This document shows, one piece after another, positions 1 to 64,000 of a stretch of DNA of 64,000 bases (the first letter of the stretch is position 1; every line of letters begins with the position of its first letter). The notes below the pieces were generated by a model. The model did not search any database, was not told the DNA's origin, and saw only the letters and a list, made by a program, of their open reading frames with translations. The stretch is from Leuconostoc citreum (GTDB taxonomy: Bacteria > Bacillota > Bacilli > Lactobacillales > Lactobacillaceae), in NCBI RefSeq assembly GCF_004354555.1, contig NZ_PUFH01000004.1, positions 62,001-126,000 on the forward strand, read 5' to 3'. The position numbers and the translations under genes are program-made.

Positions 1-108
1 TTTTTAGGCGTAAAAGCAATGACTACTTCAAGTAGCGGGCGCCGCTTGGAGCAAATGCAATATCGCCTAAAAAAGGCGATTAATCATGCGATTGAAGCCC
101 CATTGTGA
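1..108 (+). CDS. C-terminal end of an unidentified protein (cut by window edge)
   Basis: Frame 1 is open from the first base and ends at TGA 106-108, giving 35 residues that finish in an Arg/Lys/Gln-rich, probably helical tail. No family can be recognised from so little. It lies directly upstream of the enolase promoter in the same direction. I see no clear hairpin terminator between its stop and the eno promoter. It could also be a chance open frame. Confidence 0.4.
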   Translation, partial: FLGVKAMTTSSSGRRLEQMQYRLKKAINHAIEAPL

Positions 109-147
109 AATAATTATGCGACAACGTGTGTTTCAAGGAGCTCTCTG

Positions 148-1523
<1,376 letters not shown>

Positions 1524-1536
1524 TAATTTAATGCCG

Positions 1537-1566
1537 AAATCATACCTTTGGGTATGATTTTTTTGT
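1537..1566 (+). terminator. intrinsic terminator of eno
   Basis: A perfect 10-bp stem (AAATCATACC with GGTATGATTT), loop TTTG, followed by a run of T. Confidence 0.9.
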
Positions 1567-1636
1567 ACATATAATTAACAATGAATGGTATGATTAATTT
1601 TAACAAGAGTAAAAATTATAATGGTAGGTTAAGAGC

Positions 1637-1786
1637 ATGAAACAGAAACCACTTGTGATAACAATAACTGCCGGAATTACTCTAGCAACTATTGCACATA
1701 TTATTTATTGGCAAACTCGTGATGCAAGGACTAGAGAGAAAGAACCAATCAGTAGGATATTACGATGGCTAATACAACAAAAATAG
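1637..1786 (+). CDS. small predicted single-pass membrane protein (49 aa)
   Basis: ATG at 1637, TAG at 1784-1786, 49 codons. Residues 7-25 are hydrophobic and would form one N-terminal membrane segment, followed by a very basic tail rich in Arg and Lys. A TATAAT at 1617-1622 lies about 15 bp upstream of the ATG, and the Shine-Dalgarno match is only AGG. It overlaps the first 22 bases of tag in another frame, which suggests translational coupling. No family recognised; function unknown. Confidence 0.5.
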   Translation: MKQKPLVITITAGITLATIAHIIYWQTRDARTREKEPISRILRWLIQQK

Positions 1787-2352
1787 CGCGGTGTGCATGG
1801 GCCTCTGGTAGTAAAACGACGCCTTTAATGATGACATATCACGATCTGGAGTGGGGACATCCCCTAAAAGATAATGATAGCTTGTTATTTGAGCTATTAA
1901 CATTAGAAATATTTCAAGCTGGTCTGAGCTGGGAGATTGTATTAAAAAAGCGTCATCACTTAAAAAAAGCCTTTTGGGCGTTTGATCTCGAATCTGTGGC
2001 AAAAATGGGTGATGATGATGTTTATCGGTTGTGCCAGAATGCTGATATCATTCGTAACAAGCAAAAAATTTTAGCCACGATTCATAATGCAAAGGTAATT
2101 CAGCAAATACAGACATCATATGGTAGTTTCTCAAATTATATATGGCATTTTACGGAAAATCAGGTGATAGATCACAATATTCAGATACCAGCAGAGGTGC
2201 CGTCAAAAGATGCATTGTCAGAATATATTTCAAAAGCAATGAAAAGGATAGGGTTTAAGTTCACAGGGCCAGTTGTTATATATGCTTACTTGCAGAGTAT
2301 TGGAATCATTAATGATCATGAGTCAAATTGTACTTTTAAATATCACAACTAA
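1765..2352 (+). CDS. tag: DNA-3-methyladenine glycosylase I
   Basis: Base-excision repair enzyme that removes 3-methyladenine from alkylated DNA. The 195-residue protein has the Tag layout: a zinc Cys10, the YHDLEWG motif with His26 near the N-terminus, the QAGLSW helix-hairpin-helix region, and the second zinc pair His185/Cys189 close to the C-terminus. In E. coli Tag the equivalent ligands are Cys4, His17, His175 and Cys179, so the zinc site looks intact. The start overlaps the preceding small ORF. Confidence 0.95.
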   Translation: MANTTKIARCAWASGSKTTPLMMTYHDLEWGHPLKDNDSLLFELLTLEIFQAGLSWEIVLKKRHHLKKAFWAFDLESVAKMGDDDVYRLCQNADIIRNKQKILATIHNAKVIQQIQTSYGSFSNYIWHFTENQVIDHNIQIPAEVPSKDALSEYISKAMKRIGFKFTGPVVIYAYLQSIGIINDHESNCTFKYHN

Positions 2353-2416
2353 TTTTTTAGGGGATAAATAAATAGTTCATGTGATAAACTAAGTGTAAAT
2401 AAAAATTGAGGAAATT

Positions 2417-3910
2417 ATGGCAAAATTAGAGGGTGTAATTTTATTAAATTCCAGCACCGCTGCGTTGCAAATTGTCAACGTGACGACTGGTAAACGAATT
2501 GAAAATGTCACGCGTGAGTTTAATGAAAGCGATATTAATGCACCAGTATTTTCAAATGAGATTATGCATCGTGCGTTAGCACAAGTACAACGTTTTCAAC
2601 AATTACTCCGTGATTATGATGTGACCGCCGTTAGATTGTATGGTAGTGAAGCACTCTCGCAAATGAAAAATGCTGTTTACTTTGCAGATCAAATTCAAAA
2701 CATCACGGGTTTGAATTTGAGCTGGCTTAATGGTAATCAAGAAAGTTACTATCGGCAGTTAGCAGTTAGACGAGCACAGCTTGATGGCAAAACGTTATTG
2801 GTTGATGAAGATGTTTTTGTACTGGGTATGAGTTCTACTCGAGTGGATTTGGGCTATTTTGAACATGATTATTTTAAATTTTCGCAGCATTCGTCTGTTG
2901 GTCCGATTAGATTGGCTCAAACGATTCATGATATGGTTGTTGAAGTCACTGAAGAAACAGCCTTGGCCAGTGAATTTATTAACAGTAAACTGGCTGATTT
3001 TTGGCATATGTTACCACCGTTCAATGCTATTGACCGATTGATTTTATTAGGAGCAGATACAGCGCAACGTATTTTTCTGCCCGAAAACAAGCATTGGGTT
3101 GCAGTATCAAAACAAGACATTCAGTTAGTTATTAGTGATTTGGGTCGCTTAAACGATCAAGCTATTATTGAAAAATATGCCGTTGATTTCAACGACGTAC
3201 CATTTGCTTTAACCGAAATGTTACTTTTAATGAATGTTATGCAGGCTACTAACGTTAAAACAGTTCAAATCAGTGATTTAACGGTATTGGATGGTCTCAT
3301 TGTACAGGATGTTCGTGATGATAACGATATTATTACTGCTGCGCGTGGTATAGCTGATCGGTATATGGTTGAGGAGAATCACCGTGAAATTGTCTTAACT
3401 TATGCAAACCAGTTATTTGACAGCTTAAAGCGAGTGCATCATCTGGGAAAGCGTGACCGACTGTTACTCAGTATTGCTGCACTTGTCCACGATGTGGGCA
3501 GTTTCATCAACTCTCAAAAACATTATCAGTATTCCGAAGAAATTTTATCGGGAATAGATTTTCATGGTTTATCGACCGTAGAACAACGTATGATTGCCAC
3601 TATTGCCCGTTACCATAGTGCCGAAACGCCAGATAGTGCCTTACAAGGCACACATGAATTTTTGCCACAAGAACGCCTACGCATTGCTAAGTTGGCGGCG
3701 CTATTGCGCCTAGCAGATGCTCTAGATGACAGTAGACTACAAAAAATAGATAAATTGTCAGTTTCAATCGGGAAGGAAAAGATAACGGTCACAGGCCAGA
3801 CAGTTGCTAATTTACAATTAGAAATTTATGTTTTCAGACAAAAAGCCAGTTTCTTTGAAACGGTATTTGGCTTACCAATTGTGTTAAAGAAAAAGGGGAG
3901 AAGAAGTTAA
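2417..3910 (+). CDS. Ppx/GppA-like protein fused to an HD domain
   Basis: The first ~300 residues resemble the sugar-kinase/actin fold of exopolyphosphatases. The two phosphate loops are degenerate, however: LLNSST replaces the usual DxGSNS, and GMSSTRVDL replaces DTGGASSE. Residues ~340-410 form an HD-type phosphohydrolase core (HHLGK, VHDVG, ARYHSAE). It starts the ppx-like/ppk/ppx operon and overlaps ppk by one base (TAATG). A GAGGA site precedes the ATG. Inference: the polyphosphatase site is probably dead or altered while the HD site may act on a nucleotide, perhaps (p)ppGpp-like. Family membership is fairly secure; activity is not. Confidence 0.8.
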   Translation: MAKLEGVILLNSSTAALQIVNVTTGKRIENVTREFNESDINAPVFSNEIMHRALAQVQRFQQLLRDYDVTAVRLYGSEALSQMKNAVYFADQIQNITGLNLSWLNGNQESYYRQLAVRRAQLDGKTLLVDEDVFVLGMSSTRVDLGYFEHDYFKFSQHSSVGPIRLAQTIHDMVVEVTEETALASEFINSKLADFWHMLPPFNAIDRLILLGADTAQRIFLPENKHWVAVSKQDIQLVISDLGRLNDQAIIEKYAVDFNDVPFALTEMLLLMNVMQATNVKTVQISDLTVLDGLIVQDVRDDNDIITAARGIADRYMVEENHREIVLTYANQLFDSLKRVHHLGKRDRLLLSIAALVHDVGSFINSQKHYQYSEEILSGIDFHGLSTVEQRMIATIARYHSAETPDSALQGTHEFLPQERLRIAKLAALLRLADALDDSRLQKIDKLSVSIGKEKITVTGQTVANLQLEIYVFRQKASFFETVFGLPIVLKKKGRRS

Positions 3911-6054
3911 TGGTCGATTTTAAACAGCCAAAATACTATGTTAATCGTGAAATTAGTTGGCTGGCTTTTAATGATCGTGTGTTAGAAGAAGCGCGCGATA
4001 CTGCTAATCCATTGTTTGAGCGAGCTAATTTTTTGGCGATTACACAAAAAAATATGGACGAATGGTTCATGGTGCGTGTCGCTAGCCTGCAACAACAAGT
4101 CATGCTAGGTCATGATAAAGTTGATGCTGCAGGGCTAACACCAAAACAGCAGTTAGATGATGTGTCGGCGATTGCTGGGCAACAAATTAGAGATCAGTAT
4201 CAAGTATTAACGCGTAGTTTGTTACCGGCACTAAAGCGAGAAGGCTTAACACTATTAAAACCAGAGCAGCTTTCTAAAACACAGCACAATTTTTTAAAAC
4301 ATTTTTTTGAACAAGAAATTTTGCCTGTTTTGACACCGATGGCAGTGGATTCTACGCGACCATTTCCTTTTCTAGCAAATGACACTTTGAATATTGGGGT
4401 ACGATTAAAAAAATCAGGTGAAAAATCAGAAAAATATCTTGCTTTTTTGCAAGTACCTGAAACTTTCACACGTGTAATTGCTTTGCCAGAGGAACAGCAG
4501 GCAATTTTATTAGAAGATGTTGTTCAGATGTTTTTAGCTGCACTATTTCCTGGTTATACTATCAAAGAATCTATGGTTTTCCATATTTTAAGAGATATGG
4601 AACTCGATGTTGCTGATGATGAGGATACGCCAAATATTTTACAAGAAGTGCAATCCAAGCTACAAGAGCGTGAACGTGGTCGAATTATTCGTGTGATTTT
4701 ATCTAGTACAGCAAGTAAGGCGTTTACAGCCAAGCTAGTCAAGCTATTGCACGTTGATGAACAGCGTGTTTATGCCGTTAATGGGCCAATTGATTTAACT
4801 TTTCTAAATGTATGGCTAAAAAATAATGTGAATGCGCAACTTAAATTCTTGCCGTTTAAAGGTTTCAATAACCCAGATTTAGCCCCTAGTCGTATTTTTG
4901 AAAGTATTCGTGCAAAAGATTACCTTCTACATCATCCTTATGATTCTTTTCAATCTGTATTATCCTTTATCCAGACAGCAGCTCAAGATGATCAAGTCTT
5001 AGCTATAAAAATGACGCTCTACCGTGTGTCAGGAAAATCCCCTATTATTAAGGCCTTGGGATTAGCCGCACAACGTGGTAAGCAGGTGACGGTTCTTGTA
5101 GAAATCAAGGCACGTTTTGATGAAGAAAATAATGTCCATTGGGCGCGAGAATTAGAAAAGCAGGGCGTTCATGTCGTCTATGGGTTACGTGGTTTAAAAA
5201 CACATGCGAAAGTGACGTTAATTGTGCGTCGTGAAGAAGGTGATATTCGCCGTTACATTCATCTTGGTACAGGAAACTATAATGATGTCACGGCTAATTT
5301 TTACACCGACTTGGGGTTGCTCACGAGTGATGCTGAATTAGGCGCTGATGTGGCGTCAATTTTCAATATTTTGACAGGCTATTCAGATCCAGGCTATTTT
5401 CACCAGTTACATATGTCCCCTGATGGTATTCGTGAATTTATTTATGAACAAATTAATCGTGAAATTGCCAATGCGAAGGCTGGTAAGCCAGCTGGTATTA
5501 AAATGAAATTTAATTCATTGTCAGATGAACGCATGGTAAAACATCTATATGAAGCCAGTCATGCAGGTGTACCAATACATCTCATTGTACGTGGTATTAC
5601 TATCTTAAAAGTTGGAATTTTTGATGTAAGCGAGACAATCAGTGTGCACTCGATTGTTGGTCGGTTCCTAGAACATAGTCGCATTTATAGCTTTGAAAAT
5701 GATGGAAACCCCAAAGTTTACCTATCATCAGCTGATTTAATGACTCGTAACTTAGACCGACGTGTTGAATTATTGTTCCCACTCAAGGATGATAAGTTAC
5801 GCGATAAAGTATTAGAAATATTTGAAACAATGTGGCAGGATAATGTTAAAACGCGTGTGTTACAGGCTGATGGACAGTATGAGAAGAAAGATCGGCGGGG
5901 GGTTGCAAGATTAAATGCACAAGAAACCTTCATTGAAGCCGCTGTTCGGCAAACGGATCAAGAGTTAAAACAACAAAAATTAACTGAAATGACCCAGCGC
6001 TTTGAACCATTAAATAACCCGTTTACCAATGAAAATGAGGAGGAAAAATCATGA
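3910..6054 (+). CDS. ppk: polyphosphate kinase 1
   Basis: Makes inorganic polyphosphate from ATP, reversibly. The 714 residues are of normal length. The N-terminal helical domain begins NREISWLAFNDRVLEEA. The autophosphorylated histidine lies in LKTHAKV near residue 433, and the phosphate-binding run IHLGTGNYND follows near 450. The C-terminal catalytic half carries a second phospholipase-D-like motif region (SADLMTRNLDRR). It is the middle gene of a three-gene operon and overlaps ppx by 4 bp (ATGA), so synthesis and breakdown of polyphosphate are co-expressed. Confidence 0.97.
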   Translation: MVDFKQPKYYVNREISWLAFNDRVLEEARDTANPLFERANFLAITQKNMDEWFMVRVASLQQQVMLGHDKVDAAGLTPKQQLDDVSAIAGQQIRDQYQVLTRSLLPALKREGLTLLKPEQLSKTQHNFLKHFFEQEILPVLTPMAVDSTRPFPFLANDTLNIGVRLKKSGEKSEKYLAFLQVPETFTRVIALPEEQQAILLEDVVQMFLAALFPGYTIKESMVFHILRDMELDVADDEDTPNILQEVQSKLQERERGRIIRVILSSTASKAFTAKLVKLLHVDEQRVYAVNGPIDLTFLNVWLKNNVNAQLKFLPFKGFNNPDLAPSRIFESIRAKDYLLHHPYDSFQSVLSFIQTAAQDDQVLAIKMTLYRVSGKSPIIKALGLAAQRGKQVTVLVEIKARFDEENNVHWARELEKQGVHVVYGLRGLKTHAKVTLIVRREEGDIRRYIHLGTGNYNDVTANFYTDLGLLTSDAELGADVASIFNILTGYSDPGYFHQLHMSPDGIREFIYEQINREIANAKAGKPAGIKMKFNSLSDERMVKHLYEASHAGVPIHLIVRGITILKVGIFDVSETISVHSIVGRFLEHSRIYSFENDGNPKVYLSSADLMTRNLDRRVELLFPLKDDKLRDKVLEIFETMWQDNVKTRVLQADGQYEKKDRRGVARLNAQETFIEAAVRQTDQELKQQKLTEMTQRFEPLNNPFTNENEEEKS

Positions 6055-7040
6055 CAGTCATTGCAGTCATTGACTTAGGCTCTAACTCTGTTCGTATGAC
6101 AGTGAGTCGCTATCATGCGAATGGGTCGTATGATGTTTTAGCGCGCTTTCAGGAAATGGTTCGCTTATCAGCAGGAATGGGTAAGGAAAAAGTACTACAA
6201 CCAGAAGCTATTAAGCGGACATTAGTTGCCTTAGAAAAATTTAAGTTGGCATTAGAAGCATATAATCAAGATAAGTTGTCAGTACACGCTGTAGCAACAG
6301 CTGCGGTACGTCAAGCCAGCAATCAAAAAGAATTTTTATCAGCTTTTAAAAAGACTATGGGTTTCAATTTACGCGTCTTAACTGGTGAAGAAGAGGCCCA
6401 TTATGATTATGTTGGTGTTGTGAATACCTTTCCAATTCATGATGCTTTAATTTTGGATACCGGTGGCGCGTCATCAGAAATTGTATTAGTACGAGATAAA
6501 AAAGCTATCCATGCTGTTAGTTTACCAGTTGGTGCGGTTAATATTTCTGAGCGCTATCTAGAACGAGATATCGTGTCGGCTCGTGCACTGTTTCAGGCCA
6601 TTATTGGTTTGAGACAGCTATTTGGCGATATTGCATGGTTACACGAAGCGATGAATTTACCACTGATTGCGTTGGGTGGGAGCAACCGAACATTAGCTAA
6701 AATCAGTCGCAAAAAAGAAAAAATTCAAGATATGGCCATTCATGGCTATCATTTGACCATGTCAGATGTTGCGACAATATATCAAGAAATTTTAGGAAAA
6801 AATTTAGAGGGACGTAAAAAAATCCCCGGCCTAGCTAAAGAACGTGGGGATATTATTGTTGGTGGCCTCTTACCTCTTATTGAATTATTGCTTTACACCG
6901 AAAGCCGACAAGTGATATTCTCTCAGAGTGGGTTACGCGAAGGGTTCTTATTCGAACAAATTACTTTGAATACAGGACACGATGTTGTATCACCGGAGCC
7001 TGCTGCTATGACAGTTGACACTGAGGATGTATCACAGTGA
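6051..7040 (+). CDS. ppx: exopolyphosphatase (Ppx/GppA family)
   Basis: Hydrolyses terminal phosphates from polyphosphate. Both phosphate loops are intact: DLGSNSVRM near residue 8 and LDTGGASSEI near residue 140, in contrast to the degenerate paralogue at the head of the operon. At 329 residues it is the short form without an HD domain. A GAGGAGG site sits in the end of ppk. Its last 9 bases overlap, tail to tail, the end of the converging regulator gene. Confidence 0.95.
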   Translation: MTVIAVIDLGSNSVRMTVSRYHANGSYDVLARFQEMVRLSAGMGKEKVLQPEAIKRTLVALEKFKLALEAYNQDKLSVHAVATAAVRQASNQKEFLSAFKKTMGFNLRVLTGEEEAHYDYVGVVNTFPIHDALILDTGGASSEIVLVRDKKAIHAVSLPVGAVNISERYLERDIVSARALFQAIIGLRQLFGDIAWLHEAMNLPLIALGGSNRTLAKISRKKEKIQDMAIHGYHLTMSDVATIYQEILGKNLEGRKKIPGLAKERGDIIVGGLLPLIELLLYTESRQVIFSQSGLREGFLFEQITLNTGHDVVSPEPAAMTVDTEDVSQ

Positions 7041-8021
7041 ATCTCTGATGTGTAGAAATGCAGGAATGCGAACAATATCTGCAGGAAATTGATCTCGTTC
7101 AATATTTTGGATGAGTGTATCGGCTGCAACACGCCCAATTTCTTGGGGATTTTGTGAAACAGCCGTAATGGCAGGTGTTAACATATCTGCATATTGGTCA
7201 TCGTCATAACCAATAACGCCAACTTGATCTGGAATAAGAATCTTTTGTGTCTGTAAAAATCGAATAGTTGACCATAAAACATGCCCATTTAAAGCAAAAA
7301 TGGCTGTTTTTTTTGTGCACTTTAAGTAAGACAGTAATTGGCCTTCCCAATGGCGATCTGAAGTAATCTCAATTTGACTAATTTTAATTGTTGTTGTTGC
7401 CAAGGCGTTGGCAAGTCCTTTTAGACGATTCATACGGCTTGAAATGCCATGAATGTGGTTAGACAAAACAACAACCTGTTCGTAATTTGATTGCTTTAAT
7501 AGGTTAGCGACCTCACGTGATTTTTGATAGTTATCTGAAACGATGGCTGGCCAAATGACAGGGTGAGTGTAGCGATCAACCTGTACAACCGGTAACTGTG
7601 CATCGATGATATTTTGATAATGATTGGGATGATTAGTCAGTGGTTGCAGAATAATCCCATCGACTTGTTCGGTCATCATTTTTTCTAGATTACTTGCCTC
7701 ACGTGTCGAATCATTATCGGCATCCATGATTAATACTTGATAAGGTGTTGATTGAAAGTAGTCACCAATACCCTTAAGCAAACGAGAAGTATACATATTT
7801 GAGATATCGGCAATTGCGACACCAATCAAAAAAGAGCGTCTTGCTTTGAGTGATTGCGCTTGACGGTTGGGGTGATAATCTAGCCTCGCAATGGTTGCTT
7901 CAATACGTGACCGCGTATTGGCAGACATGTTATCGAACTTACCATTTAGAAAACGAGAAATCGTGGTCTTTGATACGCCGGATTCGCGAGCAATATCAAC
8001 AATTGTCACTTTTTTATTCAT
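7032..8021 (-). CDS. LacI-family transcriptional regulator (KdgR-like)
   Basis: Residues 1-55 form a LacI helix-turn-helix (VTIVDIARESGVSKTTISRFL) with the hinge helix near SLKARR. The rest is a periplasmic-binding-protein fold for a sugar ligand. It is transcribed away from the sugar-acid operon, so it most likely represses that operon through the AAACCGGTTT palindrome in the shared intergenic region. There is no Shine-Dalgarno sequence. A minus-strand TATAAT at 8033-8028 places the predicted start site on the A of the ATG, so the mRNA may be leaderless. Confidence 0.9.
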   Translation of the reverse strand: MNKKVTIVDIARESGVSKTTISRFLNGKFDNMSANTRSRIEATIARLDYHPNRQAQSLKARRSFLIGVAIADISNMYTSRLLKGIGDYFQSTPYQVLIMDADNDSTREASNLEKMMTEQVDGIILQPLTNHPNHYQNIIDAQLPVVQVDRYTHPVIWPAIVSDNYQKSREVANLLKQSNYEQVVVLSNHIHGISSRMNRLKGLANALATTTIKISQIEITSDRHWEGQLLSYLKCTKKTAIFALNGHVLWSTIRFLQTQKILIPDQVGVIGYDDDQYADMLTPAITAVSQNPQEIGRVAADTLIQNIERDQFPADIVRIPAFLHIRDSL

Positions 8022-8027
8022 AAACTT

Positions 8028-8055
8028 ATTATACTTTAATTTTAAAATAAGTCAT
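8028..8055 (-). promoter_or_regulatory. promoter of the LacI-type regulator
   Basis: On the minus strand, TATAAT at 8033-8028 with ATGACT (4/6 match to the -35 consensus) 16 bp upstream at 8055-8050. Six bases separate the -10 from the ATG at 8021, which predicts a leaderless mRNA. Confidence 0.6.
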
Positions 8056-8104
8056 TGACAAATAAATTGAAAGCGTTTACACTTATCTTGTAAACCGGTT
8101 TCCG
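8055..8104 (+). promoter_or_regulatory. promoter, cre site and LacI-type operator of the sugar-acid operon
   Basis: TTGACA at 8055-8060 and TACACT at 8078-8083 with 17-bp spacing. A full-consensus cre, TGAAAGCGTTTACA (8068-8081), overlaps the -10, so CcpA would block polymerase directly. Just downstream, TGTAAACCGGTTTCCG (8089-8104) contains the 10-bp palindrome AAACCGGTTT, a typical LacI-family operator at the transcription start. Which protein binds the operator is inferred from gene position. Confidence 0.8.
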
Positions 8105-8133
8105 TAAACGATTAACCTAAGGAGAATCACGTC

Positions 8134-8391
8134 ATGAATGACCAACCGATGCATATTGATCCAGAAAAATTCGCTTTCAAATTTCTTGAGGCCTATCATT
8201 TTGATTTCAATACGCAACATTTAGAACAACAGGCGAAACAAGAATTAGCTGCTTACTTATCGGCCTATTATCTTGCTGATAGATTTAATCAGATTGAGCA
8301 TCAAAATTTTAACCGTCCAGCCAAGACAGATTTGTCGCATTTAGGGTTTGACGAGCTACTCAAGCATGTGACCAACTTAAATAATTATTGA
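8134..8391 (+). CDS. hypothetical protein, first gene of the sugar-acid operon (85 aa)
   Basis: A soluble 85-residue protein rich in His, Gln, Asp and Phe, with no membrane segment, no Cys and no motif I recognise. Translation is well supported by TAAGGAGA ahead of the ATG, and by position just behind the cre-controlled promoter. The next gene starts 12 bp after its stop. Function unknown; its place suggests a role tied to this pathway. Confidence 0.7.
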   Translation: MNDQPMHIDPEKFAFKFLEAYHFDFNTQHLEQQAKQELAAYLSAYYLADRFNQIEHQNFNRPAKTDLSHLGFDELLKHVTNLNNY

Positions 8392-8402
8392 GAGGAAATA
8401 TT

Positions 8403-9158
8403 ATGAAAACAGAACAAATTGTATTAAATCTTTTGGTTTTTGATCAATCACGAAAAGCAGGGATGCAACAATTGGCTATGTTACACCATGTTGTTGATTT
8501 GGGAATTGGCGCAGCTGAAATACGTCGTGAATATTTTGATGATGTAACAGCTGAAATTGCAGGTATTGCTAGTTACGCCAAAGAACATCAATTACAATTG
8601 TTTTATTCTGTGCCTGATGAACTCTTCGTTAATCAGCAATTAAATCCGAAATTAACGCAATATTATGATGAGGCTCAAGCGATGGGCGTAACTGCCATCA
8701 AGTTTAACATTGGCGATTTTATAGCATTTTCGCAATCGGATGTCAGTGAGCTCAAGCAATTATTGGCACGTGGCATTCAGACAAATATTGAAAATGACCA
8801 AACATTAGTTTCAGGTCGATTAATGCCTATTCAACGTTTTATGGTCGGTGTGCAGCAGTCTGGCCTAGACGTTGGTTACGTTTATGATATGGGTAACTGG
8901 CGATATGTTAACGAGGATGAAGTGGCGGCTGCTCAGCAATTAAGTCACGTCGTGCGTTATATTCATGTGAAGGATGATCAAGGGGTTGCAGAAACACTTA
9001 AAACAGTGCCCTTAGGTGAAGGGGAAATTCAGTGGCAAAATATTTTACAGTTATTACCAAGTAATGTCCCTGTTGCTATTGAATATCCAACACAAGATGA
9101 CACGGTGATTAAAAGGGGAATTGATGATCTCCTAAACTATGAGGCGCATCAATCATGA
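8403..9158 (+). CDS. sugar phosphate isomerase/epimerase (xylose isomerase-like TIM barrel)
   Basis: Fold features of the AP endonuclease family 2 TIM barrel are visible: IEND in the middle, a YVYDMGNW stretch, IHVKDDQG and PVAIEYP near the C-terminus, which usually supply the metal-binding Glu/Asp/His residues. The ATG at 8403 is preferred over a TTG at 8388, because AGAGGA lies 7 bp upstream. About 251 residues. It overlaps the permease gene by 4 bp. The substrate cannot be told; a keto-sugar or sugar acid is likely from the neighbours. Confidence 0.8.
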   Translation: MKTEQIVLNLLVFDQSRKAGMQQLAMLHHVVDLGIGAAEIRREYFDDVTAEIAGIASYAKEHQLQLFYSVPDELFVNQQLNPKLTQYYDEAQAMGVTAIKFNIGDFIAFSQSDVSELKQLLARGIQTNIENDQTLVSGRLMPIQRFMVGVQQSGLDVGYVYDMGNWRYVNEDEVAAAQQLSHVVRYIHVKDDQGVAETLKTVPLGEGEIQWQNILQLLPSNVPVAIEYPTQDDTVIKRGIDDLLNYEAHQS

Positions 9159-10432
9159 CGAATATTATAATCAGTATACTATTATTGTTAACATTTATTG
9201 GTTTTATTTATTTCATCATTAAAGGTGGCAATTTAGTCATTGGTTTCTTTGTAATGGCTATCTTGTGGTCAGTCATCGGACTGATACCATTTAATCAAGT
9301 CATTCAAAATGTGATTGCAAAACCAGCCTTAAATTATGGCCCCACTATTATTTATATCGTATTTGGTTCATGGTTTGGGCGGGTGTTAGTTGATTCTGGC
9401 ATTGCCGGCTCAATCTCTGCTCAAACACAAAAAGTGGGCCGGAAAGCACCAGTACTTGCTGCTATTTTAGTCGTCTTAGTCACTGCTTTGATTTTTTCAT
9501 CAGCTTACGGTGTTGGTTCAGTGATTGCCATAGGTGTTATTTTAATTCCAATACTATTATCAATTGGTGTACCGAAAAAAGTTGCAATACCAGCATTCAC
9601 TATGGCAATTGGTGCGCCAATGTATATCAATGTTGTGCTATTTAATCAAATTAAAGCATTTTTTCCATCTGTTAATTTTTCTGGAAAATATCTCGTTTTT
9701 GGTTTAGTAGCAATGTCTGTGCAATTATTAGGTGTGATACTATTCATTCTGCTTCATGCTAAACAAATTAAAAATGGCAAGATTGAAACTATCGCCGATT
9801 CTGAAGAAACTACCATAACGCAAACACATCCTATCACATATATTATTCCCATATTGCCAGTTGCTTTAAATATGTTTTGTCATTGGGATGCGATTCCAGC
9901 TTTACTGTTAGCAACAATTATTGCGCTATTGTTCACAGGACAAATGGCATCATATACAAAACTGGTTGCTTTCATTAACAAAACAGTTAGCCAAGCTATT
10001 AATGATATTTCTGGGCTCATTATTTTTTTGATGGCTTTGGTGATGTTTGCTGGCGCAGCAACTGCCAATGTGCCACATTTTAAAAGTATGATTGAGGTTA
10101 TTTTGCCACATAATCCGCTAATATTAGCAGTAGCAATTGGTATATTAGCACCGTTAGCCTTGTTTAGAGGCCCTTTACATGTCTGGGGTGCGGGGGCAGC
10201 TACCGCGGCAGTATTAGCAGCAACTGGCACATTTTCGCCAATGTTTTTACTGCCACTACTTTACACGGCTAGCATTATGGCGGTTTCAATTGACTTAACC
10301 CAATCATGGAATACTTGGGCATTGACCTATTCCAAATTGGAAACCAAAGAATTCTTAAAAATGGGCATACCAGTCATGTGGGCTGTGTCTATTGTGAATG
10401 AACTATTAGTTTATGTATTTTTCGGACATTAA
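9155..10432 (+). CDS. multi-pass permease, GntP/citrate-transporter-like
   Basis: A 425-residue protein with about 11-12 hydrophobic segments and a short hydrophilic loop near residues 205-225. The run AIPAFTMAIGAPMYIN and the pattern of Gly/Ala-rich helices recall the ion-transporter superfamily that includes GntP gluconate permeases. It lies between a sugar isomerase and a KDG-type kinase, so uptake of a hexonate or keto-acid sugar is the natural guess. Family assignment is tentative. Confidence 0.65.
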   Translation: MTNIIISILLLLTFIGFIYFIIKGGNLVIGFFVMAILWSVIGLIPFNQVIQNVIAKPALNYGPTIIYIVFGSWFGRVLVDSGIAGSISAQTQKVGRKAPVLAAILVVLVTALIFSSAYGVGSVIAIGVILIPILLSIGVPKKVAIPAFTMAIGAPMYINVVLFNQIKAFFPSVNFSGKYLVFGLVAMSVQLLGVILFILLHAKQIKNGKIETIADSEETTITQTHPITYIIPILPVALNMFCHWDAIPALLLATIIALLFTGQMASYTKLVAFINKTVSQAINDISGLIIFLMALVMFAGAATANVPHFKSMIEVILPHNPLILAVAIGILAPLALFRGPLHVWGAGAATAAVLAATGTFSPMFLLPLLYTASIMAVSIDLTQSWNTWALTYSKLETKEFLKMGIPVMWAVSIVNELLVYVFFGH

Positions 10433-10455
10433 TAATATATAGAAAGTGTGGAAAT

Positions 10456-11424
10456 ATGAGTGAAATACTAACGTTAGGCGAACCTATCGTCACGTTTACA
10501 GCAACTGATTTAAATGCTGGTTTAGTAGATAGTATTAATTATTACAAGTTTTTAGGCGGTGCCGAATTGAATGTCTTAATTGGCGCCACTCGTTTAGGAC
10601 ATACAACCGACTATATTTCTCAAGTAGGGGCCGACCCATTAGGACAATTTACGATTAAAGAAATCGCGCGTCATCAAGTTGGCAATCAATATATTTCAGA
10701 AGATGCGAAGCATTGGACAGCCTTTCAATTGAAAGAACTAGTTGACCAAGGTGATCCTAAAACTTTTAATTTTCGAAAAAATTCTGCTGCCGCGCATTTA
10801 ACACCGGACAAAATTGATGCTATTGACTTAACAACTACCAAAATGGTACATCTTTCCGGTATTTTTCCGGCGATTTCTGTACAAGCACGTGAGACCTTTA
10901 AATATTTTGCTGAAAAGGTTATTGCGCAAGGAATTACAACGACTTTTGATCCTAACTTAAGGCCAGCTTTGTGGGCAACTGAATCAGAAATGATAACAAC
11001 CATCAATACATTAGCAAAATATGGTACCATTGTGTTGCCTGGTATTGATGAGGGTGAAATTTTAGTCGGTACGCGTGATCCGGAAGCAATTGCTGATTTT
11101 TACTTAGGTAATAGTGAACGTACGACCACTGTTGTTGTTAAATTAGGCACTAAGGGTGCTTATATTAAAAGTAAATCAGGTGAAAGTACAATTGTTCCTG
11201 GCTTTAAGGTGGCTAAAGTCGTTGATACGGTTGGTGCCGGGGATGGTTTTGCACTTGGTCTTATTACAGCTCTGATTGAGGGAGCCACTATGACAGAGGC
11301 AGTAACACGTGGCAATGCAGTCGGTGCCTTGCAGGTTCAGACAACAGGGGATAACGATGGCTATCCCACACAATCAGAGTTAGCTGAATTCTTTTCAAGC
11401 AACGTACAAGGAGTTAGAAAATGA
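10456..11424 (+). CDS. PfkB-family sugar kinase, 2-keto-3-deoxygluconate kinase-like
   Basis: A ribokinase-fold kinase of 322 residues. The C-terminal PfkB signature DTVGAGDGFALGL carries the catalytic Asp and anion hole. GGAELNVLIGATRLG is the N-terminal sugar-binding part, and TFDPNLRPALW is typical of KdgK-type enzymes. It would phosphorylate the product of the upstream enzymes with ATP. It overlaps the dehydrogenase gene by 4 bp (ATGA). No KDPG aldolase gene is present in the operon, so the exact substrate is open. Confidence 0.85.
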   Translation: MSEILTLGEPIVTFTATDLNAGLVDSINYYKFLGGAELNVLIGATRLGHTTDYISQVGADPLGQFTIKEIARHQVGNQYISEDAKHWTAFQLKELVDQGDPKTFNFRKNSAAAHLTPDKIDAIDLTTTKMVHLSGIFPAISVQARETFKYFAEKVIAQGITTTFDPNLRPALWATESEMITTINTLAKYGTIVLPGIDEGEILVGTRDPEAIADFYLGNSERTTTVVVKLGTKGAYIKSKSGESTIVPGFKVAKVVDTVGAGDGFALGLITALIEGATMTEAVTRGNAVGALQVQTTGDNDGYPTQSELAEFFSSNVQGVRK

Positions 11425-12359
11425 CAAAAAAAGTATATTTACCAGATGATATTCCTGCTGTGGGCAAAGACATTTTGACAGCTGCAGGTTTTGAAGTCAT
11501 TGTTGGTACCGGTCGCCAACGCGAGATCATGAAAAAAGAAGGTGCCGAGGCAAATGCTGTGCTTATTGGCACACAAACTTTTGACGAAGACATTATGCGG
11601 GCTATGCCAAACCTGCAAGTCATCGCGCGTAATGGCGTTGGTTATGATGCTGTTGATATTGCAGCAGCTACGCGACGAGGGGTTTATGTTGTCAATACGC
11701 CAAAAGCACTATCTAGTTCTGTTGCTGAAACAGCTGTTGCTGAGTTATTGGCAATTAGTAAGAATCTATACCAAAATGCTAAGGCTATTCATGAGGATAA
11801 CTGGGGTTACCGTAAACAACACCCAGGACGCGATGTTGCCGGTAAAACGGTTGGTATATTAGGTTTTGGCAGAATTGGGCAGCAAGTCGCTGAAAAGTTG
11901 AGTGGTTTTGGTCTCCACGTCATAGCTTTTGATCCATTTGCAAAGTCTACTGACACAGTCACCATCGTTGACCGTGAGATGGTGTTTAAAAAATCAGATT
12001 ATGTGATGATTCATTTACCAGCCATGCCGGAAACGATTCATTCGATTGGTAAAACAGAGTTTGACATGATGAAAAATGATGCCTATTTAATCAACATGGC
12101 ACGCGGTAACATCATCGTGACGTCAGATTTGGTTGCTGCACTAAAAAATCATGATATTGCTGGCGCAGCTTTAGACGTTTTCGAAGAAGAACCACTACCC
12201 GTAAGTGACCCTTTGGTCGCATTAGATAATGTGCTATTAACGCCACATATTGCCTCCAATACGGTAGAAACGAAAGAACGTATGGCTATTGATGCAGCAC
12301 ATGATATTGTTCGAGTGCTTATGGGTGATCAGCCAGTATCATCAGTTAACCAGATATAG
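11421..12359 (+). CDS. D-isomer-specific 2-hydroxyacid dehydrogenase
   Basis: 312 residues with the NAD-binding motif GFGRIGQ near residue 150, the Arg in NMARGNII, the Glu in FEEEPLP and the His in LTPHIAS, which form the catalytic Arg-Glu-His set. It probably interconverts a 2-keto acid and a 2-hydroxy acid, for example a keto-gluconate and gluconate, given the neighbours. It resembles phosphoglycerate dehydrogenase but lacks any ACT domain. AAGGAG precedes the ATG. Last gene of the operon. Confidence 0.88.
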   Translation: MTKKVYLPDDIPAVGKDILTAAGFEVIVGTGRQREIMKKEGAEANAVLIGTQTFDEDIMRAMPNLQVIARNGVGYDAVDIAAATRRGVYVVNTPKALSSSVAETAVAELLAISKNLYQNAKAIHEDNWGYRKQHPGRDVAGKTVGILGFGRIGQQVAEKLSGFGLHVIAFDPFAKSTDTVTIVDREMVFKKSDYVMIHLPAMPETIHSIGKTEFDMMKNDAYLINMARGNIIVTSDLVAALKNHDIAGAALDVFEEEPLPVSDPLVALDNVLLTPHIASNTVETKERMAIDAAHDIVRVLMGDQPVSSVNQI

Positions 12360-12367
12360 TAACAAAC

Positions 12368-12400
12368 AAAAACAGCACAGATTAATCTGTGCTGTTTTTT
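12368..12400. terminator. bidirectional terminator between the sugar-acid operon and tRNA-Arg
   Basis: Long stem (AACAGCACAGATT with its complement), flanked by A-run on the left and T-run on the right, so it can stop the + strand operon and the - strand tRNA transcript. Confidence 0.9.
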
Positions 12401-12404
12401 ATAA

Positions 12405-12476
12405 TGATCCACCCGGGAGTCGAACCCGGATTTCAAGAACCGGAATCTTGCGTGCGATCCATTACACTAGCGGATC
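12405..12476 (-). tRNA. tRNA-Arg(CCG)
   Basis: Read on the minus strand, the acceptor GATCCGC pairs with GTGGATC, and the T-loop GGTTCGACTCC is intact. The anticodon arm CAAGA-TTCCGGT-TCTTG puts CCG at positions 34-36, reading CGG codons. The CCA end is not encoded. A minus-strand TATAAT at 12493-12488, between yigZ and the tRNA, is the likely promoter. Confidence 0.93.
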
Positions 12477-12495
12477 ATAACTATTTAATTATAGC

Positions 12496-13131
12496 CTATT
12501 TGGTTGGAATTTCAAAGAAAGTTTCGTCACCAATAGCGATATTAATTTGTCCAGCGAGTAAATCGTTCAAAGTCGTCTCTACTGCTGTAATATTTTCTTC
12601 GGCAATGGGCACAATAAAGTGGACATTTGTGTCATAAATGACATCCAAAATATGATATTGCTGATTGGTCAACCAATAATTTAAAGTATCACTATGCTTG
12701 TAATCTACCGTGATTGTTACTTTGATTCGGGTCAAGCGTGTAACCAAACCAGCTGCTTTTATGCCGTCAGCCGTGGTGCCGGCATAGGCACGAATTAAGC
12801 CACCGGCTCCTAGCTTAACGCCGCCAAAATATCGAGTGACGACAGCAACGACATCGTGTACCTGATTTTTCTGTAAGACTTCTAACATGGGTACACCTGC
12901 TGTACCGCTAGGTTCACCATTATCAGAATAACGTTGAATTTGATCACGGTCGCCAATCATGTAGGCAAATACGTTATGTGTTGCTTTATGATGTGTTTTC
13001 GTTATACGATTAATAAAATCACGTGCTTGTTCTTCTGAGTTTACGCGGGCTATATTGAAAATGAAACGTGATTTTTTAATAACTTGTTCCCAAGTGTAGT
13101 CGTGTGGTGCGATTGTGACATAATTATTCAT
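12496..13131 (-). CDS. yigZ: YigZ/IMPACT family protein
   Basis: 211 residues: an N-terminal UPF0029/IMPACT domain with the signature YSDNGEPSGTAGVPM and TRYFGGVKLGAGGLIRAY, then a C-terminal DUF1949 ferredoxin-like domain. In yeast and mammals IMPACT links to Gcn2; the bacterial role is unknown. It is divergent from comFA with only 17 bp between the two ATG codons. There is no Shine-Dalgarno. A TATAAT (minus, 13144-13139) ends 7 bases ahead of the ATG, which predicts a leaderless mRNA. Confidence 0.95.
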   Translation of the reverse strand: MNNYVTIAPHDYTWEQVIKKSRFIFNIARVNSEEQARDFINRITKTHHKATHNVFAYMIGDRDQIQRYSDNGEPSGTAGVPMLEVLQKNQVHDVVAVVTRYFGGVKLGAGGLIRAYAGTTADGIKAAGLVTRLTRIKVTITVDYKHSDTLNYWLTNQQYHILDVIYDTNVHFIVPIAEENITAVETTLNDLLAGQINIAIGDETFFEIPTK

Positions 13132-13149
13132 ATATCGTATTATACAGCA
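13115..13149. promoter_or_regulatory. shared, symmetric -10 element for divergent yigZ and comFA
   Basis: The 8-mer GTATTATA reads TATTAT on the + strand (13138-13143) and TATAAT on the - strand (13144-13139). For comFA, GTGACA (5/6 to -35 consensus) lies exactly 17 bp upstream at 13115-13120, inside yigZ. Start sites 6-7 bp after each -10 would fall on or next to each ATG. No good -35 is visible for the yigZ direction. Confidence 0.7.
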
Positions 13150-14429
13150 TGAATAACTACTATGGACGTCAGATTGTTAATCCTAAAATTGCATCAGTAC
13201 CAGCAGGTATTATTGTCAGGCCAGCTTTTATTTCTGGTATTTGTCAGCGTTGCGGACAGCAACAACTTGCCCCCTTGCCGAACCAGCAGTTCTATTGTTT
13301 AGCATGTTTGTCACTAGGGCGTGTGAGTTCGTTAGATGTACTATGGTCATTACCAGAGCCCAATGCTTTTGCCCATCACGAGATGACTTTGACATGGCAA
13401 GGGACACTAACGGCTCAACAACGATTAGTGAGTCAGGCTTTAATCGATACGCTGGGCGCACAACAAGAACATCTTGTTTGGGCAGTTACGGGTGCTGGTA
13501 AAACTGAAATGATGTTCCCGGTAATTTCTCATGCTTTACAGGCCAAGCAGCGCGTAGCTATCCTCTCACCAAGAGTAGATGTTATTGTTGAGTTGGCACC
13601 TAGAATAGCAACGGCTTTTAATACGACGCCAATGGCTGTCTTATATGGGACGCAAGAAGAAAACTATCGCTATACAGCGCTAGTTTTGGCCACGACACAC
13701 CAAATGTTACGTTTTAAATCGGCATTTGATTTATTAATTATTGATGAAGTGGATAGTTTTCCCTATGTGAATAATGCCATGCTAGCATATGCTGTTAAAC
13801 AAGCAAAAAAAGCTGAAAGTACAGTCATTTATTTGACTGCTACACCAACAAAAATCATGAAAAAGCGTGCTGAACGTCGTGAGATAAACGTTTCCTACTT
13901 ACCTTTGCGATTTCATCAGCACCCATTACCAACATTAAACGTGAGTTTAGTCGGACGTTGGCGAAAAAAGTTGCCACAGAAACTGCTGCGGCAATTACGT
14001 CAATTTCAAAAGCGGATGCAACGTTTCCTGATTTTTGTACCACGCGTTGCTGATACGCTAGTTATTTATCGCAAGATTAGTCAACGCTTTCCCGATATGT
14101 TGGGTGATTTTGTTCATGCAGGGGATGTCTCACGTCAACAGAAAGTGCAAAATATGCGGGATGAAAAAATTCAGTACTTGGTGACAACAACCATTTTAGA
14201 ACGAGGTGTAACTTTTCCTGGTATTGACGTCCTGATATTGGGTGCTGAGGAGGAAACTTTTAGTGAAAACGCACTTGTTCAAATTGCTGGTCGGGTCGGC
14301 AGAGACAACAAAAGGCCCACTGGTTTGGTTCGAGCTTACGTCCAACACATTAATCTGAAGGTTTTAGCTGCCAAACGGCAGATTAAATTAATGAATCGTC
14401 GTGGGGCAACGTTAGGTGGCAAACGTTGA
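13149..14429 (+). CDS. comFA: ComFA, DNA-uptake helicase
   Basis: Cytoplasmic ATPase that drives single-stranded DNA import in transformation. A four-Cys zinc finger (CQRCG and CLAC) lies near residues 33-55, Walker A GAGKTE has its Lys at 118, and the Walker B box is DEVD. A superfamily 2 C-terminal domain follows with TTTILERGVTFPG and the QIAGRVGR motif VI. 426 residues, normal length. No Shine-Dalgarno precedes the ATG and the predicted transcript is leaderless. It overlaps comFC (TGATG). Confidence 0.95.
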   Translation: MNNYYGRQIVNPKIASVPAGIIVRPAFISGICQRCGQQQLAPLPNQQFYCLACLSLGRVSSLDVLWSLPEPNAFAHHEMTLTWQGTLTAQQRLVSQALIDTLGAQQEHLVWAVTGAGKTEMMFPVISHALQAKQRVAILSPRVDVIVELAPRIATAFNTTPMAVLYGTQEENYRYTALVLATTHQMLRFKSAFDLLIIDEVDSFPYVNNAMLAYAVKQAKKAESTVIYLTATPTKIMKKRAERREINVSYLPLRFHQHPLPTLNVSLVGRWRKKLPQKLLRQLRQFQKRMQRFLIFVPRVADTLVIYRKISQRFPDMLGDFVHAGDVSRQQKVQNMRDEKIQYLVTTTILERGVTFPGIDVLILGAEEETFSENALVQIAGRVGRDNKRPTGLVRAYVQHINLKVLAAKRQIKLMNRRGATLGGKR

Positions 14430-15097
14430 TGTGCCTTATTTGTCAAAAAAAGCGACGCGAAACAATTAGCCTATTAGAAACACTAGGTTTACTTAAACAA
14501 AAACACCAAACAATCTGTGAGCAGTGTGCCACTCAGTTTGCAAGCATTACGTTGTCTTGTTCCGGTTGTGGTCGACAGCAAGAACATAATGAGCTTTGTT
14601 ATGATTGCTGTCGTTGGCAAAATCAGGGCCAACTCTTGCTAACTCATCAAGCATTATATGTATATAATGACGCTATGCATGACTATATGCAGCGCTATAA
14701 GTTTAATGGTGAGTACGCTTTGCGTCATGTATTTAATCGTCAATTAATACAGGCAGTTCAAAATATAGAGATAGATTTGGTTGTTCCAATACCAGTTAGC
14801 CAATACACATTACTGACAAGAGGTTTTAATCAAACGCTTGGCTTATTTGAAGGCTTACGATATCAACAATTATTATCAGTGTCTCAAGCAAAAAAAACAG
14901 ATCAATCCCGGTTTAATCGGCAAAAGCGCCTAACGCGTGCGCAACCTTTTGTTATAGCAAACCATACATCTTTAAGCGGAAAATCCGTTTTGCTGATTGA
15001 TGATGTGTATACTACCGGAAGAACGCTCTATTATGCAGCAGAATTAATCTACACACTAGGGGCTAAAAATGTGAAAAGTTTGTCTTTAGCGCGGTAA
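14429..15097 (+). CDS. comFC: ComFC, phosphoribosyltransferase-like competence protein
   Basis: 222 residues. An N-terminal double zinc-ribbon (CLIC, CEQC, CSGC, CYDCC) is followed by a type I PRTase domain with the PRPP loop LLIDDVYTTGRT near residues 188-200. It works with ComFA in DNA uptake. I choose ATG 14429, which overlaps the comFA stop, rather than the TTG at 14426. The partial comF operon alone does not prove that the strain is transformable. Confidence 0.93.
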   Translation: MCLICQKKRRETISLLETLGLLKQKHQTICEQCATQFASITLSCSGCGRQQEHNELCYDCCRWQNQGQLLLTHQALYVYNDAMHDYMQRYKFNGEYALRHVFNRQLIQAVQNIEIDLVVPIPVSQYTLLTRGFNQTLGLFEGLRYQQLLSVSQAKKTDQSRFNRQKRLTRAQPFVIANHTSLSGKSVLLIDDVYTTGRTLYYAAELIYTLGAKNVKSLSLAR

Positions 15098-15121
15098 ATA
15101 TGAAAAAATGATTATTTTTAC

Positions 15122-15148
15122 AGAAAACGCTTACACTTATGGTATAAT
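15122..15148 (+). promoter_or_regulatory. hpf promoter with overlapping cre-like site
   Basis: Extended -10: TGG then TATAAT at 15143-15148. AGAAAACGCTTACA at 15122-15135 matches the cre consensus at all but the first base and sits in the spacer, so CcpA control of ribosome hibernation is plausible. Confidence 0.6.
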
Positions 15149-15178
15149 AACTATAGTAACTCAATGGAGGAATTAATT

Positions 15179-15727
15179 ATGTTAGATTATAATGTACGTG
15201 GCGAGAATATCGCGGTAACTGATGCACTTCGTGACTATGTCGAAAAGCGTTTAACTAAGTTAAACCGATACATTGAAGAAAAGTCGAGTGCTAACGTTAA
15301 TTTACGGACCTATAAGTCGGATAATTCCGGTAAGGCGGAAGTCACAATTGTACTACCTTATGTTGTCTTACGTGCGGAAGATACAAACCCAGATTTGTAT
15401 GCTGCGGTTGATGCCGTTTCTGAAAAGTTAGAACGTCAAATTCGTAAGTATAAGACTAAGATTAATCGTAAGTCAAGGGAAACGGGCTTTAAGGGCATTG
15501 ATTCAAAAAATGAAATTCCTGCAACTGATTCTGATGATGAAGCATTGCAAATTGTTCGTACGAAGCAAGTTGATTTAAAGCCAATGTCACCTGAAGAAGC
15601 AGCGCTACAAATGGATTTGTTAGGGCATAACTTCTTTATTTTCAGAGACGCTGATACAAATACAGATTCTGTTATTTATAAGCGTCAAGATGGTAAGTAT
15701 GGCTTACTGGAAACAGTCGAAGACTAA
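15179..15727 (+). CDS. hpf: ribosome hibernation promoting factor, long form
   Basis: Binds the 30S subunit and, through its C-terminal domain, drives 100S dimer formation in resting cells. About 182 residues: an N-terminal beta-alpha-beta-beta-beta-alpha YfiA domain (residues 1-100), a charged linker, and a C-terminal dimerisation domain ending FRDADTNTDSVIYKRQDGKYG. The ATG at 15179 has GGAGG 6-8 bp upstream; an in-frame ATG at 15164 would place that site inside the gene. Monocistronic with its own promoter and terminator. Confidence 0.95.
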   Translation: MLDYNVRGENIAVTDALRDYVEKRLTKLNRYIEEKSSANVNLRTYKSDNSGKAEVTIVLPYVVLRAEDTNPDLYAAVDAVSEKLERQIRKYKTKINRKSRETGFKGIDSKNEIPATDSDDEALQIVRTKQVDLKPMSPEEAALQMDLLGHNFFIFRDADTNTDSVIYKRQDGKYGLLETVED

Positions 15728-15740
15728 TTTTGATTGACAT

Positions 15741-15773
15741 AGGAGCGGCGTCATGACGTTTAGCTCCTTTTTG
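15741..15773 (+). terminator. terminator of hpf
   Basis: AGGAGC pairs with GCTCCT, with an inner palindrome CGTCATGACG in the apical part, then five T. Confidence 0.8.
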
Positions 15774-15888
15774 ATGTACAAAAACCTTATATGACAGAAT
15801 TGTTTTAAAAGTCATAAAACTTTATAAAGCCTAACAAAAAAGCTGTTTTTATCGGTATGCTATTATTAGCAGATAGAAGAGGTTTTTT

Positions 15889-17424
15889 ATGTTAAAGTGG
15901 CATGATGTATTAGAAGACAGACGACAATTAATCACATGGCTTTGTGCGATATGTATTCCAGTATGCCTACTTATCGGTATGATAGGGGTAGTTGGGCATC
16001 GGACAGAACAGGCAAAACAATTACGTGTAGCGGTTGTTAATTTAGATCAGGGTGGTCAGTATCAAGGCAAGCAACGACAAGTTGGACAGGAAGTCGTTGC
16101 AACGCTTAAGCGTACGCAGCAATTTAAAACGATAACTTTTAAAGACGCAAAACAAGCTCGGCAAGCACTTAAAGACGGTCGTGTGGCCAGCACTGTTATT
16201 ATTCCTAAGCAATTAACGCAACAGTTAGGTCAGTTCCAACAAAATGGCCAAGCAACAGCAATCACACGCTTAGTGGCCAGTGGTCGCAATCAATTTGCTG
16301 CTAAGTATATACAGGAAAAATTAAACCAAGTATTAGCGCAAGAAAATACAATGCTTATGGTCGGCGCAGAAAATAATACAATATTCAAAAACATTGCTAG
16401 TCAAAGTGACAAGTTAGCTCAGCAATCCAATGATTTGCAAGTTAATTTGCAAGCAATAGGTAATGGTATTGATTCGCAGAGCCTAGGGGATTTGCAGGAC
16501 ACAGCTGGTGATGTGGCAACTAAATTAGCTAATTATTCAGCGCAATTAAATGACGCCATCAATGCTGGCGATAGTGCTAAAACGCAAGCAATGGCGGTAG
16601 CGATTAACAATCTGTCATACACGATGCAAAGTAGTGTTGTTGGTGGCATTAGCAATGCGAACGCTAATTTAGCTCAGACAAAAGCACTTAGCGACCACAA
16701 TGGTAGTATTCAATCCAGCGCTAGAGCAATCCAAAGTCAACAAGCAGACATAGCAGATAAATTAAAAACATTGTTTGGTGACAATGATGCTAATAAAAAT
16801 ACGTCACCACTAACGCAATTAATGGTTTTCAAAACGGACGACACACAACTTGTTCAGCAAGATGGACAGGTGTTTTTACCTTATCTATTAGTTATTGGGG
16901 TAGCACTTTTGGCCGCTTTAATTGGCTTGTTGCTTCCAAATATGGAAGCTAATCAAGATATTCTTGCTTTAGAACAATGGTGGCGTATCTTTAGAATAAC
17001 TGGTGTATTGAGTACAGTTGCCGTCATTTTGATGTCTTCGACTGCTGTGATATGGCATATTTCAGTGGGGAATATAGTCATCATTATAGGTGCTTCACTC
17101 CTGACATCTTGGGCAATGATTGCGCTGGTCTGGTTTTTGAAACAATGCTTAGGTTTAGTTGGCTGGTGGGCGTCTGTCTTATTATTAGTTATCCAAATCA
17201 TCTTTGCCCAACCTATATTGGCGGCAAATTCAGTGACAACACTTATGCGACAACTGTTACCATTATCAGCTTTGCATGATACGCTACAAGGGGTAATTTT
17301 TGCTGGTGATATACAGCAAGGCATTGTGACAATAGTTATTTGGTTTATGGCTCTGACAATATTTGTCGTGGGTTACTATCGTGTCAAGCAAAGACGTCAT
17401 TTTAAAGCAGCTATTGAGCAGTAA
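15889..17424 (+). CDS. YhgE/Pip-like membrane protein
   Basis: 511 residues. One N-terminal membrane segment (residues ~15-36) is followed by a long extracellular region that is Gln/Ala/Asn-rich and probably coiled-coil (to ~320), then about five C-terminal membrane segments. This is the layout of the YhgE/Pip and ABC-2-permease-like family. Function in this family is poorly known; in relatives it links to phage infection, ESX secretion or efflux. AGAAGAGG precedes the ATG. A TetR regulator follows 73 bp downstream and may control it. Confidence 0.8.
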   Translation: MLKWHDVLEDRRQLITWLCAICIPVCLLIGMIGVVGHRTEQAKQLRVAVVNLDQGGQYQGKQRQVGQEVVATLKRTQQFKTITFKDAKQARQALKDGRVASTVIIPKQLTQQLGQFQQNGQATAITRLVASGRNQFAAKYIQEKLNQVLAQENTMLMVGAENNTIFKNIASQSDKLAQQSNDLQVNLQAIGNGIDSQSLGDLQDTAGDVATKLANYSAQLNDAINAGDSAKTQAMAVAINNLSYTMQSSVVGGISNANANLAQTKALSDHNGSIQSSARAIQSQQADIADKLKTLFGDNDANKNTSPLTQLMVFKTDDTQLVQQDGQVFLPYLLVIGVALLAALIGLLLPNMEANQDILALEQWWRIFRITGVLSTVAVILMSSTAVIWHISVGNIVIIIGASLLTSWAMIALVWFLKQCLGLVGWWASVLLLVIQIIFAQPILAANSVTTLMRQLLPLSALHDTLQGVIFAGDIQQGIVTIVIWFMALTIFVVGYYRVKQRRHFKAAIEQ

Positions 17425-17497
17425 TTATTTTGCTGCAAATAAGATGTATTTCTGATAAAGTTTAGCAATAGACTTGATGTAAAAGGTAACAAGCAAG

Positions 17498-18088
17498 ATG
17501 ACAGTTAAAACACAAGCAAATGAAGCAACGCGTGAAAAAATTATGCTAGCCGCAACGACAGTATTTTTATCACACGGTTACGAACAAACAACGACACGAG
17601 ACATTTCAAAATTACTAGGCATTAGCCAGCCAGCACTTTATCACTATTTTGGTGACAAAGAGGCACTTTTCGTCGCAGTAATTAAACGTGTTGGGCACCA
17701 GGTTTTTTCAGACATGACTGATATTTTAGCCCAACAGTATGCGCAACCAATTGATCAGTTAACAGCGTTAACAACAGTGATTGTGACGCGTCATCCGCGA
17801 GACGTGTTTACCTTGATTCACGGTAGTTTTGCAACGCTTTCGGCAGAAAGTCAACAGCAATTAGGTCGCGTGTTTGGTCATGACTATGTTATGCCAATTA
17901 CCCATTTTTTTGAGCAAGCAGCCGTGAAACGTAGGGAAAATATCGATGCGCGTATGGCAGCTTCCTTTTATATTACTAGTTTAGCCCCGTTATTTGGCAG
18001 CTTTCACGCACTTGATGACAACTTGAACATGACGGCGCGAATTCAACAGTTATTGGATCTCATTTTTTATGGTGTCTCAGAACGTTGA
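17498..18088 (+). CDS. TetR/AcrR-family transcriptional regulator
   Basis: 196 residues. The N-terminal TetR HTH covers residues ~10-55 (TTRDISKLLGISQPALYHYFGDKEALF). The C-terminal half is a helical ligand-binding domain without a recognisable ligand signature. It lies just behind the YhgE/Pip-like gene in the same direction; such pairs are common in lactic acid bacteria, so local control is likely. Confidence 0.93.
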   Translation: MTVKTQANEATREKIMLAATTVFLSHGYEQTTTRDISKLLGISQPALYHYFGDKEALFVAVIKRVGHQVFSDMTDILAQQYAQPIDQLTALTTVIVTRHPRDVFTLIHGSFATLSAESQQQLGRVFGHDYVMPITHFFEQAAVKRRENIDARMAASFYITSLAPLFGSFHALDDNLNMTARIQQLLDLIFYGVSER

Positions 18089-18139
18089 GTTTTAAAGGCT
18101 TAAATGTTATCCTTGTATAAGAATTAATGGAGAACATAT

Positions 18140-18289
18140 ATGGCAAGTCAAAAAGTATCACTCGCGTGTACAGTATGTGGTTCTCGCAATTACACAGTCA
18201 CTTTATCAAAAGATCGCACAGAACGTTTAGCGGTCAGTAAGTATTGTTCTTTTTGTGGGAAGCACACGTTACATCAACAAACAAAGTAA
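18140..18289 (+). CDS. rpmG: 50S ribosomal protein L33
   Basis: 49 residues with two CxxC pairs (CTVC near 10, CSFC near 36), the zinc-binding (C+) form of L33. GGAGA lies just ahead of the ATG. It heads the conserved rpmG-secE-nusG order found in Firmicutes. Too short for most automatic ORF lists but clear by sequence and context. Confidence 0.96.
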
Positions 18290-18300
18290 AGGTTACGAAA

Positions 18301-18474
18301 ATGTTGAAATATTTTAGAAACGTTGCAGCAGAAATGAAAAATGTGACATGGTTGTCACCAGATCAAGCCTCAAAAGAGACAGTAACAGTTATTACTGTGT
18401 CAGTTGTGTTTGCGCTATTTTTAGGCGGCGCCGATTGGCTAATGCAAAGTGGCTTTAATATGATCATGAAATAA
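18301..18474 (+). CDS. secE: preprotein translocase subunit SecE
   Basis: 57 residues with one membrane segment (VITVSVVFALFLGGADWLM) and the amphipathic N-terminal part FRNVAAEMKNVTWLSP that binds SecY. ATG at 18301 follows the rpmG stop by 11 bp. A longer reading that starts within rpmG at 18244 is unlikely. Part of the SecYEG channel in the membrane. Confidence 0.96.
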   Translation: MLKYFRNVAAEMKNVTWLSPDQASKETVTVITVSVVFALFLGGADWLMQSGFNMIMK

Positions 18475-18497
18475 TAGCAGTATATTCAAAAATGTAG

Positions 18498-18541
18498 TAT
18501 ACTGTTTATAGCGAGGAGAACTTCTGTGGAAGTTCTTTTTT
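18498..18541 (+). promoter_or_regulatory. TATACT element followed at once by an intrinsic terminator, upstream of nusG
   Basis: TATACT at 18498-18503 lacks a clear -35. A hairpin AGAACTTC-TGTG-GAAGTTCT (18517-18536) with five or six T follows. The terminator would stop rpmG-secE transcripts. If the -10 is real, its transcript would meet the same hairpin after about 10 nt, so expression of nusG must rely on read-through or on a promoter I cannot see. Confidence 0.55.
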
Positions 18542-18583
18542 ATATTACAAAAGAAAGGGCGCATTTAAGGATAATTCACTCAG

Positions 18584-19219
18584 ATGATTATCGTTAAATC
18601 GATTAATAACATGTCAGAAAATAACGAAACCCCCATTACAAACACAGATGATATCGAAAAGTCTTGGTTTGTCGTTCATACATACTCAGGGTATGAGCAT
18701 AAAGTAAAAGCAAACTTAGAGTCGCGAACACAGACAATGGGTATGAGTCAACAAATCTTTCGGATTTTGGTACCAGAACAAGAAGTAACAACAATCCAAG
18801 ATGGGGAAGCTAAGACTTCAGTTGAAAATGACTTCCCAGGCTATGTTTTGGTTGAAATGGCAACGCCACAAGACTACAATATGACCGATGAAGCTTGGTA
18901 CGTTGTCCGTAACACACCAGGCGTTACAGGATTTTTGGGTTCGCACGGTGCGGGTTCCAAGCCAAATTCACTGTTGCCAGAAGAAGTTGATTTGCTGATG
19001 AAGCGTATGGGTATGGTAACACGCGAAGTGGTCGATCTTGATGTCGAAGTTGGTCAAGTTGTCAAAATTATTGCTGGACCTTTTTCAGGTATGGAAGGAA
19101 CAGTTACTGCTATTGATTCAGAAAAGCAAACTTTGGAAGCCACAGTTGAAGTCTTTGGTCGTGAAACACCGACAGAACTTGACTTTGCTGATGTCGATAC
19201 CGTTTTAGATGAAGCTTAA
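18584..19219 (+). CDS. nusG: transcription termination/antitermination factor NusG
   Basis: About 200-211 residues: N-terminal NGN domain (KSWFVVHTYSGYEHKVKANLE; VRNTPGVTGFLG) and C-terminal KOW domain (VVKIIAGPFSGMEGTV near residue 150). It binds RNA polymerase and couples to the ribosome. The start is not certain: ATG 18584 has AAGGA 12 bp upstream, while ATG 18611 has no ribosome site. I keep 18584. Confidence 0.96.
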   Translation: MIIVKSINNMSENNETPITNTDDIEKSWFVVHTYSGYEHKVKANLESRTQTMGMSQQIFRILVPEQEVTTIQDGEAKTSVENDFPGYVLVEMATPQDYNMTDEAWYVVRNTPGVTGFLGSHGAGSKPNSLLPEEVDLLMKRMGMVTREVVDLDVEVGQVVKIIAGPFSGMEGTVTAIDSEKQTLEATVEVFGRETPTELDFADVDTVLDEA

Positions 19220-19249
19220 AAAAACTATTGCTAAGATAGTTTTTTTTTT
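19220..19249 (+). terminator. terminator of nusG
   Basis: AAAAACTAT pairs with ATAGTTTTT around a 7-base loop, followed by a T-run. The downstream arm lies inside the spacer of the rplK promoter. Confidence 0.85.
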
Positions 19250-19256
19250 GTATAAT
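19228..19256 (+). promoter_or_regulatory. promoter of rplKA
   Basis: TTGCTA at 19228-19233 and perfect TATAAT at 19251-19256, spacing 17 bp. The promoter is embedded in the nusG terminator. Confidence 0.75.
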
Positions 19257-19259
19257 AGA

Positions 19260-19330
19260 TGAGTATGTCATCGACATACGTGGGAGCAGCACTTAAGCTG
19301 CGTCTACCACAACACGAGGAGGAAAAAATC
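19260..19330 (+). promoter_or_regulatory. structured 5' leader of the rplK-rplA mRNA
   Basis: Two hairpins can form: TATGTC-ATC-GACATA, then a longer one with GTGG...GCAGC-ACTTAA-GCTGC...CCAC. The L11 operon leader is the classical site of L1 autoregulation, so this is the candidate site. The match to a 23S L1-binding fold was not tested. Confidence 0.5.
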
Positions 19331-19795
19331 GTGGCTAAAAAAGTTACAACAGTAGTTAAACTACAAATTGCGGCTGCTAAAGCAACACCAGCACCACCAG
19401 TTGGTCCAGCTTTGGGACAAGCCGGTATTAACATCGCGCAATTCACTAAAGAATTTAACGCGCGTACAGCAGACCAAGCAGGTTCAATCATTCCGGTGGA
19501 AATCTCTGTTTTCGATGATCGTTCATTCGAATTCGTTACAAAGACACCACCTGCTGCTGATCAATTGCGTAAGCTTATTGGTAAGGGTTCAGGTGAACCT
19601 AACACTAAAAAAGCTGGAAACGTTACTTTGGATCAAATTCGTGCAATTGCTGAAAATAAGATGGCAGATTTGAATGCCAACGATATTACAGCAGCTATGC
19701 GTATGATCGAAGGTACAGCACGTTCAATGGGTGTTACTGTTGATGGTGTTGACTTGACTGTTGAAGGAACAGCAATCAAGGAGGACGCAGAATAA
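19331..19795 (+). CDS. rplK: 50S ribosomal protein L11
   Basis: Starts at GTG 19331 behind GAGGAGG; an upstream ATG at 19259 would lie in the structured leader and is rejected. The protein has the L11 N-terminus ([21 protein letters not shown]) and the RNA-binding C-terminal domain ending GTARSMGV. At 154 residues it is about 13 longer than usual (about 141), because an acidic tail [17 protein letters not shown] replaces the normal short end. It overlaps rplA by one base. Confidence 0.97.
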
Positions 19796-20487
19796 TGACT
19801 CAAAAGCATGGTAAAAAATATACTGCAGCATTGGCAAAGGTAGAAGCTGAAAAGAATTATGCCTTGAACGATGCTGTTGCATTGGTTAAAGAAATTGACT
19901 ACGCTAACTTTGATGCTTCAGTTGAAGTTGCATTTAAGTTGAATGTTGATACACGTCAAGCTGACCAACAATTGCGTGGCGCAGTTGTTTTGCCAAACGG
20001 TACTGGTAAAGATAAGAAAGTTATCGTATTTGCACAAGGTGACAAGGCCAAGGAAGCTGAAGCTGCCGGCGCTGATGTTGTTGGTGCTGCTGACTTAGTT
20101 GCCCAAATTCAAGGTGGCTGGATGGACTTTGATACAGCCATTGCCACACCTGATATGATGGCACAAGTTGGTCGCGTTGCTCGTATCTTGGGACCTAAGG
20201 GTATGATGCCTAACCCTAAGACTGGCACAGTAACAATGGATGTTGCTAAGGCTGTTTCAGATGCTAAGGGCGGACAAGTGACATACCGTACAGATCGTGA
20301 CGGAAACGTTGCTGTACCTGTGGGTCGTGTATCATTTGAAGAAGGTAAGTTAGCTGAAAATATTAAGACAATTGCTGATACAGTGTTAAAAGCACGTCCA
20401 GCAGCTGTTAAAGGCACTTACGTACAACACGTATCTATTGCTTCAACATTTGGCCCAGCCGTTGCATTAGATCTTAATACATTATAA
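19795..20487 (+). CDS. rplA: 50S ribosomal protein L1
   Basis: 230 residues of usual length, forming the L1 stalk. The signature region [18 protein letters not shown] and the terminal [15 protein letters not shown] are present. AAGGAGG in the end of rplK serves as ribosome site, and the start overlaps the rplK stop (TAATG). L1 is the expected repressor of this operon. Confidence 0.98.
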
Positions 20488-20491
20488 TTAT

Positions 20492-20520
20492 TTGACGATA
20501 TCAATTTCATTTGGTATACT
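20492..20520 (+). promoter_or_regulatory. strong promoter of rplJL
   Basis: TTGACG (20492-20497), 17 bp, then TATACT (20515-20520) preceded by TGG, so it also has an extended -10. Confidence 0.85.
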
Positions 20521-20636
20521 CATTGAGTGAATTAAATCATTTTGCCTAAGACTCAGGTGGTATTTATACCTTAATATCCTGCCGAGGAAGTTTAAAAACT
20601 TTTCCCGTGTGTCTTTTAGCGCACGGGATTTCTTTT
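20521..20636 (+). ncRNA. L10 leader with intrinsic terminator
   Basis: The untranslated region of about 140 nt ahead of rplJ has the layout of the Firmicute ribosomal protein L10 leader: a conserved multi-helix part (ACTCAGGTGG...CCTGCCGAGG) and an 8-bp hairpin CCCGTGTG/CGCACGGG (20604-20627) followed by a T-rich run. L10(L12) binding the first part is known to regulate this operon in related bacteria. Confidence 0.8.
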
Positions 20637-20669
20637 GCAAAATAATACTAAGGAAGGAGAAGTTATAAC

Positions 20670-21200
20670 ATGAGTGAAAAAACTATTGCGATTAAAGCGC
20701 AAAAAGTTGAAGAAATCGCTGATCAATTCAAGAATGCTGCTTCAGCAGTTGTTGTTGATGCTCGTGGATTGACAGTTGCGCAATCTACAGAATTACGTCA
20801 TCAGTTGCGTGAAGAAGGTATTGTTCTTGAAGTTATCAAAAACAAGATTTTGACACGTGCTGCTGAAAAAGCTGGTTTTGCTGAATTGAACGACATTTTT
20901 GCCGGTCCTTCAGCCGTGGCCTTCTCAAATGATGATGCAGTTGCACCATCACGTATTTTGAAGAAGTTTGCTGACGCCAACGAAAAGTTGGAAATCAAGG
21001 GTGGTGTTGTTGACGGCACTATTGCTAACATCGAAGACATCAACAAGTATGCATCTTTGCCATCACGCGAAGGTTTGCTTGGTCAATTGATGGCCGAATT
21101 CCAATTCTCAATTCGTTCATTTGCATATGCTGTTAAGGCTGTGCAAGACAAATTAGAAGAGGGCGGCGAAGCTGCTGAAGAAGCACCTGCAGCCGAATAA
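20670..21200 (+). CDS. rplJ: 50S ribosomal protein L10
   Basis: 176 residues: N-terminal rRNA-binding domain (VVDARGLTVAQSTELRHQLR) and a C-terminal helix that holds L7/L12 dimers, ending in an acidic Glu/Ala-rich tail. AAGGAGAAG precedes the ATG. It follows the L10 leader and is co-transcribed with rplL. Confidence 0.98.
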   Translation: MSEKTIAIKAQKVEEIADQFKNAASAVVVDARGLTVAQSTELRHQLREEGIVLEVIKNKILTRAAEKAGFAELNDIFAGPSAVAFSNDDAVAPSRILKKFADANEKLEIKGGVVDGTIANIEDINKYASLPSREGLLGQLMAEFQFSIRSFAYAVKAVQDKLEEGGEAAEEAPAAE

Positions 21201-21274
21201 GTATTTTTGGTTGGACAACCAATCAATGACACAGTATTAATAAAAATTAAACATATAAATTGGAGGATTTAATC

Positions 21275-21640
21275 ATGGCTTTTGATAAAGACGCGATTAT
21301 CGCATCATTGAAGGATGCAACAATCTTGGATTTGGCTGACTTGGTTTCAGCAATCGAAGAAGAATTTAACGTTTCAGCAGCAGCTCCTGTAGCAGCAGCT
21401 GGTGGTGCTGACGGTGCAGCCGCAGCTAAGACAGACTTCGACGTAGAATTGACTTCAGCAGGTACTGCTAAAGTTAAGGTTATCAAGGCAGTTCGTGAAG
21501 CAACTGGTCTTGGTTTGAAGGAAGCTAAGGACTTAGTTGACAACGCACCTTCAATCGTTAAGGAAGGTCTTGACGAAGCAGCAGCCAACGATTTGAAGGC
21601 AGCTTTGGAAGAAACTGGCGCATCAGTTACTTTGAAGTAA
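21275..21640 (+). CDS. rplL: 50S ribosomal protein L7/L12
   Basis: 121 residues: N-terminal dimer domain, an Ala-rich hinge ([19 protein letters not shown]) and the C-terminal factor-binding domain with [27 protein letters not shown] lies 8 bp ahead of ATG 21275; the in-frame ATG at 21260 would contain that site and is rejected. Confidence 0.98.
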
Positions 21641-21720
21641 TTTCAATTTTTAAAATTTACGGATTTGTATTGTGTTGGATGATAAACTATGTTATCTTAC
21701 AACTAAACAACCGTTATATT

Positions 21721-21750
21721 AAAAGGGGTGCTTCGGTACTTCTTTTTTTG
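21721..21750 (+). terminator. terminator of rplJL
   Basis: AAGGGGTGC-TTCG-GTACTTCTT, a stem with several G-T pairs and a stable TTCG loop, then seven T. Confidence 0.75.
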
Positions 21751-21775
21751 TACATAATATTTAAAGGGGTACACT

Positions 21776-22417
21776 ATGCCAACTAAATCGGGAAAAACTG
21801 CAAATGAAATGTACTTTACTGCTAATCCAAATTCCGAACACCATTATCAAAATTTTGAATTCGAATTGTTAAACCACAAGCTACATTTCACGACAGATAG
21901 CGGTGTTTTTTCAAAATCTACAGTTGATTTTGGTACGCGCACCATGCTTGAGGCCCTTGAAACGGTCATTATTAATGATGGCAAAATATTAGATTTAGGC
22001 ACAGGTTATGGCCCAGTTGGCATTGCTATTGCAAAAGCAATGTCGCGGCAGGTTGATATGGTAGATGTGAACGAACGCGCTTTAGAACTTGCGCAACAAA
22101 ATGCGCAGAAAAATGGTGTGACGCAATTAACGCGAATTTTTCAGTCTAATATTTATGACAAAATTACGGATAAGTATGCACTGGTTTTGACAAATCCGCC
22201 AATTAGAGCAGGAAAAGCCGTGGTGACAGTCATGTTGCAAGATGCGATAAAGCACCTTCAGCCAGGTGGCAAGCTAATTGCTGTATTACAAAAAAAACAA
22301 GGGGCACCATCAGCGCAAAAAAATATGATGACCATATTTGGTAATGCTCGTATTATTGCTAAGAATAAAGGTTATTATATTTTGGAGAGCACTTATGATT
22401 CAAATACCAACATTTAG
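21776..22417 (+). CDS. class I SAM-dependent methyltransferase, RsmC-like
   Basis: 213 residues. Motif I LDLGTGYGPVGIAIA is near residue 65 and motif IV LTNPPIRAGK near residue 140, the NPP type seen in 16S rRNA guanine-N2 methyltransferases (RsmC/YbxB). The conserved N-terminal YFTANPNSEHH is also typical. AAAGGGG precedes the ATG. It overlaps tadA by 23 bp. rRNA as substrate is inferred from the family. Confidence 0.88.
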   Translation: MPTKSGKTANEMYFTANPNSEHHYQNFEFELLNHKLHFTTDSGVFSKSTVDFGTRTMLEALETVIINDGKILDLGTGYGPVGIAIAKAMSRQVDMVDVNERALELAQQNAQKNGVTQLTRIFQSNIYDKITDKYALVLTNPPIRAGKAVVTVMLQDAIKHLQPGGKLIAVLQKKQGAPSAQKNMMTIFGNARIIAKNKGYYILESTYDSNTNI

Positions 22418-22904
22418 TGATGAACAAATTGATTATTTCATGCAAGTGGCGTTAAACGAAGCAAGCATTGCTTTTAATGAGGGTGAAGTGCCGATTGGCG
22501 CGGTAATTGTTAAAGATAATCAAATTATTGCCAAAGCGCATAATCATCGAGAGGCAGAACAATTAGCAACAGCACACGCTGAACTGATGGCAATCGAAAA
22601 GGCTAATCTCAAATTAAAATCATGGCGGCTAGAAAATACAGCCTTGTTTGTGACGCTTGAACCATGCGTGATGTGCGCGGGGGCAATTATTAACTCGCGT
22701 ATTCCTGCTGTGTATTATGGGGCAGATGATGTTAAGGGTGGCGCAACGCGATCACTTTATCGCTTATTAGAGGATGCTCGTTTAAATCATCGAGTGGTTG
22801 TACATCATGGGATAAGAAGTGAGGCTTGTGGGCAATTACTTAAACAGTTTTTTGCACAAATTCGGCTGAAACGTCAAGAAAAAAAGGTTTTACCAAACAA
22901 ATAA
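22395..22904 (+). CDS. tadA: tRNA-specific adenosine deaminase
   Basis: Makes inosine at tRNA-Arg position 34 (ACG anticodon). The zinc-deaminase motifs HAELMAIE and PCVMCAGA are complete. ATG 22395 with GGAGA 7 bp upstream is chosen over an upstream in-frame start inside the methyltransferase gene. 169 residues, normal size. Translation is probably coupled to the upstream gene. Confidence 0.96.
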   Translation: MIQIPTFSDEQIDYFMQVALNEASIAFNEGEVPIGAVIVKDNQIIAKAHNHREAEQLATAHAELMAIEKANLKLKSWRLENTALFVTLEPCVMCAGAIINSRIPAVYYGADDVKGGATRSLYRLLEDARLNHRVVVHHGIRSEACGQLLKQFFAQIRLKRQEKKVLPNK

Positions 22905-22968
22905 TACACGAAATTAAAAATTCGTACTATAATAGACCTAGACTGATTAATAAAGAGGCAAAAAATAC

Positions 22969-23487
22969 ATGCATAACCCTAATGCTTGGCGCCAAGACCA
23001 AGATTATCTTAATATTGTTGATGATTTATTACAACATGACGAAGTACAGCAGCTCGCACAATACACGCAACATCATTTTTCTAACCGCTTACGGCACTCC
23101 ATTTCAGTGTCGTACCAATCATATACTATTGCTAAGAAAATCGGTGCAGATGCTGAGGCAACAGCCAGAGCCGGACTTCTACATGATATGTTCTACTATG
23201 ATTGGCGCGTGACAAAGTTTGAAGAGGGGTCACATGCGTATGTTCATCCCCGAATTGCTTTACAAAACGCACGCAAGATAACACACATTAGTGATAAAGA
23301 AGCTGATATTATTGTGAAACACATGTTTGGCGCAACAATTGCCTTGCCAAAATATCGTGAAAGCTGGATTGTATCGATCGTTGATGATTTTGCGGCTGTC
23401 AATGAATATCTTATTCCAAAAGCGTATCTAACTTATTTTAAATGGCATACAAAGTGGCTCAAGAAAGTTTCTGAAGTGTTTGCTTAA
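22969..23487 (+). CDS. HD-domain phosphohydrolase
   Basis: 172 residues with an HD core: RLRHSISVS (first His), GLLHDMFYYDW (His-Asp), a His in KHMFG and IVSIVDDFAAV near the end. Substrate unknown. TATAAT at 22928-22933 is a plausible promoter and AAAGAGG a ribosome site. The SRP RNA promoter lies across its 3' end. Similar small HD proteins next to the SRP RNA gene occur in other lactic acid bacteria, but I cannot verify that here. Confidence 0.85.
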   Translation: MHNPNAWRQDQDYLNIVDDLLQHDEVQQLAQYTQHHFSNRLRHSISVSYQSYTIAKKIGADAEATARAGLLHDMFYYDWRVTKFEEGSHAYVHPRIALQNARKITHISDKEADIIVKHMFGATIALPKYRESWIVSIVDDFAAVNEYLIPKAYLTYFKWHTKWLKKVSEVFA

Positions 23488-23513
23488 AATAGAGAAATTA
23501 GATATAATAATAA

Positions 23514-23605
23514 AGCAGGCAAATGTCGGCTCTCGAACCGGGTCAGGACAGGAATGTAGCAGCCCTAAGGTTGTTCGATGTTGTGCTTGTGTACATATTT
23601 GGCCG
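23514..23605 (+). ncRNA. ffs: small SRP RNA (4.5S type)
   Basis: Contains the SRP domain IV core GGTCAGGACAGGAATGTA and GCAGCCCTAAG at about 23545-23575, with closing strands GGCAAATGT and ACATATTTGGCC at the two ends. No Alu domain, so the short form typical of lactic acid bacteria. A TATAAT (23503-23508) with TTGCTT 17 bp upstream lies in the end of the HD gene. Ends are estimated to within about 5 nt. Confidence 0.93.
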
Positions 23606-23622
23606 CTTAGCGGTCTTTTTTT
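23601..23622 (+). terminator. terminator of SRP RNA
   Basis: GGCCGC-TTA-GCGGTC hairpin followed by seven T, directly at the end of the SRP RNA. Confidence 0.9.
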
Positions 23623-23697
23623 GTCAGTTGAGTTATCGTAAGATAAAATAGGCAAGCAAAAATTGTAAATACAATTCAGGTGCAGGAGGAGAAAACA

Positions 23698-25491
23698 TTG
23701 GCGTATCAAGCATTATATCGTGTATATCGGCCGCGAACATTTGAAGACATGATTGGGCAAGAAGTCGTTACACAGACTTTGAAAAATGCTATTGAGACTC
23801 ATCAAACAGGTCACGCTTACTTGTTTTCAGGACCAAGAGGCACTGGGAAAACTTCTGCTGCCAAAATTTTTGCTCGTGAAGTGAATGGGATTGCCCCCGA
23901 AACTGATGATTCACAAATACCAGATATTGTTGAATTTGACGCGGCTTCCAACAGTCGTGTCGAAGATATGCGCGATATTTTATCGAATGTTGATTATGCA
24001 CCGATTGAAGCTGAATTCAAAGTTTATATTATTGATGAAGTGCATATGCTATCAAATAGTGCTTTCAATGCGCTACTTAAGACGTTGGAAGAGCCACCAG
24101 CAAATGTGAAATTCATTTTAGCAACGACTGAACCACAAAAAGTCCCAGTTACTATTTTGTCACGGACACAGCGATTTGAATTTAAACGTATTGATGGTCA
24201 AGCGATAGCAGCTCATTTAGCTGATGTTCTAAAGCAACAGCATATTGATTTTGACCAAGATGCTTTGCGTATCATTGCCAATGTGGCTGAAGGCGGCATG
24301 CGTGATGCTTTGTCTATTTTGGACCAAGTAATTGCTTTTGGCACTGACACTGTGACAGTTGATAATGCCTTACAGGTTACTGGGTCAACCACCACAACAC
24401 AATTAATGCAGTATCTCACAGCAGTAACAAATAGCCAAACACCAGAAGCACTGAAATTGTTACATGATATACTAGTTGCCGGCAAAGATGCACAACGTTT
24501 TGTTAGTGATATTATCGGTCTATTAAGAGATATCATGCTGGCTAATATTGCACCGGAACTCATCAAATCAACCGCACCTTTAAATGACTTACGCACATTA
24601 GCACAACAATTAACGTCGCAACAAATTCAAGCCATGATGGGCGAACTAGATGATATTCAAAAGCAGTTGCTGCAGACAATGCAGAGTGATGTGTACCTCG
24701 AATTGTTAACTGTTAAACTAGGGATGATGACACAAGGGGATCAATCGCATACTGAATCGGCTCAACATGCAACGCGCAATACGTCGTCATTTGCATCGCC
24801 AGAATCCCTCAATGACCCAACAGTCACAACGCAACCTGTATCTTCAGATACACAACCAGATACAACTACGGTAGTTACGGAACCAACTCAAAATGAGGGT
24901 GTAAGTGCTCAAGAAAATTTGGAAACGACACATGATACTGTTAAGCCAATATCACAATCATCACAGTATGATGAGTCAGAAGCAGTGTCCCACAATAATA
25001 GCTTAGCGCGTACTGGCCAGTTAGCTGTTTTTGCTATTTTACAGGCGGCTAAGCGCGACACACTTAGCCGGTCAAAAAGTACTTGGGCAACGTTAATAAG
25101 CACTTTTAATGTTGCACATCAAGCTTTGTTGACAATAGCATCGCCAGTTGCAGCAAGTCAAGAAGGACTGGTCGTGGCTTTTGATTACCCAGCCCTACTA
25201 GATCAAGCGTTAAAAGATGTCGTCTTACAAGAAAAACTGATTGCGGCGTTGCGCGAGCAAAATTTGCCAACAGCTTTAGTGCTTATTTCAAAAGATGATT
25301 GGCAGCAGGAACGTGCAGAGTATGTTAAGCAGCTTAAAGCTGGGACAACACAGACAATTAGCTTATCTGATGTGCCATATGTCAGTCAGCAAGAAGTATT
25401 AACGACAGCGACAGATGCGGTGACAGCGCCAAAAGTTGTGACAGAAGCGCAAAAATTGTTTGGCAATGATATTGTGACAGTTGTTGACTAA
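23698..25491 (+). CDS. dnaX: DNA polymerase III subunits gamma/tau
   Basis: Clamp-loader ATPase. TTG 23698 preceded by AGGAGGAG gives AYQALYRVYRPRTF, the family's N-terminus; an upstream GTG is rejected. Walker A GPRGTGKTS, Walker B IIDEVHML and sensor TTEPQKVP are intact. The zinc module that normally lies between Walker A and DAASN, with four Cys, is absent: the segment there reads REVNGIAPETDDSQIPDIVE. Residues ~350-450 form a low-complexity linker and the rest is the tau-type domain. No A-run frameshift site was noticed. Confidence 0.96.
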   Translation: MAYQALYRVYRPRTFEDMIGQEVVTQTLKNAIETHQTGHAYLFSGPRGTGKTSAAKIFAREVNGIAPETDDSQIPDIVEFDAASNSRVEDMRDILSNVDYAPIEAEFKVYIIDEVHMLSNSAFNALLKTLEEPPANVKFILATTEPQKVPVTILSRTQRFEFKRIDGQAIAAHLADVLKQQHIDFDQDALRIIANVAEGGMRDALSILDQVIAFGTDTVTVDNALQVTGSTTTTQLMQYLTAVTNSQTPEALKLLHDILVAGKDAQRFVSDIIGLLRDIMLANIAPELIKSTAPLNDLRTLAQQLTSQQIQAMMGELDDIQKQLLQTMQSDVYLELLTVKLGMMTQGDQSHTESAQHATRNTSSFASPESLNDPTVTTQPVSSDTQPDTTTVVTEPTQNEGVSAQENLETTHDTVKPISQSSQYDESEAVSHNNSLARTGQLAVFAILQAAKRDTLSRSKSTWATLISTFNVAHQALLTIASPVAASQEGLVVAFDYPALLDQALKDVVLQEKLIAALREQNLPTALVLISKDDWQQERAEYVKQLKAGTTQTISLSDVPYVSQQEVLTTATDAVTAPKVVTEAQKLFGNDIVTVVD

Positions 25492-25537
25492 GAAATGAAA
25501 TGAAAGGATTGGCTGACAAATAAGCCTGGTCGTGTTT

Positions 25538-26143
25538 ATGGATTATCCAGAACCAATTGCAAAATTAATTAATAGTTATACCAAATTACCAGGTATTGGC
25601 CCAAAAACAGCAACTCGCTTAGCTTTCTATACATTAGGCATGCAGGAAGACGATGTTGTTGACTTTTCAAAGTCGCTTTTGTCGGCAAAAAAAGATCTCA
25701 CCTTCTGCCAAATATGTGGTAATATAACTGAAAATAGTGTCAATCCATGTGCCATCTGTCAAGATAAGTCGCGTGATCAATCAACGGTGTTTGTCGTTGA
25801 AAACTCACGAGATGTCATGGCTATGGAGAATACGCGAGATTATTACGGTCTTTATCATGTTTTAAATGGTGTGATTTCGCCTAGTGCAGGGACTGGACCA
25901 GAGGATATTAACTTGCCAAGCTTGATTCGTCGACTATCAGACCATCAAGAAATCAATGAAGTTATTGTTGGTACCAACGCTAATGCTGAAGGTGAGGCAA
26001 CAGCGATGTACTTGGCGAGACTGTTAAAGCCAGCAGGCATTAAAGTGACACGATTAGCGCATGGCTTAGCTGTTGGGTCTGATATTGATTACGCTGACCA
26101 ATTGACATTAATAAAGGCTGTACAAGGACGAACAGAACTATGA
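25538..26143 (+). CDS. recR: recombination protein RecR
   Basis: 201 residues: helix-hairpin-helix ([15 protein letters not shown]), a C4 zinc finger (CQIC and CAIC) and a Toprim domain ([30 protein letters not shown]). Works with RecF/RecO in gap repair. ATG 25538 matches the family start; a GTG two codons earlier is possible. No good ribosome site is visible. The usual ybaB/ebfC gene between dnaX and recR is missing: only 46 bp separate them. Confidence 0.96.
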
Positions 26144-26400
26144 TATTTGGTAAGAAAAAGACAAATTTAAGACGTGAATATGATCAGGCATTAGTTTTTC
26201 AAATTGACAAAGCTAAAATAGATTGGGACACTGCAAAAAATTCAGAAGAAGCATTGCTTGATGGTCAGGTGAATGTTCGTCTCATTCAAGCACAAACGGC
26301 ATTAGCCAAAGCAAAATTTAATTATTTATATCGTGAGGCACGTCGGCGAAAAACAGTTGGTCATATGCAGACACATGTCTTAAAAACTGACCGCATATAG
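26140..26400 (+). CDS. yaaL: YaaL family protein (DUF2508)
   Basis: 86 residues, basic and helical, with the family features [13 protein letters not shown] at the start and [14 protein letters not shown] in the middle. It overlaps recR by 4 bp (ATGA). In Bacilli this gene regularly follows recR. Function unknown. Confidence 0.9.
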
Positions 26401-26437
26401 TGTAGTAGCCGTTGCGTGCAATTACGTTGAGAAAACA

Positions 26438-27091
26438 TTGGGGATTATGACTAGACCATTATTTATCACATTTGAAGGGCCCGAAGGTGCTGGCAAAACG
26501 AGTGTATTGGAAGCACTAGTGTCTGAATTAAAACCAATACTTGGTGATCAACTTGTGACAACAAGAGAACCAGGGGGAAATCCTATTTCTGAAGCCATTC
26601 GTCAGATTTTACAACCAGAAGATGACAATGGGATGGATGATCGAACCGAGGCGTTGCTATATGCTGCTGCTAGACGGCAACACATCGTTGAAACTATTTT
26701 ACCGGCTTTGTCTGCAGGAAAGGTCCTAATTTCGGACCGCTACGTTGATAGCTCGTTAGCTTATCAAGGTGGTGGCCGCGACTTAGGGGTCGACAACATT
26801 TGGCAAATTAATCAATTTGCTATTGATGGTCTATTACCAGACCTCACAATCTATTTTGATGTACCTTCAGAGTTAGGCTTGAGTCGTGTGATGGCTAACC
26901 GTCAGGGCAAAATAGATCGCTTGGATAAAGAAAGTTTATCCTTTCATCAACGTGTTCGAACAACATACCTTGAGCTACAGCATGATTTTTCTGATAGAAT
27001 TAAAATAATTGATGCAACACAGCCGTTAACAGATGTCATATCAGATACGCGTGCGTTGCTACAAGAGGCATTGAATTCGCGAAAGGGGTAA
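26438..27091 (+). CDS. tmk: thymidylate kinase
   Basis: Phosphorylates dTMP to dTDP. P-loop FEGPEGAGKTS near residue 15, the DR motif SDRYVDSSLAYQGGGR in the middle, and a LID-like region NRQGKIDRLD. About 215 residues. Start codon is uncertain: TTG 26438 (with GAGA 5 bp upstream) or ATG 26447. It stands in the Firmicute order recR-yaaL-tmk-darA-holB. Confidence 0.96.
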   Translation: MGIMTRPLFITFEGPEGAGKTSVLEALVSELKPILGDQLVTTREPGGNPISEAIRQILQPEDDNGMDDRTEALLYAAARRQHIVETILPALSAGKVLISDRYVDSSLAYQGGGRDLGVDNIWQINQFAIDGLLPDLTIYFDVPSELGLSRVMANRQGKIDRLDKESLSFHQRVRTTYLELQHDFSDRIKIIDATQPLTDVISDTRALLQEALNSRKG

Positions 27092-27097
27092 TAATTT

Positions 27098-27427
27098 ATG
27101 AAATTAATTACAGCGATTGTTCAAGATAAAGACACAAATAGGTTGAGTAATGCATTTGTTAAGGCAAATATACGTGCGACACGTTTAACGACATCAGGTG
27201 GTTTCTTACGTTCTGGCAACACAACGTTTTTGATTGCGATTGATGATGATCGTGTACAAGATGTGTTAGATATTATTCAAAAAGTATCTCAGAAACGCAA
27301 GCAGTTTATGGTACCGCCAATTAATTTAGATGCAGGTGGTGACCACATGGGGGCCTATCCAATTGAAGTCGAAGTTGGTGGGGCAACAGTATACACACAG
27401 AGCATTGAGTCATTTCATCAGTTCTAA
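27098..27427 (+). CDS. darA: cyclic di-AMP receptor, PII-like (DarA/PstA)
   Basis: 109 residues with the YaaQ/DarA pattern: MKLITAIVQDKDTNRLSNAF, a TTSGGFLRSGNTTF turn and the extended B-loop before GAYPIEVEVGGATV. This family binds c-di-AMP as a trimer; the downstream target is unknown. It lies 6 bp behind tmk and overlaps holB by one base. Confidence 0.93.
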   Translation: MKLITAIVQDKDTNRLSNAFVKANIRATRLTTSGGFLRSGNTTFLIAIDDDRVQDVLDIIQKVSQKRKQFMVPPINLDAGGDHMGAYPIEVEVGGATVYTQSIESFHQF

Positions 27428-28362
27428 TGCAACCAGATTTTTTAACGACAACAAAACAATATTATCCAACACAAATGGGACATTTTCATGGGTTAATTCG
27501 CAGTAATCAGCTTAGTCACTTGTACCTATTTGTTGGACCGAGCCAGCAGACTAAGCTGGCTTTTTCGCATTGGCTAGCTTGGGAAGTTGTTGGTCCTAAT
27601 GAGCTAAATGCCATGCGCATTAATAAAAACGAACACCCAGATGTCAAAATAACACGACCAAGTTTACCTAAGAGTGGTAGTGGCACCAAGCGTACATGGA
27701 AAGTTGACCAAATTAGGAGTTTAAAACCTGAGTTTATTACTATGTCGCGAGAAAGTCCACGTAAAGTCTTTGTATTTGATGCTATTGAAACGTTACAAGC
27801 AGAAGCTGGTAATGCGTTACTGAAATATATTGAAGAACCAGCAGGGCCACAATTGATGGTAATGTTAGCAGAAAATGTTAATGATATTTTGCCAACAATC
27901 AAATCGCGTGCACAAATTGTACACCTGAGACCGGAAATACAATTAGATACACCGCACAACGATGAAACAATAGCAGATTTTGAGGCGTGGCAACAATTAA
28001 CCCGTAGCCTATTATTCAAATGGTTTGAGTTAATGATGCAAAGACGTATTGAAGCCTTTGTTTACGTGCAACAATATTTAGTTAGCCAATTAAAAGATGA
28101 ACAGCAGCAAGCATTATTTTTAAATTGGCTACATGAATTAACGCGCGATACCATTGTATTTGGTCAAATACCTGAAACACAGTTGAAATTTCCTAAGCTA
28201 ATTGGGCTATATAAAGTGCTAAATAAGCAGTATAATCAGGCACAATTAGTGAAAGCTAGCGATGCCATACTCAGAGATGATTTTTTTCGACAGTTTAATA
28301 TGACTTTACAAGCGCGACTTGAAAAAATAGTATTAGATGTTGCTATCGCGTTAGGAGCGTAA
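27427..28362 (+). CDS. holB: DNA polymerase III delta' subunit
   Basis: 311 residues, AAA+ fold of the clamp loader. The P-loop is degenerate (GPSQQTKLAF instead of GxxGxGKT), so it probably does not bind ATP. The Cys zinc module expected before HPDV is missing: the stretch reads ELNAMRINKNEHPDV. Sensor and arginine regions are visible (KYIEEPAGPQLMVML, LPTIKSRAQ). Starts on the darA stop (TAATG). Confidence 0.93.
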   Translation: MQPDFLTTTKQYYPTQMGHFHGLIRSNQLSHLYLFVGPSQQTKLAFSHWLAWEVVGPNELNAMRINKNEHPDVKITRPSLPKSGSGTKRTWKVDQIRSLKPEFITMSRESPRKVFVFDAIETLQAEAGNALLKYIEEPAGPQLMVMLAENVNDILPTIKSRAQIVHLRPEIQLDTPHNDETIADFEAWQQLTRSLLFKWFELMMQRRIEAFVYVQQYLVSQLKDEQQQALFLNWLHELTRDTIVFGQIPETQLKFPKLIGLYKVLNKQYNQAQLVKASDAILRDDFFRQFNMTLQARLEKIVLDVAIALGA

Positions 28363-28363
28363 C

Positions 28364-29239
28364 ATGAATCAACAAAAAAGCTTTGAAAAGCATGAGACGG
28401 GCACGTTGTTTTTAGTACCAACACCCATCGGTAATTTACAAGATATGACACCACGGGCAATTGATACTTTGAATGCAGTGGCCCTAATTGCAGCTGAGGA
28501 TACCCGACACACTCAGCAGTTATTGAACCACTTTGATATTGAAACAAAACAAACGAGCTTTCATGAGCACAATTGGCAGTCAAAAATACCGAGTTTAATT
28601 GCAACGCTTAGCCAAGGGGGGGATGTTGCACAGGTCAGTGACGCGGGAATGCCGTCTATCTCTGATCCTGGTAAAGAACTGGTTGCTGCAGCTGTGGAAA
28701 ACAATATACCAGTTGTCCCGATTCCTGGAGCAACAGCTGGTGTAACAGCTTTAATTGCAAGTGGTTTGGTGCCACAACCATTTTATTTTTATGGTTTTTT
28801 ACAAAGGAAAAATAGTGAACAACTGTCAGAATTAAAACAGTTATCCACAGTAAAAGATACGGTTATTTTTTATGAATCGCCGCATCGTTTAAAACAAACC
28901 TTAGCAAACATTCAAAAAGTAATGGGCAATGATAGACAAGTTGTTTTGGCGCGTGAATTAACTAAACGATATGAAGAATTTTTGCGAGGCCATATTGAAG
29001 AATTAGTTTTATGGTCCAAAAATAATGATATTCGTGGCGAATTCGTGGTGATGATTGCTGGTTTTACTGGTGCTAGCCAGTCTGAACCAGAGACAGATTT
29101 AACCATGTTATCTGTTCATGACGCGGTCTCAGCACTGGTAGCAAAGGGGCTTAAGCCAAATGCTGCGATTAAGCAAGTCGCAAAAGAACGGCAATTAGAT
29201 AGACAAGCAGTTTATACAGATTATCATGGGTTAATGTAA
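28364..29239 (+). CDS. rsmI: 16S rRNA (cytidine1402-2'-O)-methyltransferase
   Basis: 291 residues with the tetrapyrrole-methylase fold: LFLVPTPIGNLQDMTPRA, AEDTRHT, QVSDAGMPSISDPG and the FYESPHRL motif. It follows holB with no room for yabA or yaaT, which usually lie between them in Bacilli. GGAGC lies just before the ATG. Confidence 0.97.
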   Translation: MNQQKSFEKHETGTLFLVPTPIGNLQDMTPRAIDTLNAVALIAAEDTRHTQQLLNHFDIETKQTSFHEHNWQSKIPSLIATLSQGGDVAQVSDAGMPSISDPGKELVAAAVENNIPVVPIPGATAGVTALIASGLVPQPFYFYGFLQRKNSEQLSELKQLSTVKDTVIFYESPHRLKQTLANIQKVMGNDRQVVLARELTKRYEEFLRGHIEELVLWSKNNDIRGEFVVMIAGFTGASQSEPETDLTMLSVHDAVSALVAKGLKPNAAIKQVAKERQLDRQAVYTDYHGLM

Positions 29240-29249
29240 GGGGCAAAAA

Positions 29250-29987
29250 ATGAATTCTTTTGAAATTAAGCGTCGCGTTGAATATTACGAAGCCGACGTC
29301 ACAGGCAAGTTAGCTTTGCCAATGATATTAAATTGGGCTGTTTTAGCTTCTAAGTTACAGAGTGATGCGTTAGGTGTGGGACAATCAACACATTTAGCAC
29401 GTGGCTTGGGGTGGATTATTTTACAGTATGAGGTACATATTACCAGACGCCCAGCTGTCAATGAAGAAATTACGATTCAAACTTATGCCGCGAAATATAA
29501 TCCGTTTTTTGTGAGACGTCCGTTTGCATTTTTTGATGCACAGGGTGAGGAGATTATTCGCGTAGATTCAATTTGGACCATGATTGATATTAATAATCGA
29601 CGGATGGCGCGATTACCACAGGATATCGTTGATAAGTATCAAGCTGAACGCGTGAAGCAAATTCCGCGTATGCCCAATCCAATTAAAATTTTGCCGAGTG
29701 ATGACATGATCAGCAAAGATTATCACGTGCGCTACCTCGATATTGATGCTAATCAACATGTCAATAATTCGAAGTATTTTGAATGGATGCAAGATGTTGT
29801 CCCAACAGAATTTTTAGAAACCCATGAAATTACATCAATCAATCTAAAATATGAGAATGAAATACATTTAGGTCATACAATTCAATCACAAGTTGTGCTT
29901 GGCAATCAGTCCAGTAAGCATCGCATTATGTTGGGGGATGTTGTTAGTGCCGAGGCAGAATTCAATTGGCGTAACGTGACATTATAG
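29250..29987 (+). CDS. acyl-ACP thioesterase
   Basis: 245 residues with a double hot-dog fold of the plant-FatA-like family (PF01643): an N-terminal YYEADVTGKLALPMILNW and the second domain VRYLDIDANQHVNNSKYFEWM with the catalytic Asn/His region. It would release free fatty acids from acyl-ACP. It lies 10 bp after rsmI, last in that run. Confidence 0.92.
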   Translation: MNSFEIKRRVEYYEADVTGKLALPMILNWAVLASKLQSDALGVGQSTHLARGLGWIILQYEVHITRRPAVNEEITIQTYAAKYNPFFVRRPFAFFDAQGEEIIRVDSIWTMIDINNRRMARLPQDIVDKYQAERVKQIPRMPNPIKILPSDDMISKDYHVRYLDIDANQHVNNSKYFEWMQDVVPTEFLETHEITSINLKYENEIHLGHTIQSQVVLGNQSSKHRIMLGDVVSAEAEFNWRNVTL

Positions 29988-30027
29988 TGTACACTGAGAG
30001 TATCATTTTAGAATAAAGAGGCTTATT

Positions 30028-31020
30028 ATGTCAGTATTAGTACTAGGTGGTGCCGGTTACATTGGCTCACATATGGTCAAAACACTTGTTGAAGCTGGTC
30101 GTGAAGTGGTAGTTGTTGATGCTTTATTTACAGGACATCGTGACGCTGTAAATCCCGCGGCCAAGTTTTATCAAGTTGATATTCGCGATAAAGCAGCATT
30201 ATCGGCAGTATTTGAACAAGAAAATATTGAACAAGTTGTTCATTTTGCTGCTTTTTCAATCGTACCCGAATCAGTAGCAAATCCGCTGAAATATTTTGAT
30301 AACAATACAAGCGGTATGATAACGCTACTCGAAGTGATGAAAGCACATGATGTTAAGCAAATTGTGTTCTCATCAACAGCAGCAACTTATGGTAATCCTG
30401 TCAACATTCCAATCAAGGAAACGGATCCACAAAATCCAATTAACCCTTATGGTGAATCAAAGTTGATGATGGAAAAAATCATGGCTTGGTCTGACCAAGC
30501 TGATGGCGTGAAGTGGGTAGCCTTACGTTACTTCAACGTTGCTGGTGCAGCTGAAGATGGCACAATTGGTGAAGACCACAAGCCTGAAACTCATTTAGTG
30601 CCTATTATTTTGCAAGCTGGGTTGGGACAACGTGACTATATTGAAATGTTTGGCGATGATTATAAGACACCAGATGGCTTTAATGTTCGTGATTATGTTC
30701 ATGTCTTAGATTTGGCAGATGCACATATTCGTGCGCTAAAGTATTTGGCAGATGGGCATGATTCTAACCAATTCAACTTAGGGTCAGCAACTGGATTTTC
30801 AGTTAAAGAAATGGTTGAAGCCGCACGTGAAGCAACAGGTGTTGACATTCCAGCTAAAATTGGACCACGTCGTGCCGGGGACCCAGATATTTTGATTGCT
30901 AACTCTGACAAAGCCCGTGATGTGCTTGGTTGGGCGCCAAAATATGATAACGTACAAGACATTATTAAGACGGCTTGGAATTGGCACAAGAGTCATCCAA
31001 TGGGCTATAACGATAAGTAA
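30028..31020 (+). CDS. galE: UDP-glucose 4-epimerase
   Basis: 330 residues of extended SDR type: [13 protein letters not shown] motif, the Ser-Tyr-Lys set in SSTAATYG and [10 protein letters not shown], and RYFNVAGA. Converts UDP-galactose and UDP-glucose for galactose use and cell-surface sugars. Its own terminator follows; GAGG precedes the ATG. No other gal gene is nearby. Confidence 0.97.
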
Positions 31021-31031
31021 ATTGCTAACAG

Positions 31032-31057
31032 AAAGAACAACCATTAGGTTGTTCTTT
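31032..31057 (+). terminator. terminator of galE
   Basis: AAAGAACAACC-ATTA-GGTTGTTCTTT, an 11-bp perfect stem ending in T. Confidence 0.88.
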
Positions 31058-31065
31058 TATTTGGT

Positions 31066-31118
31066 TTGACAAGAAAAGTAAAAGATGTTTTACTATATAT
31101 ATGTAAAATATCTTTTAC
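31066..31118 (+). promoter_or_regulatory. promoter with two tandem operators for the small XRE regulator
   Basis: TTGACA at 31066-31071 with TTTACT 17 bp downstream (31089-31094). Two copies of the palindrome GTAAAA-N4-TTTTAC lie at 31078-31093 and 31103-31118, centres 25 bp apart. The first covers the spacer and -10, the second the transcript start. This is the layout of negative autoregulation by the gene that follows. Confidence 0.75.
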
Positions 31119-31132
31119 ATAAGGAGTTGGCA

Positions 31133-31339
31133 TTGCATAACTATATCCGTAAGCGACGAAAAGAACGACATTTGTCACAGGACATGTTAGCCCAAAAGGC
31201 GAATGTCACGAGACAGACAATAAATGCTATTGAAAATGCAAAATATGACCCATCGTTAGCGTTAGCTTTTAAATTAGCCACAATATTAGAAACGACGGTG
31301 GATCAGTTATTTACCAAAAGTGAGGACGAGAATGATTAA
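31133..31339 (+). CDS. small XRE-family regulator (68 aa)
   Basis: TTG start at 31133 behind AAGGAG. The entire protein is one Cro/CI-type HTH (RRKERHLSQDMLAQKANVTR, QTINAIENAKYDPSLALAFKLA) of the YozG type. It overlaps the next gene by 8 bp. Very likely binds the two GTAAAA-N4-TTTTAC palindromes upstream. A longer reading from ATG 31085 would run through the second operator and is rejected. Confidence 0.88.
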   Translation: MHNYIRKRRKERHLSQDMLAQKANVTRQTINAIENAKYDPSLALAFKLATILETTVDQLFTKSEDEND

Positions 31340-31772
31340 CGTCAAAAAGAATGCACTCATGACAACACTTATGGTGTTTGGGCTACTCATCATTTTTGTG
31401 ACATACAGCGTGACAGGGAACATGGCATTATTTGCCATTTACTTTATTTATGGCATCGTGCTATTAAAATATTATAGGACACAAAAACAGACAATAGGCC
31501 AACTGTCTAAAAAAGCACAGCTGACTATTAAATTGGATGAATTATACAACGATGAGCGTGAATTAAATGCCATTATGATTGCCAACCGCTTTGCCACACA
31601 CGCTGCATTTAAGGTGTTGGCAATACTGGGTATTTTGTGTGTTAGTTTTTCACGATCATTGGATCAAATAACAATATCTTTATCCAGTGTGGGTATCGTG
31701 TTGTTAATACTTGCGTTTCTTTTGCAATTGTTTTATGTGACAAGATTATTTTATGAGCTACGTGATAATTGA
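31332..31772 (+). CDS. multi-pass membrane protein paired with the XRE regulator
   Basis: About 146 residues with four hydrophobic segments: two at the N-terminus (residues ~10-55) and two near the C-terminus (~95-140), separated by a charged loop that contains DELYNDERELNAIMIANR. GAGGACGA precedes ATG 31332. Such XRE/membrane pairs are common in Firmicutes (DUF2178 or DUF3796-like); the function is not known. Confidence 0.75.
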   Translation: MINVKKNALMTTLMVFGLLIIFVTYSVTGNMALFAIYFIYGIVLLKYYRTQKQTIGQLSKKAQLTIKLDELYNDERELNAIMIANRFATHAAFKVLAILGILCVSFSRSLDQITISLSSVGIVLLILAFLLQLFYVTRLFYELRDN

Positions 31773-31850
31773 CAGGCAAACAGTGAATTAAAACTATTGC
31801 GCAAAACAAAAATACATGATATAATATTTTTTGTTGTGAAAGCGACACAT

Positions 31851-31923
31851 GGACAGTTAGCTCAGTTGGTAGAGCAACGGACTCTTAATCCGTGGGTCCA
31901 GGGTTCGAGCCCCTGACTGTCCA
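31851..31923 (+). tRNA. tRNA-Lys(CTT)
   Basis: Acceptor GGACAGT pairs with ACTGTCC, D-arm AGCTCAGTTGGTAGAGC, anticodon loop CTCTTAA with CTT at positions 34-36, T-arm CAGGG-TTCGAGC-CCCTG. No encoded CCA. TATAAT at 31820-31825 with TTGCGC 17 bp upstream is the promoter. Confidence 0.95.
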
Positions 31924-31929
31924 CTAAGT

Positions 31930-31959
31930 AACCGATACAAATTGTATCGGTTTTTTTTT
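31930..31959 (+). terminator. terminator of tRNA-Lys
   Basis: AACCGATACAA with TTGTATCGGTT, followed by at least eight T. Confidence 0.92.
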
Positions 31960-32055
31960 ATGCACGGCTTAATGTGCCATGACGTGGTAGAATGAAAAGG
32001 TATGAAGCAAGTGAGTACCTTGCGATGTGGGCAAAACTATTGGGGAGTTAAACAC

Positions 32056-32814
32056 ATGATGGGACGACGTCAGATTTGGCAGAAGATTACACTTATCGTT
32101 ATTGTTATCGTAGTGGGCATACTAATTATTAGTTTTTTGCAGCCTACGCGTAAAAAAGCGCAGATGCAGACAACCACGACATCAAAAGCTGTATCTCAAG
32201 ATTCTGGGTTACCCAAACAGGCAAGCGTGTCAGATTGGCAACTTATTTTAGTTAATAAACAGCACGCACGGCAATCAGAAATACCTTTTACGCATGTTAC
32301 TGTGGATGATAAACAGATGGATAAACGCATTGTGGCGCCGTTAGCAGCATTTCGACAAGCTGCTCAAAGAGCAGGTTATGCCACCACGCTTGTTTCAGCG
32401 TATCGATCAATAGCTTACCAAACACAAGTGTATGATCAGTCCATTGCGCAACATGAAGCCAATGGTATGGCCCATGATCAAGCCGTCAAACTAACGCAAA
32501 CAGTCATCCAAACGCCAGGTTCATCAGAGCATCAAACCGGGTTAGCGGTTGATTTAGCAGGCACAGATGCAGTGGCAAAATATCCACAATTAATGGCGCA
32601 AATGGATGAATTTAAGTCACAGCAGTGGCTAATTCAACATGCACCAGCGTATGGTTTCATTTTACGTTATCCGAGCGATAAACAAGCCATAAGTGAGACA
32701 GGAATCGATTATGAATCATGGCATTTTCGCTATGTTGGTATTGACAATGCACAGTATATCACTAAACATCACTTGACCTTAGAAAAGTATTTGTCACAAT
32801 TACGACAACGTTAA
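32056..32814 (+). CDS. membrane-anchored D,D-carboxypeptidase (VanY/LdcB family)
   Basis: About 252 residues from ATG 32056, which has TGGGGAG 8 bp upstream; an ATG at 32002 lacks a site. One membrane anchor (residues ~12-34), a linker, then a VanY domain with zinc motif SSEHQTGLAVD and the second ligand in ESWHFRYVG. It trims D-Ala (or a related residue) from peptidoglycan stems outside the membrane. Monocistronic. Confidence 0.92.
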   Translation: MMGRRQIWQKITLIVIVIVVGILIISFLQPTRKKAQMQTTTTSKAVSQDSGLPKQASVSDWQLILVNKQHARQSEIPFTHVTVDDKQMDKRIVAPLAAFRQAAQRAGYATTLVSAYRSIAYQTQVYDQSIAQHEANGMAHDQAVKLTQTVIQTPGSSEHQTGLAVDLAGTDAVAKYPQLMAQMDEFKSQQWLIQHAPAYGFILRYPSDKQAISETGIDYESWHFRYVGIDNAQYITKHHLTLEKYLSQLRQR

Positions 32815-32883
32815 TTCTGAAAAATAGGCCGAATTTTGATATACTAGTTAGGGACTAAATTAATAGAAATTAGGAGAATTGGC

Positions 32884-33525
32884 ATGATCGTATTATCAGG
32901 CACTATTGGCGCCGGCAAAACAAGTTTAACGGAAATGTTAGCAGAACACTTGGGTTCAGAGGCGTTTTATGAAAGTGTAGATGATAATCCGATTTTGCCA
33001 CTTTTTTATGAAAACCCTAAAAAATATGGCTTTTTATTACAGATTTATTTTCTAAACAAGCGACTATCGCAAATTCAAGTTGCACAAGCAACTGGGCGTC
33101 ATAACATTTTAGATCGCTCAATATATGAAGATGCGCTGCTGTTTCAATTAACGGCTGATTTAGATCGGGCAACACAAACAGAAGTTGATATATATAAATC
33201 ACTACTAGATAATATGATGGCTGAGATTGCTGGTACAGCAAATCTGAAAAACCCAGAACTTTTAATTCATGTACGTGTTAGTTTTGAGACAATGTTAACA
33301 CGTATAAAAAAACGCGGACGCTCATTTGAACAAATCGATGAAAATCCTGGGTTATATGCTTACTATAAAGAACTTAACAAACGTTATGATGATTGGTTTG
33401 CAGCGTATGACCGCTCGCCAAAAATCCAAATTGATGGTGATCACTATGATTTTGTGACTAACACCACAGCACGTGATCAAGTATTAGCAGCAATTGATGA
33501 TAAATTGTCAACATTGAAAGATTAA
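32884..33525 (+). CDS. deoxynucleoside kinase (dAdo/dCyd/dGuo type)
   Basis: 213 residues: P-loop LSGTIGAGKTSL, the substrate Glu in ESVDDNPILP, and the ERS-like motif NILDRSIYEDALLF. These are typical of the dCK/dGK family used for nucleoside salvage in lactic acid bacteria. AGGAGAA precedes the ATG and an extended -10 (TGATATACT, 32837-32845) lies upstream. Substrate preference cannot be read. Confidence 0.93.
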   Translation: MIVLSGTIGAGKTSLTEMLAEHLGSEAFYESVDDNPILPLFYENPKKYGFLLQIYFLNKRLSQIQVAQATGRHNILDRSIYEDALLFQLTADLDRATQTEVDIYKSLLDNMMAEIAGTANLKNPELLIHVRVSFETMLTRIKKRGRSFEQIDENPGLYAYYKELNKRYDDWFAAYDRSPKIQIDGDHYDFVTNTTARDQVLAAIDDKLSTLKD

Positions 33526-33568
33526 GTTGCTGTCAGTATATCCAATTGCTTTAAGTAAAGGAGCGACT

Positions 33569-34336
33569 ATGTCAACATATGGTTTTATTGGTACTGGTAA
33601 TATGGCACAAGCCATGATGAAAGGCCTATTGCGTCAAGGTGTCCCAGCAAAAGATATCCACATCACTTCACCGCGTTCTGCTGAAAAATTGGCGGCAGAA
33701 TTAGGGGTTGTGGCTATGTCGCCAGAATCATTGGTAGCTGCCAGTGATCTCGTTGTTTTAGCTTTTTTGCCTAACCAATTAGAGAAAATTGTTCAGCCAT
33801 TAAATTTGCAAGATAAGTTAGTAGTTTCTGTGTTAGCAGGTGTTACACTTGAAACGCTTTCTGCGGCGACAAAGTCAACTCAAATTGTACGCACATTACC
33901 TAATGTCAATGTGGCAATTAATCAAGGGGTTATTGCGTATGCAAGTACAGTATTATCGGCAACGCATGAGAAAGTATTTCAACAATTTGTTGACAGCTTA
34001 GGGCAGCATTTTGATGTGAGTGAATCCCAGTTTGCAACTTTTTCTGCAGTTGCAGGTTCTGGACCAGCCTATGTTTTCAAGTTTATTGATGCGTTAGCTC
34101 AGGCAGGAACGCAAAATGGTTTAGAAGCAACACTGGCTACAAAGATAGCCACACAAACTGTCCTTGGCTCAGCTGAAATGCTGACACAAAGTGACTTAAC
34201 AGCACAAGCCTTGCAAAATGCAGTGGCCTCACCTGGGGGTTCAACCCGTGCTGGCTTGGACGATTTTGATACCCAAAATTTTGACGCAGTTGTTGCGCAT
34301 GCCATTTTAGCAACAATAAAGCATAAGCATCTTTAA
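33569..34336 (+). CDS. proC: pyrroline-5-carboxylate reductase
   Basis: Last step of proline synthesis. 255 residues: N-terminal NAD(P) motif GFIGTGNMAQAMMKGL, and the C-terminal dimer domain with the family signature region SPGGSTRAGLDDF. AAAGGAG lies before ATG 33569. An extended reading from 33527 begins between the genes and is rejected. proA and proB are not in this window. Confidence 0.96.
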   Translation: MSTYGFIGTGNMAQAMMKGLLRQGVPAKDIHITSPRSAEKLAAELGVVAMSPESLVAASDLVVLAFLPNQLEKIVQPLNLQDKLVVSVLAGVTLETLSAATKSTQIVRTLPNVNVAINQGVIAYASTVLSATHEKVFQQFVDSLGQHFDVSESQFATFSAVAGSGPAYVFKFIDALAQAGTQNGLEATLATKIATQTVLGSAEMLTQSDLTAQALQNAVASPGGSTRAGLDDFDTQNFDAVVAHAILATIKHKHL

Positions 34337-34346
34337 TCTTTGCACA

Positions 34347-34386
34347 AAAGAAAACCGCTCAATGTATTATTGAGCGGTTTTCTTTA
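34347..34386. terminator. bidirectional terminator between proC and pepS
   Basis: A 17-bp stem (AAAGAAAACCGCTCAAT and its complement) with loop GTATT, A-run on the left and T-run on the right. It serves both converging genes. Confidence 0.93.
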
Positions 34387-34389
34387 TTG

Positions 34390-35619
34390 TTAGGCCCAAT
34401 CACCGTTACGGAAAACGGGAACGCTGTGATTGTCTTGTGTTATCCCATCAATCATCATATCAGATGAACCAATCATGAAGTCGACATGTACATCGGAGAT
34501 GTTCCAACCACGGCTAGCCAAAGATTCGGGACTAGCAGTTTTACCATCTGAGATGTTCGAAGCATAGGCTGCGCCAATTGCTAAGTGGTCTGAAGCATTT
34601 TCATCAAAGAGTGTGTTATAGAATAAAATACCACTTTGTGAAATCGGTGATGGATCAGGCACAAGCGATACTTCGCCCAATGACTTTGACCCATCATCTG
34701 TCTCAATCAATTGCTTCAAGACGTTTTCACCTCTTGTTGCTGTCGCGTCAATGATACGGCCATCTTTAAAATCCAGTGCAATGTTGTCAATGAGGTTACC
34801 TTGATATGATAGAGGCATAGTGGCTGCGACATGACCATCAATGTGACGATTGTCAGGGGCAGTGAAAACTTCTTCGGTTGGCATATTTGGAATAAAGATA
34901 TTACCGGCTTTATCTTGTGAAATAGCAGCTTCCCAAATATGGCCTTCAGCTAAACCAATTGTAAAGTCTGATTTAGCATTTTTATAATGGAGCGCTTTAA
35001 AGTTTTGTTGATTCAGCCAATCCGCCTTGGCTTGTAATTTTTTGATGTGGTGATTCCAATGATCGATGGCGTCTGATGTGTCATCGATACGTACATCTTT
35101 CAAAATCTCTTCCCATAGGCGATTAACAGCAGCTTGACCAGACAAATCTGGGAAAACTTTTTCAGCCCATGCTTGCCCAGCCGCAGCGACAACTAGCCAG
35201 GAAATATCATCCTTCATTGTTGCTTCACGCACACTTGTAAAGGCCTTTTGATTGGCTTTGGTCATTGTCTGCAAACGTGTTGAATCAACGCCAGCAAGAC
35301 CATCTGGGTCCTGCGATACAAGCGAAATACGTGAAGCGTTATTAGCCATTAGCGTATTAGCTTTTAAGATATCATATTCTGGGACATTCGCTAAACGTTC
35401 CAAGGATGTATGTGTTAAAAACGCCTTATTGATTTGTTGATCAGACCATTCTAAGACAACTTCATGTGCACCAGCACGATAAGCCGCGGCAACAATCTTA
35501 CGTGCAAAATAAGCTTCATCAACGGCGGCGTAGAGTATGATAGTTTGGCCCGGTTGAACGTTCACACCGCGTTTAACAATTAATTCAGCATATTGGTCTA
35601 ATTTGTGGTCAAGTGTCAT
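34390..35619 (-). CDS. pepS: aminopeptidase PepS (M29 family)
   Basis: 409 residues, metallo-aminopeptidase of the T/PepS/AmpS family. Visible features are the N-terminal KLDQYAELIVKRGVNVQPGQ, the metal/catalytic Glu and His in the second half (for example GRIIDATATRGE, SDHLAIGAAYA) and the terminal VHVDFMIGSSDMMIDG. It releases N-terminal residues from peptides in the cytoplasm. No Shine-Dalgarno is seen just upstream of the ATG. Confidence 0.96.
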   Translation of the reverse strand: MTLDHKLDQYAELIVKRGVNVQPGQTIILYAAVDEAYFARKIVAAAYRAGAHEVVLEWSDQQINKAFLTHTSLERLANVPEYDILKANTLMANNASRISLVSQDPDGLAGVDSTRLQTMTKANQKAFTSVREATMKDDISWLVVAAAGQAWAEKVFPDLSGQAAVNRLWEEILKDVRIDDTSDAIDHWNHHIKKLQAKADWLNQQNFKALHYKNAKSDFTIGLAEGHIWEAAISQDKAGNIFIPNMPTEEVFTAPDNRHIDGHVAATMPLSYQGNLIDNIALDFKDGRIIDATATRGENVLKQLIETDDGSKSLGEVSLVPDPSPISQSGILFYNTLFDENASDHLAIGAAYASNISDGKTASPESLASRGWNISDVHVDFMIGSSDMMIDGITQDNHSVPVFRNGDWA

Positions 35620-35789
35620 GTTTTTTAGTAATGTCAGATGTTATTTATCTAACGTTTCCCTTCATTTTTTAAAAATAATATCATCATTATCTCATGAAAA
35701 ATATAAGACATCAACTACTGTGATATTTGTGACCTAAGCTTAATGTATTTTATGAGCGTTTGGCTAAGAAATTTTGTATAATTAATATT

Positions 35790-36530
35790 ATGACAAATAA
35801 CACTGAAACCCCAAAAAAAGTTAAGACTAAAAAATCTTTGTCGCTCATTACCTGGCTAATTATTATTGTTGGTATTATAGCAACAATTGTCATTTGGCTA
35901 ATGGCCAAACCACCAATTACTGTTGTGAAAAACACGGCACCAAGTGGTTTTAGTGTTCAAGGTGTTGCCATTAACCAAACTTCAGGTTATGTGGATTATA
36001 ATAATCTAGCAACAAATGGCATTGATTTTACCTACTTGCGTGCAACTTCAGGGGTTACTTTTGCAGATGATGGTTACCAGGCAAGCTATGACCGCGCGCA
36101 AGGGGCACATTTGAAAGTCGGGAGTATTCAAGTATATGATGCGAGTGTTGACGCTGCAACACAGGCACAATATTTCATTGATAAAGTTGGCAATAATATT
36201 GGGCAATTACCAATTGCCATTTATGTAACTAATGATCAAATTGCTACGAAAAGCAGCAAAGAACGATTAGCCGTACTTATTCAGTCGCTGTCTACACATT
36301 ATAATCGCGATATTGTCATTTACACGACACCTAACGTGCAACAACAATTAAACCAAGTCATCAAAAAGACAAAATATTGGTTAATTGCAGATAATACTGA
36401 TAATAGAGCAACAGCAAATCAATTTATTCAGTATAGTGAAGATCATACAATTGGTAAGGGCTTGAAGGCTGTTAAAATGCCAACCAGTGTATTTAATGGT
36501 ACAAGACAACAATTTAAGGAGATAAAATGA
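35790..36530 (+). CDS. membrane-anchored GH25-lysozyme-fold protein, probable pseudoenzyme
   Basis: About 246 residues: a cytoplasmic Lys-rich head, one membrane segment (~20-42), then a domain that follows the GH25 muramidase pattern (GxDxSxxQGxIDW..., KATEG...). The key carboxylates are lost: GVAINQTSGYVDY stands for GIDVSxWQGxIDW, and RATSG stands for KATEG. It may bind rather than cut peptidoglycan. No ribosome site; TATAAT (35777-35782) ends 7 bases before the ATG, so a leaderless mRNA is possible. It overlaps the next gene by 4 bp. Confidence 0.7.
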   Translation: MTNNTETPKKVKTKKSLSLITWLIIIVGIIATIVIWLMAKPPITVVKNTAPSGFSVQGVAINQTSGYVDYNNLATNGIDFTYLRATSGVTFADDGYQASYDRAQGAHLKVGSIQVYDASVDAATQAQYFIDKVGNNIGQLPIAIYVTNDQIATKSSKERLAVLIQSLSTHYNRDIVIYTTPNVQQQLNQVIKKTKYWLIADNTDNRATANQFIQYSEDHTIGKGLKAVKMPTSVFNGTRQQFKEIK

Positions 36531-37525
36531 TAAAACTTGGTATTATTGGGACAAATTGGATTACCAAAATGTTCGTAGAAGCGGCATTGGCAACCAATGA
36601 GTATGTATTAACGACAGTTTATTCACGCTCGTTAGACAGTGGGGAAAAATTTTTAGCTGACTTAAGGATTGAAGATGCAACTGTTGTCACAACTTTAAGT
36701 GATTTATATGCAGACATTGATGTCGTTTACATTGCTTCACCTAATGCTTTGCACTTTGAGCAATCAAAGGCGGCGATTGCAGCTGATGTGCATGTGATTG
36801 TTGAAAAACCAACAACAAGTAATCCTGTTGAATTTTCTGAGATTGAACAATTACTCGCTCAACATGCAGACGTTCGTTACTTCGAAGCAGCAAGGCATAT
36901 TCATCAACCGAATTTTAAAATTATCGCGCAGACCATTGGTGAGTTATCAGAAATACAAGGGGCAACACTAGTCTATCAAAAGTATTCATCACGATTTGAT
37001 GCCTATCTAGCTGGCAAAGAACCAAATGTCTTGACACGTGAGTTTAGTGCGGGCGCTTTGTATGATTTAGGTGTTTATCCAATATATGCTGCTATTGCCT
37101 TGTTTGGTACACCAAAAGCTGTTCAATATTTACCAATATTACTGGCAAATGGGGCCGATGCCCGTGGTACAGCAAACCTATTCTATGATAAATATAATGT
37201 GACGGTTATTTTCGGTAAGAATGCTAACTCTTATTTGCCTAGTGAATTTTATGGTTTAAAAGAAACCATTTCAACGTCAAATATAGCCGAACTAGAGCAT
37301 GTCACTTATTATGATGGTGAGGGTCAGACTGAAAATATCGGGGAAACACCTGATGATAATCCTATGATTCGTGAGGCACAAGACTTTGCCAATGTCATCA
37401 ATGATCCAGTAGGTAATCACGTGATATATAATCAGTGGTTCCAACTTGCAAAACAAGTCAACCAAACATTGTTTGATTTGCGTTCGTCTGCGGGGATTGA
37501 ATTCCCAGCAGACCAGAAAGAATAA
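36527..37525 (+). CDS. Gfo/Idh/MocA-family oxidoreductase
   Basis: 332 residues: N-terminal Rossmann domain (LGIIGTNWITKMFVEAA), the EKP motif in VIVEKPTTSNP near residue 92, and a C-terminal substrate domain with GALYDLGVYPIYAAIALFG. NAD(P)-dependent oxidation of an unknown sugar or inositol-like compound. AAGGAG precedes the ATG inside the previous gene, so the two are co-expressed. Confidence 0.9.
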   Translation: MIKLGIIGTNWITKMFVEAALATNEYVLTTVYSRSLDSGEKFLADLRIEDATVVTTLSDLYADIDVVYIASPNALHFEQSKAAIAADVHVIVEKPTTSNPVEFSEIEQLLAQHADVRYFEAARHIHQPNFKIIAQTIGELSEIQGATLVYQKYSSRFDAYLAGKEPNVLTREFSAGALYDLGVYPIYAAIALFGTPKAVQYLPILLANGADARGTANLFYDKYNVTVIFGKNANSYLPSEFYGLKETISTSNIAELEHVTYYDGEGQTENIGETPDDNPMIREAQDFANVINDPVGNHVIYNQWFQLAKQVNQTLFDLRSSAGIEFPADQKE

Positions 37526-37532
37526 TAAATTA

Positions 37533-38834
37533 ATGGCTATTAGACCAGAGTTACAGGAAAAATTTAATCAAGTATTTGACAAACCGACACCAATCCAAGA
37601 TGCAGTTTGGGAACGTTTAACAGATGGCGAAAGTGTTTTTGGATTGGCACCAACGGGTACTGGGAAAACATTGGCTTTTCTATTACCAATTTTGTCGCGT
37701 ATAGATACAAACGCAAAACGCACACAAGTGTTGATTTTAGCACCCAGCCAAGAATTAGCTATGCAGACAACGTCTGTTGCGCGAGAGTGGGGCGCTACGA
37801 TTGGGGTAACTGTTACGAGCCTGATTGGTGGTGCCAATGGCCGTCGACAGGCAGATAAATTGAAAAAAGATAAGCCACATGTTGTTATCGGTACGCTCGG
37901 TCGTGTATTGACGATGGCTGCGGGTGGTACGCTAAAATTGGGGATGGTTCAGACTGTTATCTTTGATGAAGCAGATGCCATGCTAAATGACGAACGGCAT
38001 GATAGTTTGCAAGAATTAGCAACTCAATTGCCAGAAAAAGTACAACTAGGCCTCTTTTCGGCGACTTCTGGTGTTGATTTGAAATATGTTTCAGACACTT
38101 TTAATCAGATGGTCAAACCTATTTCAGTTGGTACAGATGCGCCAGCAGCAATAAGCCATGAGTTTCAATATGTTGATCAAAAGGCCAAAGCAAATATACT
38201 CATTCAATTAGCGCGACACAACCAACAGGCTCTGGTATTTTTTAATACAATTAGTGGTCTGGTGAATATGCAGGCAACACTGCGTCACGCACATGCCAGT
38301 GTGATGAGCATCGGTAGTAATGACAAACGACAGGTACAACGTGCAGATGCATTGCGTCTCTTTAAGAAAGGTGACGTTAAGTTATTACTCGTGACCGATG
38401 TTGCGGCCAGAGGTTTAGATATTGATGATTTACCACTGGTAGTTAATGCGCAACTACCACAACGAAAAAAGACTTATATCCACCGTGCTGGTCGGACTGG
38501 TAGAATGGGTAAGCCAGGGCGAGTACTGAATCTCGGCAATGATCATGATATTCGTAATCTCAAACACGAATTAGGAGACGATTTTGCCTTAGTGAAGGCA
38601 GTGAATGATTTTCCTGACAAGACGACAGAAAAGACATCGGTACAAGTTGGTAATGCAGCATCGCCATCTCGTGCAAAGTTAACCGCTAGAGATTCGAATG
38701 TCAAAAAGTCGGCATACGTTAAAGCACCTCAATCCGACATAAACCATGTTATTTCTGAAAAGCCAAAAAAGAAAAAGCGTGCTAAAGCATCAAAAGATAA
38801 AGGTAAGCCGAAATGGGCAGGGCCAAAAAAGTAA
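37533..38834 (+). CDS. DEAD-box RNA helicase
   Basis: 433 residues: Q-motif region KPTPIQDAVW, motif I APTGTGKT, motif II VIFDEADAML, motif III SATSG, motif VI HRAGRTGRMG, then a basic Lys-rich tail (KPKKKKRAKASK) that likely binds RNA. Closest in build to the CshB/YfmL type. ATG 37533 is the first sensible start; the longer reading overlaps the oxidoreductase gene. Confidence 0.93.
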   Translation: MAIRPELQEKFNQVFDKPTPIQDAVWERLTDGESVFGLAPTGTGKTLAFLLPILSRIDTNAKRTQVLILAPSQELAMQTTSVAREWGATIGVTVTSLIGGANGRRQADKLKKDKPHVVIGTLGRVLTMAAGGTLKLGMVQTVIFDEADAMLNDERHDSLQELATQLPEKVQLGLFSATSGVDLKYVSDTFNQMVKPISVGTDAPAAISHEFQYVDQKAKANILIQLARHNQQALVFFNTISGLVNMQATLRHAHASVMSIGSNDKRQVQRADALRLFKKGDVKLLLVTDVAARGLDIDDLPLVVNAQLPQRKKTYIHRAGRTGRMGKPGRVLNLGNDHDIRNLKHELGDDFALVKAVNDFPDKTTEKTSVQVGNAASPSRAKLTARDSNVKKSAYVKAPQSDINHVISEKPKKKKRAKASKDKGKPKWAGPKK

Positions 38835-38856
38835 AAACGCAGATTGCGTTTTTTTA
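38833..38856 (+). terminator. terminator of the DEAD-box helicase gene
   Basis: AAAACGCA-GAT-TGCGTTTT plus further T. The T-run abuts the -35 of the suf promoter. Confidence 0.85.
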
Positions 38857-38885
38857 TTGACATTTGCATCTTAAAATTATAAAAT
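38857..38885 (+). promoter_or_regulatory. promoter of the suf leader/operon
   Basis: Perfect TTGACA at 38857-38862, 17-bp spacer, TAAAAT at 38880-38885. Start near 38892, giving a leader of about 210 nt before the first large gene. Confidence 0.85.
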
Positions 38886-38930
38886 ATCTCATATTAATAA
38901 CATTTTTCTAATTGCATAGGGGACAGCAAC

Positions 38931-38987
38931 ATGGCAATGAAATATATTAAGCAATTGAAAAAGCAACTCAACCTACTCATTTCCTAA
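38931..38987 (+). CDS. suf operon leader peptide (18 aa)
   Basis: ATG 38931 follows AGGGGAC by 6-7 bp. The 18 codons end ...Gln-Leu-Asn-Leu-Leu-Ile-Ser-stop, with Leu codons CTC, CTA and CTC. The codons CTA CTC ATT form the 5' arm of the first hairpin, and the stop codon overlaps its loop. The C-terminal Leu-Asn-Leu-Leu run is shared with the leu operon leader peptide at 45395. This is the arrangement of a translation-coupled attenuator. The peptide itself is probably not functional. Confidence 0.75.
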   Translation: MAMKYIKQLKKQLNLLIS

Positions 38988-39089
38988 TGAGTAGGCATTT
39001 TGAGCACTGTCTACGGTATCTGGTAAGTACGTAGACAGTTAGTTGATGGGAAAAGCATTCTAACTGATCAGCAGTTAGAATGCTTTTTT
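38972..39089 (+). promoter_or_regulatory. transcription attenuator in front of the suf operon
   Basis: Hairpin 1: CCTACTCATT (38972-38981) with AATGAGTAGG (38986-38995). Hairpin 2: ACTGTCTACG (39006-39015) with CGTAGACAGT (39030-39039). Terminator: AGCATTCTAACTG (39054-39066) with CAGTTAGAATGCT (39072-39084), then T-run. A second copy of CAGTTAG at 39036-39042, inside the end of hairpin 2, can pair with CTAACTG (39060-39066) as antiterminator. GTAGG of hairpin 1 can pair with TCTAC of hairpin 2. These exclusive pairings match leader-peptide attenuation; not tested by folding software. Confidence 0.75.
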
Positions 39090-39102
39090 GTTAGGAGAAA
39101 AG

Positions 39103-39948
39103 ATGATTGTAGATATTGATAAATTTATAAATACACGTAAACAGCTAAAAATATCACAAGTGGCCTTATCGGCAGGCATTTGTACCCAAGCAACCTTGTC
39201 GAAATTTGAGCATCAACAGCAGACACCTTCTCTAGAAATAACAAGTGCACTTTGTTCACGACTTAATCTGACCTTAGATGATATTTTTATTATTGAGAAT
39301 TCGAACAAGCGCCAAGAAGAATATCTTTTACAACAAATTTTTAGAGCATTAAGTAGCCAAAATGATATGTTATTTGAAACAGTTGTTAGAACTTGTGATG
39401 TGAGACAGTTTTCTTTGGCGGGATATCAGTTACTTCAATTGTGTCGTTACTTTAAAGTGGTATTAGTGACAAAAAACACAAAACAGGCGAAAAAATTATT
39501 GAAAACAATCGTAGTTAGTAAGTTAACGACGGCGCAATGTTATTTTTTTTATGCGATTACGGCGTATTATTATCAATTAATTGGGCGCACAAAGGAAGCA
39601 GGACAAATAGTGTCCGACTTGTTAGAACGAAAAGATAGTATAATGTCTGGTGAGTATAGCATTGTGAAAATCATGACAATTTACACCATTGCTATGTCAC
39701 AACGAGATATGCAACATACTCAAGCATCAGTCACTACGGCGGCAAAGGGTATTGCTTTATCAAATCAATATGATCAAACAGCATTTTTAGAAAATTTTTT
39801 TTGGTTAATAATAGATGCTAGTCCGACGTGGTCTAGTCAGCATTTCGTTGTAACCGAACTAACTAAAAATGCGTGTTGCTTGGCTAAAATGCATGGCAAC
39901 CAGTGGATATTAGACAAAATAAATCAACAAAGTGGGGGAAAACAATGA
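39103..39948 (+). CDS. XRE-type HTH regulator with a helical repeat domain
   Basis: 281 residues. Residues 1-65 form a Cro/CI HTH (SQVALSAGICTQATLSKFEH), and the remainder is an all-helical, Cys-containing domain like the TPR part of Rgg/MutR/PlcR regulators. ATG 39103 follows TAGGAG by 5-6 bp; the upstream reading starts in the terminator T-run. It overlaps sufC by 4 bp (ATGA), so it is translated with the suf genes and probably regulates them or senses a peptide. Ligand unknown; several Cys residues could sense Fe-S or redox state. Confidence 0.85.
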   Translation: MIVDIDKFINTRKQLKISQVALSAGICTQATLSKFEHQQQTPSLEITSALCSRLNLTLDDIFIIENSNKRQEEYLLQQIFRALSSQNDMLFETVVRTCDVRQFSLAGYQLLQLCRYFKVVLVTKNTKQAKKLLKTIVVSKLTTAQCYFFYAITAYYYQLIGRTKEAGQIVSDLLERKDSIMSGEYSIVKIMTIYTIAMSQRDMQHTQASVTTAAKGIALSNQYDQTAFLENFFWLIIDASPTWSSQHFVVTELTKNACCLAKMHGNQWILDKINQQSGGKQ

Positions 39949-40751
39949 CAACATTACAAATTAAGAATTTACATGTGGCAGTCAGTGGCAAAGAAATACT
40001 AAAAGGCGTGAATTTAACAGTTCATACTGGCGAAATGCATGCCATTATGGGGCCAAACGGTACCGGAAAATCAACATTGTCTCAAGCTATCATGGGACAT
40101 CCAGCTTACCAGGTAACATCGGGAAGCATTACTTTAGATGGACAAGATTTATCAGAAATGGCTGTTGATGAACGCGCACGGGCGGGTTTATTTCTGGCTA
40201 TGCAATATCCATCAGAAATTCAGGGTGTCACTAATGCGGAATTCATGCGTGCAGCCATCAATGCGCGACGACCTGAATCCGATCAGATGAGTATTATGAC
40301 ATTTTTAAAGACCTTAGATCGTCAACGTGAGTTTTTATCGATGACATCGGAAATGGCAGAACGCTATCTCAATGAAGGTTTTTCAGGTGGTGAAAAGAAG
40401 CGAAATGAAATTTTACAAATGATGATGATTCAACCTAAAATTGCTATTTTAGATGAGATTGATTCAGGACTAGATATTGATGCCTTGAAAGTTGTGTCAC
40501 GAGGTGTCAACCATATGCGCTCAGATAACTTTGGCACATTAATGATTACACATTATCAACGGTTATTAGATTACATTGTCCCAGATTTTGTCCATGTTAT
40601 GATGGGTGGCAAAATTGTTAAAACGGGTACTGCAGATTTGGCAAAAAAGTTAGAGCTGGAGGGCTATGCTGGTTTACGTGATGAACTTGGACTGGATATT
40701 GTGTTAACTGACGAAGACGCTGATCGTCTTGTGGCGGTGAAGCATGAATGA
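39945..40751 (+). CDS. sufC: Fe-S assembly ATPase SufC
   Basis: 268 residues, ABC-type ATPase: Walker A GPNGTGKST, signature FSGGEKKR, Walker B AILDEIDSGLDIDAL. It forms the SufBCD scaffold complex in the cytoplasm. Overlaps the regulator and sufD genes. Confidence 0.97.
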   Translation: MTTLQIKNLHVAVSGKEILKGVNLTVHTGEMHAIMGPNGTGKSTLSQAIMGHPAYQVTSGSITLDGQDLSEMAVDERARAGLFLAMQYPSEIQGVTNAEFMRAAINARRPESDQMSIMTFLKTLDRQREFLSMTSEMAERYLNEGFSGGEKKRNEILQMMMIQPKIAILDEIDSGLDIDALKVVSRGVNHMRSDNFGTLMITHYQRLLDYIVPDFVHVMMGGKIVKTGTADLAKKLELEGYAGLRDELGLDIVLTDEDADRLVAVKHE

Positions 40752-41910
40752 AGAAAGTCTACCCTTGCCTGAATTTACCAAGGTGAAGTATCGTACTTGG
40801 CAGTTAGATCAAATGAACCCTTCTCAGGCACAGAGCGCAACGTCCCATTTTTTAACAGACGAATTAGGCATTGAAGTAAGTGGAACAGCAACGAGCTATT
40901 ATTATTTACCAAAATATCTTGTTGCGCAAGGCGTGTTGCTGACCAACATCAATACTGCTCAATCACGTTATCCGCAACAATTGGATAAGCTGTTAGGACA
41001 AGTCATTGCCAATAACACTGATCGACTAACAGCGCAAAATGCCCAGAAATTTAACACAGGCATCCTACTTTATGTGCCTGACCATACAGTGATTAAAGAC
41101 GTGATCCATCTTAATTTGAACCAATTATCGGTTGGCGGAAATGATTATATTGCGCGGGTATTAGTTTATGTTGGTCGTCAGTCATCAGTCACTATTTTAC
41201 AATCAGCCCACACAATAGGCTCTGACACAACAAAAGTATCGCTTGTCGTTGAAGTGATTGCTGACGTTGGCGCTTCGGTTCACTATGCTAATCTAGACGC
41301 GTTCTCTGGCAAAACAACAGCTTACATTCATCGTGAAGCTGATATTCGTGACCATGCTACCTTAGATTGGTCAAATGTGGCTTTTAATGATGGCCAAGTG
41401 GTGACCAAATTAGTGAGTCACTTGAATGGTGAGGGGGCTGTTTCACATGCGAATATTATGGCGATGACCCACCATAAACAGACGCAGGGTTTTATGACGA
41501 ACATGGTTAATCGTGGCCGTCATTCACTTGGTCATATTTATCAACGTGGTGTCATTTTGAATCATTCAACCTTGGTTTTTAACGGTATCGGACAAATCAT
41601 TAAGGGTGCCAAGGGTTCTGATGCACAACAAGAATCACGTGTATTGATGCTATCACGTCGGGCACGTGGCGATGCAAACCCTTTGCTCCTCATTGATGAA
41701 AATGATGTCACTGCTGGGCATGCAGCATCAGTTGGTCGCGTTGATGAAAATCAAATGTATTACTTAATGAGTCGTGGTTTGAGTGAAAAATTGGCACGAG
41801 AACTAGTTATTCGCGGTTTTATGGGTAATGTTTTAGCAGAAATACCGACAAACAGAGCACAGCAAGCTGTTATTAATGCGATTGCGGAGAAACTAAAAAA
41901 TGAAAATTAA
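40744..41910 (+). CDS. sufD: Fe-S assembly protein SufD
   Basis: 388 residues of the SufBD beta-helix family. The C-terminal conserved part (GAKGSDAQQESRVLMLS, NDVTAGHAASVGRVDENQMYYLMSRGLS) matches SufD, including the His in GHAAS that helps hold the nascent cluster. It overlaps sufC by 8 bp and sufS by 11 bp. Confidence 0.95.
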   Translation: MNEESLPLPEFTKVKYRTWQLDQMNPSQAQSATSHFLTDELGIEVSGTATSYYYLPKYLVAQGVLLTNINTAQSRYPQQLDKLLGQVIANNTDRLTAQNAQKFNTGILLYVPDHTVIKDVIHLNLNQLSVGGNDYIARVLVYVGRQSSVTILQSAHTIGSDTTKVSLVVEVIADVGASVHYANLDAFSGKTTAYIHREADIRDHATLDWSNVAFNDGQVVTKLVSHLNGEGAVSHANIMAMTHHKQTQGFMTNMVNRGRHSLGHIYQRGVILNHSTLVFNGIGQIIKGAKGSDAQQESRVLMLSRRARGDANPLLLIDENDVTAGHAASVGRVDENQMYYLMSRGLSEKLARELVIRGFMGNVLAEIPTNRAQQAVINAIAEKLKNEN

Positions 41911-43114
41911 ACCATCAGATTTTCCTATTTTGGCACAACAGGTCAACCAACATCGACTAGTGTATTTGGATAGTGCAGCAACATCTCAGAAACCAGCAAG
42001 CGTACTGGCAGCTTTGAACCAATACTATACCCATGACAATGCAAATGTTCATCGTGGTATTTATGATTTATCACAACGAGCCACCACTGCTTACGAATTA
42101 GCACGAGATAAAGTACAACATTTTATCCATGCTAAGAGACGTGAAGAAATTCTTTTTACGCGTGGTACAACCGAAGCGATTAATTGGGTTGCGCAAACTT
42201 ACGGTATGACGCATATCAATCCCGGTGATGAAATTGTTATTTCTTATATGGAGCACCATGCCAATATTGTGCCGTGGCAACAACTTGCTAAACAACGTGG
42301 TGCAACCCTAAAATATATTAGGTTAGCTGCCAATGGCACATTAGATATGCACGATGCAGACAAACAAATTACGGCACGTACTAAAATTGTTTCTATCACA
42401 CAGGCGTCAAATGTGTTGGGTGTTGTTAACCCAATTAAACAAATCGCAGCTTTGGCTCATGCTCAACACGCAGTATTGTTGGTTGATGGTGCGCAATCTG
42501 TACCCCACATGCCAATTGATGTGCAACAATTAGATGCTGATTTTTTTGTTTTTTCAGGTCATAAAATGATGGGTCCAACAGGAATTGGCGTCTTATATGG
42601 CAAACGTGACCTTTTGGCACACATACCACCTGCGCAATTTGGTGGTGAAATGGTAACAACTGTTTCACAAAATGACGCTCATTTTCAACCATTGCCTTGG
42701 CGATTTGAGGCTGGGACACCTAATATTGCTGGAGCCATTGGTTTGGGTGCTGCAATTGATTATCTACTGACATTAGATATGGTGGAAGTTGCCAAATATG
42801 AGCAACAACTAATACAATACGCATTAGAGTCATTACATAAAATTGATGCTATTACGGTTTATGGTGCTGATGATGTCCACCAAACAGGGATTATTACTTT
42901 TAACATGGCAGGCGTACATGCACATGATTTAGCCACGGCATTAGATCAATTGGGTATTGCAGTACGTGCTGGGCATCACTGTGCGCAGCCACTAATGCGT
43001 TATTTAGGCGTAGCTGCAACGGTGCGCATGAGTTTCTATGTGTATAATACGCTTGACGATATTGATGACACTGTTGCTGCAATAAAGGAAATAAAGGATT
43101 ACTTTAAAAAATGA
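41900..43114 (+). CDS. sufS: cysteine desulfurase SufS
   Basis: 404 residues, PLP enzyme that frees sulfur from cysteine. Lys222 in SGHKMMGPTGIG is the PLP Schiff-base residue, and Cys361 in RAGHHCAQP is the persulfide cysteine. N-terminal LDSAATSQKPASVL is typical of group II desulfurases. It overlaps sufU by 4 bp, its sulfur acceptor. Confidence 0.97.
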   Translation: MKIKPSDFPILAQQVNQHRLVYLDSAATSQKPASVLAALNQYYTHDNANVHRGIYDLSQRATTAYELARDKVQHFIHAKRREEILFTRGTTEAINWVAQTYGMTHINPGDEIVISYMEHHANIVPWQQLAKQRGATLKYIRLAANGTLDMHDADKQITARTKIVSITQASNVLGVVNPIKQIAALAHAQHAVLLVDGAQSVPHMPIDVQQLDADFFVFSGHKMMGPTGIGVLYGKRDLLAHIPPAQFGGEMVTTVSQNDAHFQPLPWRFEAGTPNIAGAIGLGAAIDYLLTLDMVEVAKYEQQLIQYALESLHKIDAITVYGADDVHQTGIITFNMAGVHAHDLATALDQLGIAVRAGHHCAQPLMRYLGVAATVRMSFYVYNTLDDIDDTVAAIKEIKDYFKK

Positions 43115-43551
43115 CTTTGCATAATTTAGATCAAATTTATCGACAAGCTGTACTTGATTATGCCCAACATCCCCACCACAAAGCACCAGTGACAAAAGCG
43201 GATAGTTGTCAAATTGAACAGTATAATCCAACTTGTGGGGATATTATTCGGTTAGCGCTGCCAGTTGAACATCAAACAATAGTTGCTTGCCATTTCGATG
43301 GTGAGGGATGTGCTATTTCGACGGCTTCAGCATCAATAATGATGGACCTTATTATTGCGCAATCGTTAGTCACCACTAAAGAACAAATCAAATTATTTTC
43401 GCGTATGGTGACAGGAGATGATGGTGACTATAAAATGTTGGGGGATGCACAAATGTTAGCTGGCGTCACACAGTTTCCAGCACGTGTGAAGTGTGCCACG
43501 TTGCCATGGCACGCATTGTCGCTGTTAATACAACAAATTGAGGAGGAATAG
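43111..43551 (+). CDS. sufU: sulfur acceptor SufU
   Basis: 146 residues of the IscU-like Gram-positive SufU type: Cys in NPTCGD, in GEGCAIS and in RVKCATLPW, plus the Asp of the first motif, which bind zinc and accept sulfur from SufS. The 18-21 residue insertion between the last two Cys that marks SufU is present. Confidence 0.96.
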
Positions 43552-43555
43552 TGTC

Positions 43556-44986
43556 ATGGAAATTGACCGCCAAGAAGCATTGGAACACACAAAAATAGCA
43601 ATTCAAACCAAAAAAATAGACGAATTAGGCCGTCAAGATGATTATCAGGCTGTTTTTTCAACTGGACGTGGGCTTAACGAATCAGTTATTCGCGCGATTT
43701 CTGCTGAGAAAAAAGAACCAGAGTGGATGCTTAACTATCGGTTACGTGCTTATCAATCTTATTTAGATATGCCGATGCAAACTTGGGGACCAGATTTAAG
43801 TGACATCGACTTTGATGCTATCTATTATTATAATAAACCAACACATGAAAAATATCGTGATTGGCAGGACGTACCAGATACTTTGAAACAAACCTTTGAA
43901 AGGTTGGGTGTGCCAGAAGCTGAGAGGCGTTGGCTAGCAGGCTCTTCAGCACAATACGAATCGGAAGTTGTTTACCATCGGATGAAAGCTGAATTTGAAA
44001 AAACAGGTATCGTATTCACGGATACAGATACAGCAGTACAAGAATATCCAGAGTTAGTGAAAACTTATTTTGGTTCGTTAGTAAAACCGACCAATAATAA
44101 ATTAGCGGCCTTGAATGCGGCAGTATGGTCAGGTGGCACTTTTATCTATGTGCCAAAAGGTGTCCATGTCACTACGCCCATTCAATCTTATTTCAGAATT
44201 AATACAGCGAATGAAGGACAGTTTGAGCGCACACTAATTATTGTTGATGAGGGGGCACATGTTGACTATGTTGAAGGGTGTTCGGCACCAATGTATTCTG
44301 GTGATGCATTGCATGCGGCCGTAGTGGAAGTGATTGTTAAAAAAGACGGCTATTGCCGATATACAACCATTCAAAACTGGTCAAATAACGTTTATTCTTT
44401 AGAAACTAAGCGTGCTGCTGCACATGAAAATGCCACAATGGAGTGGGTGGATGGCAATTTTGGCTCAAAAACAACCATGAAGTATCCATCAGTTTATTTG
44501 GAAGGTGAAGGCGCGCGAGGAACCATGCTGTCCATTGCTGTTGCTGGACAAGGGGTGACACTAGATTCTGGTGCGCAAATGATTCATCATGCTAAAAACA
44601 CCTCTTCGTCGATAGTGTCTAAATCAATAGCTCATGATGGCGGTGCAACGGATTATCGTGGCACGATTAAATTTGGCCGTGAATCTGATGGGTCTTTTGC
44701 CCATGTTGAATGTGATACGATTTTGATGGATGACCAGTCATCTGCTGATACGATTCCCTATAATACCATTTTGAATGGCAATGTATCGATGGAACATGAA
44801 GCTAAAGTATCACGTGTGTCTGAAGAACAGCTTTATTATCTTATGAGTCGTGGTATTTCTCCCGAAAAAGCCACAGAAATGATTGTTATGGGATTTGTGG
44901 AGCCCTTCACAAAAGAATTGCCAATGGAGTATGCTGTAGAATTAAATCGTCTCATGAAATTTGAAATGATTGGATCGGTGGGTTAA
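43556..44986 (+). CDS. sufB: Fe-S scaffold protein SufB
   Basis: 476 residues. Contains the SufB core ([24 protein letters not shown] with the conserved Cys, [44 protein letters not shown]). GAGGAGG precedes ATG 43556. With SufC and SufD it builds clusters for targets such as LeuC in the next operon. Confidence 0.97.
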
Positions 44987-45292
44987 ATGGCTACAATTGA
45001 AGAAGCTATTATGGCACAGTTGCGTATGGTTGTTGATCCTGAATTACAGATTGATATTGTCAATCTTGGTTTAATCAATCAGGTTACCTATGAAGAAGAT
45101 GGACATGTCATCATTAATATGACGTTAACGACAATGGGATGTCCGTTAACATCAGTATTAGAAACGATGATTGACGATGCGCTTAAAATTTTACCAGAAG
45201 TTAATACGACAGAAATTGTATTGCAGTGGGAACCAGCATGGACCATAGATCGCATGTCACGTTACGCTAAAATGGCATTAGGCTTAAAATAA
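44987..45292 (+). CDS. DUF59/MIP18-type Fe-S assembly factor (SufT-like)
   Basis: 101 residues with the DUF59 pattern: VVDPELQIDIVNLGLI near the N-terminus and the conserved Cys in TTMGCPLTS. The family helps in Fe-S protein maturation. Its ATG follows the sufB stop without a gap, so it ends the suf operon. I see no strong terminator after it. Confidence 0.9.
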   Translation: MATIEEAIMAQLRMVVDPELQIDIVNLGLINQVTYEEDGHVIINMTLTTMGCPLTSVLETMIDDALKILPEVNTTEIVLQWEPAWTIDRMSRYAKMALGLK

Positions 45293-45322
45293 TGCGTGAT
45301 ATTATATCCATTTGGCATATTT

Positions 45323-45331
45323 TGATATAAT
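45323..45331 (+). promoter_or_regulatory. extended -10 promoter of the leu operon
   Basis: TGA followed by TATAAT (45326-45331), without a good -35. Start near 45338 leaves about 55 nt before the leader peptide. Confidence 0.7.
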
Positions 45332-45394
45332 TGCTTGCCGTTGAGACATAAAATGATTATGATGAGTTTATTAAATGAAAAGGAAAAAAATCAC

Positions 45395-45466
45395 ATGATG
45401 AGTAGCATGACAACACAAATAAATAATAGTGCAGTGCGCCTTCTCAACTTGCTTAGAAACTCCTAA
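45395..45466 (+). CDS. leu operon leader peptide (23 aa)
   Basis: ATG 45395 (or 45398) has AAAGGA about 11 bp upstream. The peptide ends Arg-Leu-Leu-Asn-Leu-Leu-Arg-Asn-Ser-stop, with control codons CTT, CTC, TTG and CTT. An in-frame ATG at 45353 would extend it but has no ribosome site. It works by stalling at Leu codons, as in known leucine attenuators. Confidence 0.8.
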   Translation: MMSSMTTQINNSAVRLLNLLRNS

Positions 45467-45580
45467 CAAGTTGGGCTTTTAAGGCTGGTTTGTTGGGTTA
45501 AGTTAAACTCTAACGGCTGGCTGACGAGGACATGTGATAATCCCAAACAAGCCGTTTAACGGCAGGTTTGGGATTTTTTT
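45445..45580 (+). promoter_or_regulatory. leucine attenuator of leuABCD
   Basis: Hairpin 1 pairs CAACTTG (45445-45451, the Leu codons) with CAAGTTG (45467-45473). A candidate antiterminator pairs GGCTGGTTTGTTGGG (45483-45497) with CCCAAACAAGCC (45542-45553). The terminator pairs AATCCCAAAC (45539-45548) with GTTTGGGATT (45566-45575), has an inner GCCG/CGGC stem, and ends in seven T. The antiterminator takes the terminator's left arm, so only one can form. Confidence 0.8.
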
Positions 45581-45598
45581 ATGACTAAGGGGGTCAAA

Positions 45599-46777
45599 AT
45601 GACAAATCAAATCACTTTTTATGACACAACCATGCGTGATGGAGAACAAACCATAGGGGTAAATTTTACGATTGATGAAAAAATAAAATTAGCGCAAGCA
45701 CTAGAAAAATATGGGGTGTCTGCTATTGAGGCTGGTTTTCCAGCAGCATCCGAGAAAGACTTTGATGCTGTGGTAGAAATTTCAAAGGTAGTACACACAG
45801 CTAAGGTTGTTGGTCTTGCGCGCCTTGTGCGTCAAGACATTGATGCCGTGGTTGCAGCCACACAGCAGGCAAAGCACCCCATGATCCATGTTTTTATTGC
45901 CACATCACCAGTGCATCGTACCTATAAGCTACATATGTCGCCTTCAGAAATTATTGAAAAAGTAATATCAGATATTCACTACACAAAAACAATGATGTCA
46001 GAAATAATTTTTTCACCAGAAGATGCCACGCGAACTGAACCAGAATTTTTAGCGCGCGTGATTCAAGCAGCCATTGAATCCGGCGCAACGATGATTAATA
46101 TACCGGATACCGTAGGCTACGCCACACCATATGAATATGGTGAACTGTTTGAGTATTTACGCGAACATGTACGAGATTTTGATCAAGTGACTTGGGCCAC
46201 ACATACACACAATGATTTGGGAATGGCTAACGCCAATGCATTGGCAGGTATTATGCACGGGGCTACAGAAATTCAAGGCACAATTAACGGTATAGGTGAG
46301 CGTGCGGGGAATGTCGATATTATTGAGGCTGCTGCAGCTATTTATGTTCGACGACAAACTTTTGCGAAACAAACAGCAATTATTTTAGAGCAATCAAAGC
46401 ACATTTCGGATATTGTTGCTCAGGCCACTCACATGCCGGTAGCTAAAAATAAACCCATCATGGGGCGTAACGCGTTTGCACATGAGTCAGGCATTCATCA
46501 AGATGGGTATCTTAAGAATCCTGAAACTTATGAAATCTTGAGACCGGAAATGGTCGGGACGCAAGCCTCATTACCACTAGGAAAACTATCCGGTTCGCAT
46601 GCTGTCATGAATCAGTTGCTCTCTCTGGGATATCATATTTCTCGTCAAGATATGGTGACCATTCTACCTATTTTTAAGCGTATTGCTGAAAAAACATCAA
46701 CGGTTTCCGATCAACAAATGCAAGATATGATGACCATGATTCAAACCAACAAGATGATGGGGGCCATTCATGAGTGA
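45599..46777 (+). CDS. leuA: 2-isopropylmalate synthase, short form
   Basis: First committed step of leucine synthesis. Catalytic TIM barrel: FYDTTMRDGEQTIGV with the metal Asp/Arg, and HTHNDLGMANANAL with the metal His pair; the linker subdomain has NAFAHESGIHQDG. ATG 45599 has AAGGGGG upstream; the in-frame ATG at 45581 abuts the T-run. At 392 residues it ends where the C-terminal leucine-binding regulatory domain (about 120 residues) would begin. Inference: no leucine feedback on the enzyme, so control rests on attenuation. Confidence 0.93.
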   Translation: MTNQITFYDTTMRDGEQTIGVNFTIDEKIKLAQALEKYGVSAIEAGFPAASEKDFDAVVEISKVVHTAKVVGLARLVRQDIDAVVAATQQAKHPMIHVFIATSPVHRTYKLHMSPSEIIEKVISDIHYTKTMMSEIIFSPEDATRTEPEFLARVIQAAIESGATMINIPDTVGYATPYEYGELFEYLREHVRDFDQVTWATHTHNDLGMANANALAGIMHGATEIQGTINGIGERAGNVDIIEAAAAIYVRRQTFAKQTAIILEQSKHISDIVAQATHMPVAKNKPIMGRNAFAHESGIHQDGYLKNPETYEILRPEMVGTQASLPLGKLSGSHAVMNQLLSLGYHISRQDMVTILPIFKRIAEKTSTVSDQQMQDMMTMIQTNKMMGAIHE

Positions 46778-47840
46778 CATCAAAAAAATAGCGATATTAA
46801 AAGGCGATTACATTGGACCGGAAATTATGGCTGCAGGGCTGGCAGTTTTAGAAGCTGCGACGGCGGGTTCTACTTTTAAATATGAGTTAATCGACCTGCC
46901 TTTTGGTGGGGATGGCATAGACCGTGTGGGCGATCCGCTACCTGAAAAAACGATTCAAGTAGCGAAACAATCGGATGCCGTCTTATTGAGCGCGATTGGT
47001 GGTCCTAAATGGGATGACGCAACGAAACGACCCGAAGAGGGATTACTTGGTATGCGATCGGCTTTAGGATTGTTCGCAAATATCCGACCAAGGCATATCA
47101 CAGCAGCACAAATTGCGCGTTCACCACTAAAACAATCGTACGTTGCAGACACCGACTTTGTGATTGTACGTGAATTAACGTCAGGCGCTTACTTTGGTGA
47201 ACCCCGTGTGTTAGCAGCAGACTTTGCAAAAGATACTATGTATTACAGTACTTCTGAAATCACTCGAATCATGCAGACAGGCTTTCAACTTGCCGAAAAA
47301 CGACGACAACATGTCACGATTGTGGATAAATCAAATGTGCTGGCAACGTCTAAATTGTGGCGTCAAATTGCAACAGAAGTGGCAAAATCCTACCCGGATA
47401 TTTATGTTGATTATTATTATGTCGATGCTATGTCGATGGCTATTATTGCTAAACCTACAGCCTTTGATGTGATTATCACGCCGAATCTATTTGGTGATAT
47501 TCTCAGTGATGAGGCAGCACAAATTACTGGGTCTATCGGACAAATACCTTCAATGTCAGTTGGTCAAGGCGGGCCGAATTTATATGAGCCAATTCACGGA
47601 TCGGCGCCAGATATCGCCGGAAAAGGTATTGCGAATCCAATGTCAATGATTCATGCTGTAGCGATGATGCTTTCCGAAAGTTTTGGGGAAGTGAACTTGG
47701 CCAGGCAAATTACTGATGCTGTATCGGCTGCCATTAATGCTCAGGTTATGACGCCTGATATGGGTGGTCATGATACAACGCTCACAGTAACTAACTACGT
47801 GATTCAATCTATTCAACATGTGAGAGAGGGTAAGCAATGA
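46770..47840 (+). CDS. leuB: 3-isopropylmalate dehydrogenase
   Basis: 356 residues, NAD-dependent. Substrate and metal residues are visible: [13 protein letters not shown], the Lys/Asn in [13 protein letters not shown], and the metal loop [16 protein letters not shown]. The C-terminus has [18 protein letters not shown]. Overlaps leuA by 8 bp and leuC by 4 bp. Confidence 0.97.
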
Positions 47841-49204
47841 AGCAAACACTATTTGATAAAATTTGGAATACGCATGTAGTGGCTGGTGAGCCGGGTGAGG
47901 CACAACTGATTTACGTCGATTTACATTTAATTCATGAGGTGACTTCACCACAACCGTTTGATGGTTTGCGTAGTACAAAGCGGCAATTACGACGACCAGA
48001 TTTAACCTTTGCCACAATGGATCATAATGTACCAACAAAAGACATTTTTAATATTGAGGACCAAATGTCTCGTTTACAAATGGATACTTTGGTAAAAAAT
48101 GCGCAAGAGTTTGGGGTGCCATTGGCTTCAATTGGTGATGATAAGCAAGGCATTGTCCATGTTGTTGGTCCAGAGCGCGGGCTAACACAACCGGGAAAAG
48201 TCATTGTTTGTGGGGATTCACATACAGCTACACACGGTGCATTTGGCGCCATTGCGTTTGGTATTGGTACATCTGAAGTTGAACATGTGATGGCTACGCA
48301 AACGATTTGGCAAGTTAAACCAAAAACGATGGGCATTAAAGTAACAGGTGAAATGCCAAAAAATACTTATGCTAAAGATATTATTATGGCTATTATTGCA
48401 GAACATGATGTCTCTTTTGGTACCGGTTATGCGATTGAATTTTATGGTGAAACGATTGAGGCGCTGTCTATGGCTGCACGGATGACACTATGTAATATGT
48501 CAATTGAAGCAGGATCAAAAACTGGGATGGTGAAGCCAGACCAGACCACATTTGATTATATAGCCGGTCGAGAGTTTGCACCAAAAAAATTTGACTCGGC
48601 TAAGGCTTATTGGTCGCAATTTTATACAGACGATGAAACGGCCTTCGATGAGATTATCACTTTTGATGTCAGTCACCTTAAGCCGATGGTAACATGGGGA
48701 ACAAATCCGGGGATGGCAACTGCAGTAAATCAAATATTACCGGAAATAAGAGATGATAATGATCGCGCAGCATACGATTATATTGGTTTAGAGCCAGGAA
48801 TACCAGTGACCGATATTCCACTAGACTATATTTTTATTGGCTCTTGCACAAATAGTCGCTACGAAGACTTGGCAATCGCTGCTGCCATGATGAAAGGGCA
48901 GCATTTGGCACCCAATATCACAGCATGGATTGTGCCAGGGAGTCGCGCCATTCGTAATCGTGCGATTGCAACCGGTATTGCTAAAATTTTTGAAGCGGCG
49001 GGTTGCGAATGGCGAGAACCTGGGTGTTCAGCATGTTTGGCGATGAATCCAGATAAAATACCAGCCGGCAAGCATGTGGCTTCCACGTCTAACCGTAATT
49101 TCATTGGGCGACAAGGGGCTGGCTCTCGTACACATTTGGCTTCACCAGCAATGGTTGCTGCTGCGGGTATTGCCGGACACTTTGTTGATATTACAGAAAT
49201 CTGA
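47837..49204 (+). CDS. leuC: 3-isopropylmalate dehydratase large subunit
   Basis: 455 residues, aconitase family. The [4Fe-4S] ligands are Cys in [12 protein letters not shown] and the pair in [26 protein letters not shown] is near the N-terminus. It needs Fe-S assembly, encoded directly upstream by the suf operon. It partners LeuD. Confidence 0.97.
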
Positions 49205-49220
49205 TTTAAGGGGGGCGTCT

Positions 49221-49805
49221 ATGGAAGCATTTATTAAAGCAACAGGTCGTGCGGTGGTGATCCCAAACGACAGTATTAATACCGACATCATTTTACCAAA
49301 GCAGTTTTTGAAAAATATATTGAAAACGGGGTTTGGGCCACATTTATTTTATGATTGGCGCTATCTTGCAGATGGCAAAATAAACCCGAAATTTGAGCTC
49401 AATAAGCCAGAACATGCTGGTGCTACTGTACTGATTACTGGGGTTGATTTTGGTTCTGGTTCGTCGCGCGAACATGCGGTATGGGCACTTACTGATTATG
49501 GCTTTCGTGCGGTGATAGGTGGCAGCTTTTCAGATATTTTTTATATGAATGCCACTAAAAATGGGTTACTACCTATTGTGTTACCAGAAGCAGAACGACA
49601 AATTTTACGTGATATAAAACCTGATGAAACAATAACGATTGATTTGCCAAATCAAATAGTCACTTATAACAATAATCAATTTCACTTTGATATTAATCCG
49701 CAGTGGCAAGCAAAGTTTATTAATGGTGAAGATGATATCGATGTCACAATGAAATTTGAAGCAGCCATTACAGCGTTTGAAAAAAAACAACCAAACTTTG
49801 ATTAG
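49221..49805 (+). CDS. leuD: 3-isopropylmalate dehydratase small subunit
   Basis: 194 residues with the swivel-domain signature [17 protein letters not shown] and the N-terminal [23 protein letters not shown] precedes ATG 49221; a longer reading from inside leuC is rejected. Last of the four leu genes. No ilv genes follow, so branched-chain synthesis here is leucine only. Confidence 0.97.
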
Positions 49806-49816
49806 GAGGAAACCAG

Positions 49817-49906
49817 ATGAATCGTGCAACTGTCTTGCAACAGAGCATGGACGCAACACTTGTCGCCATCTGGGGACCAGAAACGAAAAAATCTACAATG
49901 AACTAA
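49817..49906 (+). CDS. small ORF after leuD (29 aa)
   Basis: ATG 49817 with a perfect TAGGAGGA site 6-7 bp upstream, 29 codons, TAA 49904-49906. The peptide is neutral with one Trp and no Cys; no membrane segment and no family recognised. It may be a real micropeptide, a leader for the following gene, or the stub of a degraded gene that once followed leuD. AAAAGGAG for the next gene follows its stop. Confidence 0.4.
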   Translation: MNRATVLQQSMDATLVAIWGPETKKSTMN

Positions 49907-49920
49907 AAGGAGTATTGAAA

Positions 49921-50715
49921 ATGTCAGAAACAACTACAACTACAAAAACAATAACATGGAACGGTGGTGTTCAAGAAGAGGCCATCACGATTTTGAAAGC
50001 AGCAGGGGGCATGATTGTTAGTCCAACAAAGGTTGGTTACATTATTATGACTTCTGATAAGCAAGGATTAGAACGCAAATTTTCTGCAAAAAATCGTCGA
50101 CGAAATAAACCTGGGGTTGTTTTATGTGGCTCAATGGCACAAGTCAAAGCATTGGCAGAAATGACGCCCGAAATTGAGCAAATGTACCAAAAACATTGGG
50201 ATGACGATATTTTGCTTGGATGCATTTTGCCATGGAAAGCGGCCGGTAAGGCCATGATTCCAGCAGATGGCAGTCAAGAATTGATGATGGATCAACGTGA
50301 GACGAGTTGTTTTGTGATTAAGTTTGGTAAACCAAGCGAAAAAATTGCCAAGACAATGTGGGAAACTTACCATAAGTTTTCGTTTGCGAGTTCAGCAAAC
50401 CCATCAGGCAAAGGGAACCGCGGACTTGTCACAGGTATTGGGGAACAGATTGAGCGGGCAGCAGACTTAATTATTGAAGCTAATGACTATGTTGCTAGCA
50501 TTCAACCTGATAAAACAGTTGATACACGCTACGAACAAGGTGTTATGGTTTCAATGGTTGATGACAAAGGGCACCTTATTCCAGAACAGCATGGTCGTGT
50601 GGGCGTGCAACCAGCACCTATTGTTATTCGTAAGGGATTAGATGTTGATAAAATTATGAAACACATGAGTGATATTTTCACTACCTGGGATTACCGACAT
50701 GGTTTCTATTATTAA
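49921..50715 (+). CDS. YrdC/YciO/Sua5-domain protein
   Basis: 264 residues from ATG 49921, behind AAAGGAG. The YrdC fold is suggested by GGMIVSPTKVGYIIMTSD, RRNKPGVVLCG and FASSANPSGKGN, the nucleotide-binding run of the family. It may be a threonylcarbamoyl-AMP synthase paralogue like YciO rather than TsaC, as the N-terminus differs from the usual KxR/SxN set. Exact role unknown. Its C-terminal end (HGFYY) is unusual. Confidence 0.78.
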   Translation: MSETTTTTKTITWNGGVQEEAITILKAAGGMIVSPTKVGYIIMTSDKQGLERKFSAKNRRRNKPGVVLCGSMAQVKALAEMTPEIEQMYQKHWDDDILLGCILPWKAAGKAMIPADGSQELMMDQRETSCFVIKFGKPSEKIAKTMWETYHKFSFASSANPSGKGNRGLVTGIGEQIERAADLIIEANDYVASIQPDKTVDTRYEQGVMVSMVDDKGHLIPEQHGRVGVQPAPIVIRKGLDVDKIMKHMSDIFTTWDYRHGFYY

Positions 50716-50744
50716 GTGGGCAACAGAACAATTAGGAGAATAGT

Positions 50745-51770
50745 ATGATAGAAAAACAGCACCGCACCACATTACAAACCGATATTCTACGGTATAGTAG
50801 CTTTATTTTACTCATTTTAGTAGCTGGTATTTTGCTACTAATGTCAGGTGTTGCAAAATATCCTGAAATCATAGGAATGGCTTATTTATCCTTTACATTT
50901 GGGTTGCGTCATGCCTTTGATGTTGATCACATTGCAGCGATTGATAATATGACACGTAAAATGCTGAACGATGGCAAAAATACACGTGGTGTGGGCTTTA
51001 GTTTTTCATTTGGACATTCAATGGTGGTTGTTTTAATGGCATTGTTGACGGTTTTATTTGTGGCGTGGGCGAAGCAATCCATGCCGATTTTTGAGCAAAT
51101 TGGCGGTGTTTTTGGGACAATGATAGCTGCTGTTATGCTGTTATTATTGACGATTGTTAATACGTTTATTATGCGTGGTATTTGGCGAGAGTTTAGGCAT
51201 ATTGGGCGTGGTGGACAGCAACACACGACTGATGAACGATATCAGCAATCAGCAATCTATCGCTTTTTTTTAAAGTTGCTAAAATTAATTAAACACAACT
51301 GGCAAGTTGCAATTGTTGGCTTTTTGTTTGGTTTGGGTTTTGACACAGCGACGCAAATTGCCGTATTAGCGACATCAGCGACGGCTGCAAATGCAGGCAT
51401 TGCCTGGTATACCACGCTTGCTTTCCCGCTGTTATTTACAGCTGGTATGTGTTTGATGGACACAGTGGATGGTTTTTTCATGAGTACCACCTATACTTGG
51501 ATTGTGTCGTCATCGTATCGTAAGGTTTACTATAACTTGATTTTGACAGGTATTTCGATTATGGCTGCAGGCTTTATTAGTTTTGTTGATTTCATTCAGT
51601 CAATCAGTGTGATGCTTAATTGGCATAATAGTTTGACCGATTGGGCACAAGCTTTAGATTTCAATAAATTAGGGATTATTTTAGTGGCAATATTTGCCGT
51701 AACATGGATTATTGCCTTAACGTTGTGGCGTGTACTAAAGCTCTCTGAGAAAGATGTGTTATCTCACTAA
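50745..51770 (+). CDS. nickel/cobalt transporter, NiCoT family
   Basis: 341 residues with about eight membrane segments. The family signature is complete: FGLRHAFDVDHIAAIDN in segment 2, FSFGHSMVVVLM, GFLFGLGFDTATQIA and LFTAGMCLMDTVDGFFM. It imports Ni2+ or Co2+. A GGAGAAT site precedes the ATG. No urease or hydrogenase genes are near. Confidence 0.94.
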   Translation: MIEKQHRTTLQTDILRYSSFILLILVAGILLLMSGVAKYPEIIGMAYLSFTFGLRHAFDVDHIAAIDNMTRKMLNDGKNTRGVGFSFSFGHSMVVVLMALLTVLFVAWAKQSMPIFEQIGGVFGTMIAAVMLLLLTIVNTFIMRGIWREFRHIGRGGQQHTTDERYQQSAIYRFFLKLLKLIKHNWQVAIVGFLFGLGFDTATQIAVLATSATAANAGIAWYTTLAFPLLFTAGMCLMDTVDGFFMSTTYTWIVSSSYRKVYYNLILTGISIMAAGFISFVDFIQSISVMLNWHNSLTDWAQALDFNKLGIILVAIFAVTWIIALTLWRVLKLSEKDVLSH

Positions 51771-51775
51771 ACTGC

Positions 51776-51816
51776 AAAAGAATGTCTGTTACTAAGCAAG
51801 ATTCTTTTCGTATAAT
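51776..51816 (+). promoter_or_regulatory. weak terminator and promoter between nixA-like gene and response regulator
   Basis: AAAAGAAT (51776-51783) can pair with ATTCTTTT (51801-51808) around a 17-base loop, a weak terminator. A perfect TATAAT follows at 51811-51816, about 140 bp before the response regulator. Confidence 0.5.
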
Positions 51817-51956
51817 AAATGCGTTAACCATTACAACGGTTGAATATGCTACTATTAATGGTAGGATATAAATTTATTGTGTCAGTTGTTTTTAATCTTC
51901 TATTAATCAGAAACAAGTACAATAAAAACAACATAACGCTACAATGGAGATGCAAA

Positions 51957-52646
51957 ATGTCAAAGGCAATTAAAATTTTATTAATCGAAGATGATGCTAA
52001 TCTCGCAGATAATATTGTGGGCTTTTTGCAAGATTTTGCGGATGTTAATGTTGTAACCAATGGATTAGATGGGGAATACGAGGGACAAGAATCCCCTTAT
52101 GACTTAATTATTTGTGATTTAATGTTACCTGGCGAAAATGGGCTAGAGGTGATTAAGCACTTGAGAGACAATGATATTGAGACGCCTGTCTTAATTTTAA
52201 CGGCTAAAAGTTCTTTGGATGATAAGATTGAAGGTTTCAATGTTGGTGCTGATGATTACTTGACAAAGCCTTTCTATCGTGAAGAGTTACTAGTACGTGT
52301 TAAGGCATTATTGCGCCGAGCAGGTGTCTATTCTGAAGATAACATGATAACTGTTGGTGATGTACTCATTAATTTGGAGAATCGCGGGGTACAAGTTCAT
52401 GGTCAACCGGTTAAATTAGTGGGTAAGGAATTTGATATTTTAACTTATTTAGCTCAAAACAAGAACATTATTGTGACACGAGATCAAATTTTTGACCGTG
52501 TGTGGGGAATTGATTCAGATACGACGATTAATGTTGTCAATATTTATTTGAACAATCTTAGACGTAAATTAGAAGCTGTCGGGCAAAATGATTTGATAAA
52601 AACATTACGTAACATCGGTTTTATTTTAGAGGTTGATGATGCCTAA
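51957..52646 (+). CDS. OmpR-family response regulator (CiaR-like)
   Basis: 229 residues. The receiver domain has the acidic pair EDD near residue 10, phosphorylated Asp54 in ICDLMLPGENG, Thr in LTAKSS and Lys in DYLTKPF. The C-terminal winged helix carries RDQIFDRVWG and LRRKLE. ATG 51957 with TGGAGA 8 bp upstream is preferred to an upstream ATG at 51840, which would add a non-family N-terminus. Co-transcribed with the kinase gene. Confidence 0.94.
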   Translation: MSKAIKILLIEDDANLADNIVGFLQDFADVNVVTNGLDGEYEGQESPYDLIICDLMLPGENGLEVIKHLRDNDIETPVLILTAKSSLDDKIEGFNVGADDYLTKPFYREELLVRVKALLRRAGVYSEDNMITVGDVLINLENRGVQVHGQPVKLVGKEFDILTYLAQNKNIIVTRDQIFDRVWGIDSDTTINVVNIYLNNLRRKLEAVGQNDLIKTLRNIGFILEVDDA

Positions 52647-53922
52647 TGTCATTAATAAACAACAACAAATTCGCGGATTTTTACTTTTGATTGCGAGTTT
52701 TTTTGTTATTTTCTCAGTTCTTGGTGGGGTGATTTATTGGTCGTACACACGGACAATTTTTCAGAATTCTGATTCTGCCATTACCCAACAAATCAAACAG
52801 TTTAATTTAGCAGGGGCATTAAGGGATTCGGAAGATACTAACCGTAAATCACCAATGCTGCTACAATCTAATACATTGGCGGATGTTTGGGTTTATGATA
52901 AAGACAAACATCTCTTGTTAGATGACCGTATACCAGAATCATTACAAGAGATCTACCGCAAGCAGTTCAAATATCGTGGTAATTTTATCTCGTCAAGACC
53001 CAAGACAGTACAAATAGAAGGTAATTACTATCGTGTCGCTAGCGTAGAATTTATTGACAATACCCGTAATAATAGTGGGCAACTTGTTAAGTATGGGATT
53101 ATCACTGTCAATGTGAATGATACAATTTTTAACCTGAACCACTTCAAAAAAGTTATTTTGTGGTCGTTTGGTACTTTTGGTCTACTCGCATTGATGGTCT
53201 CATATTGGATTAGCCTTAAAAATATGAAACCAATCATTAAATCTTGGCAACAGCAACAAGATTTTGTTAATAACGCGGCACATGAATTACGAACACCGAT
53301 GGCAGTCATTCAAGGTAAACTAGAAAATATGTTGACGCACCCAGAATCAACAGTCCGCGAGCAGTCGAATGCCATTATCTTGTCGCTATCAGAAGTACGA
53401 CGTCTAACGTCCTTAACGAACAATATGCTCACATTAGCAAAGTCAGAATCCAATATGACGCGTATTGAAAAAGAACCGACTAATATCGCCGATTTCTTGT
53501 CTCGTATTTTAGCACCTTATCAAGAAATGGCAGAATTTGATGGCAAGCAGGTATTACTTTCTGCACATGTTAATCAGCCCATTTATATTGATCAAAAGCG
53601 CATTCATCAGTTAATTGTACTTTTAGTCGATAATGCTATGAAATATTCAGAAGCAGGTGCCACGGTAGCAATTGCTGCTAGCATTGAAAAACGTAAGTTT
53701 GTTTTGACAGTAGCTGATACGGGGCGCGGTATTAGCGATGAAGCCAAAAAGCATGTTTTTGACCGCTTTTATCGTGAAGATAAAACGGGCAGTCGCGAAA
53801 CGGGTGGTACAGGTCTGGGACTATCTATTGCAGAATGGATTGTCAGGGCACACGGTGGTAAAATTACTGTAGCAGACAATCAGCCGAAAGGCACCGTTTT
53901 TAGAATTACCTTACCACTTTAA
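52639..53922 (+). CDS. sensor histidine kinase (CiaH-like)
   Basis: About 427 residues: membrane segments at ~10-33 and ~168-190 flank an extracellular sensor region of about 130 residues. The H-box has His215 (NNAAHELRTPM), followed by N-box LVDNAMKYSE, G-box ADTGRGIS and the GGTGLGLSIAEWIV loop. ATG 52639 fits the GAGG site in the end of the regulator gene. The htrA gene that follows resembles the CiaRH-HtrA arrangement of streptococci. Confidence 0.93.
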   Translation: MPNVINKQQQIRGFLLLIASFFVIFSVLGGVIYWSYTRTIFQNSDSAITQQIKQFNLAGALRDSEDTNRKSPMLLQSNTLADVWVYDKDKHLLLDDRIPESLQEIYRKQFKYRGNFISSRPKTVQIEGNYYRVASVEFIDNTRNNSGQLVKYGIITVNVNDTIFNLNHFKKVILWSFGTFGLLALMVSYWISLKNMKPIIKSWQQQQDFVNNAAHELRTPMAVIQGKLENMLTHPESTVREQSNAIILSLSEVRRLTSLTNNMLTLAKSESNMTRIEKEPTNIADFLSRILAPYQEMAEFDGKQVLLSAHVNQPIYIDQKRIHQLIVLLVDNAMKYSEAGATVAIAASIEKRKFVLTVADTGRGISDEAKKHVFDRFYREDKTGSRETGGTGLGLSIAEWIVRAHGGKITVADNQPKGTVFRITLPL

Positions 53923-53973
53923 TATTCAGTAAAACTTGTCACGCTATACTACTTTTATCTTAGGAGGGTCGTT

Positions 53974-54840
53974 ATGAAACATAGTTTAATTGTCGTGGCT
54001 GCCGTTTCGGCAATTGTTGGTGGCGGAGTTGTTTATTCAGGCACGCAGCCAAACTCGTGGTTTCAAAGAGAACCAGCAATTGAGAAAAAAGCTAATGTCA
54101 CAGGGCAAGCAACCATAGCTAAGACATCTTATAAAAGCCAAGACACAGCAACGACAGCCTACAATAAAGTTAAAGATGCTGTTGTTACAGTTCAGAATAT
54201 GAAAAGAGAGACAGCGCAGCCAACAGATGGTTTTGCTGCATTATTCGGACAAAAACCTAAGCAAAATAACCCAAATGGGGCCGTTCAAACAGCATCAGAA
54301 GGGTCAGGTGTTGTTTATAAAATTGATAATGGTTATGTCTACATGATTACTAACAATCATGTCGTGGCTAATTCCGATGCATTACAAATCATCACGGCTA
54401 GTGGTGAAAAAATCAAAGCAACTATTGTAGGGACTGATCAACAAAAAGATTTGGCTCTCATTAAAGCCAAGACAGATGCAATTAAAACGGTTGCACCATT
54501 TGGCGATACGAAGAATATCCAATCGGGACAGCCGGTCTTAGCCATTGGTTCGCCGTTAGGTTCACAATATGCCACTTCAGTAACCAGTGGTATTATATCT
54601 GCTCCTCGCCGTGATTTAACAAGTCAACAGACTGGCGGTAATACAGAGCAAGTGATCCAAACAGATACTGCTATTAATCCTGGTAATTCAGGGGGCCCCT
54701 TGGTTGATTTAAATGGGCAAGTAATTGGAATTAATTCTTCAAAAGTAGCCGCTTCAGACAACGGGACAAGTGTAGAAGGCATGGGCTTTGCCATTCCTGC
54801 TGATGTCGTACAAAGCTTCATAAAAAACACTGAAAAATAA
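53974..54840 (+). CDS. htrA: HtrA-type serine protease without PDZ domain
   Basis: 288 residues: N-terminal signal anchor (residues 3-24), a Thr/Gln-rich linker and a trypsin-like domain with His129 (ITNNHVVAN), Asp159 (KDLALIK) and Ser239 (NPGNSGGPL). The triad is intact, so it should be active in the cell-wall zone against misfolded proteins. HtrA normally has a C-terminal PDZ domain of about 90 residues. Here the gene stops right after GMGFAIPADVVQSFI and a terminator follows, so no PDZ is encoded. TAGGAGGG precedes the ATG. Confidence 0.93.
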   Translation: MKHSLIVVAAVSAIVGGGVVYSGTQPNSWFQREPAIEKKANVTGQATIAKTSYKSQDTATTAYNKVKDAVVTVQNMKRETAQPTDGFAALFGQKPKQNNPNGAVQTASEGSGVVYKIDNGYVYMITNNHVVANSDALQIITASGEKIKATIVGTDQQKDLALIKAKTDAIKTVAPFGDTKNIQSGQPVLAIGSPLGSQYATSVTSGIISAPRRDLTSQQTGGNTEQVIQTDTAINPGNSGGPLVDLNGQVIGINSSKVAASDNGTSVEGMGFAIPADVVQSFIKNTEK

Positions 54841-54848
54841 TATGAGTT

Positions 54849-54893
54849 AAAAACACCATTGCGTCGATAATTATCGATGTAATGGTGTTTTTT
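54849..54893 (+). terminator. terminator of the two-component/htrA unit
   Basis: AAAAACACCATT pairs with AATGGTGTTTTT; an inner TCGATAATTATCGA palindrome extends the stem; T-run at the end. Confidence 0.92.
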
Positions 54894-54963
54894 GATACTT
54901 TTCAACGGATTTTCAAATATATTAGTAAAACATATGAAAGGGCTTTCATTAATAAGAGTGATG

Positions 54964-54995
54964 TGCTATCATTAAAACTTGTAAACGCTTACAAG
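54964..54995 (+). promoter_or_regulatory. extended -10 promoter with a palindromic cre site
   Basis: TGC TATCAT (54964-54972) is an extended -10. CTTGTAAACGCTTACAAG (54978-54995) holds the full-consensus cre TGTAAACGCTTACA at 54980-54993, at the expected transcript start, so CcpA would repress the permease on good sugars. Confidence 0.8.
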
Positions 54996-55029
54996 TGACA
55001 ACACTTGTTTCTACTAGAGGAGAAGTAGC

Positions 55030-56361
55030 ATGATTAATACTGTTAGCAAAAGTGCTAAGCATCATCATGATTTTGGGCAATTAGCAGATGGATATCTGAA
55101 AAAGACACCAATTTTCCAATTTGTCGTTGTCTCACTTATGTTTCCGTTGTGGGGAACAGCAGCAAGTTTGAATGATATTTTAATTACGCAGTTCAAAACT
55201 GTTTTTGAATTAAATGATGCAGCGACAGCTTTTGTTCAGTCTGCATTTTATGGCGGTTATTTTCTGGTAGCAATTCCAGCGAGCTTTGTGATTCGCAAAG
55301 CGTCTTATAAAGTAACGATAATGACAGGGTTAGTCGCCTATATTTTGGGCGCAGGGTTATTTTTTCCGGCTTCACGTGTAGCAACTTACTCAATGTTTTT
55401 AGTGGCGATTTTTGCGATTGCGATTGGCTTGTCCTTTCTTGAGACAGCAAGTGATACATATAGTTCCATGATGGGTCCCAAAAAGTATGCTAACCTACGT
55501 TTGAATATTTCACAAATCTTGAACCCAATAGGTAGTATTACGGGTATTTTGTTGGGTAAGTATTTGATTTTTGGTTCTGTGGGCAATTTATCAGAGAAAA
55601 TGTCTGGTATGCAAGGTGCAGAACGAATTGCATACGGTGAAAAAATGTTGCAGTTGACCTTGCAACCGTATAAATACATTTTGTTTGTCTTGATTGCGAT
55701 GTTGATTGTCTTGGCCTTTACTAAAATGCCAAGTGCTAAGCCAATTGTGGATGAAACGAAACACGCTAAAGTGCGTTTTAGTGAGTCCATTGCTTATTTG
55801 TTTCATAATTATCGGTTTAAAAAAGGTATTTTAGCGCAATTTATCTATGTCGGCATGCAGACAGCAGTTTGGTCATTTACCATTCGTCTAGCTTTGGTGA
55901 TGAATCACAGTATTTCTGATGCACAAGCGTCTAATTTTATGATTTACTCATATATTGTCTTTTTCCTTGGAAAGGTTGTAGCGACATGGCTATTTACTCA
56001 AATTAAGCCGACGCAAGTATTGACTGCTTATTCAATTTTAGGGACCTTATCACTACTGCTGGCAACATTTGCCCAGGGTATGATTGCTGTTTATGCAGCC
56101 GTTGGCGCCAGCTTCTTCTTTGGACCACAGTGGCCAACTATCTATGCGCATACCCTTGATAACGTCGCAGATAAGCGTCATACCGAGACAGCAGGTGCCA
56201 TTTTGGTCATGGCTATTGTTGGTGGTGCTGTGGTACCAGCTATCCAAGGACTTGTATCGGATGCGGTGGGTTCGATGCAACTATCATTTATCGTCCCTAC
56301 CGTAGCATTTGCTTTAGTCAGTTACTATTTTGCAACTGAAATCAAGCACGATATTGAATGA
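55030..56361 (+). CDS. MFS sugar permease (FucP/GluP-like)
   Basis: 443 residues with about 12 membrane segments. The start region QFVVVSLMFPLWGTAASLNDILI, ...QSAFYGGYFLVAIPASFVIRK and SFLETASDTYSSMM recall the fucose-H+ symporter branch of the MFS. GAGGAG precedes the ATG. Regulated by the upstream cre. No catabolic genes for fucose are adjacent, so the substrate is open. Confidence 0.88.
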   Translation: MINTVSKSAKHHHDFGQLADGYLKKTPIFQFVVVSLMFPLWGTAASLNDILITQFKTVFELNDAATAFVQSAFYGGYFLVAIPASFVIRKASYKVTIMTGLVAYILGAGLFFPASRVATYSMFLVAIFAIAIGLSFLETASDTYSSMMGPKKYANLRLNISQILNPIGSITGILLGKYLIFGSVGNLSEKMSGMQGAERIAYGEKMLQLTLQPYKYILFVLIAMLIVLAFTKMPSAKPIVDETKHAKVRFSESIAYLFHNYRFKKGILAQFIYVGMQTAVWSFTIRLALVMNHSISDAQASNFMIYSYIVFFLGKVVATWLFTQIKPTQVLTAYSILGTLSLLLATFAQGMIAVYAAVGASFFFGPQWPTIYAHTLDNVADKRHTETAGAILVMAIVGGAVVPAIQGLVSDAVGSMQLSFIVPTVAFALVSYYFATEIKHDIE

Positions 56362-56382
56362 TTGAACGAAATGGAGAAACTC

Positions 56383-56769
56383 ATGGCAATCAATGACTAT
56401 TTTACTGGGATACAACATGTTGGCATACCAACTCAGAATTTAGAGGCAACAATAGCCTTTTATGAAACAATTGGCTTCAAAAAATCCGGTTTATTTCGAA
56501 ATAATGACAGTCGTTGTGCTTTCATGCAATTTAATAATCTCGTTATTGAGACATGGGAGGGCGATACAATAAATCATGCGGGGGCAATTAACCACATATC
56601 TTTGAATGCAACAGACATTGATAAAGCCTTTGCAGCTGTTAAAGCAGCTGGTTTGATGTTGGTGGATCAAGAGATACAAAGTATCCCTACTTTCTGGGAA
56701 AATGGCATACGTTACTTTAACATTTTGGGACCGAATCAAGAAACGATTGAGTTTTGTCAAATTTTATAA
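56383..56769 (+). CDS. VOC/glyoxalase-like protein
   Basis: 128 residues, one VOC module pair: IQHVGIPTQNLEATIAFYETIGF at the N-terminus and FNILGPNQETIEFCQ at the C-terminus, with metal-ligand positions His and Glu in these strands. ATG 56383 is chosen because GGAGA precedes it; the TTG at 56362 is rejected. It follows the permease by 21 bp and may be co-transcribed. Substrate unknown. Confidence 0.85.
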   Translation: MAINDYFTGIQHVGIPTQNLEATIAFYETIGFKKSGLFRNNDSRCAFMQFNNLVIETWEGDTINHAGAINHISLNATDIDKAFAAVKAAGLMLVDQEIQSIPTFWENGIRYFNILGPNQETIEFCQIL

Positions 56770-56773
56770 CTAA

Positions 56774-56804
56774 AAAAAGACACATAGCCTATATGTGTCT
56801 TTTT
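56774..56804. terminator. bidirectional terminator between VOC gene and thioredoxin gene
   Basis: AAAAAGACACATA with TATGTGTCTTTTT, A-run left and T-run right. The end of the converging thioredoxin gene lies at its edge. Confidence 0.9.
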
Positions 56805-57132
56805 AATTCAACGTCCTTTGGTACCAATCGAGAATTTGTTTTGGTGTGAGCCGCTCGCCGTGGCCAATGCGAGATATTTCTTTACCATTCTCAAACAAAA
56901 CAAAAGATGGAATGCCACGTAAATTATATGCTGTTGCAACGTCCAGGTTATCATCACGATCAGCATCGAACCAGTTTGCTGTTTGGCTAACAGTGTCTTT
57001 AATATTTTGGATGAATGGTTTAATAGCACGGCAATCGCCACACCAATCCGCTGAAAGAAACATGACATTACGACCAGGCTTGTGAATATTTTCTGTCACA
57101 ACAGCGTTGGTATTTTTGACAGGTTGATACAT
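56803..57132 (-). CDS. thioredoxin-family protein
   Basis: 109 residues from the minus-strand ATG at 57132, behind TAAGGAGA. Redox motif WCGDC near residue 38, cis-Pro in GIPSFVLF. Similar small thioredoxins (YbbN/TrxA-like) keep the cytoplasm reduced. The CGDC form differs from the CGPC of classical thioredoxin, so partner or potential may differ. Confidence 0.88.
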   Translation of the reverse strand: MYQPVKNTNAVVTENIHKPGRNVMFLSADWCGDCRAIKPFIQNIKDTVSQTANWFDADRDDNLDVATAYNLRGIPSFVLFENGKEISRIGHGERLTPKQILDWYQRTLN

Positions 57133-57248
57133 GGTTATTCTCCTTAGTGACATTATTTTTGAAAAGTATACCACAAATTCTAATGGATAATATTTTTTAT
57201 GTTTGTGAGTTTAAAATGATAAAAATAAAAAAAAGATTTGAAAAATGT

Positions 57249-57277
57249 TTGACATCACACAAATATTGCGTTAAAGT
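57249..57277 (+). promoter_or_regulatory. promoter of the met operon
   Basis: TTGACA (57249-57254), 17-bp spacer, TAAAGT (57272-57277). Transcription begins near 57284, at the foot of the T-box leader. Confidence 0.75.
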
Positions 57278-57283
57278 ATAAAC

Positions 57284-57613
57284 AACATAAACGTTGATGA
57301 GATAAGTATACTATTTAATCTTAATGAGAGAGCCCGTATTTGGTGTAAGCGGGTAAGTGCGGATAGTCGAAAATGGTCTTGGAGTTTTTTATGGAGATGA
57401 GCCAGCGAGCACTCATATGTGTGACGTAGTAAGTTGAAATCGAGGGTGTTCGTTAACGCACGACGTATAACCAAAAGTATTCACAGATGTTCTCGACGAA
57501 TACTTTGAGGCGTACGATTAAGGTGTTGTGCGGAAGCACAACATGAACACAGGGTGGTAACACGTGTATTGAACGTCCCGTAGTCTAGCAATCTAGACTA
57601 CGGGATTTTTTTG
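57284..57613 (+). ncRNA. T-box leader, methionine specific, for metA operon
   Basis: T-box core AGGGTGGTAACACG at 57551-57564. Terminator CCCGTAGTCTAG (57577-57588) with CTAGACTACGGG (57593-57604), then seven T. Stem I has the AGTA loop-E motif after GAGATA and the distal GGTGTAAG loop. The specifier is read as ATG (57373-57375), in GAAAATGGTCT, the same setting as in the second T-box. Uncharged tRNA-Met would turn on the operon. Confidence 0.92.
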
Positions 57614-57641
57614 TTAACAGCAGGACCAGGAGGGGTAAACA

Positions 57642-58523
57642 GTGAGTGTGACATTGCAAAATGGCTTATTACGTAGAAAAAAAATAATTGTGGGGGAATT
57701 TAATATTTTAGCACCGACGTTGAATATTTTGGTGGTTAATTTAATGCCAAATCGATTACAGACAGAAAAACAATTTGTGGCACATTTGGCATCACAACGT
57801 ATTAATATCAGGCTGACTTTTGCAGTGCCAACTGCGCATAAAGTGAAGCATGAGAGTAATTTAATTAAAGGACATTATGTCACGCTAGATGATATTTGGC
57901 AAGAATACTTTGACGGTCTCATTGTAACTGGTGCGCCAGTTGATCAAGTTCCCTTTGAATCAATTGACTATTGGTCTGAATTTCAGAAGTTATTGTTTTG
58001 GCGTCAATCTCATGTGTCTGAAAGCTTATTTACTTGTTGGGCAGCCTATGGTGCTGGTTACGTTGAAAAAATTTTTCCGGTTGAATCAGTAGTACACAAA
58101 ATTTTTGGTGTCTATCAAGCAAGTGTGGCAAGTGATAATCAACACCCAGAATTAGTGCAGAATATTGACCAGCTGATCATGCCACACTCTCGTTATTTTA
58201 CAATTCCAGATGACAATGTGTCCAAGAACTTAAGGATTGCAGGGAACAATCAAGTAGGAACAGTGTTGTTAAGAGATGCATCGCGACATTCCACTTATAC
58301 CACTGGGCATTTAGAATATGACACGAATACCCTGCAAACTGAATATTATAGGGATATTCAGCAAGGCGTTCTACCACAAAAACCAGAAAATTATGATAGT
58401 TTTGGTCAACCTAACAATACATGGCATGTAAGCGCTAAAAGTTTTTTCGGCAATTGGACTAAGCTATTGCTGATGCAGAAACATTTGCCTGAAACTGTTG
58501 ATTACATCACTGCACTCGGATAA
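57642..58523 (+). CDS. metA: homoserine O-acyltransferase (MetA family)
   Basis: 293 residues, GTG start behind AGGAGGGG. Catalytic Cys132 is in LFTCWAAYGAGY; PHSRYF and TGHLEYD carry the other conserved His/Glu residues. In this family the residue after TGAPV decides donor use: Glu favours acetyl-CoA and Gly favours succinyl-CoA. Here it is Asp, so acetyl-CoA is the likelier donor. First gene of the T-box controlled met operon. Confidence 0.93.
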   Translation: MSVTLQNGLLRRKKIIVGEFNILAPTLNILVVNLMPNRLQTEKQFVAHLASQRINIRLTFAVPTAHKVKHESNLIKGHYVTLDDIWQEYFDGLIVTGAPVDQVPFESIDYWSEFQKLLFWRQSHVSESLFTCWAAYGAGYVEKIFPVESVVHKIFGVYQASVASDNQHPELVQNIDQLIMPHSRYFTIPDDNVSKNLRIAGNNQVGTVLLRDASRHSTYTTGHLEYDTNTLQTEYYRDIQQGVLPQKPENYDSFGQPNNTWHVSAKSFFGNWTKLLLMQKHLPETVDYITALG

Positions 58524-58538
58524 AAGGAGCCTTTGAAT

Positions 58539-59648
58539 ATGGGATTAAGTATTGATACTGTTTTAGCACAAGCAGGGAATGGTAGTGATGATGACAAAAC
58601 TGGTGCGATTGTGACGCCATTATATTTTTCAACGGCTTATCGGCATCCTAGTTTGGGCGAATCAACTGGATTTGATTATGCACGTTTAACCACCCCGACA
58701 CGAGCTGTACTTGAACAACAACTTGCATTATTAGAGAAAGGGGTGCAAGCTTTTGCAACTAGTTCGGGTATGTCAGCGATTGATTTAGTTTTTGAAACTT
58801 GTCTTAAAAGTGGCGACCATTTTTTGACGAGTGATGATTTATACGGTGGGACATATCGTTATTTTGATGCCATTGTATCTCAAAGTCAGATCACCTATGA
58901 CACATTTGATACTGTTTCTCATCTGATGCAAAAGCTTCAGTCGAACACGCGATTGATTTGGCTTGAAACACCCTCTAATCCAATGATGAAAGTGATAGAT
59001 ATCGTAGAGTTATGTAGACAGGTACGTCGTGTCAGTCCAGATATTGTGATTGCTGTGGATAATACATTTTTAACACCAATTTTTCAACAGCCTTTAGCAT
59101 TGGGGGCAGATATTGTTGTCCATTCTGCAACAAAATATTTAGGTGGACATAATGATTTATTAGCTGGCGCGGTCATTGCCGGTAACCAGTTGCTTGCCAA
59201 ACAGTTGACGGATACACTCATAACACATGGACAAGTGTTGGATAATTTTAGTGCTTGGCTGCTGATTCGTAGTTTGAAAACTTTGCACCTGAGAATGGCA
59301 CGGCACAATGAAAATGGCCAGTATCTAGCTAAGAAACTTCTGAATGTAGCTGGTATAACTAGTGTAAAGTACGCAGGAGTAGGCGGTATGATAAGCTTCT
59401 ATTTGGCTAAAGGATATGATGTTAATCGCTTTTTAACACGATTACAACTTGCTTCGTTTGCTGAAAGTTTAGGCGGACCAGAGACGTTAATTACAATACC
59501 AGCAATACAAACACATCATGATATGACCATTGAAAAGCGCGAAGCATTAGGCATAACAGACCAGCTTGTCCGTGTTAGTGCCGGTTTGGAAAACAAATTA
59601 GATATATTTGAAGATATTGAACAAGCAGTGGTGGGGGCAAAACTATGA
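58539..59648 (+). CDS. cystathionine gamma-synthase-like PLP enzyme
   Basis: 369 residues of the Cys/Met metabolism PLP family. The Schiff-base Lys199 is in VVHSATKYLGGH; DYARLTTPTRAVLEQQL near the N-terminus and SLGGPETLI are typical. As the first of two paralogues behind metA, it most likely makes cystathionine (or homocysteine) from acylhomoserine. ATG 58539 fits the AAAAGGAG site better than TTG 58533. Overlaps the next gene by 4 bp. Confidence 0.88.
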   Translation: MGLSIDTVLAQAGNGSDDDKTGAIVTPLYFSTAYRHPSLGESTGFDYARLTTPTRAVLEQQLALLEKGVQAFATSSGMSAIDLVFETCLKSGDHFLTSDDLYGGTYRYFDAIVSQSQITYDTFDTVSHLMQKLQSNTRLIWLETPSNPMMKVIDIVELCRQVRRVSPDIVIAVDNTFLTPIFQQPLALGADIVVHSATKYLGGHNDLLAGAVIAGNQLLAKQLTDTLITHGQVLDNFSAWLLIRSLKTLHLRMARHNENGQYLAKKLLNVAGITSVKYAGVGGMISFYLAKGYDVNRFLTRLQLASFAESLGGPETLITIPAIQTHHDMTIEKREALGITDQLVRVSAGLENKLDIFEDIEQAVVGAKL

Positions 59649-60796
59649 GTGATTGGACAGATATTATTCACGTTGCAACAACACATGACCCATTATCTGG
59701 CGCCATCAATACGCCAATACAGCTCAGCTCTACTTTTCATCAATCATCTTTTAATGATTTTGGTGAGTTTGATTATGCACGGTCTGGGAACCCAACACGT
59801 GCATCAGGCGAAATAGCAATTGCGACACTCGAACATGGCACGCATGGATTTCTTTTTAGTACGGGGATGGCAGCTATTAGTAGTGTCTTGTTTACCTTAT
59901 CTGCTGGTGATCATATTGTTGTGAGCAAGCATGTTTATGGTGGTACTTTCCGTGTACTAGAAGATATCCTACCACGATGGGGAATTACACATGATTTTGT
60001 CGACTTTGCTGATGTGGCAGCTGTTACAAAAGCCATTAAGCCAAATACGAAAGCATTATATATTGAAACACCTTCAAATCCAACATTACAAGTTACCGAT
60101 ATTAAAGCTATTGTTGCTGTCGCAAAAAAGCATCATCTGCTAACAATTGCGGATAATACCTTTTTATCACCATTTTTGCAGCGACCATTGGATTTGGGTG
60201 TTGATATTGTTGTCCATTCTGCGACTAAGTTTCTAGCTGGTCATTCGGATATATTGGCTGGTGCTGTTGTCGTTAAACAGAAAGCATTAGCTGATCGCAT
60301 TTATTTTATTCAAAATGCGGTTGGTGCTACCCTTGGTGTGTTTGATACATGGCTGCTGTTGCGTGGTATGAAGACGTTAGCCGTACGGATGACGCAATCC
60401 AGTCAGTCCGCTAAAAAAATTGCCACTTTTTTAGCTCAGCACGATAAAGTTAGCCGTATATTATATCCCGGCTTATCAACGCATCAAGGTTATGATATTC
60501 AGCTATCACAGGCTAAAAACGGTGGTGCAGTTCTCAGCTTTGATGTCGGTAGCCAGCATAATGCACAAACTGTTGTTGCTAATTTGAAAATACCTGTATT
60601 CTCGGTCAGTTTGGGTGGTGTCGAAAGTATCATTAGTTATCCGCCAAAAATGAGCCATGCAGAATTAACAACAACACAATTATTAGAAAACGGAATTTCT
60701 CCTGGTTTACTCAGATTATCCGTAGGATTAGAATCTGCCGATGATCTCATAAATGATTTAAATCAGGCATTAAACAAGATAAAAAAAGGAGCATGA
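59645..60796 (+). CDS. cystathionine beta-lyase-like PLP enzyme
   Basis: 383 residues, paralogue of the preceding protein. Lys195 in VVHSATKFLAGH holds PLP; DYARSGNPTR and SLGGVESIISYP match the family. By order it would cleave cystathionine to homocysteine. Which of the two is synthase and which is lyase is inferred from order and not proven. Confidence 0.86.
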   Translation: MSDWTDIIHVATTHDPLSGAINTPIQLSSTFHQSSFNDFGEFDYARSGNPTRASGEIAIATLEHGTHGFLFSTGMAAISSVLFTLSAGDHIVVSKHVYGGTFRVLEDILPRWGITHDFVDFADVAAVTKAIKPNTKALYIETPSNPTLQVTDIKAIVAVAKKHHLLTIADNTFLSPFLQRPLDLGVDIVVHSATKFLAGHSDILAGAVVVKQKALADRIYFIQNAVGATLGVFDTWLLLRGMKTLAVRMTQSSQSAKKIATFLAQHDKVSRILYPGLSTHQGYDIQLSQAKNGGAVLSFDVGSQHNAQTVVANLKIPVFSVSLGGVESIISYPPKMSHAELTTTQLLENGISPGLLRLSVGLESADDLINDLNQALNKIKKGA

Positions 60797-60801
60797 TAAC
60801 T

Positions 60802-61923
60802 ATGACACAGGCAGGAAAATTAAACTATCATTTCGATCAAGTGGGGTCATATTTACGACCTGAAAACTTAAAGATAGCGCGTGAACAATACGCAAATGGT
60901 GATATTTCAAAAGAAGATTTATTAACAGTACAACATGCTGAGATTAAAAAACTTGTCGCCCAGCAAGTGGCTGCCGGCTTAAAGGCTGTCACTGATGGCG
61001 AATTTAATCGGTCGTGGTGGCATCTCGATTTTCTAGGGAACTTGGGTGGTTTTGAATTTTACGATCAAGTAGATTCTTACAAATTTCATGGTGAAAAAAC
61101 ACGATCAACCAATATACGACTAAATGGCAAGGTTCATGCTAATTTAAAGCATCCGTTCTTTGAAGATTTTGACTATTTAAAACGCATTGTACCTGATGGT
61201 ATTGAAGTTAAGCAAACCATACCGTCGCCAAGTTTGATTATCAACCGCGATCAACGGTCAGATGCATGGGCACAATACTATGACAACTGGTCTGATTTTC
61301 TCGATGACTTAGCGCAAGCTTACCATGATACACTGCAGCAATTTTATGACTTGGGTGCACGTTATATTCAGCTTGATGATACAACTTGGGCTTACTTGAT
61401 TGCACAGCTCAACGCTTACCGTGATGATCCAGTTGGCCGTGCGCCATTTGAACAAATAGCAGCAGATGATGTGTATGTCATTAATAAAGCCATAGCAGGT
61501 TTGCCAGAAGATTTAAAGTTATCGACGCACATTTGTCGTGGAAATTTCAAATCCACTTACTTATTTGAGGGTGGTTATCAACCAGTAGCTCAATATCTTG
61601 GACAATTAAATTATGATGCTTTTTTCTTAGAATATGATAATGATCGTTCAGGTGACTTTGAACCACTGAAAGCGATTTACAATAACCGGCCAAATGTTGA
61701 AATTGTATTAGGTCTATTAACGTCTAAATCAGCTGATTTAGAATCCTCACAAGAGGTTATTGCGCGTATTGACGAGGCAGCAGCTATTATTCCAAGATCT
61801 CAGTTAGCGCTATCCACGCAATGTGGCTTCTCATCAACAGAAGAAGGCAACATTTTAACAATTGCTGATCAATGGCGTAAGTTAGCCTTGGTCAAAAGCA
61901 TTGCTGATCAAGCTTTAGGGTAA
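60802..61923 (+). CDS. cobalamin-independent methionine synthase C-domain protein (MetE-like)
   Basis: 373 residues, so only the C-terminal catalytic barrel of MetE (full MetE is about 750). Zinc ligands are visible: His/Cys in LSTHICRGNF and Cys in TQCGFSSTEEGN; N-terminal VGSYLRPENLK. It may methylate homocysteine with a donor other than polyglutamyl-folate, or need a separate N-domain. AAAGGAG lies 10 bp from ATG 60802; ATG 60793 is too close. Confidence 0.88.
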   Translation: MTQAGKLNYHFDQVGSYLRPENLKIAREQYANGDISKEDLLTVQHAEIKKLVAQQVAAGLKAVTDGEFNRSWWHLDFLGNLGGFEFYDQVDSYKFHGEKTRSTNIRLNGKVHANLKHPFFEDFDYLKRIVPDGIEVKQTIPSPSLIINRDQRSDAWAQYYDNWSDFLDDLAQAYHDTLQQFYDLGARYIQLDDTTWAYLIAQLNAYRDDPVGRAPFEQIAADDVYVINKAIAGLPEDLKLSTHICRGNFKSTYLFEGGYQPVAQYLGQLNYDAFFLEYDNDRSGDFEPLKAIYNNRPNVEIVLGLLTSKSADLESSQEVIARIDEAAAIIPRSQLALSTQCGFSSTEEGNILTIADQWRKLALVKSIADQALG

Positions 61924-61935
61924 AAATAATATCAT

Positions 61936-61964
61936 TTGTTGTCGCTAACCGAGGCGCGTATACT
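61936..61964 (+). promoter_or_regulatory. promoter of luxS
   Basis: TTGTTG (61936-61941), 17 bp, TATACT (61959-61964). An inverted repeat TAACC ... GGTTA flanks the -10 and could bind a regulator. Confidence 0.6.
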
Positions 61965-61995
61965 TAGGTTAACGCATTATTAAAAGGAGAAAATT

Positions 61996-62472
61996 ATGTC
62001 AGAAACAGTTGTTGAAAGTTTCACACTAGACCATACAAAGGTTAAAGCACCTTATGTTCGTGTCATCGAGACACAAAGTGGCCCAAATGGTGGAACCATT
62101 ACTAATTACGATTTACGCTTAACCCAGCCTAATGAAACGGCTATCGAAACTGGGGGATTGCATACGCTAGAACATCTTTTTGCTGGCTTAGTGCGTGATG
62201 AAATTGATGGCATTATTGATATGTCGCCATTTGGCTGCCGTACTGGGTTTCATGTCATTTCTTGGGTAAATTATGATTCAGAAACTTTGGCCAAGGTCTT
62301 TAAGAAAGTCTTGGAAAAAATAGCCAGTGATGATATTACTGAGGTACCTGCTGCGGAAATTGAGAGTTGTGGTAACTATAAAGATCATAGCTTACATTCT
62401 GCTAAAGAATGGGCCAAACTAATTTTGGCTCAAGGCATTTCAAGTGATGCGTTCGAACGTCATGTTGTATAA
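61996..62472 (+). CDS. luxS: S-ribosylhomocysteine lyase
   Basis: 158 residues. Metal ligands His56 and His60 (HTLEH) and the later Cys in ESCGNYKDH; the catalytic Cys in PFGCRTGFH. Recycles S-ribosylhomocysteine to homocysteine and the AI-2 precursor, feeding the methionine genes on both sides. AAAAGGAGA precedes the ATG. Confidence 0.97.
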
Positions 62473-62479
62473 GTATTAA

Positions 62480-62747
62480 AAATAGCCGAGATGAGTAATT
62501 GTGTCATACACTAAACAGAGAGTTCAAGTTGGCTGAAATTGAACAGGGTAGCACTATGAATATGGTCTCGGTATATTATTGGTTACTATTGTGAGCTGAA
62601 TAAACAGTTAGCATTAGTCGGTGAGCGCGTTATTGCTTGGTTAATTGGAATGATCCGATTAACAATGAGATATACCTGTGTATATAAACGCTGGGTGGTA
62701 ACACGATCACACGTCCCGCAGTCTAATAATTTAGACTGCGGTTTTTT
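62480..62747 (+). ncRNA. T-box leader, methionine specific, second copy
   Basis: Stem I closes with CCGAGA (62486-62491) and TCTCGG (62566-62571). The specifier ATG is at 62562-62564, in GAATATGG, opposite the AGTA motif. T-box core GGGTGGTAACACG at 62693-62705. Terminator CCGCAGTCTAA (62716-62726) with TTAGACTGCGG (62731-62741) and six T. Confidence 0.93.
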
Positions 62748-62772
62748 ATTAGTCAAATGAAACGGGTGGTAG

Positions 62773-62865
62773 ATGATGAAGAAGCAAATAATCTATTATT
62801 TACATGCCAATCAAGTTGTCACTGCTATCTTTCTTTGTGGGGATGGCGCACAGGTTGACTGCTAA
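62773..62865 (+). CDS. small ORF between T-box 2 and the second MetE-like gene (30 aa)
   Basis: ATG 62773 with GGGTGG upstream, 30 codons, TAA 62863-62865. Mildly hydrophobic with two Cys near the end. No family recognised. It may be chance, a micropeptide, or a remnant. It is the only candidate in the 170 bp between the T-box terminator and the next gene. Confidence 0.3.
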   Translation: MMKKQIIYYLHANQVVTAIFLCGDGAQVDC

Positions 62866-62919
62866 GCGTTAAAACACTATTTAAGCGGAAAAAATTAATA
62901 TTTGAAAAAGGTAAAGTAT

Positions 62920-64000
62920 ATGACAAACAAGACTTTAAATAAAATTGGCTTTCAACATGTGGGATCATTTTTGAGGCCAGAACAACTTAAACAAGCGCGC
63001 GCAGACTATGAAGCGCATAAAATTACTGCAGCCGAATTAGACAAGGTAACGGATGAAAAAATCAAACAGTTAGTCGAAAAACAAGTGGCTGCTGGGTTAG
63101 ACATAATTACAGATGGGGAATTTCGGCGCTCGTATTGGCACCTTGATAATTTTTGGGGTTTTGGTGGTGTTGAACGTTTCAAGTTTGGCGAAGGGTATCG
63201 TTTTGCCCATGAAGAAACACGTGATGACTCAGCACGTTTAACGGGGCGTTTAACTTTTGACGCTGAGGTGCATCCTTTTATTCAACAGTTTGTATTCTTA
63301 AAAAAATTGGCAGACCAGCATGGTGTGGCTGCTAAAATCACGCTACCTGCACCAGCGCAATTTTATGCTGAGCTTGTGCGTGGGGATAATGCAGCACGTA
63401 TAGTAAAGTATTACGACAATTATGAGACATTATATGATGATATTAAGCGTGTCTATCATGAAGAAATGTTGGCATTATATGAGGCGGGGGCACGTACCAT
63501 ACAATTAGATGATTGTACTTGGGGCATGTTGGTGGATCCGAAATTCTGGTCTTTGATGGCTGGCGACGATTTTGATGCTCATACGATTAAGCAAGTTTAT
63601 TTAGACTTAAACAACGGGGCGATCGCTGGTTTGCCAGATGATTTAGTGATTAACACACATATTTGTCGTGGTAATTACCATTCAGATTGGGCAGCAACAG
63701 GTGGGTACGATGCTGTTGCTGAACCATTATTTACGCAAGAAAATGTTGCTAATTATTTCTTGGAATATGATACAGCGCGATCAGGTAGTTTTGAACCATT
63801 AGCAAAAGTGTCAGGAAATAAGTGTGTTGTTTTGGGCTTGGTAACAACTAAAAGTGGTGAATTAGAGGATCGTCAAACTATTATTGACCGTATTCATGAT
63901 GCGTCAAAGTATCTGCCACTCTCACGACTTTGGTTATCAACGCAATGTGGTTTTGCTTCAACCGAAGAAGGCAATGTGATTACGGAAGCACAACAATGGG
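62920..64000 (+). CDS. second MetE-C-like protein, cut by window edge
   Basis: Open from ATG 62920 (behind AAAAAGG) to the last base, 360 codons without stop. Same type as the protein at 60802: HVGSFLRPEQLKQAR, the DGEFRRSYWHL motif, zinc ligands in HICRGNYH and TQCGFASTEEGN. Only about 10-20 residues are probably missing. It has its own Met T-box, so it is induced by methionine starvation independently of the first copy. The two may use different methyl donors. Confidence 0.88.
   Translation, partial: MTNKTLNKIGFQHVGSFLRPEQLKQARADYEAHKITAAELDKVTDEKIKQLVEKQVAAGLDIITDGEFRRSYWHLDNFWGFGGVERFKFGEGYRFAHEETRDDSARLTGRLTFDAEVHPFIQQFVFLKKLADQHGVAAKITLPAPAQFYAELVRGDNAARIVKYYDNYETLYDDIKRVYHEEMLALYEAGARTIQLDDCTWGMLVDPKFWSLMAGDDFDAHTIKQVYLDLNNGAIAGLPDDLVINTHICRGNYHSDWAATGGYDAVAEPLFTQENVANYFLEYDTARSGSFEPLAKVSGNKCVVLGLVTTKSGELEDRQTIIDRIHDASKYLPLSRLWLSTQCGFASTEEGNVITEAQQW

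Follow-up and report, generated by a model that had tools for sequence, protein, structure and literature searches.

The iron-sulfur assembly genes of Leuconostoc citreum lie behind a leader that combines a short reading frame containing Leu codons with hairpins and an intrinsic terminator, which raises the question of whether synthesis of the Suf machinery could be set by the charging of tRNA-Leu. Operons for Fe-S assembly are known to be regulated by iron, oxidative stress or Fe-S status, with IscR, Fur and similar regulators as mediators. The locus was analysed within a window of 64,000 nucleotides (positions 62,001 to 126,000 of contig NZ_PUFH01000004.1, assembly GCF_004354555.1), whose numbering is used below. 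The original prediction had described a leucine-type leader-peptide attenuator in front of the suf operon. In the reading preferred here, to which we assign a probability of about 80% on sequence evidence, the leader would be a his-like, six-arm, ribosome-mediated attenuator of the branched-chain amino acid (BCAA) type, leucine-specific in this organism, and would control an XRE-suf unit so that Fe-S supply follows the need of LeuCD (and of IlvD).

The leader lies on the forward strand and begins with a sigma-70-type promoter, TTGACA-17-TAAAAT (38857-38885, 11/12 matches). This is the best of 30 sites in 7.5 kb; as shuffled sequences are expected to yield 23.9 such sites, promoter-like matches constitute weak evidence by themselves. 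Similar promoters were seen by eye upstream of the leaders of relatives. The leader peptide ORF (38931-38987) encodes MAMKYIKQLKKQLNLLIS in 18 codons, followed by a stop codon at 38985. Its control codons, Leu13 (CTC, 38967), Leu15 (CTA, 38973) and Leu16 (CTC, 38976), are placed by folding inside the 5' arm of hairpin 1 (arms 1:2, 38967-39004), in which 38967-38981 pairs with 38986-38995 and 39000-39004. Hairpin 2 (arms 3:4, 39006-39039) joins 39006-39015 to 39030-39039, and the intrinsic terminator with its U-tract (arms 5:6, 39049-39089) joins 39049-39066 to 39072-39089. The motif CAGTTAG in the 3' part of arm 4 (39036-39042), of which a second copy starts at 39072, can pair with CTAACTG of arm 5 (39060-39066). 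The promoter, the 18-codon Leu peptide, the Leu codons within a hairpin arm, the two hairpins, the terminator and the competing CAGTTAG and CTAACTG motifs are thus all found where the original prediction had placed them. Absent from it was the pairing that completes the switch: arm 2, GTAGGCA (38991-38997), can pair with arm 3, TGTCTAC (39008-39014), on the 5' side of hairpin 2, giving the antiterminating state. The folding energy of the leader is -59.4 kcal/mol, compared with -36.2 +/- 3.9 for shuffled sequences (z = -6.0; 0/200 shuffles as low). At gathering score, Rfam gave four matches in the window, none of them over 38857-39102, and no T-box (RF00230).

The genes behind the leader all lie on the same strand. 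The suf operon does follow, as had been proposed; its first gene, though, is an XRE/HTH_3 regulator (39103-39948, PF01381), and the unit is therefore XRE plus suf. It comprises sufC (39945-40751, TIGR01978), starting about 850 bases downstream of the terminator, sufD (40744-41910, PF01458), the cysteine desulfurase gene sufS (41900-43114, PF00266), sufU (43111-43551, PF01592), sufB (43553-44986, TIGR01980) and a sufT-like gene of the DUF59/MIP18 type (44987-45292, PF01883; TIGR02945 below its cut-off). XRE and sufC share four bases, and the suf genes themselves are contiguous or overlapping. Immediately downstream lies a related leader and attenuator (45395-45580), which is matched at E 3.5e-5 by R1, the covariance model built from the suf leaders, and precedes leuA, leuB, leuC and leuD (45599-49805; leuD named from its position), LeuC being a [4Fe-4S] client. 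This leu leader encodes MMSSMTTQINNSAVRLLNLLRNS; it had been predicted to share the ending of the suf leader peptide, and while it does contain Leu-Asn-Leu-Leu, it ends in Arg-Asn-Ser. LeuA (45599-46777) has 392 amino acids and matches approximately the first 383 of the 514 positions of the 2-isopropylmalate synthase model. The missing C-terminal part we take to be the feedback domain, which LeuA thus seems to lack, so that leucine control may rest on attenuation. A NicO/NiCoT metal transporter gene (50745-51770) stands behind the leu cluster; in the window there is no gap for a leader of its own.

Conservation of the leader was followed in 19 genomes of the genus, the window's own included, and in 251 genomes of the family for the wider search. 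A DNA-level search of 60 genomes found no copy of the leader in 18 same-genus relatives, 16 of which are carriers; the leaders of relatives were located through protein searches and synteny. The gene sufC is present in 17 of the 19 genus genomes, the other two (G007 and G012) giving only distant ABC ATPases. In all 17 the XRE orthologue adjoins sufC (stops interrupt it in G018), and a leader of the same build lies upstream of XRE-suf; R1, for which these leaders served as the source, marks them as well. The carriers include L. rapi, L. carnosum, L. miyukkimchii, L. falkenbergense, L. holzapfelii, L. pseudomesenteroides, L. litchii, L. gelidum, L. inhae and L. palmae, the last of which gives the closest SufB (94%) among the matches listed. 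The predicted leader ORF has 17-22 codons in 17/17. Inspected by eye, several leaders have a plausible ribosome site, and at least two, falkenbergense and pseudomesenteroides among them, have no clear Shine-Dalgarno sequence. The two genomes without sufC are also without leuC, ilvD and the NiCoT gene, and the joint absence of suf, leuC and the NiCoT gene may reflect the deletion of one block. No such leader was found before suf in Convivina (two species), F. ficulneus, F. tropaeoli and L1_55_11, where suf and leu are adjacent. Of ten genomes with species names, four (L. fallax and three Fructobacillus) carry suf without leuC, and R1 found no suf leader in them. Judging from the sequences of the sample examined, only Leuconostoc sensu stricto has the suf leader.

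Structural conservation was assessed in an alignment of the 17 leaders (16 distinct rows), the tested structure being the consensus of that same alignment. For hairpin 2 and the terminator, 94.8% of cells are paired, and 43 cells are changed on both sides; the corresponding count is 14.5 +/- 2.5 for shuffles and never above 14 for slid versions. Such changes occur in 9 of the 14 terminator pairs, and the terminator holds 9 of the 10 pairs that show them; the terminator covaries. The alternative pairings are possible in 17/17 leaders (7-8 of 8 pairs for 2:3 and 7-9 of 9 pairs for 4:5), with a both-side change in 1 of 16 pairs and otherwise conservation and one-sided changes. Swapping arms among the suf leaders gave no covariation signal, since 5583 (2:3) and 12110 (4:5) of 20000 permutations were equal or better. 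The covariation expected by the original prediction is seen in the terminator, while 2:3 and 4:5 are conserved without covarying. A comparison across 44 leaders of four types (suf 17, leu 11, permease 10 and NiCoT 6; one permease and one leu leader, in which the arms were not located, were left out) showed that arm 2 pairs with its own arm 3 at a mean of -10.0 kcal/mol, as against -5.4 across types and -4.6 with shuffled sequences. The exceptions are the leu arm 2, which pairs slightly better with the permease arm 3, and the NiCoT type, which ties. The 4:5 pairing is little type-specific (own -8.8, cross-type -7.3, shuffled -5.5).

The spacing of the codons relative to arm 2 is also preserved. 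In 17/17 leaders, the distance from the first Leu codon to arm 2 is 16-20 nt, the pair of kept Leu codons spans the range of 13-20 nt before this arm, and the leader stop codon falls between 8 nt before the start of the arm and 2 nt inside it. The geometry suits the attenuation model: arm 2 would be covered by a ribosome at the stop codon and left largely free by one stalled at the Leu codons. Equilibrium folding of the stalled transcripts preferred 3:4 in 15/17 and placed 2:3 in the minimum-energy fold in 2/17, so that the antiterminator would have to win kinetically, by the order of synthesis.

Which amino acid is read is suggested by the peptides. Their first halves vary, while the C-terminal stretch is rich in Leu or in BCAA residues: of the last eight codons of the 16 distinct peptides (128 in all), 49 are Leu and 86 are Leu, Ile or Val. 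As the original prediction required of a leucine attenuator, Leu codons are kept in the related leaders. Two are present in 17/17, adjacent in 16 and one codon apart in holzapfelii. In both, C and T are fixed at positions 1-2 in 17/17, and position 3 takes all four bases (A9 T5 C2 G1 in one control codon, T9 C4 G3 A1 in the other). When hairpin 1 was predicted by folding for each of the 17 leaders, six of them had the first control codon's third base unpaired, and the codon is still Leu. Keeping Leu while the third bases are free is to be expected if the helix is not the only constraint and the amino acid counts as well. The leader of the window has Leu in 4 of 18 codons and a single Ile near the end, and leucine is our best guess for its signal.

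The Ile and Val codons vary with the presence of ilvD, which is found in 6 of the 19 genus genomes and is absent from the window's own. The last ten codons contain 4, 4, 4, 5, 4 and 3 Ile/Val in the six ilvD-bearing genomes and 1, 2, 0, 3, 1, 3, 3, 3, 1, 1 and 3 in the eleven suf-bearing genomes without the gene (one-sided Mann-Whitney P 0.0009; P 0.0004 after correction with a midpoint-rooted FastTree tree of SufC plus LeuC), the ten-codon window having been picked after the peptides were known. Taken over the entire peptide, the P values are 0.034 (one-sided) and 0.0013 (tree-corrected). Neighbours in the tree illustrate the tendency: ILVLLVI in G004 (ilvD) versus ISARLLM in G006 (no ilvD), and ILIILLIS in G015 (ilvD) versus ILSNLLIN in G001 (no ilvD). 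The exceptions are the four genomes of the gelidum-inhae group (G005, G010, G011 and G018) and palmae (G009), which have three Ile/Val and no ilvD. Leu counts are alike in both sets. For species with ilvD, codon content points to Leu plus Ile/Val as the probable signal. Five of the six genus genomes with ilvD have this gene next to the XRE leader and pointing away from it, an arrangement that marks the XRE protein as a candidate for regulating ilvD.

From these features the following course of events can be proposed. When leucyl-tRNA is plentiful, the ribosome would reach the stop codon at 38985 and cover arm 2; 3:4 would then pair, and the terminator 5:6 would form before XRE-suf. When leucyl-tRNA is scarce, the ribosome would stall at Leu codon 13, 15 or 16 inside arm 1, leaving arm 2 to pair with arm 3 and releasing arm 4 to arm 5. 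With 4:5 paired, transcription would proceed into XRE, sufCDSUB and sufT. Suf synthesis would rise together with that of the leu operon under its own related leader, and LeuCD, the client presumed to matter most, would obtain its [4Fe-4S] cluster, supply thereby following need. In relatives with ilvD, the same leader would probably read Ile/Val as well.

Relatives of the leader occur before other genes. The R1 model includes the leader-ORF columns, and its matches therefore lean towards Leu codons. In the 251 family genomes it recorded 51 places in 25 genomes, 11 of them being the suf leaders from which it was built. Inspection of 21 others placed six before NiCoT genes, 11 before a PTS_EIIC_2-type permease, one before an XRE gene beside ilvD, one before ilvD (G233), one before an MhpD-like gene and one at a contig end without a clear gene. 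Ten further places came from the search of the 19 genus genomes: two before MhpD-like genes, one each before a permease, brnQ (G013, E 2e-4, a single case) and NiCoT, three with BCAA peptides and no gene within the stretch taken, and two false. These two (E 0.0005 and 0.0015) were rejected as tRNA-Lys genes followed by a hairpin. The NicO, PTS_EIIC_2 and brnQ labels rest on Pfam for one protein each, other members being assigned by resemblance. On their sequences, the related leaders before suf, leu, ilvD, brnQ, the permease and NiCoT form one leader family.

Several members of this family deserve separate mention. In at least six relatives the NiCoT gene stands behind a related leader of its own (e.g., MNKTIKKMNHSLLYLLLS), and L. 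miyukkimchii has, beside ilvD, another NiCoT copy that is also preceded by one. In the window's genome, a Leu leader with MTNTFNKQVNNALLLNLLLI (G000:C6:604480-604702) stands before the PTS_EIIC_2-type permease; among the places inspected, leaders before this permease occur in ten genomes of the genus and in two further genera, and the substrate of the permease may be related to branched-chain amino acids. The leaders before brnQ and the MhpD-like gene are Ile-rich. Before the MhpD-like gene the leader reads QIIISIIIIS or similar; the gene product, of about 267 amino acids, had no match in Pfam and scored below the cut-offs of hydratase models. This leader and gene occur also in G007, where suf and leuC are lacking. 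In F. tropaeoli, a related leader is followed by an XRE homologue and a sufT-like gene, divergent beside ilvD. This homologue is 33% identical to that of the window and contains one in-frame stop, and the sufT-like gene behind it is open. A second sufT-like gene follows ilvD, the two giving 54% and 47% in tblastn against the window's SufT. A sufT-like gene after ilvD is also present in L. rapi and L. carnosum. We put at even odds the broader proposal that one Leu/BCAA attenuator family could define a cofactor regulon, joining leu, ilvD and brnQ to suf, sufT and NiCoT, with Leu or Ile/Val codons gained and lost to suit whichever of the Fe-S dehydratases LeuC and IlvD a species retains. If true, amino-acid starvation would directly provision metal cofactors.

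The link between suf and leu extends to other genera. In 11 stretches, ten of which were chosen for the closeness of leuC and sufB and one (G106) by genus, so that they do not give a frequency, suf and leu adjoin. Seven of them have leu behind suf; in three, from genomes of two genera, sufC follows leuABCD after about 20 nt; and one stretch has the order leuABC-sufT-leuD. In other genomes, such as G241, suf and leu are apart. A T-box-like match precedes a leuABCD-sufCDSUBT string in three genomes of two other genera (63.3, 77.7 and 80.5 bits; gathering score 93); no leucine T-box is claimed there, as no Leu specifier could be read and the triplet looks by eye like AAA/AAG. The relation of Suf to these clients has support from S. 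aureus, where the activities of LeuCD and IlvD are decreased in the absence of SufT (PMC4982691).

Three other explanations bear on the same observations. The attenuator could be real and have the XRE regulator as its physiological target, suf being expressed mostly from internal promoters and only loosely controlled by leucine. The position of XRE as the first gene behind the terminator favours this, as does F. tropaeoli, where the related leader precedes the XRE homologue and the sufT-like gene and suf lies elsewhere without a leader; the XRE frame of that species contains a stop, however, while its sufT-like gene is open, and in G018 XRE is broken, yet leader and suf remain. The overlap of XRE with sufC and the tight packing of the suf genes also speak against it, and between the terminator and the start of sufC there is no promoter-like site of at least 10/12 (one of 9/12 is present at 39293). 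Taken together, we regard XRE as unlikely to be the main target. It is only somewhat less doubtful that the leader responds to shortage across the three branched-chain amino acids and not to that of leucine specifically. The 3-5 Ile/Val in the last ten codons of the ilvD-bearing species and the Ile-rich leaders before brnQ and the MhpD-like gene are in line with such a signal, but the window's leader, with its four Leu and lone Ile in a genome without ilvD, fits it poorly, and the two Leu codons are the invariant part.

The remaining explanation holds that the structure is an ordinary promoter-proximal terminator, or answers another signal (iron, Fe-S status or oxygen), the Leu codons being a by-product of hairpin 1. 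Because they overlap a paired arm, RNA constraint could keep CTNCTN, and the want of covariation in 2:3 and 4:5 agrees with this. Against it, Leu is kept despite varying third positions, even at an unpaired base, the Ile/Val content tracks ilvD, and relatives of the leader stand before BCAA genes; we consider a by-product highly improbable. The leucine-type leader-peptide attenuator of the original prediction is thus supported by the kept Leu codons, the covariation of the terminator, the match between Ile/Val and ilvD, and the BCAA-gene relatives, and we retain it as the probable control of XRE-suf.

Control by the tRNA charging of the client enzyme's end product would follow a different logic from that of the iron, stress and Fe-S status regulators: scarcity of the product would order the cofactor. 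It would also allow a test of whether leucine synthesis is the main purpose of Suf in these bacteria. The series of species, in which those without ilvD have fewer Ile/Val codons, offers a natural experiment on how the specificity of an attenuator follows metabolism.

The proposed device resembles several known systems. The his and leu leaders of E. coli and Salmonella likewise consist of a short ORF with control codons in arm 1, serial arms and an intrinsic terminator, and have mutually exclusive pairings of the kind proposed here, the E. coli his leader having six arms in series. They control biosynthetic operons, whereas the target here would be an operon for cofactor assembly that opens with a regulator gene. 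The T-box (RF00230) is a common Firmicutes device for amino-acid genes; the suf leader, in contrast, would act through a translated peptide. A further comparison is the window's own leu leader (45395), which was found by the suf-leader model and shares Leu-Asn-Leu-Leu in its peptide, but has other arm sequences and controls leuABCD. Leader-peptide attenuators of Gram-positive BCAA operons, as described in PMC6123439, are experimentally supported in S. aureus and L. monocytogenes and recognized by sequence in L. lactis and others. They combine, as here, a BCAA-rich peptide with a terminator in Firmicutes; they control BCAA biosynthetic operons, in contrast to the leader here, which stands before suf. 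A connection between leucine synthesis and iron is known in fungi, where, according to PMC6844326, LeuB cross-regulates leucine synthesis and iron homeostasis. Among the listed titles and abstract openings of open-licence papers, there was no suf operon under a leader-peptide attenuator. The mechanism proposed for the Leuconostoc leader is therefore a known one, and suf as its target is apparently new.
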